Assembly: GCA_016794325.1 (NCBI GenBank) | Contig: JAEUKG010000767.1 | Location: forward strand, 1 to 34,164 | Length of the DNA: 34,164 nucleotides | Reading direction: 5' to 3' | From: Myxococcales bacterium | GTDB taxonomy: Bacteria > Myxococcota_A > Polyangia > Polyangiales > Polyangiaceae | In this document: one piece after another, positions 1 to 34,164 of the stretch | How the letters are laid out: each line of letters opens with the position of its first letter | Numbering within the stretch: position 1 is the first letter of the stretch | The notes under the pieces: model-generated | Databases searched by the model: none | What the model was told of the DNA's origin: nothing | Seen by the model: the letters and a program-made list of their open reading frames with translations, nothing else | Translations under genes and position numbers: made by a program

Positions 1-1050
1 GAGCTCCTCGGCGGCGTGACCTCGATCGCGCTGAACGACTTCCCCTACAAGGGCAAGCGCGTCTCGGTGGTGGTGAAGCTCCCGCCGCTCGGCGCGAGCG
101 ACGACGGCGCGTACGCCGTCACGCGCGTCCGCTTGAACGGCAAGACCGTCGGCGACGCGTTCGTCCCCGCGGCCTCGCTCGCGGCGCGCAACACCTACGA
201 GATCGAGCTCGGTGACGCCCCCGAGGCGAGCGCCCCCGCGCGCGTGGTCACGCCCGGCGCCGACGACAGCGCCGTGTTCGCGCCCCGGACCCCCGCGGCC
301 TCGGTGTCGCTCGTCGGCGGCAAGCTCGAGGTCGCGGTCGATCTCGCGGGCGAGCCGGCGGGCAAGGTCGCGCTCTCGATCTACCGCGACGGCGTCCGGG
401 TGGCGAAGGACCTCCCGGGCACCACCGCGACCTGGGTCGACGCCTCCACGAGCGCGAGCTCGCCGAGCCACTGTTATGCGGTCGAGGTCGCCTACGCGAA
501 CGGCAACGTGTCCCAGCGGTCGAGCCCCCAGTGCTACTGGGGCCCCGGCTACGCGCGCGCGGTCGAGCACTCGCCCTCGGAGCTCACCGCCGTCGGCGGC
601 TCGTGGACCACCGACTACGGGCGCTCGTTCTACCAGGCGTGGGGCGATCCCGGTCACAAGCTCACGCTGCCGTCGTTCACCGCCGCGAGCACCGGCGAGC
701 ACCTCGTGCAGGTCTCGTACGGGAACGGCTCGGGGCCCATCAACACCGGGATCACCTGCGGCCTGAAGCTCGCGCGCGTCGAGGACACGACGACGGGCGC
801 CGTGGTGGGGCAGGGGTACCTGGTGATGCCGCAGCGCGGCGCTTGGTCGTCGTGGGGCGACTCGACCTTCGTGCGCGCGAGCCTCACCGCCGGCAAGAGC
901 TACCGCGTGGTGCTCGAGGCCGACGGCTCGTCGCAGAACATGTCGGATCTCATGCACTTCGCCTCGTACACGGGGGGCACCGGCGGCTCCGGCGGCGCCT
1001 TCTTCCGCGTGAACGTCGGCGCGCTGAAGATCCTCGCCCGGAGCCCGTGA
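1..1050 (+). CDS. Secreted multidomain protein, C-terminal part (5' end outside window)
   Basis: The reading frame is open from the first base (an in-frame GTG lies at 16, but codons before it also read through), so the true start lies upstream. The visible ~350 residues look like beta-sandwich modules. One segment near residues 95-180 ends in a fibronectin-III-like pattern (CYAVEVAYANGNVSQRSSP), with two cysteines about 27 residues apart. It is followed by a ~165-residue Gly/Ser/Thr/aromatic-rich domain reminiscent of a carbohydrate-binding or jelly-roll module. No catalytic motif is visible here; any enzymatic domain would lie upstream. Codon use is typical of the window. The family is not identified; an exported polysaccharide-active or adhesive protein is an inference from the module types only. 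Confidence 0.7.
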   Translation, partial: ELLGGVTSIALNDFPYKGKRVSVVVKLPPLGASDDGAYAVTRVRLNGKTVGDAFVPAASLAARNTYEIELGDAPEASAPARVVTPGADDSAVFAPRTPAASVSLVGGKLEVAVDLAGEPAGKVALSIYRDGVRVAKDLPGTTATWVDASTSASSPSHCYAVEVAYANGNVSQRSSPQCYWGPGYARAVEHSPSELTAVGGSWTTDYGRSFYQAWGDPGHKLTLPSFTAASTGEHLVQVSYGNGSGPINTGITCGLKLARVEDTTTGAVVGQGYLVMPQRGAWSSWGDSTFVRASLTAGKSYRVVLEADGSSQNMSDLMHFASYTGGTGGSGGAFFRVNVGALKILARSP

Positions 1051-1103
1051 GCGCCCAGACCGCGCTTGCGCCCGCGGCGCGGCCGCCCCAAGATGCCCGG
1101 CCC

Positions 1104-1418
1104 ATGCCCGCCCGCCGAAGAGAGGATCTGCGCGAGGAGATCGCCCAGGTCGCCCGTCGAGACCCCCGCCGCGACTCCGTGCAGATGACCGGGCCCGCGG
1201 CCATTCTCCTCGAGCTCCGGCAGGAGCTCGTCGCCCTCAAGAAGCGCGTGAAGGAGCTCGAGGCGGACCTCGCGGCCGAGCGCGTGCGCCGGACCGACGC
1301 CGAGGACGCCCTCCACGCGATGCGCCAGAGCGTGTCGGCCAAGGCGAGCGCGACCCGCTCCACCAAGGAGCTCCGGGCCCCCGTCCGCCGCGGCTCCCAG
1401 GGCGACCGGAAGCGGTGA
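1104..1418 (+). CDS. Small coiled-coil protein, unknown function
   Basis: A 104-residue, highly charged protein. Residues ~32-75 form a clear heptad-type coiled coil (ILLELRQELVALKKRVKELE and the following Glu/Arg/Ala run). The flanks are basic (R/K-rich at both ends) and there is no signal peptide. Codon third positions are strongly G/C from about residue 26 onward and less so before, so an internal ATG at 1185 is an alternative start. No Shine-Dalgarno sequence precedes either ATG. It lies on the same strand as the upstream secreted protein, 53 bp after its stop. The basic ends could suggest nucleic-acid or protein contacts, but this is speculation. I do not recognise a family. Confidence 0.55.
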   Translation: MPARRREDLREEIAQVARRDPRRDSVQMTGPAAILLELRQELVALKKRVKELEADLAAERVRRTDAEDALHAMRQSVSAKASATRSTKELRAPVRRGSQGDRKR

Positions 1419-1452
1419 CCACTTCTTGGTTTGTGGGATCCGAGCTTCCCGA

Positions 1453-1458
1453 TAAGCT
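1453..1458 (+). promoter_or_regulatory. -10 box (TAAGCT) of the cNMP-binding gene
   Basis: TAAGCT ends 9 nt before the GTG at 1468. A possible -35 (TTGTGG, 1431-1436) is 16 bp upstream. Transcription would begin within a few bases of the start codon, and there is no Shine-Dalgarno sequence. Confidence 0.5.
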
Positions 1459-1467
1459 CCCCGCGCC

Positions 1468-1968
1468 GTGACCGCTGTACCCTCGCCCGACCCTCGCGCC
1501 CACGACGAGCTCGTCGAACAGCTCACCAAGGTGCCGTTCTTCGACGGGCTCACCCACGAGGCGCTGCAGATGATCGCCGGCCTCGCCGCCGAGGAGTCGC
1601 ACGCCACCGGCACGCGGATCTTCCAGTACGGCGATCCGGGCGACAAGCTCTTCATCATCCTCGACGGCAAGGTCCGCATCTCGCGCGAGGTCTCGGGGAT
1701 GGGCGAAGAGGCGCTCGCCGTCCTCGGCCCCGGCGAGGTCTTCGGCGAGATGGCGCTCCTCGACGAGTCGCCCCGCTCCGCCGACGCGCGCGCGCACGAG
1801 CGCTGCCGCCTCCTCGTCATCCAGAAGGAGGCCTTCGACGACCTCCTCTTCCTCCACAAAGACCTCGCCTACGAGGTGCTGTGGGCGTGTGTGCGCATGC
1901 TGTCGGCGCGCCTGCGCGAGACCAACGACAAGCTGACGTTCCTTTCGACGAGCGGGAGATTCGGATGA
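1468..1968 (+). CDS. Cyclic nucleotide-binding domain protein
   Basis: A 166-residue protein that is essentially one cNMP-binding (CAP_ED-type) domain. The N-terminal helix has the usual VPFFDGLTHEAL pattern. A beta-roll follows (GTRIFQYGDPGDKLFIILDG), then the phosphate-binding cassette at residues ~89-107 (GEVFGEMALLDESPRSADA). Its Glu94 and Arg103 correspond to the residues that hold the ribose and cyclic phosphate in PKA-type sites. There is no helix-turn-helix after the C helix, so it is not a complete CRP-type transcription factor; it may act as a sensor subunit through protein contacts. GTG is chosen as start because a -10-like box lies just upstream. Its stop overlaps the ATG of the following cytochrome (ATGA), so the two are probably co-translated. 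Domain assignment is secure; the partner and ligand are inference. Confidence 0.88.
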   Translation: MTAVPSPDPRAHDELVEQLTKVPFFDGLTHEALQMIAGLAAEESHATGTRIFQYGDPGDKLFIILDGKVRISREVSGMGEEALAVLGPGEVFGEMALLDESPRSADARAHERCRLLVIQKEAFDDLLFLHKDLAYEVLWACVRMLSARLRETNDKLTFLSTSGRFG

Positions 1969-2645
1969 ACAAGCGCGCGGTCTTCTTCGGGCACGGCATC
2001 CTCTCGGCGGCGATGCTCGCGGGCGTCGTCGTGGCGTGTGGGCCTTCGGCGCCCCCGCCGTCCACCGGGCAGAACCCGCCGGCCTCGGCGTCGGCCTCGA
2101 CGCCGCCGCCGCCGTCGTCCGCCTCCGCCTCGGCGTCGGCGAGCACGTCCGCGACGCCGCCGGCCTCGGCGAGCACCACCGCGAAGGCCCCTCCGGCGCC
2201 GATGCCGAACGTGCGCGGCAGCCAGCTCTCGGCCGATCTCCAGGGGATGGGGCTCGATCCGAAGAAGCTCCCGGCGCTGAACAAACTGGAGCCGGCGAAG
2301 CTCCGGAAGGTGATGAACGCGTTCACGAAGGCCCTCGGCGTTCAGTGCACGCACTGCCACACCGACGACTTCAAGGCGCCGACGGCCAACAAGAAGATCT
2401 CGGTCCGGATGTGGAACGAGTGGGTGGTGGGCCTGCAGTCGGAGGACGGCAGCGCCCTCTTCTGCGACTCGTGTCACCAGGGGAAAGCGAAGTTCCTCGA
2501 CCACTCCGACAAGAAGGCGCTCGGCGCGTGGATGAAGACCGAGCTCGTGCAGAAGCTGAAGCGCACCGACAAGAAGGACCACTCGTGCGCGACCTGCCAC
2601 GGCGAGGACTTCGACGGGGACTTCCTCGACAAGTGGAAGAAGTGA
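1965..2645 (+). CDS. Triheme c-type cytochrome lipoprotein
   Basis: A 226-residue lipoprotein. The signal peptide ends in a VVAC lipobox (Cys25), followed by a ~60-residue Ala/Ser/Pro low-complexity tether. Three CXXCH heme-attachment motifs follow: CTHCH (128-132), CDSCH (167-171) and CATCH (208-212). The segment before the first heme (KVMNAFTKALGVQCTHCH) resembles short c-type cytochromes related to the photosynthetic reaction-centre cytochrome fold. It is expected to be a periplasm-facing electron carrier, with hemes attached by the cell's cytochrome c maturation machinery (not in this window). It overlaps the cNMP-binding gene by 4 nt, which implies coupled translation. The redox partner is unknown; no oxidase or dehydrogenase lies beside it. 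Confidence in the cytochrome call is high. Confidence 0.9.
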   Translation: MNKRAVFFGHGILSAAMLAGVVVACGPSAPPPSTGQNPPASASASTPPPPSSASASASASTSATPPASASTTAKAPPAPMPNVRGSQLSADLQGMGLDPKKLPALNKLEPAKLRKVMNAFTKALGVQCTHCHTDDFKAPTANKKISVRMWNEWVVGLQSEDGSALFCDSCHQGKAKFLDHSDKKALGAWMKTELVQKLKRTDKKDHSCATCHGEDFDGDFLDKWKK

Positions 2646-2684
2646 CGCGTGTGCATGCCTCAACGGACATGCAGCTAAACGCGT
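2645..2684 (+). terminator. Nested inverted repeat after cytochrome stop
   Basis: Immediately at the stop codon are nested arms: ACGCGT (2645-2650) with ACGCGT (2679-2684), and TGCATG (2652-2657) with CATGCA (2668-2673), around a 10-nt loop. No U-tract follows, so it may be an intrinsic hairpin lacking a classical tail or an mRNA 3'-end stabiliser. Confidence 0.35.
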
Positions 2685-2907
2685 GAGCGCCGCTGCACGC
2701 TCGCGCCGCCTGGCACCCTCGCCGGCGGCGCGGCGGCCGCGGCGCGAGCCCAGCGCCCGCGCGCCCTCACGCCAGCCTGGAAAAAGACGCCCGAACGGCC
2801 CTGGCCGGGGCCCTCCACCCCCTCGGCCCGCGGGCCCTGCGCGCGCGCTCGAGGTGCGTGTAAAATGCAGTGAAACCGCTGATTTACGAAGAAAGACGAG
2901 AGCTTTC

Positions 2908-2936
2908 TTGACGATAGAACACTCGTTCAGTAGTGT
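2908..2936 (+). promoter_or_regulatory. lexA promoter
   Basis: TTGACG (-35, 2908-2913), a 17-bp spacer and TAGTGT (-10, 2931-2936). Predicted transcription start is ~2942-2944, only a few nt before the ATG at 2947, so the mRNA would be leaderless or nearly so. Confidence 0.65.
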
Positions 2937-2938
2937 TC
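2917..2938. promoter_or_regulatory. Putative LexA operator (SOS box)
   Basis: A perfect 7-bp inverted repeat, GAACACT (2917-2923) and AGTGTTC (2932-2938), separated by 8 bp, overlaps the spacer and -10 of the lexA promoter. Nested in it is GAAC-ACTC-GTTC (2917-2928), the core of the Gram-positive-type SOS box, followed by AG. The GTTCAG end also resembles the operator reported for Myxococcus LexA. Its position is ideal for autorepression. Confidence 0.6.
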
Positions 2939-2946
2939 CATCCGAC

Positions 2947-3612
2947 ATGCAAGGTCTCACTCAGCGGCAGCAGATGGTGCTCGACTTCATTCGGCAGTCC
3001 ATCAACGAGCGTGGCTACCCGCCGACGCTGCGGGAGATCGGCGCGCGGATGGGCATCCGCTCGACCAACGGGGTGAACGACCACCTCCGCGCCCTCGAGC
3101 GCAAGGGCTACCTCACCCGCGAGGACATGAAGAGCCGCGCGCTGCGGCCGACCTCGGGCGTCGGGGCCTCCGGGCTCGACGGCGAGGGCGACGACGCCCC
3201 CGTGCCGGCGAACGACGACGACCTCGTGGAGATCCAGGTGGTCGGGCGCGTCGCCGCCGGCCTGCCGCTCCTCGCCGAGGAGCACGTGATCGACACGGTC
3301 AAGATCGACCGCGGCCTCCTCAAGGGCGGCCGCGAGGTCTTCGGCCTCCGCGTCCACGGCGACTCGATGATCGACGCCGGCATCCTGAGCGGCGACTACA
3401 TCTTCGTGAAGAAGCAGCTCACCGCGAGCCGGGGCGACATCGTCGTCGCCCTCATCGGCGACGAGGCCACGGTCAAGTACTACTACCCGGAGAAGGACTA
3501 CATCCGGTTCCAGCCGGCGAACAAGACGATGGCCCCGATCCTCGTCCGCGCCGTCGATTTCAAGCCGACGATGCTGCTCGGCGTGGTCATCGGCGTCTTC
3601 CGCCGCGTGTGA
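2947..3612 (+). CDS. lexA: LexA repressor, SOS regulator
   Basis: A 221-residue protein. The N-terminal winged helix (MQGLTQRQQMVLDFI, then YPPTLREIGARMGIRSTNGV) matches the LexA DNA-binding domain at residues 1-68. A long acidic linker (~70-92) follows. The C-terminal S24-type autoprotease domain has the Ala104-Gly105 scissile bond in VGRVAAGLPL, nucleophile Ser140 (VHGDSM) and general base Lys177 (ATVKYY). Their spacing matches Escherichia coli LexA (84/119/156). It represses SOS genes and self-cleaves when stimulated by RecA filaments. ATG 2947 is chosen because the protein then begins at the usual LexA N-terminus and a promoter/operator lies just upstream; the frame extends to 2683, but that part is unlike LexA. 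The linker is longer than in E. coli. Autoregulation is predicted from the operator. Confidence 0.96.
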   Translation: MQGLTQRQQMVLDFIRQSINERGYPPTLREIGARMGIRSTNGVNDHLRALERKGYLTREDMKSRALRPTSGVGASGLDGEGDDAPVPANDDDLVEIQVVGRVAAGLPLLAEEHVIDTVKIDRGLLKGGREVFGLRVHGDSMIDAGILSGDYIFVKKQLTASRGDIVVALIGDEATVKYYYPEKDYIRFQPANKTMAPILVRAVDFKPTMLLGVVIGVFRRV

Positions 3613-3625
3613 GCTCTCTGGCCAT

Positions 3626-3650
3626 CCGCGCCACCCGCGCCACCCGCGCC
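3626..3650. repeat. Short 9-bp tandem repeat downstream of lexA
   Basis: About 2.7 copies of CCGCGCCAC in the 85-bp gap after lexA. There is no evident function; it could be simple slippage in GC-rich DNA. Confidence 0.6.
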
Positions 3651-3693
3651 GCTCGCCCGCGAAGCGCGGTTGACCCTGCGGGGCGGCCTGCTT

Positions 3694-3699
3694 TACCGT
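3694..3699 (+). promoter_or_regulatory. -10-like box (TACCGT)
   Basis: TACCGT ends 7 nt before the ATG at 3707. It overlaps the alternative GTG at 3698, which favours ATG 3707 as the start. Confidence 0.4.
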
Positions 3700-3706
3700 G
3701 ATCGCG

Positions 3707-4017
3707 ATGCCTAGGCTCGGCAACCTCGCCGCTTTCGTGCTGTTGGCGTCGGCGTCGTCGGCGCTCGGCGGGTGCGGCGCGGTCTACTACACCGCCCAGA
3801 TCCACTCGGCCGAGTCGCGGGTCGAGCAAGCGCGCGCGGTCGGCGCCGAGCAATACGCGCCGTACGAGTTCTACTTCGCCGAGGAGCACCTCAAGAAGGC
3901 CAAGACCGAGGCCAGCGAGGCGAGCTACGGCGAGGCGGCGACGTACGCCGAGGTCTCCGAGGAGTACGCGCGCAAGGCGATCGACCTCGCCAAGGTGCAG
4001 AAGGCGAAGAAGGCACC

Positions 4018-4021
<4 letters not shown>
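3707..4021 (+). CDS. DUF4398-like lipoprotein
   Basis: A 104-residue lipoprotein from ATG 3707 (an in-frame GTG at 3698 would add three residues). The signal peptide ends in a LGGC lipobox (Cys23). The mature part is an alpha-helical Ala/Glu/Lys-rich segment with the pattern FYFAEEHLKKAKTEASEASY followed by YARKAIDL, typical of DUF4398 proteins, which in other bacteria precede or are fused to OmpA domains. It overlaps the next gene (ATGA), and that protein contains a related helical segment, so the two are probably a functional pair at the outer membrane/peptidoglycan interface. The family assignment is from pattern memory. Confidence 0.8.
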
Positions 4022-5109
<1,088 letters not shown>

Positions 5110-5110
5110 G

Positions 5111-5147
5111 CGAGCGCCGGCGGCCAGCCGCCCGCGTTCAGCGCTCG
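5111..5147. terminator. Bidirectional hairpin between convergent genes
   Basis: Outer arms CGAGCGC (5111-5117) and GCGCTCG (5141-5147) enclose an inner hairpin GGCGG (5119-5123)-CCAG-CCGCC (5128-5132). It lies between, and slightly inside, two converging genes. There is no T-tract, so termination is inferred from position and stability. Confidence 0.45.
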
Positions 5148-5821
5148 AAGCAGTAGAAGCGCTTCGTCTCGGCGCAGCTGGCCGTCCCGTTGTTCGTCCA
5201 CGCCGCGGTGGTCCTCGCCGTGCGCCCCGTCGTGCCCACGACGGCGGGGCCGCCGCGGCTCGTCCAGCTCGTGCACGACTGCCCGGAGCGAATGCCCGTG
5301 GCGAGGGTCCCCGTCCACACGATGGCGTCGACCGGGTCCCCCTTCGCGGTGAACGCGATGGCGGAGTCGAGCGCCTGGCCGACGGCGGGGAGCGTGATGG
5401 CTCGGCTAGGGCCTTTGCCTCCCGTGGCGTAGTAGGCCCCGGGCTTGAATCGGCCGTTGGCGTCGACGTCGTCCGTGGACAGCCACGCGCCGAAGCCGCC
5501 GAGGAGGCCCGCGACGCCGGCCTCGTTGGTGCAAATCGAGTCGGCCGGCCCGAAGCCCCCGAAGTCGCCGGGGAACGACCCCTCCGTGACGAAGACGCGC
5601 TTCATCGGCGGCGGCCCGTCGGCCTCGGCCCCTGCGTCCGCGATGGCGTCGCTCGAACCGGAGTCCGCAGGAGGAGGGGCAGGGGCGTCGGCCGCGGCGG
5701 CGGCGTCGGATCCCGGCGGTGCCGGCGCGGGCTCGGCCTCGTCCGCCACCACGTACGCGCAACCCGCCGCGGACCCCAAGGCGAGCGCGAGGAGGACCGC
5801 CGGGGGGCGGGGCGAGGCCAT
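5138..5821 (-). CDS. DUF1554-like surface lipoprotein
   Basis: A 227-residue protein with a signal sequence ending AAGC (Cys21). An Ala/Pro/Asp/Ser low-complexity tether runs to ~residue 72. A compact cysteine-containing domain (residues 74-227) begins KRVFVTEGSFPGDFGGFGPAD, continues with AWLSTDD and ends with WTNNGTASC and RFYCFER. This pattern (K-VFVT start, G-x-ADx-C, AWLS, W...C, closing FYC) fits the DUF1554 or endostatin-like domain of Leptospira Len lipoproteins, which bind host matrix components there. In a presumably free-living bacterium the ligand is unknown. It converges on the OmpA gene and is divergent from the next gene, with 118 bp between. The domain call is from pattern memory. 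Confidence 0.75.
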   Translation of the reverse strand: MASPRPPAVLLALALGSAAGCAYVVADEAEPAPAPPGSDAAAAADAPAPPPADSGSSDAIADAGAEADGPPPMKRVFVTEGSFPGDFGGFGPADSICTNEAGVAGLLGGFGAWLSTDDVDANGRFKPGAYYATGGKGPSRAITLPAVGQALDSAIAFTAKGDPVDAIVWTGTLATGIRSGQSCTSWTSRGGPAVVGTTGRTARTTAAWTNNGTASCAETKRFYCFER

Positions 5822-5939
5822 GATTCAAGAGGTAGCACAGGCCAGAGACCCCGCCGGGGGTGGCGAACGGCGGCCAGCGTCCGTTTTTCCACCCCTTCCA
5901 CGCCTTTCGGTGTATGGACGCAGACCCGAGGAACCCACC

Positions 5940-7781
5940 GTGGCGACCCGCACCCGCACCTACACCGTCTTTTTCGCAGTGATCGCGGCCCTGGCCGTCC
6001 TTTTTGCGCCGCGCCTCGCGCACGCGCAGGACAAGAAGGTCGAGGCGGCCGCAAAGGCCCTGCAGAAGAAGGCGATGGAGGAGGACTACCTCGCCACCGA
6101 GTTCGCCAAGGCGCAGGACAAGCTCGAGAAGGCGCTCGCCTCGTGCGGCGCCGACAAGTGCTCGGCCAACCTCCGCGCGCTCCTCCATCGCGACCTCGGC
6201 GTCGTGCAGATCGGCGGCAAGCTCGACGCGGCGAAGGGGCAGCAGCACCTGGTCGACGCGGTGAAGCTCGACGGCGCGGTCCAGCTCGATCCCGACCTCA
6301 AGACGAAGGAGCTCGAGGCGGCGTGGGAGGCGGCGAAGAAGGCGGCGGCGGGCGGCGGCACGCCGGGCCCGGGCCCCAACGCCGGCGGCGGCACGCCGAC
6401 GGGCGACTTCGAGCACACGCCCACGACGGAGCAGGCCTACCGCACGCCGGTGCCGATCTACGTCGAGTACAAGGGCGAGTCGAAGCTCGTGAAGGTCATC
6501 GCCCGCTACAAGAGCCTGGGCATGACCGAGTTCAAGCCGGTCGAGCTCAAGAAGATGGGCGAGACCGGGTGGGGTGGCCTCGTCCCGTGCGCCGACGTGC
6601 AGGTCGGCACGCTGCAGTACTACGTGCAGGGCTTCGACGCGAACAACGACCCGGTCGCGGTCGCGGGCGATCGCAAGACCACGTACAACGTGCCGATCAA
6701 GCGCGGCAAGATCGAGGGCGACGCTCCGCACCTGCCGAACCAGCCTGCGCCGCAGGCCTGCCCCGACACCGGCGACTGCCCGCCCGACTTCCCGGGCTGC
6801 AAGAAGGGCCCCGGCACCGGCACCGAGCCGACGGGCAAGCCCGACGGCGAGGAGTGTGACGAGGACAACGAGTGCCGGAGCCAGACGTGCTCCAAGAAGC
6901 CCAACTCCTCGAGCGGCGTCTGCGCGCCCAAGGAGAAGAAGGACGCCTACAAGCGCTTCTGGGTCGGCGTCAGCGGCGCCCTCGACATCGCGATCATTTC
7001 GCAGCAGGACGACGTCTGCAAGCTCCACCCGCGCGACGTTACCTACCCGCTCCCCGACCAAAGGCGAACGCTCGGAAATGACAAGGACACGTCGGCGCTG
7101 CCGGTCAACGACGCAGGCTACTACTGCGTCAAGGGTGATGGCTCCGACTATCCCTTCCGACCAACGGGCGACAAGGGAGTTCAGGACGCGCAAGCGCGCA
7201 ACGAAAACGACGCGATCGTCATCGGCAAGGACTCGGACAAGGTCCGCTCGAGCGGCACCGCGATTGGCAACATCCGCATCATGGCGTCGTTCGACTACGG
7301 CGTGACGCCGAACATCCTCGTCGGCGCGCGCGCCGGAGTCGTACTCCTCACCTACCCGGGTGAGGCGGCGGGCATCGACGGCAAGCGCTTCGGCGCGCCG
7401 ATCCACCTCGAGGCGCGCGGCACCTACCTCATCGGCAAGGACGCGCTCGCCCCCGGCGGTGGTCTCCTCCCAGGCTTCGCACCCTACGTCAACGCCGGCC
7501 TCGGCATCTCGACGTTCGAAGCCAAGGTCCCGAACGGCGTCGCGGTGGCCGAGAAGGTCGACGGGAATGGTCAGCCTGACCCAAAGTCCGGCATCGAGAA
7601 GTCTCGTCAGGTCGAGGCCTGGGCGATCACCGGGCCGTTCTTCATCACCTTCGGCGCCGGTGTGCGCTACGCGGTCACCCCCAACATTGCCCTCATGGGC
7701 GGTCCCCGCGTCAACTTCGCCTTCGGCAACACGCTCCTGCCGACCATCGGCCCTGAGCTCGGCGCCCAGTTCGGCTTCTGA
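5940..7781 (+). CDS. Outer-membrane-type protein with periplasmic N-terminal half
   Basis: A 613-residue protein. GTG 5940 is chosen because GAGGAA (5928-5933) sits 6 nt upstream and the product then begins with a clean signal peptide (cut near AHA-QDKK, residue ~28). Residues ~30-135 are helical and Lys/Ala-rich, with a Cys pair (SCGADKCS). A Gly/Pro-rich linker follows, then a beta-rich region (~160-260), a Cys-rich patch with EGF-like spacing (CPDTGDCPPDFPGC, CDEDNECRSQTC, C), and from ~residue 340 amphipathic beta-strands ending in aromatic Phe, as in an outer-membrane barrel (closing ELGAQFGF). I do not recognise a named family. Codons at ~7010-7270 are less GC-biased than the rest of the gene, suggesting a variable loop region. 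Confidence 0.82.
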   Translation: MATRTRTYTVFFAVIAALAVLFAPRLAHAQDKKVEAAAKALQKKAMEEDYLATEFAKAQDKLEKALASCGADKCSANLRALLHRDLGVVQIGGKLDAAKGQQHLVDAVKLDGAVQLDPDLKTKELEAAWEAAKKAAAGGGTPGPGPNAGGGTPTGDFEHTPTTEQAYRTPVPIYVEYKGESKLVKVIARYKSLGMTEFKPVELKKMGETGWGGLVPCADVQVGTLQYYVQGFDANNDPVAVAGDRKTTYNVPIKRGKIEGDAPHLPNQPAPQACPDTGDCPPDFPGCKKGPGTGTEPTGKPDGEECDEDNECRSQTCSKKPNSSSGVCAPKEKKDAYKRFWVGVSGALDIAIISQQDDVCKLHPRDVTYPLPDQRRTLGNDKDTSALPVNDAGYYCVKGDGSDYPFRPTGDKGVQDAQARNENDAIVIGKDSDKVRSSGTAIGNIRIMASFDYGVTPNILVGARAGVVLLTYPGEAAGIDGKRFGAPIHLEARGTYLIGKDALAPGGGLLPGFAPYVNAGLGISTFEAKVPNGVAVAEKVDGNGQPDPKSGIEKSRQVEAWAITGPFFITFGAGVRYAVTPNIALMGGPRVNFAFGNTLLPTIGPELGAQFGF

Positions 7782-7795
7782 TGCGCGCCTCAGAA
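7776..7795. terminator. Inverted repeat spanning two convergent stop codons
   Basis: TTCTGA (7776-7781) and TCAGAA (7790-7795) with an 8-nt GC-rich loop. It includes the TGA of the upstream gene and, on the other strand, the TGA of the downstream one. A weak candidate for bidirectional termination. Confidence 0.3.
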
Positions 7796-8446
7796 CCAAG
7801 AGGCTTGGAGCGTCAATCCCATTGGGTTTGTTGCCACACCGACACCTAGCCTCAGTGTGCTTTGACTCGCGGAACGAGCCAACAGAGCCACACCGACAGC
7901 AGAAGCCACCAGGCCCCCAACCTGAAGGGCCTCGCTCGTCGCAGCGAAGACGTAGGGGACCGTAGGAGCGCAATCAATCACTTGAGGCTGGCCGCTAGGA
8001 CTAGCTGGAGAGATGTATAGCCGCGGCTGATATGAGCCGATGGTGATAGCAGGACCCACAAGTGGGATAGCGCCGAAAAAGCCGGGATCGTAGCAGGTCC
8101 CAGCGTTACCCCCACGGCTCACGAGGGCGATACCGGCCATGCTCAGGCCAAGCCCATAACCAAGCGCCAGACCCCCAAGTCCTCCGACCACGAGACCGAC
8201 TGGAAGAGCGGAGCTGGGTCGCTTCATTCCACGGTTAGGCCGCTCGCACTCATGTCCCTCCGCAACTAGTCCGTCTGGGCAATCCGGGAAGCCCGCGCAG
8301 GCGTCGCCATTCCAAGTCTGTCCTGGCCAACAGCAATGATCGCCAACCGCCGCTCGGCCGCCACCGCAATTGACCGCGGCCTGGGCAGCGCTCGTTTGCA
8401 AGGAGGTAAGAGCAAGGACCAAGACCGCAGGTAGCCCTCTTCTCAT
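7790..8446 (-). CDS. Exported membrane-associated protein, unknown
   Basis: A 218-residue protein with an N-terminal signal peptide (cut near AQA-AVNC), then a cysteine-rich stretch (residues ~25-68) of short repeats (CCWPGQTWNGDACAG, CPDGLVAEGHEC). Gly/Ala/Val-rich hydrophobic segments follow at ~82-108 (GLVVGGLGGLALGYGLGL) and ~170-190, ending in LTLQASWF. The small repeats resemble the CxPG..W-x-G..C modules seen in myxobacterial exported proteins. Its start overlaps the stop of the upstream cysteine-rich gene by 4 nt, so the two form an operon. Base composition is visibly less GC-rich than the neighbours. Function unknown; outer-membrane or surface location is an inference. Confidence 0.78.
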   Translation of the reverse strand: MRRGLPAVLVLALTSLQTSAAQAAVNCGGGRAAVGDHCCWPGQTWNGDACAGFPDCPDGLVAEGHECERPNRGMKRPSSALPVGLVVGGLGGLALGYGLGLSMAGIALVSRGGNAGTCYDPGFFGAIPLVGPAITIGSYQPRLYISPASPSGQPQVIDCAPTVPYVFAATSEALQVGGLVASAVGVALLARSASQSTLRLGVGVATNPMGLTLQASWF

Positions 8447-8763
8447 CGTCGAATCTCAATCTCTGGGGCTCCATCCGGCCACAGGCGAGGTACACACAGT
8501 CCTGTCGCGCAGACGCAATCAGTTGGTGGACCGCCGCTCCCAGCCGTCGCGGAGCACGAATGGCACTTGGAACCGAAGCAGATATTGTAGGCGTCGCAAT
8601 CAGCCTTACGCTCACAACGCGGCGCGCAAAGGCATGCCGAGTGGTCTTGGTCTTGGCACACACGCTCGGAGTCAGCGCTGCACGCCGGAGACCCTCCGCA
8701 AGCAGGCGCGACGACGACCGCAAGCCCACTGGATACCACCGAGAAGAGCACTACCCCCCGCAC
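8443..8763 (-). CDS. Small cysteine-rich lipoprotein
   Basis: A 106-residue protein from GTG 8763, which has GAAAGG 7 nt upstream. Starting there gives a normal signal peptide ending APAC (Cys22), whereas the farther ATG at 8811 would place 16 polar residues before it. The mature region has about 13 cysteines in short spacings (CSADSERVCQDQDHSACLCA, CERKADCDAYNIC, CHSC, CVCATGLC), resembling disulfide-knotted modules such as those annotated 'Dickkopf-like' or EGF-like in myxobacteria. It is co-translated with the downstream unknown protein (ATGA overlap) and divergent from the kinase gene. The family is not identified. GC content is lower than that of the flanks. Confidence 0.72.
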   Translation of the reverse strand: MRGVVLFSVVSSGLAVVVAPACGGSPACSADSERVCQDQDHSACLCAPRCERKADCDAYNICFGSKCHSCSATAGSGGPPTDCVCATGLCVPRLWPDGAPEIEIRR

Positions 8764-8831
8764 TCGTTCGCCTTTCGGTCGCCCGGAGTCGACACCATCG
8801 GATGCTACCATCGCCTCTCGGAGATGGACAA

Positions 8832-11138
8832 GTGAAGAGCGGCGACGAGATCGTCCTGCGGCTCGGCCGCTACGCGCTCTTCGGCGAGATCGCGTCCGGG
8901 GGCATGGCCGCGATCCACTACGGGCGCCTCGCTGGGACCGGCGGCTTCCAGAAGACGATCGCGATCAAGCGGCTCCTGCCCCAGTTCGCGCGCGACCCCG
9001 ACTTCCGGTCGATGATCGAGGACGAGGCGCGCCTCTGCGCGCGCATCCGACACCCCAACGTGGTCACCCCGCTCGACGTCTTGTCGACCGACCACGAGGT
9101 GCTCCTCGCGATGGAGTACGTGCACGGCGAGTCGCTGTCGCGGCTCCTCAAGACGGCTCGCCAGAAGGGGAAGGCGGTGCCGCCCGCGGTCGCGGCCTCT
9201 ATCCTTTCTGGGATGCTCCACGGGCTCCACGCCGCCCACGAGGCCACCGACGAGCACGGGCGCCCGCTCGGCATCGTCCACCGCGACGTCTCGCCGCACA
9301 ACGTGATGGTCGGCGTCGACGGCATCGCCCGCGTGATCGACTTCGGCATCGCCAAGGCGTCGACCAGCCGCGACCTCACCCAGACGGGGCAGGTCAAGGG
9401 CAAGCTCCCCTACATCTCCCCCGAGATCTACGAGGGGGCGCCCGTCACCCGCGCGGCCGACATCTACGCGGCGGCGGTGGTCATGTGGGAGACGCTCACC
9501 GGTCGTCGCCTCTTCGAGGCCGAGACCGACGAGGCGCTCATCGCGCTCGTGCTCCGCGCGCCCATCGACCCCCCGAGCGACTGGAGCGACGGCGTCCCGA
9601 AGTCGATCGATCAGCTCGTGCTCGCGGGCCTCGCCCGCGACCCCGCCGGGCGCCCCCGCACGTGCAAGGAGATGGCGCTCGCCCTGGAGCAGGGGATGCC
9701 GCTCGCGCCGCCGTCGGCGGTGGGCGCGTGGGTCGAGGAGCTCGCGCAGCCGAACCTCGCCCAGCGCGCGGCGCTGCTCGCGAGGGTGGAGCGGGTCGCG
9801 GTGACGATCGACGACCGCCCGTCGTTCGTCTCGCTGGATCCGCCGCCGCGGTCCCGACCGGAGCCGCCGCCGCCGCGGTCCCGGCCGGAGCCGCCGCCGC
9901 CGTCGCTCGCGCCCCAGTCGCGGACGCGCGAGGAGCCCCTGCGCCCGCCGCCCGCGGGCGCGCTCCGCAAGCCGGAGGTCGAGATCCCGAACGTCGCGTG
10001 GATGCCGACGCCCGCCCAGTACGCCGACGTCGTGACCGAGAAGCCGCGCCGCATCAGCGGCGGCGTGTTCGTGGTCGCCATCGTCCTCATCGCGCTCGCC
10101 GCGCTGCTCGTGGCCTTGCCCTCCGTGATCCGGCGGCAGATCGTCCGCGACGCCGCGAAGTCGGGGATCGTCCTCGAGGTGGAGGACGTCGCGCTCTCGC
10201 CGCGCCGCATCCGGCTCACCGGCGTCAAGGCGACCAGCGCCGAGATGCCGTTCGTCAAGGCGCGCGCGTCCGCGGTCGACGTCGCGCTGAAGGAGCTGTC
10301 TCCCGAGGGCGTGCGCGTCCGCGGGCTCGAGCTCACCGTCGACGGCGCGATCGCCGACCGCGTCGCGGAGGTGAAGAAGGCTCGCGCTCGCGCCGCAGAC
10401 CCGAAGGCCTCCGCCGACGACGGGCGCCGCGAGATCCCGCTCGTCGTCGAGCCCGCGCGCGTGACGTGGATCGATCCGCTGGGCCGAGGGACGAAGATCC
10501 TCGCCGAGAACGTCACCGCCGAGGCCAAGATCGACGCCCGCGCGCCGTTCGCCGGTCCGCCGGTGCAGATCGCGGCGCCGCTCACGCGCTTCGAGGCGGC
10601 GGGGGCGATCGCAGGCCCGTGGAAGGTCGACGTCGTCCACGGCGGCATCACGATGAAGGTCACCGCGCGCCTCGACGTCACCGGGGCCCTCGACGCGCGC
10701 CTGTCGCTCGCGCTCACCGAGGAGGGGTCGTGGCTCCTCGAGTGGGACGTGCCGCGGGCGCGCGCGCGCGATCTCGGCCTCCCCCGGCTCCCCGCCGACG
10801 CGCCGGTGGAGGGGCGCGGGCGCGTCCTCGTCCGTGAGCGCGGAGAGTCTGCGGGGCAGGGGGCGCTCGTCCTCGACGCGGCGCGGCTCGACCTCACCTT
10901 CGCGGGGGCGTCGCCGGAGGCGCTCTCGGTCTCGGGCGCCCTCGGCGCGCCCGCCGACAAGATCGGCGCCTTCGGGACGGTGTCCGTCACCGATCGCGGC
11001 GTCCGGGTGGACGTCACCGCGCAGTGCGACGAGAAGCGCGGCGGCGCGACCCTCGTGGCGCTCGGCTTCGACTCCAAGGACCTCGCGCGCGCGAAGCTCG
11101 AGATCGCGTCCGCGCCGCTCCGCTGCAGCAAGCGCTGA
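8832..11138 (+). CDS. Ser/Thr protein kinase fused to AsmA-like region
   Basis: A 768-residue protein. GTG 8832 is preferred: GGAG at 8820-8823 lies 8 nt upstream and the kinase fold begins at once; ATG 8802 is the alternative. Residues ~13-275 are a complete Hanks-type kinase: glycine loop GEIASGGMAAIHYG, Lys46, Glu65, HRD (150-152) with Asn157, DFG (170-172) and SPE (196-198). A Pro/Arg linker with 9-residue repeats follows (~335-365), then one membrane helix at ~412-433. The ~335-residue extracytoplasmic part begins IRRQIVRDAAKSGIVLEVED and continues with ALSPRRIRLTGVKA and ASAVDVALKELSPEGVRVRG. This short-strand pattern is typical of AsmA/DUF748-type proteins, which act in envelope lipid transport or outer-membrane assembly. 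The kinase call is certain; the AsmA-like call is by pattern. Confidence 0.93.
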   Translation: MKSGDEIVLRLGRYALFGEIASGGMAAIHYGRLAGTGGFQKTIAIKRLLPQFARDPDFRSMIEDEARLCARIRHPNVVTPLDVLSTDHEVLLAMEYVHGESLSRLLKTARQKGKAVPPAVAASILSGMLHGLHAAHEATDEHGRPLGIVHRDVSPHNVMVGVDGIARVIDFGIAKASTSRDLTQTGQVKGKLPYISPEIYEGAPVTRAADIYAAAVVMWETLTGRRLFEAETDEALIALVLRAPIDPPSDWSDGVPKSIDQLVLAGLARDPAGRPRTCKEMALALEQGMPLAPPSAVGAWVEELAQPNLAQRAALLARVERVAVTIDDRPSFVSLDPPPRSRPEPPPPRSRPEPPPPSLAPQSRTREEPLRPPPAGALRKPEVEIPNVAWMPTPAQYADVVTEKPRRISGGVFVVAIVLIALAALLVALPSVIRRQIVRDAAKSGIVLEVEDVALSPRRIRLTGVKATSAEMPFVKARASAVDVALKELSPEGVRVRGLELTVDGAIADRVAEVKKARARAADPKASADDGRREIPLVVEPARVTWIDPLGRGTKILAENVTAEAKIDARAPFAGPPVQIAAPLTRFEAAGAIAGPWKVDVVHGGITMKVTARLDVTGALDARLSLALTEEGSWLLEWDVPRARARDLGLPRLPADAPVEGRGRVLVRERGESAGQGALVLDAARLDLTFAGASPEALSVSGALGAPADKIGAFGTVSVTDRGVRVDVTAQCDEKRGGATLVALGFDSKDLARAKLEIASAPLRCSKR
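9842..9898 (+). repeat. 27-bp tandem repeat in kinase linker
   Basis: Two near-identical 27-bp units (one base differs) encode the nine-residue repeat RSRPEPPPP, lengthening the cytoplasmic Pro/Arg-rich linker between kinase and membrane helix. Confidence 0.8.
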
Positions 11139-11157
11139 ACCGCGCCTCGAAGCGAGC

Positions 11158-11163
11158 TACGCT
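11158..11163 (+). promoter_or_regulatory. -10 box (TACGCT) of aminotransferase gene
   Basis: TACGCT ends 9 nt before ATG 11173, in the 34-bp gap after the kinase gene. No Shine-Dalgarno sequence is present, suggesting a separate, nearly leaderless transcript. Confidence 0.45.
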
Positions 11164-11172
11164 CCACCTTCG

Positions 11173-12366
11173 ATGGAACGCACCCCCCAACTATCCCGGG
11201 TCGCACAGACGATGCGGCCTGGCGTGTTCGCCGTCCTCGAGGCGCGCATCGCCGAGGCGACCGCCCGCGGGACCCGCATCGTCCCGCTGCACATCGGCGA
11301 CACGTGCCGGCCTCCGCCGGAGGGGGGGCGCTTCTCGTCGGCGCTCGAGCGGGGCGGCGACGGGCCGGCGCTCTACGCGTACGGCGCGACGGCGGGGGAG
11401 CCGGGGCTCAAGGCCGCCCTCGCGCGATGGGTGGTCGAGCGGCGGGGCGCGCCCCACGTCACCGCCAAGAACGTCGCCCTCGGCGTCGGCGGGACGCACG
11501 CGCTCTTCTGCGCCGCCCGAGCGATCCTCGACCCCGGCGACGAGGTGATCATGCTCTCGCCCTACTGGCCGCTCGCCCCCGGCATCTTCCACGCGTGCGG
11601 GGCCACCCTGGCCGAGGTCTCGGTGAGCCAGCGCCTGTACGCCGATCCGGGCTTCGACGTCACGGCCGCGCTGCGCGGCGCCCTCGGTCCGCGCACCAAG
11701 GCGATCTACTTCGTCTCGCCGAACAACCCCGACGGCAAGGTCCTCGGCGAAGGCGTCCTCGCGCGGATCGCCGACTTCGCGGAGGAGCACGACCTCTGGG
11801 TGTTCGCCGACGAGGTGTACGCCGACATCGTCTACGGGGCTCCCTCGCCCTCGTTCGGGGCGATCGCCTCGGCCAGGTCGCGGACCGTGCTCGTCCATTC
11901 GCTCTCGAAGAGCCACGCGCTCGCGGGGGCTCGGATCGGGTTCGTCGTCGCCCCCGAGGAGGTGATCGCGGCCGCGCTCCGCTTCTCGACGCACACCGCG
12001 TTCAACGTCCCCCTCGTCTGCCAGCGCGCCGCCGTCGGCGCGATCGAGTCGGGCGAGAGCTGGATGCGCGAGTCCGTCGCCGCGTACGCGAAGGCTCGCG
12101 GGGCCGTCCTCGAGCGGCTCGAGCGCGCGGGCGTGGCGACGTTCGCGCCCGAGGGGGGGACCTACGTGTTCGTCGACCTCGCGCCCGCCCTCGGCGGCCG
12201 CACCATGGTGGCGCTCCTCGAGCGCGCGATCGACGAGGGCGTGCTCGTCGCTCCCGGCGCGGCGTTCGGAGCGGGCTTCGAGGCGTTCGTGCGCGTCTGC
12301 TTCACCAGCGTGCCCGAGGCCGACGTCCTCGAGGGGGTCGACCGCCTCCTCCGCGCGATCGGCTGA
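11173..12366 (+). CDS. Class I/II PLP-dependent aminotransferase
   Basis: A 397-residue fold-type I aminotransferase. Visible signatures: a GVGGTHALFCAARAIL cofactor-phosphate loop, SPNNPDG (~182-188), DEVYADIVYG with Asp213 pairing the pyridine nitrogen and Tyr216, the Schiff-base Lys246 in SLSKSHALAGARIGFV, and a C-terminal RVCFTS with the Arg that binds substrate carboxylate. Length and motifs fit the aspartate/aromatic/alanine aminotransferase subgroup (AspC/DapL/AlaT-like). The amino donor cannot be decided from sequence alone. It follows the kinase gene by 34 bp, but the -10 box in that gap suggests its own promoter. Cytosolic. Neighbours do not define a pathway. Confidence 0.93.
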   Translation: MERTPQLSRVAQTMRPGVFAVLEARIAEATARGTRIVPLHIGDTCRPPPEGGRFSSALERGGDGPALYAYGATAGEPGLKAALARWVVERRGAPHVTAKNVALGVGGTHALFCAARAILDPGDEVIMLSPYWPLAPGIFHACGATLAEVSVSQRLYADPGFDVTAALRGALGPRTKAIYFVSPNNPDGKVLGEGVLARIADFAEEHDLWVFADEVYADIVYGAPSPSFGAIASARSRTVLVHSLSKSHALAGARIGFVVAPEEVIAAALRFSTHTAFNVPLVCQRAAVGAIESGESWMRESVAAYAKARGAVLERLERAGVATFAPEGGTYVFVDLAPALGGRTMVALLERAIDEGVLVAPGAAFGAGFEAFVRVCFTSVPEADVLEGVDRLLRAIG

Positions 12367-12399
12367 GCCGGGGAGGGAAGGTCGGCCCTGCGCCGCGCG

Positions 12400-12405
12400 T
12401 AGGAT
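12400..12405 (+). promoter_or_regulatory. -10 box (TAGGAT)
   Basis: TAGGAT ends 8 nt before ATG 12414. No Shine-Dalgarno sequence or clear -35 is seen. Confidence 0.45.
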
Positions 12406-12413
12406 CGCGTGCC

Positions 12414-13691
12414 ATGTACAGCTCACTCCACAAGGTCGACATCGTGGTGGCGGATCAGGGCCGAGGCGGCGGTGAGCTCCTCGTGCAGACGGACCACCGG
12501 GACGCGAGCGAGGTCGACGGCGAGGTCGAGCTCGCTGTGCTCTTCGCCCTCGCGCGCATCCTCGTGCCGCTGCGGGTCGAGCGGTGGAAGGGCGCGACCG
12601 TGCGCTACGTCGCCCTGGGCCAGCTCCACCCGGCGCTCGCCGAGGTCGTCGCCGCCACGGGGCAGCTCGCGGAGTCGATGGGGCAGCCGTTCGACGTGAG
12701 CGGCGTGCGCGCTCGCCCCGCGGCCGACCTCGCCGAAGAGGCCTTCGAGCGCCTCTCGGCCAAGGTCCTCGCGCGCGAGGGGATCGAGGCGACCGAGGAC
12801 GGCCTCGCCGAGCTCGAGGGGCGGGTCGCGGCCGGCGGGTACGACGCCGAGGCCGACGAGATCGGCTACTGGACGGCGGTCGCGGAGCTCGCCGCCGTCA
12901 CCGGCAGCGTCCTGCGCGCGCGCCACGGCGGCCGCTGGGTGGACGATCCCAAGGACTTCGCCGACATCCCGTTCATGTTCGGCGTCGGCTCGTCGCTCGT
13001 GAACCCGGTCGGCAAGGCGATCAAGTTCATCGCCCACGGCGAGCGCGACAGCCCGCGCCAGCTCCTGCGCTCGATGGAGGACCAGGGGACCCCGGACGGG
13101 CCGCTCCTCGTGAACATGAAGCCGGCCCACTGGGACGGGCGCGGCTACGCGATCTGCGAGCCGCTCGCGCCCGACCTCGAGAAGACCGGCGCCCCGATCC
13201 CGCTCGTCGCGTACGGCTACGACCACCCGAACACGTTCGCGATGAAGACCAAGGACGGAGGGGCGAACGAAGACCTCGCCTCCCTCCGCCGGCAGGCGAT
13301 CGAGAACCTCGCCGCGGTCGAGGTCCAGGTCGACCGGGTGGCGCTCGACGCGATCACGTTCTGGGTCGCCCACTCGAGCTTCTTCGCGGCCGAGAAGATC
13401 CTCGACCCGACCTTCATGCAGGGCCTCCACCGCACGATCGGCGCGCCGCTCCTCGCGGCCGCGGTGCCCGAGAAGGGGAGGCTCTTCGTCACGAGCGCGG
13501 TCGCGTCGCCCGAGACGATGCACGCCTTCATGGCGCTCGCCCGCGGCGCGTACGAGCGCAACGAGGGAGGCCGTCAGCTCTCTCCGACCGTGTTCTTGAT
13601 CATGGAGGGGAGGATCACCGGCGTCGCGCAGGCGACCGCCGGCGAGCCGGAGCCCAAGAAGAAGGGCTTCTTCTCGCGCCTCTTCAACTGA
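12414..13691 (+). CDS. Cytosolic protein of unknown function
   Basis: A 425-residue soluble protein without signal peptide or membrane segment. The N-terminal ~190 residues are rich in Ala/Glu helices. A distinctive central block follows (FMFGVGSSLVNPVGKAIKFI, then SPRQLLRSMEDQGT). The later segment with ASLRRQAIENL is loosely reminiscent of DUF1444 (YtpQ-type) proteins, where a Leu-x-x-x-A-x-x-N-Leu helix occurs. The C-terminus carries a lysine-rich tail ending FFSRLF, a motif often found at the end of small cytosolic adaptor-like proteins. I cannot name the family. It lies downstream of the aminotransferase (47 bp) and converges on the HEAT-repeat gene with only 6 bp between stops. Coding status is secure from codon use. 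Confidence 0.88.
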   Translation: MYSSLHKVDIVVADQGRGGGELLVQTDHRDASEVDGEVELAVLFALARILVPLRVERWKGATVRYVALGQLHPALAEVVAATGQLAESMGQPFDVSGVRARPAADLAEEAFERLSAKVLAREGIEATEDGLAELEGRVAAGGYDAEADEIGYWTAVAELAAVTGSVLRARHGGRWVDDPKDFADIPFMFGVGSSLVNPVGKAIKFIAHGERDSPRQLLRSMEDQGTPDGPLLVNMKPAHWDGRGYAICEPLAPDLEKTGAPIPLVAYGYDHPNTFAMKTKDGGANEDLASLRRQAIENLAAVEVQVDRVALDAITFWVAHSSFFAAEKILDPTFMQGLHRTIGAPLLAAAVPEKGRLFVTSAVASPETMHAFMALARGAYERNEGGRQLSPTVFLIMEGRITGVAQATAGEPEPKKKGFFSRLFN

Positions 13692-13701
13692 CGCGCGTCA
13701 G
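13688..13701. terminator. Perfect 14-bp palindrome containing two convergent stop codons
   Basis: CTGACGCGCGTCAG reads the same on both strands. It contains the TGA of the plus-strand gene (13689-13691) and the stop of the minus-strand gene (13698-13700). It may form a short hairpin in both transcripts; a protein-binding site is the alternative. Confidence 0.35.
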
Positions 13702-14333
13702 CTCGGCGGCTTCACGCGCACGTCGCGCATGCTGTCGGGTGACCGGTCCTGCCAGCCGCCCGCGTCCCAATACGAGAGGACGTCGGCGGCCTCGTCCTTG
13801 ACCGCCCACATGTTCGGGCAGACGGCGTCGTCGCGCTCGGCGAGCGCGGCGAGCTTGGGGGCGAGCTCCTTCGCGGCGAGGTGGCCCGCGGCGTACACGC
13901 ACCAGAACCTCACCTCGACGTGGGGCGACTCGAGGCCGGCGCCGAGCGCGCGCCGCGCGCGCTCCCGGAGATCGGGCGCGCCGCGGTCCGCGCCGAGCGT
14001 CCAGCCGATGCCCTCCGCCGCCTGACCGCGCACCGCCGCCGCCTCGCGTTCGTTCTCGAGCGCCGGCAAGAGGGCTCGCGCGGCGCGGGCCTGGTGCCAG
14101 TGCGACAGCGCGTAGGCGGCGGCGACGCGGACCTCGAGGCTCGGGTCACGCGCGAGGGCGCTGCGGAGCGCGGCGTACGCCCGGTCGACCTGGCGACGAG
14201 GCGGCTGGCCCACCCGCACCGTGATCCGGAACGCGAAATCGACCAACGCGTCGGCGCCGCGCAGCCGCTCGGCCGGGTCCGAGCTCGCCAAGTGGGCGAG
14301 CGCCCGGTCGGCGCCCCTGTCCCTACGCCTCAT
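13698..14333 (-). CDS. HEAT-repeat protein
   Basis: A 211-residue alpha-helical protein with repeating ~30-residue helix pairs of HEAT/PBS-lyase type (DPSLEVRVAAAYALSHW, AAAVRGQAAEGIGW, SPHVEVRFWCVYAAGHLA, DAVCPNMWAVKDEAADVLSYW). Such proteins are protein-interaction scaffolds; the spacing of Trp and Cys residues is unusual. There is no signal peptide. The start ATG 14333 is supported by the TAGCCT box 8 nt upstream. A much longer frame continues antisense through the peptidase gene and is not coding. It is divergent from the ACE-like peptidase with 87 bp between starts. Its partner is unknown. Confidence 0.82.
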   Translation of the reverse strand: MRRRDRGADRALAHLASSDPAERLRGADALVDFAFRITVRVGQPPRRQVDRAYAALRSALARDPSLEVRVAAAYALSHWHQARAARALLPALENEREAAAVRGQAAEGIGWTLGADRGAPDLRERARRALGAGLESPHVEVRFWCVYAAGHLAAKELAPKLAALAERDDAVCPNMWAVKDEAADVLSYWDAGGWQDRSPDSMRDVRVKPPS

Positions 14334-14341
14334 GGCCCTCG

Positions 14342-14347
14342 AGGCTA
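14342..14347 (-). promoter_or_regulatory. -10 box (TAGCCT) of HEAT-repeat gene
   Basis: TAGCCT on the minus strand ends 8 nt before ATG 14333. There is no Shine-Dalgarno sequence, so the transcript is probably nearly leaderless. Confidence 0.45.
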
Positions 14348-14420
14348 GATCACCGCGCGCGATTCGCGGAGAAAAAAAGGCGCGCGGAGGCCCGGCGAAC
14401 CGGGGTAGAAAGGTCGCGAA

Positions 14421-16367
14421 ATGAAGCGAAATCTCCTCGCCGCGTCGGTCTCTTCGCTCGCCCTCGTCACGCCGCTGTTCCTCCACGCCGCGTGCGGAGA
14501 GCCGCCCCCGGCCGCGCCCGCTCCGCGCATGGTCCCGCCGCCGCCGCCGCCGCAGCCCACCCCCCAGCCGGTCGCGGTGGAGCCGAAGCGGCCGTCGGCC
14601 GAGGAGGCGCGGGCGTTCCTCGCCAAGACCGACGCCGAGCTCCGCCGCCTGTGGGTCGCGCGCGATCGCGCGGGCTGGGTGAACCAGAACTTCATCACCG
14701 ACGACACCGAGGCGCTCTCGGCCGCGGGCGAGGAGGCGACGGCCGAGTTCGTGACGCGCGCCATCCACGAGGGCCACGCGTTCGACGACGTCCCCCTCGA
14801 TCCGGCGTCGCGCCGCCAGCTCCACCTGCTCAAGCTCGCGCAGGTCGTCCCCGCGCCGAGCGACGCCGCCCAGCGCCGCGAGCTCGCCGAGCTCCAGACC
14901 TGGATGCAGAGCACCTACGGCAAGGGGAAGTACTGCCCGACGGCGAAGGGGCACCTCCCCAACGCGCGCAAGAAGGACGCGAAGCCCGAGGCCGGCGAGT
15001 GCTTCAAGCTCGACGACCTGTCGCGCGCGCTCAAGAAGAGCCGCGACTACGACGAGCAGGCCGAGGCGTGGAAGGGCTGGCACGACGTCGGCGCCCAGAT
15101 GAAGGACAAGTTCGCGAAGTACGTCGAGATCGGGAACAAGGGCGCCAAGGAGATCGGCTTCCGGGATCTCGGCGACCTGTGGCGCGCGGGGTACGACATG
15201 CCCCCCGACGCCTTCGAGGCCGACGTCGAGCGCCTCTGGAAGGACCTCCGGCCCCTCTACGACGAGCTCCACTGCTACACGCGCGCCAAGCTGCGCAAGA
15301 AGTACGGCAAGGACAAGGTCCCCGAGGGAGCGCCGATCCCCGCGCACCTGCTCGGCAACATGTGGGCGCAGGAGTGGCAGAACGTCTACGACGTGCTCGA
15401 GCCCTACCCGGGCCAGGGCTCGCTCGACGTCGACAAGAAGCTCAAGGACAAGAAGTACGACCCCGAGAAGATGGTGAAGCTCGGCGAGTCGTTCTTCACC
15501 TCGCTGGGCATGGATCCGCTCCCCAAGTCGTTCTGGGAGCGGTCCCTGCTCACGCGGCCGAAGGATCGTGAGGTCGTCTGCCACGCGAGCGCCTGGGACG
15601 TCGAGTGGAACAACGACCTCCGCATCAAGATGTGCATCGAGCCCACCGAGGAGGATCTCATCACGATCCACCACGAGCTCGGCCACGACTACTACTTCCA
15701 CTACTACTACAAGCTCCCGATGCTCTTTCAGCAGGGGGCCAACGACGGCTTCCACGAGGGCATCGGCGACACGCTCGCCCTCTCCGTCACCCCGAAGTAC
15801 CTGAAGGACCTCGGCCTGCTCGAGCAGGTGCCGAACAACCCCAAGGCGCGGGTCAACGTGCAGATGAAGATGGCGCTCGACAAGATCGCCTTCCTCCCGT
15901 TCGGCCTCGTGATCGACAAGTGGCGCTGGGACGTCTTCAGCGGCAAGACGCCGAAGGACAAGTACAACGCGTCGTGGTGGGAGCTGCGCCGGAAGTACCA
16001 GGGCATCGCGCCGCCGGTCGCGCGCAGCGAGGCCGAGTTCGACCCCGGCGCGAAGTACCACGTGCCGGCGAGCGTGCCGTACATCCGGTACTTCCTCGCG
16101 CGCATCTACCAGTTCCAGTTCCACCGCGCGCTCTGCAAGGCGGCGGGCTACTCCGGCCCGCTCGACGAGTGCAGCATCTACGGCAACAAGGCGGCGGGTG
16201 CGAAGCTCCGCGCCATGTTGGAGCTCGGCGCGAGCCGCCCGTGGCCGGAGGCGCTCGCCGCGCTCTCCGGGGAGACGAAGGCCGACGCGAGCGCGATGGC
16301 CGAATACTTCGCCCCCCTGGTGACGTTCCTCAAGGAGCAGAACAAGGGAGAGAAGTGCGGCTGGTGA
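14421..16367 (+). CDS. M2-family dipeptidyl carboxypeptidase (ACE-like) lipoprotein
   Basis: A 648-residue protein. The signal ends AAC (Cys25), followed by a Pro-rich tether, so it is probably lipid-anchored. The zinc site HHELGH has ligands His418 and His422 with catalytic Glu419. The third ligand Glu446 lies in GFHEGIGD, exactly 28 residues after the first His, as in human angiotensin-converting enzyme (383/387/411). The C-terminal substrate block is also conserved (YHVPASVPYIRYFLARIYQF, ECSIYGNKAAG, SRPWPEAL), including the equivalent of the ACE carboxylate-binding His and the transition-state Tyr. It should release C-terminal dipeptides from oligopeptides in the periplasm. The start follows AAAGG by 7 nt. 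Longer than a single ACE domain (~600) because of the tether. Confidence 0.95.
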   Translation: MKRNLLAASVSSLALVTPLFLHAACGEPPPAAPAPRMVPPPPPPQPTPQPVAVEPKRPSAEEARAFLAKTDAELRRLWVARDRAGWVNQNFITDDTEALSAAGEEATAEFVTRAIHEGHAFDDVPLDPASRRQLHLLKLAQVVPAPSDAAQRRELAELQTWMQSTYGKGKYCPTAKGHLPNARKKDAKPEAGECFKLDDLSRALKKSRDYDEQAEAWKGWHDVGAQMKDKFAKYVEIGNKGAKEIGFRDLGDLWRAGYDMPPDAFEADVERLWKDLRPLYDELHCYTRAKLRKKYGKDKVPEGAPIPAHLLGNMWAQEWQNVYDVLEPYPGQGSLDVDKKLKDKKYDPEKMVKLGESFFTSLGMDPLPKSFWERSLLTRPKDREVVCHASAWDVEWNNDLRIKMCIEPTEEDLITIHHELGHDYYFHYYYKLPMLFQQGANDGFHEGIGDTLALSVTPKYLKDLGLLEQVPNNPKARVNVQMKMALDKIAFLPFGLVIDKWRWDVFSGKTPKDKYNASWWELRRKYQGIAPPVARSEAEFDPGAKYHVPASVPYIRYFLARIYQFQFHRALCKAAGYSGPLDECSIYGNKAAGAKLRAMLELGASRPWPEALAALSGETKADASAMAEYFAPLVTFLKEQNKGEKCGW

Positions 16368-16412
16368 CGCCCGCAGGCCCTTCGCGTAGCATCGGCACAG
16401 CGACGCCTCGGC

Positions 16413-16438
16413 GGCTCGGCGCGTCGACGCGTCGAGCC
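16413..16438. terminator. 26-bp interrupted palindrome after peptidase gene
   Basis: GGCTCG (16413-16418), GCGTCGACGC (16421-16430, itself palindromic) and CGAGCC (16433-16438), with only the two 2-bp joints mismatched. A strong hairpin 46 bp after the peptidase stop; it could also bind a dimeric protein. Confidence 0.4.
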
Positions 16439-16473
16439 GGTGGGCGCGGAGCCCTTCGCGGTCACTCGCCGCT

Positions 16474-16498
16474 CCGAGGCGATTTTCGCCGGCCTCGG
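16474..16498. terminator. Second stem-loop in the same gap
   Basis: CCGAGG (16474-16479) pairs with CCTCGG (16493-16498), with an inner GGCGA-TTT-TCGCC stem. The downstream sequence becomes AT-richer (TTGGATTTGTCC), as at a promoter for the next gene. Confidence 0.4.
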
Positions 16499-16540
16499 CA
16501 GCGCACATCGTGACATTGGATTTGTCCCTTCACCTGACGC

Positions 16541-16546
16541 TAGGAT
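16541..16546 (+). promoter_or_regulatory. -10 box (TAGGAT)
   Basis: TAGGAT ends 6 nt before ATG 16553, placing the transcription start at or next to the start codon. Confidence 0.5.
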
Positions 16547-16552
16547 GAGCAC

Positions 16553-17362
16553 ATGAATCAGCCCCCCGGTGGCAACGGTTATCCCCCTGGTTACCCCTAT
16601 CCCGGTCAGCAGCCCGGCTACCCGCAGCAGGGCCAGCCGCAGCAGCCGCAGCAGCCGGGCTACGGTCAGCCCGCTCCGGCGCCGTCGCCGCACGGCGGCC
16701 TCGATCGGACGGTGGCCATGCCCGGGGCGCCCGGCCCCTATCCGGGCCAGCCGGGGATGCCGCAGCAGGGCTACGGCCAGCCGCAGCAGCCGCAGCAGGG
16801 CTACGGCCAGCCGCAGCAGCCGGCGGGCGGTTTCGGCCAGCCCCAGGCCAACCAGTACGGGCAGCAGGTCGCCCAAGGCTACGGGCAGGCGGGCGCGGCC
16901 ATGGGCAACGCGTTCGGCCAGATGGGCAACGCCATGCAAGGCATGCCCGGCATGGGCGCGGCGATGGGCGGCCCGGGCAAGAAGCGCAACCCGCTCGTGC
17001 TCCAGGCGATCCCCTACGTCTGCTGGTTCATCCTCCCGACCGTGGTGTCGGTCGTCGCGAACATCACCGAGCTCTACTTCCTCAACTCGGTGGGCGGGCT
17101 CCTCTCCCTCGTGGGCCTCATCCTCTACATCGTCTTCATCTTCAAGATGTCGAACGAGCTCAAGGGGATCACCCAGAACCAGGGCTACACCGCGTGGCTC
17201 GCCCTCATCTGGGTGTACGGCCCCTGCCTCCTCTTCCGCCCCGAGATGGAGCGGGCGAAGCAGGCGCGCGGCATCCAGAAGCCCGCGCGCGGCTTCATCG
17301 GCTACTTCCTCTTCCCGATCTGGGCGATGGCGAGCGATCTCAACGACCTCAACGGGGTCTGA
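16553..17362 (+). CDS. Membrane protein with Q/P/G/Y-rich disordered N-terminus
   Basis: A 269-residue protein. Residues 1-~145 are low-complexity Gln/Pro/Gly/Tyr/Met-rich sequence with recurring GYGQPQQPQQ units and no charge clusters. They are expected to be disordered and resemble prion-like or phase-separating regions. Residues ~149-270 contain about four hydrophobic helices (VLQAIPYVCWFILPTVVSVV, LLSLVGLILYIVFIF, WLALIWVYGPCLLF, FIGYFLFPIWAMA). There is no signal peptide, so the tail is probably cytoplasmic. DUF4234-like small membrane domains have a comparable layout, but I do not assign one. Located between the peptidase and a Ser/Thr kinase, with strong hairpins on both sides, so it is probably monocistronic. 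Confidence 0.88.
   Translation: MNQPPGGNGYPPGYPYPGQQPGYPQQGQPQQPQQPGYGQPAPAPSPHGGLDRTVAMPGAPGPYPGQPGMPQQGYGQPQQPQQGYGQPQQPAGGFGQPQANQYGQQVAQGYGQAGAAMGNAFGQMGNAMQGMPGMGAAMGGPGKKRNPLVLQAIPYVCWFILPTVVSVVANITELYFLNSVGGLLSLVGLILYIVFIFKMSNELKGITQNQGYTAWLALIWVYGPCLLFRPEMERAKQARGIQKPARGFIGYFLFPIWAMASDLNDLNGV
16761..16820 (+). repeat. Perfect 30-bp tandem duplication
   Basis: 16761-16790 and 16791-16820 are identical, encoding PQQGYGQPQQ twice in frame. The absence of any synonymous change suggests recent duplication, or slippage-prone, length-variable sequence. Confidence 0.9.
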
Positions 17363-17376
17363 ACCCCGAGCGCCGG

Positions 17377-17400
17377 GGATGGTCACCGCAGTGACCATCC
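17377..17400 (+). terminator. Strong stem-loop after membrane protein gene
   Basis: A perfect 10-bp stem, GGATGGTCAC (17377-17386) and GTGACCATCC (17391-17400), with tetraloop CGCA, 14 nt after the stop codon. No U-run follows. Confidence 0.6.
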
Positions 17401-17417
17401 CTGACGCGAGCTTCGAG

Positions 17418-17436
17418 CGGGCCCCTCGTGGGCCCG
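17418..17436 (+). terminator. Second stem-loop with T-rich tail
   Basis: CGGGCCC (17418-17424) and GGGCCCG (17430-17436) with loop CTCGT, followed by TTCTCCATTT. The better intrinsic-terminator candidate of the pair. Confidence 0.55.
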
Positions 17437-17500
17437 TTCTCCATTTCGGCGCTCGGCGCGCGCCATGGCGGCGAATTTCCTTCTGCCGCGGCCACTCTGA

Positions 17501-17506
17501 TAGCCT
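17501..17506 (+). promoter_or_regulatory. -10 box (TAGCCT) of second kinase
   Basis: TAGCCT ends 6 nt before GTG 17513. The GAGAGG between them is too close to the GTG to act as a Shine-Dalgarno sequence. Confidence 0.45.
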
Positions 17507-17512
17507 GAGAGG

Positions 17513-19144
17513 GTGAGCGGGCCTTCGGCGCGGCATCCCGAGGTCGTGGGGACCTATGCGATCTGCGACGAGATCGCCACCGGTGGAATGGCGACGGTCC
17601 ATCTGGGCCGTCTGCTGGGCGCCGAGGGGTTCTCGCGCGTCGTGGCGGTGAAGAAGCTCCACCCGCAATACGCGAAGGACCCCGAGTTCATCACGATGTT
17701 CCTCGACGAGGCGCGCATCGTCGCGCCGATCCGTCACCCGAACGTCGTGCAGACGCTCGACATCCTCGAGGGCAGCGAGGGCCTCGTCATCGTCATGGAC
17801 TACGTCCACGGCGAGACCCTCGCGCGGCTCGTCCGCGCCGCGAAGGCGAGAGGCACCCGCATCCCGGTCCCGGTGGCTTGCGCCATCATGGCGAACGTCT
17901 GCATGGGCCTCCACGCCGCCCACGAGGTGCGGTCGCCGAGCGGCGTCGCCCTCGAGATCGTGCACCGTGACGTGTCTCCCCAGAACGTGATCGTCGGCAC
18001 CGACGGCGCCGCCCGCGTGCTCGACTTCGGCGTCGCGAAGGCCGAGGGCCGGCTCGCCCACACCCGCGAGGGGGAGATCAAAGGCAAGATCGCCTACATG
18101 GCCCCGGAGCAGCTCCGGGGTGAGGTCGACCGCCGCACCGACATCTTCGCTTGCGGCATCGTCCTCTGGGAGCTCGCGTGCGGTCGGCGCATGTTCGAGG
18201 GCGCGAGCGACGCCGACATCCTCACCCGGCTGATGTTCGCGAAGCTCGAGCCTCCCGACAAATACGCCCCCGAGCTGCCGCCGGCGCTCGTCGCGTGCAT
18301 CATGCGCGCGCTGCGTGAGCGCCCCTCGGAGCGCTACGGATCGGCCAAGGAGTTCGCCCTCGCGATGGAGTCCGCGGTCGGCCTCGCGTCGCCGACCGAG
18401 GTGGGGGAGTGGGTCGAGTCGATGGCCTCGGAGCGGCTCATGACCCGCGCCGCCATCATCGCCGACATCGAGCAGGCCACGCGCGGGCTCGCCCCGCGCC
18501 CGCTCCCCCAAGGCTCCGGCCTGCTCGAGTCGCTCTCGCAGATGCAGCCGGCGAAGAAGAACGATCTCTCCGTCGAGATCCGCCTCGAGTCCGATCCCCC
18601 GGCATCGGCGACCGAGCGAATCGACACGGTGCCGGTCCCGAGCGCGCCGCGCGTTCCCACGGTGGCGGGAGGGGCCACCTCCGGCGCTCGGCCGCCGCTG
18701 CCGGCTTCACCGCCGGGGACGTCGTCGGCGGTCGTCGTCGGGCCGGCGGCGGCGCAGGCGCCCGCGCCGAAGTCGTCGCGCGGGCTGGTGATCGCCCTCG
18801 TGGCGATGGCGCTGCTCGGCGCGCTGCTCCTCGCGGTCGGGATCCTCCGTCGGAGCTCGCGCGAGCCCGCGCAGCCGATCCCCACGCCCGTCGCCTCGAG
18901 CGCCGCGCCGCCGTCGACGGCGAGCGCCGCGCCCACGCCGTCACCGTCGTCCCCCCCGTCGGCCGCGGCGTCTTCGCCGAGCGGGAGCGCCTCCGCCCAA
19001 GCGTCGGCCGCTCCGTCCACGGGCCCGCGCCCGACCGCGACGTGGACGGCGCCGGCCACCGCCAAGCCCGCCAAGCCGTCGTGCGACCCCCCCTACGTCA
19101 TCGACGAGAAGGGCCACCGCCACTACAAACCCGAGTGCGATTGA
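17513..19144 (+). CDS. Transmembrane Ser/Thr protein kinase
   Basis: A 543-residue protein. Residues ~14-280 are a full Hanks-type kinase: DEIATGGMATVHLG loop, Lys47, Glu66, HRD (151-153) with Asn158, DFG (171-173) and APE (197-199). A ~140-residue Pro/Ala/Ser juxtamembrane region and one membrane helix (~423-446) follow. The ~95-residue outer region is Ala/Ser/Pro-rich and ends in a compact two-cysteine motif (CDPPYVIDEKGHRHYKPEC). I recall similar short C-terminal tails on many myxobacterial kinases; they could form a small disulfide loop or sensor. The catalytic domain is clearly paralogous to that of the kinase at 8832 (for example IRHPNVV, YVHGE and HRDVSPxNV are shared). No cognate phosphatase or forkhead-associated protein lies nearby. 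Substrates unknown. Confidence 0.95.
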   Translation: MSGPSARHPEVVGTYAICDEIATGGMATVHLGRLLGAEGFSRVVAVKKLHPQYAKDPEFITMFLDEARIVAPIRHPNVVQTLDILEGSEGLVIVMDYVHGETLARLVRAAKARGTRIPVPVACAIMANVCMGLHAAHEVRSPSGVALEIVHRDVSPQNVIVGTDGAARVLDFGVAKAEGRLAHTREGEIKGKIAYMAPEQLRGEVDRRTDIFACGIVLWELACGRRMFEGASDADILTRLMFAKLEPPDKYAPELPPALVACIMRALRERPSERYGSAKEFALAMESAVGLASPTEVGEWVESMASERLMTRAAIIADIEQATRGLAPRPLPQGSGLLESLSQMQPAKKNDLSVEIRLESDPPASATERIDTVPVPSAPRVPTVAGGATSGARPPLPASPPGTSSAVVVGPAAAQAPAPKSSRGLVIALVAMALLGALLLAVGILRRSSREPAQPIPTPVASSAAPPSTASAAPTPSPSSPPSAAASSPSGSASAQASAAPSTGPRPTATWTAPATAKPAKPSCDPPYVIDEKGHRHYKPECD

Positions 19145-19255
19145 GCACTTGGGCGCGTCGCCCGCGAGTTGAGGGTTCCATGAGCGTTCGATAAGGCGCG
19201 TCCGCGCGCGCGCCCGAGTGGCTATCCTCTGGTCTCTTCCGGAGGATCCAATCGA

Positions 19256-20035
19256 ATGCAATGTACAGCTTGTGGGGGGCAGCTCGAGTACGCAGGCGGC
19301 GGACAATACGCGCGGTGCATGCGCTGCCTCGCGCTCTTCCAGGTCGCCGGCGGCGGGCTGACTCCCATCGTCGTACAGGCGCCGGGCGGGGGTAACAACC
19401 CCGAGTTCAACGCGATGTTCGCGAAGAACCTCGGCTTCGGCCCACCGCCCGCGGGCGGTGGTGGCGGCGGCGGCGGCGGCGGCTACCAGCACGGCCCGAG
19501 CTTCCAGATGGGGGACGTGGAGGTCCGCGTTGACACCCGCGGGCTCGAGCGCCGAGCGATGAACGAGGTCTCCAGCATGATCTGGGGCTGGATCATCGGC
19601 GGCGTGATCCTCGTCATGCTCGTCATCGGCGGCATCGTCCTCGGCGTCTACATCTACCTCCAGGCCAAGAGCTCCACCGTCGCCGACGGCAGCGGGGCCA
19701 CGGGCAAGAAGACCGAGCAGACCTGGGACGGCAAGTCGACGCTCGAGTGCAGCGGCATCGACAAGATGAAGATCACGGGGACGACGGCCAGCCTCACCAC
19801 CACCGCGATCAAGGCCTCCGGCAACTGCCAGCTCGAGCTCGTGAACGTGAACATCACCGCGCCCGTCGGCATCGAGGCGACGGCCTCGGCGAAGGTCACG
19901 ATGACCGGCGGCAGCATCAAGGCGAAGGACAACTCGGTCGTCGCTTCGAACGCCTCCTCCGTCACCTTCGTCGGGACGAGCGTCACCGGCGTCGTGAAGA
20001 AGCAGCACGCCGCGAAGGTGAACGGCGCGAACTGA
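19256..20035 (+). CDS. Zinc-ribbon / transmembrane / beta-repeat protein
   Basis: A 259-residue protein with a conventional Shine-Dalgarno sequence (GGAGG 19241-19245, 10 nt before the ATG) and a TATCCT -10-like box at 19223-19228. Residues 1-25 form a CxxC-CxxC zinc ribbon (MQCTACGGQLE, then ARCMRCLALF). A Gly-rich linker with a run of ten glycines follows, then a single membrane helix (~107-133). The C-terminal ~115 residues hold repeating short beta-strands rich in Thr/Ser/Val (ITGTTASLTTTAIKASGN, ITAPVGIEATASAKVTMTGG), as in small right-handed beta-helices. This gives a cytosolic metal-binding head and an exported beta-solenoid tail. No catalytic residues are evident. The family is not named. 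Confidence 0.88.
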   Translation: MQCTACGGQLEYAGGGQYARCMRCLALFQVAGGGLTPIVVQAPGGGNNPEFNAMFAKNLGFGPPPAGGGGGGGGGGYQHGPSFQMGDVEVRVDTRGLERRAMNEVSSMIWGWIIGGVILVMLVIGGIVLGVYIYLQAKSSTVADGSGATGKKTEQTWDGKSTLECSGIDKMKITGTTASLTTTAIKASGNCQLELVNVNITAPVGIEATASAKVTMTGGSIKAKDNSVVASNASSVTFVGTSVTGVVKKQHAAKVNGAN

Positions 20036-20040
20036 TCGGG

Positions 20041-21447
20041 TCAGCTCACCGCGACCGGGTCGGGGGTGGAGGCGCGCTCCACCCCCCCGCGGGCGGCGGG
20101 CTCGGGCCGCCGCAGCGACGGGACTCCCGAGGACCGGGTGAACGACTCGCCGCCGCCGCGCTCGGTGATGAGCCGCGCCCCGCGCTTGTACGAGAAGTAC
20201 GACCACGCCCAGGTGAAGAGCACGACGAAGCGGTTGCGGAAGCCGATGAGGAACAAGAGGTGGACGAACAGCCACGCGAGCCACGCGAGGAAGCCGCGCA
20301 GGCGCATCCGCCCCGTCATCGCGATGGCGCGGCTGCGGCCGATGGTCGCCATCGTCCCCTTGTCGACGTAGGCGAACGGCTCGCGATCGCCCTTCGCCTT
20401 GGCGCGGGCGATGACCTCGGCGACGTACCGACCCTGCTGCATCGCCACCGGGCATAGGCCAGGCAGCGGCTTGCCGGGCGCCTCCTCGAGGTGCGCCATG
20501 TCGCCGATGGCGAACGCCTCCGGGTGCCCGGGGATGCTCGCGTCGCGCTCGACGATGACCCGCCCCATTCTGTCGAGCGGGACCCCCAGCGTCTCCGCGA
20601 GGCGCGTGCCTCGCACCCCCGCGCCCCAGAGCACGGTGCGAGCCGCGACGCGCCGCGTGCCGTCGAGCTCGACCCCGCCCTCGTCGATGGTGGTGACGCG
20701 GCCCGTCTCGACCTCGACGCCGAGCTCGGCGAGCTGCTCCTTGGCCGACTCCGAGAGCTCCTCGGGGAACGCGGCGAGGATGCGCGGGCCGGCCTCCACG
20801 AGGACGACGCGCGCCTTCTCGGGGTCGATGGTGCGGAAGTCGTGGTCGAGGACGTTGTGCGCGAGCTCGGCAATCGCGCCCGCGAGCTCGACGCCGGTGG
20901 GGCCTCCGCCGATCACGACGAAGGTGAGCAGACGCTCGCGCTCGGCGTCGTCGGTCGTCATCTCGGCGCGCTCGAAGGCGACGAGGACCCGGCGCCGGAT
21001 CTCGAGCGCGTCGTCGATCGTCTTCAACCCAGGGGCGTGCGCCTCCCACTCCTCGTGGCCGAAGTAGCTCGTCTTGGCGCCCACCGCGAGGACGAGCCAG
21101 TCGTACTCGAGCGCGTCGCCGCCCTCGAGCCGGACGCGCCGGCCGTCGAGATCGACCCCGCTCACCTCGGCGAGGAGCACGCGGGTGTTCTCTTGCGCGG
21201 AGAGCACGCCGCGGATCGGCGCCGCGATCTCCGCCGGGGACAGGCCCGCCATCGCGACCTGGTAGAGCAGCGGCTGGAAGAGGTGGTGGTTCGTGCGATC
21301 GACGACGGTGACGTCCACGTCCGCGTCCGCGAGCCCCTGCGCGCAGAGGAGCCCGCCGAACCCGCCACCGACGATGACGACTCGAGGCCGCGCCGGAATC
21401 GATGCCGACTTCACGACCGCGGACTGACCCTTCGATTTGTCGCCCAT
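20041..21447 (-). CDS. ndh: Type II NADH:quinone oxidoreductase (NDH-2)
   Basis: A 468-residue flavoprotein. The N-terminal FAD-binding Rossmann motif is VVIVGGGFGG. The NDH-2 signature NHHLFQPLLYQVAMAGLSP follows, then VLAVGAKTSYFG, a second nucleotide (NADH) motif FVVIGGGPTGVELAG, AIGDMAH (FAD ribityl contact) and CPVAMQQGRYVA (quinone/FAD end). The C-terminal hydrophobic/aromatic segment (FLAWLAWLFVHLLFLIGF) matches the membrane-anchoring region of bacterial NDH-2. It transfers electrons from NADH to quinone without proton pumping. ATG 21447 is chosen because GGAAGG lies 8 nt upstream; the ATG at 21453 is only 2 nt from that site. It follows the solute-binding operon on the same strand (69 bp) and converges on the zinc-ribbon gene. 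Confidence 0.94.
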   Translation of the reverse strand: MGDKSKGQSAVVKSASIPARPRVVIVGGGFGGLLCAQGLADADVDVTVVDRTNHHLFQPLLYQVAMAGLSPAEIAAPIRGVLSAQENTRVLLAEVSGVDLDGRRVRLEGGDALEYDWLVLAVGAKTSYFGHEEWEAHAPGLKTIDDALEIRRRVLVAFERAEMTTDDAERERLLTFVVIGGGPTGVELAGAIAELAHNVLDHDFRTIDPEKARVVLVEAGPRILAAFPEELSESAKEQLAELGVEVETGRVTTIDEGGVELDGTRRVAARTVLWGAGVRGTRLAETLGVPLDRMGRVIVERDASIPGHPEAFAIGDMAHLEEAPGKPLPGLCPVAMQQGRYVAEVIARAKAKGDREPFAYVDKGTMATIGRSRAIAMTGRMRLRGFLAWLAWLFVHLLFLIGFRNRFVVLFTWAWSYFSYKRGARLITERGGGESFTRSSGVPSLRRPEPAARGGVERASTPDPVAVS

Positions 21448-21522
21448 CCCCATGTCCTTCCGCGCGGGTATGTAGGTGCGGCGCCGCTCGAGGTCAATCG
21501 CGGCTCGCCCCCGGGCGGCGGA

Positions 21523-22719
21523 TCACTTCTGGACGGTGCGCGACCAGAGCGTGAGGAGGTTGTGGACGACGGGGCCCTCCGGGGTCTTCGCCACCGGCGG
21601 GATGTCGACCTGCACGCCGTACTGCGCGAGCTTGGTCCACGGGTTCGCCGGGTCCGCCGTCTTGACCGGGATGCTCGTGTCGCCCGGGCGGAAGCCGAGC
21701 GCGAGGGCCTGCTGCTGCACCTCCTTCGAGCGGAGGTAGTCGAGCCACTTGTGGCCCGCCTCGCGCTGCGCCGGCGTGACCCAGTCGGCCTTGAGGACGC
21801 CCGCCGGGTGGTCGCTCCAGAGCGTGGTCGCGGGGTAGTAGACGCGGAGGTGACCCCACCGGCCCTGCGCCGCCTCGAGCTGCGAGATCGCGAGGTTCTC
21901 GTACACGACCGCGATGTCGTACTTGGAGGGCCCGAAGCGCACCATCTCGGTCATGAAGGTGCCGGTGGACGGCTCGAACTTGGTGACGCCCTTCTCGATG
22001 TCCTTCATGTACGCCTGGTACTCGGGCTTCATGAGGTCGCCGACGTCGAGGGTGGGCTTGCCGTAGTACTCGAGCGACATGAGGTACAGGGCCTGGAGGC
22101 CCGAGTTCGACTTGGTGGGGTCGGTGTGACCGAGCTTCATGAAGCCCCACTCGGTCTTGCCGCCGATGGAGGGCCAGCCCTTGTTGGACGCGATCTCCTT
22201 CTGGATGGTCTTCCACGAGATCTTGCCGTTCGCCGACTTGAGGAGCACCTGCGCGCGGTCTTCCCAGATGACGAAGACGAGGGGCGTGATGACGAGCGAC
22301 TGCGGGGCCTCGTCGCCGGCGCCGAAGAGGTCGCCCTTGCCCTTGGTCTTCCAGTCCGAGATCGTCATCTGCATGATGAGCGAGTCGGCGGGGCTGAAGA
22401 TCGTCGGCTTGTCCTTCTCGTCGACGATCGACTGGGCGGCGTCGAGCGAGCCCTTGCCGATCAGGGTGAGCTTGATCTCCGGGTGGTCGGCCCGGAACTT
22501 CACCGCGGCCTGGTCGATCCAGTCCTTCTTGTCGGTGCTGTAGATCATCGTGACCTCGACCACGTTCGCGGGCGGCTTGGCGCTCCCGCTGCCGGAGGCC
22601 GACGCCGAGGCGCTCGGGCCCGCCTTGTCGCCGCCGTCCTTCGTCAACGCGAACTTCGCGACGACGATGCCGACGATGGCGACGACGAACAGCGCGACGA
22701 TGATGATCTTGGTCTTCAA
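21523..22719 (-). CDS. Membrane-anchored extracellular solute-binding protein
   Basis: A 398-residue protein starting at TTG 22719, with a strong Shine-Dalgarno (AAGGAGGAGGG) upstream. An N-terminal hydrophobic helix (residues ~4-22) without a lipobox Cys suggests an uncleaved anchor. An Ser/Ala/Gly linker follows, then a type 2 periplasmic-binding-protein fold (VTMIYSTDKKDWID, FSPADSLIMQ, LVITPLVFVIW). Late motifs YPATTLWSDHP and QALALGFRPGDTSIPV are nearly duplicated in the N-terminal half of the VWA protein encoded at 23502-25241, so the two are paralogues. The FSPADS pocket and general fold resemble the molybdate/sulfate/iron-type SBP_bac_11 group. No permease or ATPase gene adjoins it, so a sensory or scaffold role is as likely as transport. 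Ligand unknown. Confidence 0.88.
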   Translation of the reverse strand: MKTKIIIVALFVVAIVGIVVAKFALTKDGGDKAGPSASASASGSGSAKPPANVVEVTMIYSTDKKDWIDQAAVKFRADHPEIKLTLIGKGSLDAAQSIVDEKDKPTIFSPADSLIMQMTISDWKTKGKGDLFGAGDEAPQSLVITPLVFVIWEDRAQVLLKSANGKISWKTIQKEIASNKGWPSIGGKTEWGFMKLGHTDPTKSNSGLQALYLMSLEYYGKPTLDVGDLMKPEYQAYMKDIEKGVTKFEPSTGTFMTEMVRFGPSKYDIAVVYENLAISQLEAAQGRWGHLRVYYPATTLWSDHPAGVLKADWVTPAQREAGHKWLDYLRSKEVQQQALALGFRPGDTSIPVKTADPANPWTKLAQYGVQVDIPPVAKTPEGPVVHNLLTLWSRTVQK

Positions 22720-22737
22720 CGACGAATCCCTCCTCCT

Positions 22738-23502
22738 TCACGCCCCATGGGCCACGTCTCCGAGGCTCACGAGGGTCTCTTCGAAGCTCTGAATCTCCAC
22801 GTTCATGCGATCGAGCTCGTCCTTCACGTCGCCGGTGAGCTGATCCATCGCCTGGGCGTCGAGCGCGCGCATGCGCACGATCTTGGCCGGGAGCGCGTCC
22901 ATCGTCGCCGCGATGCTGAGCAGGCTCGCCGCGATGCGCTCCTTGGCGGCGAAGAGGTCGTTGACGGTGGCGAGGTGCTGGGCGCGCGCCGAGCGAGCGG
23001 CCTCGTACTGGGCGCGAGCCTCCTTGTCGCGCGCGGCCTTGGCGCGGAGGTCGAGCGCGTCGACGTCCTTCTGGAGCTGCGCCGGGTCCACCGTCGCGAG
23101 GTACTTCGCGATGTCCTCGGCGCGGACCGCGAGCTTCGACGCGCGCTCCTCGAGCTCACCGACCGACACCACCACCATCGCGAGGTGGGCCTGCACCTCG
23201 GCCGAGGTGTCGCCGAGGACGCGGTCGATCTCGCCGCGCGCCTTCTTGATGCTCTGGAGCGCGATCTTGGTGTGGGGGTCGTCGAAGTCGCTCGCGTCGG
23301 CGAGGCGGGGCCCCGACGCCTCGAGCTCCCTCTTGCCGAAGATCCCCCACGCGGTGAGCGCGGCGAGCGCGGCGCCGCCGACCGCGGCGATGGCCCACGA
23401 GTGGAGGGCGACCGCGGCGACGCCGGCGGTGCCCGCGACCACGATGTTGGTCACCGTGGTCGCTGCCTTCACGAGGCTCTTCTTGTTCGGCTTGTCGCTC
23501 AT
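22738..23502 (-). CDS. Membrane coiled-coil protein in solute-binding/VWA operon
   Basis: A 254-residue protein. Residues ~10-52 contain two short hydrophobic segments (VTNIVVAGTAGVAAVALHSW and AIAAVGGAALAALTAWGIFG) that can form a hairpin in the membrane. The rest is a long charged helical region with coiled-coil heptads (VGELEERASKLAVRAEDIAK, VDALDLRAKAARDKEARAQYE), probably cytoplasmic. Its ATG overlaps the TGA of the VWA gene by one base (TGATG), which indicates translational coupling; the next solute-binding gene follows with an 18-bp gap. I considered XpaC-like proteins, which accompany TelA and VWA genes elsewhere, but the signature segments are not visible. Family not identified; it could link the exported binding domains to the cytoplasm. 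Confidence 0.85.
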   Translation of the reverse strand: MSDKPNKKSLVKAATTVTNIVVAGTAGVAAVALHSWAIAAVGGAALAALTAWGIFGKRELEASGPRLADASDFDDPHTKIALQSIKKARGEIDRVLGDTSAEVQAHLAMVVVSVGELEERASKLAVRAEDIAKYLATVDPAQLQKDVDALDLRAKAARDKEARAQYEAARSARAQHLATVNDLFAAKERIAASLLSIAATMDALPAKIVRMRALDAQAMDQLTGDVKDELDRMNVEIQSFEETLVSLGDVAHGA

Positions 23503-25241
23503 CAGAAGAAGGAGGCCATCTCCAGGTAGACGTCCTTGATGGTGTCGACGTTGCCCTTGGCGCTCGTCCCGCGCGCCGACTCGGCGATGTCCGACAGGAT
23601 GCTCGTCTCGGCGCCGGCGCCGTAGGCGATGGTGAACACCTTGACCGGGGCGTCCTCCTTCGGGAACTTCGCCTTCAGCGCCGCGAGCGGCATCTTGCTG
23701 TTTTCGTCCTTGCCGTCGGTCATCACCACCACCGCGTGGATCTGGTGGGGGTTCGTCTTGGCGCGCGCGGCCGCGATGTCGTACGCGGCGGCGATGGCGT
23801 CGTAGAGCGCGGTGCCGCCGTCGGCGATCGTCATGTCGATGCGGCTGAGGGCGGTCTGGCGCTGCGTCTGCAGGCGGTTCGGCCCGACCGCGGGGTAGAC
23901 CTGGTTGTCGAAGAACATCAGCGTCACCTCGTCGCGATCGGCGAGGGCGTTGACGAAGCTCTTGGCGCCGGCCTTGGCCTCCTCGAGCGGCTTGCCGCGC
24001 ATGCTCCCGGACTTGTCGAAGACGAACAGGACGTCGGCCCCCTTCTTGTTGTCGTTCCAGACCTTGAGGAGCTTCTCGAGCACCTTGGCGTCGGGCACGG
24101 GCAGGAGCGTCTGCGGCTGCTTCGGATCCACCCCGTGGGCGGCGTCGATCGGCGCCCCCACCGGGATCTTGGGGTCGGCCGGGCGGAAGCCAAGGGCGAG
24201 GGCTCGCTCCTGCGCCGGCTTGTCGCGGAGGAACGCCGCGAGCTGGTCGGCGGCGGCCTTCTCGTCGCCCGACACCCACGGCGCGTCGAGCACGCTGTAG
24301 GGGTGGTCCGACCAGAACGTGCCCTCGGTCGGGTAGATCGCGACGAGCGGCATCGGCGGGTTCTTGCCGTCGGCCTCGACGACGAGGTTCTCGTAGAGGA
24401 CCGCGGCCGAGAGGTACGACGGCCCGCGCGCGAGCATCTTGTCGGAGAAGAACCCGGTCGACTTGCCGTAGTGGACGATCGTGTCCTCGACGTCGGCGAT
24501 GAACTGCTGGGTGGGCTTGGCGTCGAGGTCGGCGAGGGTGAGCTCGCGCTGCTTCTTCGCCCCTGCGTACGCCTCCGCAAGGATGGCCTGGTAGCCTGAG
24601 TTCGAGAACTCGGGGTGGGTGTGGGCGAACTTGAAGCGCCCCCACTCCGGGGCGCCGCGGGTGCCCCAGCCCTTCGGATCGGTCGCGACCTTCATGAGGT
24701 CGGCCCAGGAGATCTGCTTCGTCGGCCAGCCGAGCGCCTCGGCCATCGGCTTCCACATCGCGATCACGATGGGGGAGAGCACCAGCGGCTCACCCGCCTT
24801 CGCGAGCGGCTTCGTGTTGCCCGGCTTCTGCATCCAGAAGTCGTTGAGGAGCGTCACGTAGAGGCCGGAGGCGGGGCTGAAGACGTGAGGCTTGACCGAG
24901 CCGTCGAGGATGGCCTGCATCGCCTCGCCCGAGCCCATCGCCTTGAGCTGCACCTTGATCGGCTTGCCCGACGGCGTCTTCGGCGACGTCGCCTCGAAGG
25001 CCTTGGTCTGCTCTTCGAGCCACGTCTTCTTCTCGCTGCCGTACGCGACCAGCAGGGTCACCCCCGCGCCCTTCGGCGCGCTCGCGGTCCCGCTCGCCCC
25101 ACTCGCCCCGGTGCCGCTCGCGTCGGCGCCCGCGCCCTTCTTGTCCTTGTCCTCGCACCCGCCCGCGAAGATGGGCGCGACGGCGAGGAGGGCGACGGCT
25201 ACGGCGCGCTGAAGAGTGGTGTGGGTTCGAGTGTTGTTCAT
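23502..25241 (-). CDS. Solute-binding domain fused to VWA domain, lipoprotein
   Basis: A 579-residue protein. The signal ends AGGC (Cys29), with an Asp/Gly/Ala/Ser tether. Residues ~60-375 are a periplasmic binding-protein domain (VTLLVAYGSEKKTWLEEQTK, FSPASGLYV, IYPTEGTFWSDHPYSVL, ALALGFRPADPKIPV), paralogous to the 21523-22719 product. Residues ~403-579 are a von Willebrand A domain with an intact metal-ion-dependent adhesion site: Asp409-x-Ser411-x-Ser413 (FDKSGSM), Thr477 (DGGTALYDA) and Asp509 (VVMTDGKDEN). A lipid-anchored ligand-binding module is thus joined to a protein-binding module, both outside the cytoplasm. 'Substrate-binding and VWA' fusions are annotated in actinobacteria, but no function is known to me. 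First gene of a three-gene operon. Confidence 0.92.
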   Translation of the reverse strand: MNNTRTHTTLQRAVAVALLAVAPIFAGGCEDKDKKGAGADASGTGASGASGTASAPKGAGVTLLVAYGSEKKTWLEEQTKAFEATSPKTPSGKPIKVQLKAMGSGEAMQAILDGSVKPHVFSPASGLYVTLLNDFWMQKPGNTKPLAKAGEPLVLSPIVIAMWKPMAEALGWPTKQISWADLMKVATDPKGWGTRGAPEWGRFKFAHTHPEFSNSGYQAILAEAYAGAKKQRELTLADLDAKPTQQFIADVEDTIVHYGKSTGFFSDKMLARGPSYLSAAVLYENLVVEADGKNPPMPLVAIYPTEGTFWSDHPYSVLDAPWVSGDEKAAADQLAAFLRDKPAQERALALGFRPADPKIPVGAPIDAAHGVDPKQPQTLLPVPDAKVLEKLLKVWNDNKKGADVLFVFDKSGSMRGKPLEEAKAGAKSFVNALADRDEVTLMFFDNQVYPAVGPNRLQTQRQTALSRIDMTIADGGTALYDAIAAAYDIAAARAKTNPHQIHAVVVMTDGKDENSKMPLAALKAKFPKEDAPVKVFTIAYGAGAETSILSDIAESARGTSAKGNVDTIKDVYLEMASFF

Positions 25242-25376
25242 GCTTTTTCGTTGCCCCCAACTGAACCATTCCCGGCGCGGACCGTGTGTCGCCGAGGTGA
25301 CATCGGCGTGACCTCGGCCGCGGCGATTTTGCACCATCCGCACCGAGCCGACACCTTTCTTGGGCACGGTCGAGGG

Positions 25377-25451
25377 ATGACGCCGATGGAGACGCTCCTC
25401 GTCGTGGCGCTCTGCTATGCGCTGCTGCTCGTCGCCCACAAGGTGGCATAA
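25377..25451 (+). CDS. Possible 24-residue membrane peptide
   Basis: ATG 25377 opens a 24-codon frame that is almost entirely one hydrophobic helix (ETLLVVALCYALLLVAH) ending KVA. GAGGG lies immediately before the ATG, too close for a good Shine-Dalgarno; a second in-frame ATG at 25386 sits 9 nt farther and is better spaced. It lies in the 275-bp divergent gap between the VWA operon and the next lipoprotein. It may be a real small transmembrane protein or chance; composition is the only support. Confidence 0.25.
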   Translation: MTPMETLLVVALCYALLLVAHKVA

Positions 25452-25516
25452 CAGCTCCCGCGAGTTCGTGATATCCCCGATCCGTGGGCACTCCTGCGAT
25501 CGATTACCCGCGTGTC

Positions 25517-26410
25517 ATGAACCCCAACGCGCCTCGCCAGCGCGGGTGGCCCATCGGCGCGAGGCCCCGAGCGCTGGCCGTCGCCCTCGGCGCGCTCGCC
25601 GCCGTCGGGGCGCTCGCCGCCTGCGGGGATCCCCCGCCGCCGAAGACCGCGCCGCTCCCGACCGAAGAGGCGCGCGCCGACTACGGGGCGTACTCCCACT
25701 CGCTCGCGCGCGTGATCGAGGGTGCGCTCGCGGGGAAGGCGCCGCCCCCGCACGCGCTCTGCCCGGGCGACGGCAAAGACGACGTGCGGGCGACCGCCGC
25801 GTCGGAGCGCCAGAAGTTCGCCGCGCTCGGCCCGCAGCCGGCGCTCGTCATGGTGAGCGTGAAGGTCTCGCTCAGCGCCCACGGGCGCGCAGGGCTTGCG
25901 CCCGAGGACTTCAACGACGTGGCCACCGCGACCCCGCACGCGTTCGTCCACGCGCGGAGCCTCGTCGGGCCGAACGGGCACACGTCGTGGGCGGAGGTCA
26001 CGGGCTACGTCGCGGGCATGGAGGCGCCGCAAGAGAACCGCGCGAAGCTCACCGATCTCGCGGCCCCGCTCCAGTCGGAGCTGTCGGCCCTCACGACCGG
26101 CCTCCGCGCCGACGGCTGCACCGCCAAGCTCCTCACGGGCGAAGAGCTCGACGCCCTGCCATACGCGATGGGGAAGGACGAGCGCGAGACTATCCTTACC
26201 GAGATGAAGACCGTCGCCCGCGGCCTCCCGCGCGCGTGCAAGGCGGCGAGGAGCGCCGAGCCCCCATGGGAGGTGCACTTCCACCACGTCGAGGCGATCT
26301 TCCGGGGCGCGGGCTCGCTCGCGAAGGTGAGGGCCCGGCTCCGCGTCTTCGGCGAGTCGCCGTGCCTCGGCCCGATCGACGTGACGAAGGTCGTCCGCGA
26401 CGCGAGCTGA
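25517..26410 (+). CDS. Lipoprotein of unknown function
   Basis: A 297-residue protein with a long signal (two-basic-cluster n-region, hydrophobic ALAVALGALAAVGAL) ending in the lipobox LAAC (Cys36). The mature part is mixed alpha/beta with four or five cysteines (ALCPGDG, DGCTAKLL, RACKAA, PCLGP). The middle reads PALVMVSVKVSLSAHGRAGL and SELSALTTGLRADGCTA. GTG 25484 is an in-frame alternative that would add 11 residues and lies 6 nt after TATCCC. No family recognised. It converges on the POTRA lipoprotein gene (23 bp between stops). Envelope location is predicted from the lipobox only. Confidence 0.82.
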   Translation: MNPNAPRQRGWPIGARPRALAVALGALAAVGALAACGDPPPPKTAPLPTEEARADYGAYSHSLARVIEGALAGKAPPPHALCPGDGKDDVRATAASERQKFAALGPQPALVMVSVKVSLSAHGRAGLAPEDFNDVATATPHAFVHARSLVGPNGHTSWAEVTGYVAGMEAPQENRAKLTDLAAPLQSELSALTTGLRADGCTAKLLTGEELDALPYAMGKDERETILTEMKTVARGLPRACKAARSAEPPWEVHFHHVEAIFRGAGSLAKVRARLRVFGESPCLGPIDVTKVVRDAS

Positions 26411-26433
26411 GCGCCCCCTCCGCGCCGGGGCGC

Positions 26434-27561
26434 TCAGGGCTTCTCGACCTCGATGGTGAGGTCGACGGCGCGGCTGGGCACGTGCACGTCGGTCAGTGGG
26501 ACGACGTTGACCCGCTCGTTGCGAGCGGCGAAGAACGCGGTGACGCGGTCGAGATCCTCCTTCACCGCCGATCGCGAGAAGACGGTGCCGGGGCGCACCT
26601 TGACGACGCCCGCGAGGGCGCGCTCGTGCGCCGCCGCGAGCTTCGTGAAGCGGAGCGCGCGGAGCTTGAAGACGTCTCCCTCGTCGACCTTGAAGGTCAC
26701 CGTCACCTGCCCGTCCGGCGTGGCGTCGGCCTTGCTGCTCACCGCCGCCTGGATCATCCCGGAGTCGTAGTAGCGCGTGCTGATCCGCATCTCGGCCAGC
26801 GTGAGCAGATCGGCGTCGAACGGCTTGCCGAGCGGCAGCGCCGCGGCGGCGGTGATCTCGGCGGCGCTCACCCGCTTCTGCCCCGTCACCGCGACCTTGG
26901 TGAAGCGCCACTGGGGGCCCTCGGTCAGGTCGAAGCGCACGCGCACCGAGCCGGGCGCGCTCTCGGCGGTGCTCGTCTTCACCTCGCAGACGGTGTGGCC
27001 GCGCGACCGACACTCGCTCGAGAGCGCCTCCACGACGGTGTGGATCGCGACGGGATCGAGCGGCGCGCCCGCGGGGATCGGCGGCGAGCTCGGCTTGGCG
27101 CCGGTCGACCCTTCGATGACGACCTCGCTCACGACGGGGCGCTCGCCGAGGGCGTACGTCACGACGACTCCGGAGGGCGCCTTCTCGGCGTACGCCGCCA
27201 CCTCGCCGAAGCGCCCGAGCCTCGCCAAGGTCACGAGATCCGCGCTCACCGAGGTGGTGCGCAGCGGGCGCCCTTGGCCCACCGTGATCGCCTGCCGGGC
27301 CTGGTCGACGCCCGCCGCGCTGAGCGCCGGCTTGCCCGCGAGCGGGAGCACGCACACGAGGGCCACGGTCTCCCCGTCGTAGCTCGCGTCGCTCGGCGGC
27401 GCGCCCGACGGCGGGGTGAACGACGCCGGGCACACGGGGCCGGCGGGGGCTGCGGCGCTCGCGCTCGGCGGCGGCTTCACGGGGGCGCGCGGCGGCGGCT
27501 CGCCCGCGGGGTCGCAGCCAGCGACGGCGCCGAGCGCGAGGGCGACGGCGAGGCGCCTCAT
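26434..27561 (-). CDS. POTRA-domain lipoprotein without beta-barrel
   Basis: A 375-residue protein. The signal ends VAGC (Cys16), followed by a Pro/Ala tether. From ~residue 80 there are about three POTRA-like repeats with the usual pattern: beta-strand, helix, then a turn such as VTGQKRVSAAEITAAAALPLGKPFDADLLTLAEMRI, with RYYDSGMIQAAV, FKVDEGDVFKLRALRF and closing DLTIEVEKP. In BamA/TamA proteins such repeats precede a membrane barrel and recognise unfolded outer-membrane proteins. Here the protein ends after the last POTRA, so no barrel is present; lipid anchoring replaces it. It is translationally coupled to the SurA-like gene (ATGA overlap). It likely acts as an accessory adaptor in outer-membrane protein assembly, which is inference. 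Confidence 0.88.
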   Translation of the reverse strand: MRRLAVALALGAVAGCDPAGEPPPRAPVKPPPSASAAAPAGPVCPASFTPPSGAPPSDASYDGETVALVCVLPLAGKPALSAAGVDQARQAITVGQGRPLRTTSVSADLVTLARLGRFGEVAAYAEKAPSGVVVTYALGERPVVSEVVIEGSTGAKPSSPPIPAGAPLDPVAIHTVVEALSSECRSRGHTVCEVKTSTAESAPGSVRVRFDLTEGPQWRFTKVAVTGQKRVSAAEITAAAALPLGKPFDADLLTLAEMRISTRYYDSGMIQAAVSSKADATPDGQVTVTFKVDEGDVFKLRALRFTKLAAAHERALAGVVKVRPGTVFSRSAVKEDLDRVTAFFAARNERVNVVPLTDVHVPSRAVDLTIEVEKP

Positions 27562-28178
27562 CGGACCTCCACGTACGCGCCGCGGCGAAGCTCGGCGATC
27601 ACCTCGTCGCGCTTCTTGGAGAGCGCCTCCATCCGCGCGCGATCGGCCTCGGCGGCGGCGCGCGGGTCCTTGGCCTTGCCCGGCGGCTCCGGCCTGAAGA
27701 GCGCCGGGTCGAGCCGGGGGCGCACCTCGAGCATCACCCACTTGCCCTCGAGCAGCTGGCGTCGGAGCTCGGCGTGGTACTCGGGCAGCGTGATGCCCTG
27801 CCGGCGGACCTCGGCCTCGAGGTCCGCGACCGGGATCCCGACGTTCTTGGCGATCGACTCCATCGCGCTCGCGACCTCGGCGTCGGAGACGGTGATGCGG
27901 AGCTTGTCGGCGCGCTTCTGGATCAGGCGCTCCTCGATCATCACGTCGCGCACCCGAGCGTGGAGGAGCTCGAGCGCGTCCGGGGGCGCGTTCTTGGGGA
28001 GCTGGGCCGCCATCGGCCGCGCACGCGCGACGATCTCGGACCGCAAGATCGGCCCACCGTCGACGATCGCGACCACCCGGTCGAGCAGGACGACGCCGCC
28101 CGATTCCGCCCGCGCCGGGCCGGCGAGCGAGGCAGCGACGAAGGCGGCGGCAAGGAAAGGGGCGAGCGAGCTCCGCAT
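27558..28178 (-). CDS. SurA-like periplasmic chaperone, N-domain only
   Basis: A 206-residue protein with a cleavable signal (cut near ARA-ESGG). Residues ~31-160 match the SurA N-terminal chaperone domain: LDRVVAIVDGGPILRSEIVARA, DVMIEERLIQKRADKL, ITVSDAEVASAMESIAK, and GITLPEYHAELRRQLL. E. coli SurA continues with two parvulin PPIase domains, which are absent here. The C-terminal ~40 residues are charged and helical, probably completing the chaperone core as the C-terminal helix does in SurA. It is predicted to escort unfolded outer-membrane proteins. A TACGCT box lies 7 nt upstream of ATG 28178. Co-translated with the POTRA lipoprotein. Confidence 0.88.
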   Translation of the reverse strand: MRSSLAPFLAAAFVAASLAGPARAESGGVVLLDRVVAIVDGGPILRSEIVARARPMAAQLPKNAPPDALELLHARVRDVMIEERLIQKRADKLRITVSDAEVASAMESIAKNVGIPVADLEAEVRRQGITLPEYHAELRRQLLEGKWVMLEVRPRLDPALFRPEPPGKAKDPRAAAEADRARMEALSKKRDEVIAELRRGAYVEVR

Positions 28179-28185
28179 CGCGACG

Positions 28186-28191
28186 AGCGTA
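28186..28191 (-). promoter_or_regulatory. -10 box (TACGCT) of SurA-like/POTRA operon
   Basis: TACGCT on the minus strand ends 7 nt before ATG 28178. No Shine-Dalgarno sequence. Confidence 0.45.
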
Positions 28192-28254
28192 GCCGGCCTC
28201 GGCCCCGTCCGCCTTCGATGCGCGCAAGCTGATGAAAATATTGCGTAAAAAGGT

Positions 28255-28272
28255 GAGTTGAGGAGAGTTGAG
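28255..28272 (+). promoter_or_regulatory. GAGTTGAG direct repeat in divergent promoter region
   Basis: Two perfect copies of GAGTTGAG (28255-28262, 28265-28272) with 10-bp periodicity lie in an AT-richer stretch (AATATTGCGTAAAAAGG just upstream). The position is about 45-62 bp before the predicted start of the CRTAC1-type gene, which suits an activator site. Function not shown. Confidence 0.4.
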
Positions 28273-28300
28273 CCTCCGCCGGTGGCGGTGTTTTCCGCCC

Positions 28301-28312
28301 GCGCTATAGCGC
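28301..28312. promoter_or_regulatory. GCGCTATAGCGC palindrome, possible -10 region
   Basis: A perfect 12-bp palindrome whose centre (CTATAG) lies 9-17 nt before ATG 28322, where the -10 boxes of other genes in this window sit. It is preceded by hairpin GGCGG (28284-28288)/CCGCC (28295-28299). Confidence 0.35.
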
Positions 28313-28321
28313 CACAAGCCC

Positions 28322-30286
28322 ATGTACGCTCGCCGCGCCCTTCCGCTCACCCTGGTCGCCTTGGCCGTCGCTTGCACCACCCAGTCGACGGAGGTCCCGA
28401 CGACTCCGAAGCCCGACGTCACGCCCGGCGACGAGGCGCCGCCGCCCGCCGCGTGCAAGGGAAGCTCGGCGCTGCCCGCGAGCGGCCACTTCACGGAGAT
28501 CACCGCCGAGGTCGGCCTCGCCGACGTCACCGGCGTGAGGGTCGCGGCGGTGGACCTCGACGGAGACGGGCGGGTCGACCTCGTGCTCCACGGCTACGGT
28601 CCGGTGCGCGACGACGTCGCGAAGGGCGGCAACGCGCTCATGAAGCGGGTCTTCATGAACCGCGGCGGGAAGTTCGTCGAGACGACCAAGGAGAGCGGCC
28701 TCCTCGACTCGCGCGACGGTCCGGGCACGGGGCGCATGGGGCACATCTCGGTCTTCGGTGACGTCGACAACGACGGCGACCTCGACATGTTCGAGGGGAC
28801 GTACATCGACGCGAACACCAAGGACCCGGCGGCCCGAACCGACCGCAGCGAGATCTGGCTGAACGACGGCAAGGGCCACTTCACGATGGCCCCGCAGAGC
28901 GACGTCGGCGCGAAGGCGCTGCCGACCTCCGGCGGCTCGTTCGCCGACTACGACCGCGACGGCGTGCTCGACCTCTTCGTCGGCACCTTCTACAGCGGCT
29001 CCGAGGGGGCGGGGAACCTCCTCTACCGCGGCAACGGCGACGGCACCTTCTCCGACGTCTCGACGCCGTCGGGCGTCCTCCGCCCCGGGGCCAAGGGCAA
29101 CACCCAGGCGTTCCTCGACGGGAAGAACCGTCGGCCGGCGTACGGCATCACCACCTGCGACGTGAACAACGACGGCGCCCCCGACCTCCTCGTCTCCGCC
29201 TACGGCCGCGGCCTCAACGAGCTCTGGCTCAACGACGGCAAGGGCAAGTTCACCGAGGTCGGTCAGGGCACCCCGTTCGCCGCCGACGACCAGCTCGACT
29301 TCAAGTCCTCCAACGAGTTCTACCACTGCTGGTGCGCCGAGGCGGTCAACGCCCCGTCGTGCGCGCCCGAGCACCGAGAGTCGCGGATCTCCTGCGACAA
29401 CTACGCATGGAACCCCGGCTACGACGATCAACCGGCGCGGCTCGGCGGCAACACGTTCACGACCGCGTGCGGTGACATCGACAACGACGGCGACATGGAC
29501 GTCATCCACTCCGAGATCCGGCACTGGCACATCGGGGCCTCGTCCGACACGTCCCAGATCCTCAAGAACGAGATCAAGGACGGCAAGCCCTCGTTCACCC
29601 GCGTCGCCAACGGCCCCGAGTCCTTGCAGCGGAAGCAGACTCGCTCCGACTGGAACGAGGGCGACATGGACGTGGGCATGTTCGACTACGACAACGACGG
29701 CCGCAAGGACGTCTGGCTGTCGTCGTCCGACTATCCCGACACGTGGGGCTCGCTCTTTCGCCAGAAGGACGACGGCACGTTCGAGAACGTCACCGACGTC
29801 GCGGGGGCGAAGCACTACCACGCGCACGGCTTCGCCACCGTCGACATCGACGGCGACGGCGACCTCGACCTCGTCGTGATGACGAGCGGCGCGCGCTGCG
29901 GCGGTGACTCGAAGTGCCCGGCGGTGCCGACCTTGAAGGTCTACCGCAACGACGTCGGCGCCTCTCGCAACTTCGTGCGGATCAAGCTCGAGGGCAAGGG
30001 CGCGGGCGGCGCCAACCGCGCCGCCATCGGCGCGCGCGTCTCCGTGACCTCCGGCGGCGTGACCCAGGTGCAAGAGGTGTCGGGCGGCTACGGGCACTTC
30101 GGCCTCCAGCACGACACCACGCTCACGTTCGGGCTCGGGGCGACGTGCGCGATCGACAAGATCGAGGTGCGCTGGCCCGACGCTCAGGGCACCGTCGAGA
30201 CGTTCTCCCAGGTCGTCTCGAACTACACCGTGCGGCTCGTCCAGGGAGACAAGCGCGTCCGCTACGTGCGGCCCGACGCGAAGTAG
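28322..30286 (+). CDS. CRTAC1-family FG-GAP/ASPIC-UnbV lipoprotein
   Basis: A 654-residue protein. The signal ends AVAC (Cys18). About seven calcium-binding FG-GAP/VCBS motifs follow (DLDGDGRVDLV, DVDNDGDLDMF, DYDRDGVLDLF, DVNNDGAPDLL, DIDNDGDMDVI, DYDNDGRKDVW, DIDGDGDLDLV), consistent with a seven-bladed integrin-alpha-like propeller. Residues ~545-650 are an ASPIC/UnbV domain (FVRIKLEGKG, IGARVSVTSGG, SGGYGHFGLQHDTTLTFGLG, IEVRWPD). This two-part architecture defines the CRTAC1-like bacterial family, usually exported and of unknown ligand. Two or three cysteine pairs sit in a mid-protein insertion (HCWCAEAVNAPSC). Its stop lies 14 bp before the next gene. Confidence 0.93.
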   Translation: MYARRALPLTLVALAVACTTQSTEVPTTPKPDVTPGDEAPPPAACKGSSALPASGHFTEITAEVGLADVTGVRVAAVDLDGDGRVDLVLHGYGPVRDDVAKGGNALMKRVFMNRGGKFVETTKESGLLDSRDGPGTGRMGHISVFGDVDNDGDLDMFEGTYIDANTKDPAARTDRSEIWLNDGKGHFTMAPQSDVGAKALPTSGGSFADYDRDGVLDLFVGTFYSGSEGAGNLLYRGNGDGTFSDVSTPSGVLRPGAKGNTQAFLDGKNRRPAYGITTCDVNNDGAPDLLVSAYGRGLNELWLNDGKGKFTEVGQGTPFAADDQLDFKSSNEFYHCWCAEAVNAPSCAPEHRESRISCDNYAWNPGYDDQPARLGGNTFTTACGDIDNDGDMDVIHSEIRHWHIGASSDTSQILKNEIKDGKPSFTRVANGPESLQRKQTRSDWNEGDMDVGMFDYDNDGRKDVWLSSSDYPDTWGSLFRQKDDGTFENVTDVAGAKHYHAHGFATVDIDGDGDLDLVVMTSGARCGGDSKCPAVPTLKVYRNDVGASRNFVRIKLEGKGAGGANRAAIGARVSVTSGGVTQVQEVSGGYGHFGLQHDTTLTFGLGATCAIDKIEVRWPDAQGTVETFSQVVSNYTVRLVQGDKRVRYVRPDAK

Positions 30287-30288
30287 GC

Positions 30289-30294
30289 TACGTT
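30289..30294 (+). promoter_or_regulatory. -10 box (TACGTT)
   Basis: TACGTT ends 6 nt before GTG 30301 and starts 2 nt after the previous stop codon, so the gene may have its own leaderless promoter despite the short gap. Confidence 0.4.
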
Positions 30295-30300
30295 CCTCGC

Positions 30301-31533
30301 GTGCGCAACCGCGCCGCACTCGCGCTCTCGGCCCTCGCCGGCTTCCTCGCCACCGCCGCGCTCTTCGGCGTGGCGCCCGCCGGCTGCGCCAACGACGACC
30401 CGCCGCCCCGCGGCGGCGGCGGCGACGCCGGCCCCCCTCGCGACGGCGGTGACGGCGGCGACGCGGCGCCCAAGCCCGTCTCCAGCCTGTGCGGCGACAC
30501 GAGCGGGCTCGAGGTCGGCGGCTGGCCCATGCGCGGCGGTTGCCCCAAGCGGCCGAGCTCCCCCGAGGCCAACGCGCCCTCGAGCCCGTCGCCCTCGTTC
30601 AAGGCGCCGCTCGACACCGCGGGCGCGCAGGTCGTCGTCGGCAAAGACGGCGCGATCACCGTGGTCGGGGCCGACGGCAAGCTCAGCGTGCTCGGGGCCG
30701 ACGGGACGCCGAAGCGCTCCTTCGCCGCGTCCGCCGCGCCGGGCTCGGGGCCGGTGTTGCTCGCCGACGGCACGGTCCTCGTGGCGACCGCGGACTCGCG
30801 GCTGGCTCGCATCACGACCGACGGGGCGACGGCGTGGTCGGCGCCGATCGGCGCCGTGGGCGCGGATCCGGTGGTGGTCAAGTCGCGCGTGTTCGTCGGC
30901 GCCGCCGACGGCGCGCTCGTCGCGATCGATCTCGGCGCCGCCGCGCCCGCGTGGGCGCTCCGCGAGGCCAAGGGGGCCGCGACGGGCCCGTCCGTCGACG
31001 ACGACGGCACGATCTTCTACGGCTCCGCCGACGGCAAGCTCCGCGCGGTCACCCCCGCGGGCGCGCTGCGCTGGGCGTTCGACGCCGACGGCGCGATCCG
31101 CCACCCGCCCGCCATCAGCCGCTTCGGCACCGTCTGCGTCGGGACCGACGCCGGCACCGTCTTCGTCGTCGGGGCCGACGGCAAAGAGCGCTTCCGCGAC
31201 CGCGCCGGGGGGCCTATCTCGACAGGGTGTGCGTTCGGGCCCGACGGCACGGTGTTCGCCGGGTCGGCCGACAAGAGCCTCTACGCGATCGGGCCGAGCG
31301 GGAAGCGCACGTTCGCCTTCAAGACCTTGGGCGTGGTGGGCTCGCCGATCGTCGACGGCGACGGGGTCGTCGTCTTCGGGTCCGAAGACACGAAGGTCTA
31401 CGCGGTGGGGCCGGCCGGCGTGCTCCGGTGGGCGCAGAGCGCCGGATCGCCGGTGCGCGGCCAGCCGGCGCCGAGCCCGATCGCGGCGGTCGTCGTGGCC
31501 GCCGACAAGGCGGTCTCCGCGTTCGCCCAGTGA
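30301..31533 (+). CDS. PQQ-like beta-propeller lipoprotein
   Basis: A 410-residue protein. The signal ends PAGC (Cys29), with a Gly/Asp/Pro tether. From residue ~75 the opening GGWPMRGGCPKRPSSPEAN resembles the WPM-x-x-x-N-R-T start of PQQ-repeat proteins. About seven repeats of ~40 residues follow, each with DGTV or DGAL and a Val/Tyr/Gly turn (VVGKDGAITVVGADGKLSVL, GSADGKLRAVTPAGALRWAF, GSEDTKVYAVGPAGVLRWA). This fits a BamB/PQQ-type propeller, lipid-anchored. No quinone-ligand or catalytic residues are evident, so a binding/scaffold role is more likely than dehydrogenase activity. It adjoins the CRTAC1 propeller gene on the same strand. Confidence 0.9.
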   Translation: MRNRAALALSALAGFLATAALFGVAPAGCANDDPPPRGGGGDAGPPRDGGDGGDAAPKPVSSLCGDTSGLEVGGWPMRGGCPKRPSSPEANAPSSPSPSFKAPLDTAGAQVVVGKDGAITVVGADGKLSVLGADGTPKRSFAASAAPGSGPVLLADGTVLVATADSRLARITTDGATAWSAPIGAVGADPVVVKSRVFVGAADGALVAIDLGAAAPAWALREAKGAATGPSVDDDGTIFYGSADGKLRAVTPAGALRWAFDADGAIRHPPAISRFGTVCVGTDAGTVFVVGADGKERFRDRAGGPISTGCAFGPDGTVFAGSADKSLYAIGPSGKRTFAFKTLGVVGSPIVDGDGVVVFGSEDTKVYAVGPAGVLRWAQSAGSPVRGQPAPSPIAAVVVAADKAVSAFAQ

Positions 31534-31576
31534 CGGCCGGCGGCGGCTCGCCCGATCGCCCGGCGCGGAAACCGGG

Positions 31577-31582
31577 TACACT
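31577..31582 (+). promoter_or_regulatory. -10 box (TACACT) of SDR gene
   Basis: TACACT ends 7 nt before ATG 31590. No Shine-Dalgarno sequence. Confidence 0.45.
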
Positions 31583-31589
31583 GCCGCCC

Positions 31590-32252
31590 ATGCCGACCTC
31601 ACTCGTCACGGGCGCGAACCGCGGAATCGGTCTCGAGCTCTGTCGCGCTCTGCGCGCCGCCGGGCACGACGTCATCGCCGTCTGCCGTACGTCCACCCCC
31701 GAGCTCGACGCGGCGGGGGTGAGGGTCTGCGCCGGGGTCGACATGACGGACGACGCCTCGGTGGCCGCCCTCGGCAAGACCCTCGCCGGCGTCCACGTCG
31801 ACTGGCTCGTCTTGAACGCCGGGATCCTCGAGCCCGGCGGGCTCGAGGGCATGGACATGGCGTCGCTGAAGCGGCAGTTCGACGTGAACGCGCTCGGCCC
31901 GCTGCGCGTGGTGACGGCGACGCTCGGGTGCCTCTCCAAGGGCTCGAAGATCGGCATCGTGACGAGCCGCGTGGGCTCGCTCGGCGACAACGGCTCGGGC
32001 GGCATGTACGGCTACCGGATGTCCAAGGCGGCCGCCAACATGGCGGGGGTGAGCCTCGCTCGCGACCTCGCCGGCCGCGGGATCGCGGTCGCACTGCTCC
32101 ACCCGGGATACATCCGTACGCGGATGACGGGCGGCGGCGGCAACGACGAGCCGGACGTCGCGGCGCGGGGGCTCGTCGCCCGCATGAACGAGCTCACGAT
32201 GGAGACGAGCGGCCAGTTCTGGCACGCGAACGGCGAGAAGCTCCCCTGGTGA
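31590..32252 (+). CDS. Short-chain dehydrogenase/reductase
   Basis: A 220-residue classical SDR. The nucleotide-binding motif TGANRGIG is at residues ~7-14, NAG follows in LVLNAGI, Ser is in IVTSRVGS, and the catalytic Tyr-x-x-x-Lys is in YRMSKAA; an HPGYIRTRM segment follows as in most family members. The shortness and the absence of a clear Asp at the end of strand 2 (AVCRTS) suggest NADP(H) preference. Sequence is close to the C-factor/carbonyl-reductase-like branch (C-factor in Myxococcus is an SDR), but this cannot be decided here. Its stop overlaps the next gene's GTG (GTGA), so the two are co-translated. Substrate unknown. Confidence 0.93.
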   Translation: MPTSLVTGANRGIGLELCRALRAAGHDVIAVCRTSTPELDAAGVRVCAGVDMTDDASVAALGKTLAGVHVDWLVLNAGILEPGGLEGMDMASLKRQFDVNALGPLRVVTATLGCLSKGSKIGIVTSRVGSLGDNGSGGMYGYRMSKAAANMAGVSLARDLAGRGIAVALLHPGYIRTRMTGGGGNDEPDVAARGLVARMNELTMETSGQFWHANGEKLPW

Positions 32253-33154
32253 AGCTCCGGGCGCTGCCGCTCGTCGCCGCGCTCGTCGGCGCGGCCCTGC
32301 CGGCCCGCGCCCTCGACAAGCAAGGGTCGGCGCACGGCGGCGCCGTCGCCGGCGCCGAGGAGGGGTTCGACGTCTCCGGCGCGCTCCTCCTCGGGATCGC
32401 GCTCTACAACCCGAGCTACGCCGCCCGCCCCGACAACACCGGCCTCACGCTGATGCGGTACGCGGCCCACGCCGACATCGACCTCGTCGGCAGGCGCCTC
32501 TCGATCCCCGTCGACGTGAACCTCTTCAGCGATCGCGAGCGGCCGGGCGCGCTCGCGCTCTCGCCCACCGAGGGCGACGTGATCACCGGGCTCACGTCGA
32601 CCTGGGACGTGTGGCCGGGGGCCCTCGAGCTCGGGGCGCGCTTCGAGCACGACCGGCCGCTCGATCGGTCGGGCTTCTCGCAGACGTACGCCGACGCGCG
32701 TCTCAGATACTTGTATTCTGCATCTGCCGTGGCGCCTGCGGTCGGCCGCGCTCTCCGAGACGGAGACGTGAGCGGGTGGCTCACCCTCGGGGTCTTCGCC
32801 CTCAACCCGACCTACGCGGCGCGCCCCGACAACACCGGGCTCGCCCTCTTCCGCTACGGGGGCCACGTGGAGGTCTCGCTCTGGTCGGACCACGTCTCCG
32901 CGGGCCTCGACGCGACGCTGTTCTCCGACCGGCGCGCCCGCGACGTGGTGGCGCCGAGCGAGATCGACCTCACCCCGGAGCTCATCGGGCGCTTGGCGCC
33001 GTTCGAGCTCCACCTGGCCTACGAGCGCGACATGCCCGTCGATCGGCCCGGGCTCGTGCAACACTTCGTGTACGCGCTCGCCGGGTGGGAGCTCGACCTC
33101 TCGCCGCGCCCGCCCAAGGCCTTCACCGACCGGAACAACATCCACTCGCCGTGA
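32249..33154 (+). CDS. Exported protein with two duplicated beta-rich halves
   Basis: A 301-residue protein with a signal peptide (cut near ARA-LDKQ). Residues ~45-150 and ~177-282 are homologous halves with a 132-residue offset. Each contains LYNPSYAARPDNTGL/LNPTYAARPDNTGL (residues ~52-66 and ~184-198), then L-x-RY-x-x-H, then LFSDR, then a charged S-P-x-E turn. Alternating hydrophobic strands (VDVNLFSDRE, GLDATLFSDRR, FELHLAYERDM, HFVYALAGWELDLS) suggest a small outer-membrane barrel or a beta-sandwich pair. The linker between halves (codons 153-159) carries a run of rare codons. It is co-translated with the SDR gene (GTGA). Unknown family. Confidence 0.87.
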   Translation: MKLRALPLVAALVGAALPARALDKQGSAHGGAVAGAEEGFDVSGALLLGIALYNPSYAARPDNTGLTLMRYAAHADIDLVGRRLSIPVDVNLFSDRERPGALALSPTEGDVITGLTSTWDVWPGALELGARFEHDRPLDRSGFSQTYADARLRYLYSASAVAPAVGRALRDGDVSGWLTLGVFALNPTYAARPDNTGLALFRYGGHVEVSLWSDHVSAGLDATLFSDRRARDVVAPSEIDLTPELIGRLAPFELHLAYERDMPVDRPGLVQHFVYALAGWELDLSPRPPKAFTDRNNIHSP

Positions 33155-33160
33155 TCGCGG

Positions 33161-34164
33161 TCAGTCGAGCCCGGTCCACACCCGCGACGCGGTGCGGGCC
33201 GCGCGGGTGACGTCCGCGTGGTCGCGGTCGGCGGGGATGGCGGGCGCGCCGCCGTCGAGGACGCCGCGGATCGCCGCCTCGAGCCCGGTCTCGAGCGCGA
33301 CGAGGTCGTAGCCGCCCTCGAGGAGGAGGCCGACGCGCCCTCCGGCGGTGGCGCGGGCCACGCGGGCCAGCTCGGCCCCCATCCACGCGAACGCGTCGGG
33401 GGTGAGCGCCATCTCGGCGAGCGGATCGCGCGCCGAGGCGTCGAAGCCGGCGCTCACGAGCACGAGATCGGGCGCGAAGCGCTCGAGCACCGGCAGCACC
33501 ACGCGCTCGAAGGCGGCGCGGTAGATCGCGTCGCCGCCGCCGGCGGTGAGGGGGACGTTGACGGTGTATCCGACGCCTTCGCCCTCGCCGGTCTCGTCGG
33601 CCGCGCCCGTGCCTGGGTAGAACGGGTACTGGTGGAGCGAGGCGTAGAGCACGGAGGGGTCGCAGTAGAAGATCTCCTGGGTGCCGTTGCCGTGGTGCAC
33701 GTCCCAGTCGACGATCGCGACCTTGCCGACGCCCCGGGCCCGGGCGTGCGCCGCCGCGACCGCGACGTTGTTGAACAGGCAGAAGCCCATCGCCTGCGCC
33801 ACGCGCGCGTGGTGGCCGGGGGGCCTGACGATGGCGACGCCGGCGCGCTCCTCGCCGTCGAGGAGGGCGTCCACGAGCGCGATCGCGCCGCCGGCCGCGA
33901 GCCGCGCGGCGCGCACGCTCCCCGGCGCGACGTAGGTGTCCGGGTCGAGGAGCGACGACTGCCCCTCGAGCTTGGCGATCTTCTCGACGAAGCGGGGCGC
34001 GTGCGCGCGCGCGAGCTCGTCGTCCGTCGCACGGCGGGGAGCGAGCTCGGTGAAGCGGTCGCGGCCGGCGCGGTCGAGCGCCGCGCGCGCAGCCACGAGG
34101 CGCTCCGGGCGCTCGGGGTGGTACGCCGGCGGCCGGTGCTCGCCGAAGTGCGGATCGTCGACGA
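33161..34164 (-). CDS. Class II HDAC-like deacetylase (5' end outside window)
   Basis: At least 334 residues are visible; the frame continues past the window end as DDPHFGEHRPPAYHPERPERL, the normal N-terminus of the family, so only a few residues are missing. Active-site motifs: the His pair in RPPGHHARVAQAMGFCLFNN, zinc-binding Asp and His in IVDWDVHHGNGTQEIF, Asp in SAGFDASARDPLAEM and the oxyanion-side Gly-Gly-Tyr in LLEGGYD. The family removes acetyl groups from lysines or polyamines; bacterial members include AcuC (acetyl-CoA synthetase control) and acetylpolyamine amidohydrolases. Substrate not deducible. It converges on the duplicated-halves gene with 6 bp between stops. Confidence 0.95.
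   Translation of the reverse strand, partial: VDDPHFGEHRPPAYHPERPERLVAARAALDRAGRDRFTELAPRRATDDELARAHAPRFVEKIAKLEGQSSLLDPDTYVAPGSVRAARLAAGGAIALVDALLDGEERAGVAIVRPPGHHARVAQAMGFCLFNNVAVAAAHARARGVGKVAIVDWDVHHGNGTQEIFYCDPSVLYASLHQYPFYPGTGAADETGEGEGVGYTVNVPLTAGGGDAIYRAAFERVVLPVLERFAPDLVLVSAGFDASARDPLAEMALTPDAFAWMGAELARVARATAGGRVGLLLEGGYDLVALETGLEAAIRGVLDGGAPAIPADRDHADVTRAARTASRVWTGLD

Follow-up and report, generated by a model that had tools for sequence, protein, structure and literature searches.

A conserved gene set of two extracytoplasmic solute-binding proteins, a VWA domain and a membrane coiled-coil family, with a probable link to membrane upkeep

Introduction

The window analysed here, a stretch of 34,164 nucleotides from a Myxococcales bacterium (contig JAEUKG010000767.1), contains genes for a solute-binding/VWA fusion protein (gene 1, SBP-VWA), a membrane coiled-coil protein (gene 2, CC) and a second solute-binding protein (gene 3, SBP2). 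What are two solute-binding modules for when they are encoded with a VWA domain and a coiled-coil protein and without transporter genes? PspA is a bacterial ESCRT-III homologue and membrane-repair protein. To our knowledge, the signalling of membrane need to PspA-type proteins is poorly understood beyond the proteobacterial PspBC route. We describe a gene set, found in at least six phyla, whose clusters combine a pair of extracytoplasmic binding proteins, one of them carrying a VWA domain, with PspA and a membrane coiled-coil family that has no name; in some genomes this PspA is the sole one. The set probably connects what is sensed outside the cell with membrane upkeep inside. It gives a concrete context to a family that databases call "hypothetical protein" or "substrate-binding and VWA domain-containing protein", and named genes of cultured bacteria can now be used to test outside-to-inside control of the bacterial ESCRT-III protein.

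Results and Discussion

Gene arrangement in the window

All three frames are present (Table 1), as expected from the original prediction of three coupled minus-strand genes. Genes 1 and 2 overlap in TGATG, and the TTG start of gene 3, preceded by the ribosome-binding site, is located 18 bases downstream of gene 2. The tested neighbours (∼17.5 to 30.3 kb of the window) included neither an ABC permease or ABC ATPase nor a two-component gene, which agrees with their reported absence next to the trio; the same neighbours contained no MoxR-type AAA ATPase, and PF04012 was absent both from them and from the trio proteins. A downstream NADH dehydrogenase-like gene (20041-21453) was rejected as a fourth member because it is retained solely in the nearest relative. 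A defence system and a phage origin were also considered and set aside: PADLOC gave no match at a meaningful level and PHROGs gave weak VWA matches only.

Table 1. Features of the three-gene set in the window
Feature	Position	Strand	Evidence
Gene 1: SBP_bac_11-like solute-binding module with fused VWA, 579 aa, exported, probable lipoprotein	23502..25241	-	PF13531, PF00092, AlphaFold2
Gene 1 N-terminal signal, lipobox-like AGGC, residues 1-29	25155..25241	-	Hydropathy peak, residues 8-31
Gene 1 solute-binding domain, residues 63-353	24183..25055	-	Pfam match and sulfate-binding protein fold
Gene 1 VWA domain, residues 403-557, MIDAS intact	23571..24035	-	PF00092 and residue conservation
Gene 2: CC, membrane hairpin and predicted cytoplasmic helical/coiled-coil region, 254 aa	22738..23502	-	Model and homologues in several phyla
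Gene 2 membrane hairpin, residues ∼17-54	23341..23454	-	Hydropathy; model helices 17-33 and 36-63
Gene 3: SBP2, membrane-anchored solute-binding protein, 398 aa, TTG start	21523..22719	-	PF13531 and paralogy with gene 1
Gene 3 N-terminal membrane anchor, residues ∼3-23	22651..22713	-	Hydropathy up to 3.06 over 19 residues
Gene 3 ribosome-binding site AAGGAGGAGG	22729..22738	-	Sequence

Paired solute-binding modules and the VWA domain

Pfam searches assigned gene 1 to PF13531 SBP_bac_11 (E 8e-18) and PF00092 VWA (E 2e-18), both above the gathering score, and gene 3 to PF13531 (E 5e-16, above the Pfam cut-off). The two binding modules are 33% identical over 363 residues (E 2e-49) and both carry WSDHP and ALALGFRP, which bears out their proposed paralogy. 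In a tree, SBP1 (the gene 1 type) and SBP2 form two sister groups with 100% support, and the same phylum groups recur in each; SBP1 and SBP2 are thus an ancient, co-inherited pair that has travelled together. Hydropathy indicates one N-terminal membrane segment in gene 3, as had been claimed for the second binding protein. The lipid anchor described for gene 1 depends on a weak lipobox (AGGC); of 70 homologues, 41 carry a lipobox-like motif.

The AlphaFold2 model of gene 1 (mean pLDDT 89.9, pTM 0.85) places the binding domain nearest to sulfate-binding proteins (Z 27.5 for Xanthomonas Sbp, 26.9 for 1sbp). The sulfate-binding Sbp/SubI proteins (PDB 5um2, 1sbp and 6ddn; Z 26 to 27.5) are the nearest solved fold, and the GSG loop, the SNSG-type loop and the (W/Y)EN strand of the trio's module align with theirs. 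Identity to Sbp/SubI is ∼15 to 18%, however, and the trio modules are VWA-fused or membrane-anchored and stand without transporter genes. The ligand-loop residues S104, S122, S213, T262 and E284 vary little or not at all in the homologue alignment. Sensing of an extracellular ligand by the trio is plausible.

The MIDAS residues D409, S411, S413, T477 and D509 (DxSxS...T...D) are identical in 59/59 aligned homologues, so the site is intact as originally described. A VWA domain with an intact MIDAS usually mediates protein contacts, and many of the nearest PDB relatives of this one are adhesion, matrix or receptor-type proteins. Both observations would suit a surface scaffold, in which VWA joins the modules into an adhesion or assembly structure at the cell surface or in the periplasm, the binding folds are structural, and nearby PspA reflects co-regulated envelope genes. 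We consider this unlikely, since near-invariance of the five ligand-loop residues exceeds what a scaffold needs and, in several genomes, the sole PspA gene is found inside the cluster (see below).

An unnamed membrane coiled-coil family

The model of CC (mean pLDDT 88.3) has a short N-terminal hairpin followed by long helices, in agreement with the membrane-hairpin coiled-coil protein proposed before. The two membrane helices are joined by a few residues, which would leave both ends on the same side, and a cytoplasmic location is predicted for the coiled coil. Direct contact between it and the VWA domain is therefore unlikely. No Pfam family scored over the cut-off for CC, and this sequence-to-profile search gave no XpaC match at E up to 1. 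Foldseek found no PDB fold match at E up to 0.001, and profile comparison with cluster PspA was empty; a PspA-like fold was rejected on these two results, and any link would be a distant one. The CC proteins found in Myxococcota and in Chloroflexota are homologues of each other (hhalign 99.5%), and the coiled-coil family of Verrucomicrobiota and Acidobacteriota matches the window's CC more weakly (73 to 88% in profile comparison). CC is a previously unnamed membrane coiled-coil family.

The combination of VWA and coiled coil is reminiscent of Ter/TelA sets. The trio could by analogy be read as a tellurite or toxic-anion resistance system, with VWA as TerY, CC as a TelA/XpaC-like protein and an anion-type binding fold, and a tellurite-type link had been raised earlier. 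TelA (PF05816) was found neither in the window's genome (88% complete) nor in ten set-bearing Actinomycetota genomes, B. subtilis and other controls being positive, and the three proteins have no Ter-type family match. We regard this reading as highly improbable.

The trio is conserved across phyla, with ABC genes rare nearby

The survey drew on 65 SBP-VWA loci, each flanked on either side by 2.5 kb of DNA or more, in Myxococcota, Chloroflexota, Verrucomicrobiota/Planctomycetota, Acidobacteriota, Proteobacteria and Actinomycetota. On the same strand and within 5.5 kb, SBP2 is encoded in 54/65, CC in 53/65 and both in 47/65. Gene order varies among phyla and the set remains together; the trio is one conserved unit. 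Smaller sets also occur, with SBP-VWA and CC without SBP2 (L149-L151) or SBP-VWA alone (L068, L100, L139 and L140). Of 80 related loci, five have an ABC ATPase within 8 kb, and in none is it a direct neighbour of the trio. The trio is thus kept across many phyla, hardly ever with ABC genes alongside, and on this point the original prediction withstood the neighbourhood check.

These counts bear on ordinary solute capture, by which both binding proteins would feed a sulfate-like solute to an unlinked ABC importer and VWA and CC would be accessory docking parts. The sulfate-binding protein fold and the conserved ligand loops are compatible with such a role, and a paralogous CC/PspA locus holds an ABC importer. 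The rarity of ABC ATPases near the trio nevertheless argues against it, as do the non-importer features, namely paired and separately conserved modules, the VWA fusion and the PspA link; importer function is accordingly given little credence.

PspA and an AAA ATPase within the cluster

In several phyla PspA, and sometimes an AAA ATPase, is part of the cluster: on the same strand and within 5.5 kb of SBP-VWA, PspA is encoded in 15 and the ATPase in 6 of the 65 well-flanked loci. PspA-bearing clusters occur in Actinomycetota, Verrucomicrobiota, Acidobacteriota, Proteobacteria and one Chloroflexota locus, several of them with the AAA ATPase as well. Cluster PspA matched PF04012 at E 8e-13 (L065), 2e-9 (L116) and 9e-30 (L114). 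The sole PspA gene of the genome adjoins the trio in 7/7 Actinomycetota genomes with strong SBP-VWA matches, and the cluster-linked copy is likewise the single PspA at L065, L093, L116 and L117. The ATPase is of the classical VCP/Cdc48 type (PF00004, VCP-like chains), and profile comparison detected no inactive AAA copy in its N-terminal half. A sigma-54 promoter in common with classical psp operons was rejected, as such promoters were not enriched upstream (5/88 vs. 3.1 expected).

Cluster PspA was found in 0/21 window-type Myxococcota clusters and 1/12 Chloroflexota clusters. The window's genome has two PspA genes, each on another contig; PspA being common, an unlinked copy in the same genome says little. 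The trio could be a self-contained signalling set in which the binding proteins sense a ligand, CC reports to an unknown partner and PspA has no role. The PspA-free trios of Myxococcota and of nearly all Chloroflexota fit this, but PspA, in several cases with the AAA ATPase, lies within the cluster in other phyla, adjoining the trio in every one of the seven Actinomycetota genomes, and a relative of CC is located in PspA/AAA loci. The self-contained reading of the original prediction is therefore considered improbable.

Of the readings weighed here we favour, at about even odds, one in which the trio supplies the extracytoplasmic and membrane components of a widespread system coupling ligand binding outside the cytoplasmic membrane to PspA at its inner face, and so to membrane maintenance. 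We infer the binding of ligand, the formation of a complex and the path and direction of the signal as follows. The ligand of gene 1 and SBP2 would be a small anion, probably an oxyanion or a phospho/sulfo compound, and the two proteins would assemble by way of the metal-dependent VWA domain. Their complex would engage the CC membrane hairpin, directly or via the SBP2 anchor, and the cytoplasmic helices of CC would recruit, hold or release PspA, the polymer of which may be remodelled in some lineages by the VCP/Cdc48-like ATPase. Since PspA of the window's genome is encoded elsewhere, coupling in this organism is read from its relatives. A narrower version of the coupling model, which we put forward only tentatively, is ligand-gated outside-in control of PspA: a VWA-joined receptor pair of the sulfate-binding type would read an outside solute, and CC would set PspA assembly or its AAA-driven disassembly.

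Relation to known systems

No description of the SBP-VWA/CC/PspA set was found in a search of full-text literature, which for Ravi et al. (2024) covered the main text. The PspA/two-part AAA ATPase operons with an ABC importer and PBPB-OmpA (Ravi et al., 2024, mSystems, PMC11237479) are among the closest known systems. Common to them and to this set are PspA, an AAA ATPase with no P-loop match in its N-terminal part, and an extracytoplasmic solute-binding protein that is anchored, all within one operon. The trio differs in lacking a permease and an ABC ATPase and in possessing the VWA fusion and a second binding protein; VWA is not mentioned in that main text. Two such loci in Myxococcota, with PspA, the AAA ATPase and an NMT1-OmpA/ABC importer, also hold a relative of CC. 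MoxR-type AAA ATPase and VWA modules (PMC5898192) pair a VWA protein with an AAA ATPase as some relatives here do, but the relatives' ATPase is of the VCP/Cdc48 type, not MoxR, and their VWA is fused to a binding module.

The architecture of gene 1 is that of the NCBI "substrate-binding and VWA domain-containing protein" (e.g. Streptomyces WP_332880827.1), a record that gives the name alone, with no partner genes or mechanism. CC directly follows SBP-VWA in annotated Miltoncostaea and Streptomyces records, and the CC homologue next to WP_332880827.1 matches at E 8e-19.

The three-gene set and its surroundings

Three genes lie on the minus strand at 21523-25241, where the original prediction had placed them; its description was right, if understated. 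Gene 1 encodes an exported protein (SBP-VWA) of 579 amino acids, with a PF13531 solute-binding domain at residues 63-353 and a PF00092 VWA domain at residues 403-557. Gene 2, overlapping gene 1 as TGATG, encodes the membrane coiled-coil protein CC (254 amino acids), for which Pfam, NCBIfam and PADLOC gave no family and PHROGs no informative one. Gene 3 (SBP2, 398 amino acids, membrane anchor at the N-terminus) has a TTG start preceded by a strong ribosome-binding site. The two binding modules are indeed paralogues (33% identity, E 2e-49), and the VWA MIDAS site described as intact is invariant among gene 1 homologues.

Coordinates of the trio, of genes near it and of related loci
Location	Coordinates	Strand	Feature
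Window	23502-25241	-	Gene 1, SBP-VWA
Window	22738-23502	-	Gene 2, CC
Window	21523-22719	-	Gene 3, SBP2
Window	20041-21453	-	Type II NADH dehydrogenase-like gene
Window	26434-28178		POTRA-domain and SurA N-terminal-like proteins, adjoining
L117	3590-6768		Histidine kinase and NtrC-type regulator genes, upstream of PspA and SBP-VWA
L164	657-7493		PspA and ABC importer operon with CC-family protein
L165	4879-13353		PspA and ABC importer operon with CC-family protein
L141	6705-8048		Larger ORF with CC match
L142	6433-7848		Larger ORF with CC match

As predicted, no ABC or two-component gene was found among the window neighbours tested (type II NADH dehydrogenase-like, unknown lipoprotein-like, POTRA, SurA-like, FG-GAP/UnbV and Ser/Thr kinase). 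Gene calls were made from open frames and profiles; the window's genome is 88% complete. The NADH dehydrogenase-like gene lies 69 bases downstream, and among relatives it adjoins the trio in L039, the nearest one, alone. The POTRA/SurA-like pair suggests outer-membrane protein assembly.

Predicted structure and ligand loops

The structure model of gene 1 has high confidence (mean pLDDT 89.9, pTM 0.85). In fold, its binding domain comes nearest to the sulfate-binding protein family (Z 27.5 and 26.9), which was also retrieved with SBP2 by sequence profile. In E. coli Sbp, GSG- and SNSG-type loops and a YEN-type strand region bind oxyanions. Alignment to Sbp places a GGSGK loop against MGSGE, an SSGG loop against SNSG (SBP2 profile) and an AWEN strand against LYEN; by analogy, the corresponding loops of the trio may bind oxyanions. 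The ligand class is a guess, because the alignments are weak (36 and 55% probability). S104, S122, S213 and E284 are invariant in gene 1 homologues and T262 nearly so. An orphan role in solute capture is possible.

Both SBPs are outside the membrane, and the trio could also be a surface scaffold. CC has two membrane helices with a very short joining loop. Basic residues precede the first of them and long helices follow the second, so the helical part of CC is most likely cytoplasmic, on the same side as PspA.

Distribution of the set

Bacterial and archaeal genomes, when scanned, yielded 80 gene 1-related loci in many phyla (labels are from record titles and doubtful for some metagenome bins). 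In 65 loci with at least 2.5 kb on both sides, SBP2 was detected in 54 and CC in 53, with 47 carrying the two together; 15 had PspA and 6 the AAA ATPase, whose ATPase domain resembles VCP/Cdc48. Where a member went undetected, a diverged copy may be present. Profile searches of flanking DNA showed three recurrent layouts. The order is SBP-VWA, CC, SBP2 in Myxococcota; SBP2, SBP-VWA, CC in Chloroflexota, followed by PspA in Actinomycetota; and, in Verrucomicrobiota, Acidobacteriota and Proteobacteria, SBP-VWA, SBP2, PspA, CC, AAA ATPase, though some of these loci have fewer than all five. The official annotations of Miltoncostaea oceani and Streptomyces sp. NBC_00564 confirm a CC "hypothetical protein" directly after SBP-VWA (CC match E 5e-31 and 8e-19, respectively).

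Within Myxococcota the set is patchy: SBP2 matched strongly in 11 of 97 relatives and CC at any level in 38 of 285 genomes, closely in about a dozen. Gene 1 relatives occur in 9 of 198 Actinomycetota genomes, that of L114 included.

In a tree of 114 binding modules, VWA-fused (59/59) and SBP2 (55/55) modules split at 100% support, with the same phylum groups in each half. The duplication is thus older than the spread of the set, and the two copies have since been retained, which argues for two distinct, interdependent roles.

Four Myxococcota loci (L149-L151 and, on a short contig, L152) have SBP-VWA and CC without SBP2; in L149-L151 the next gene resembles, by eye, an alkaline-phosphatase-like protein. 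At about 5.8-8.2 kb in L145-L148, SBP2-like proteins that contain a long insertion (ORFs of 500-794 codons) stand alone, with no VWA, CC or PspA detected nearby. In Chloroflexota, the set in L097, L103 and L115 has another SBP-VWA-like gene upstream, transcribed divergently.

Association with PspA

PspA_IM30 matched above its gathering score beside the trio in both loci tested, L065 (Acidobacteriota) and L116 (Alphaproteobacteria), and at E 9e-30 in the actinobacterium L114. All seven Actinomycetota genomes with a strong SBP-VWA match have exactly one PspA gene, adjoining the trio; this was not seen in the two with weaker matches. The linked PspA is likewise the only one found for L065, L093, L116 and L117. 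The reading of the trio as a self-contained sensor thus half held: the trio is conserved and has no ABC genes with it, yet PspA joins it in part of the loci. We rate the set as belonging with PspA-associated envelope systems, with the unnamed CC family as the shared link. In window-type sets of Myxococcota PspA never adjoins the trio, though all genomes tested have it, and a PspA-independent sensor is possible. Ter/TelA-type resistance was weighed as well and is unlikely.

For the PspA-associated reading, the simplest path would have ligand bound by the SBP pair, held by VWA, and the signal passed to the membrane hairpin of CC and through its cytoplasmic helices to PspA, on which the AAA ATPase may act as Vps4 does on ESCRT-III. 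Just as well, the signal might run outward and report the state of PspA, or the set might keep PspA in reserve.

In the alphaproteobacterium L117, genes for a histidine kinase and an NtrC-type regulator lie directly upstream of PspA and SBP-VWA, and a sigma-54-like site, TGGCATCGCCGTTGCA, precedes PspA. This arrangement, present in that locus only, recalls PspF control.

CC in ABC-importer operons

L164 and L165, both from Myxococcota, are loci of a different type. Alongside PspA and the AAA ATPase they hold a member of the CC family, an anchored binding protein of the NMT1-OmpA kind and genes for an ABC importer; Pfam confirms the ABC ATPase in L164 and the permease in L165. CC thus accompanies PspA in two settings, one with an ABC importer and the other with the VWA-fused pair instead. 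The importer loci match an operon class described by Ravi et al. (2024; PMC11237479). The consulted passages on this class do not mention CC, and the main text of the paper does not mention VWA; the supplements may already list part of the context.

The L141 and L142 ORFs match CC in their C-terminal part, apparently behind several membrane helices, and have no SBP-VWA nearby; they add another branch to the CC family.
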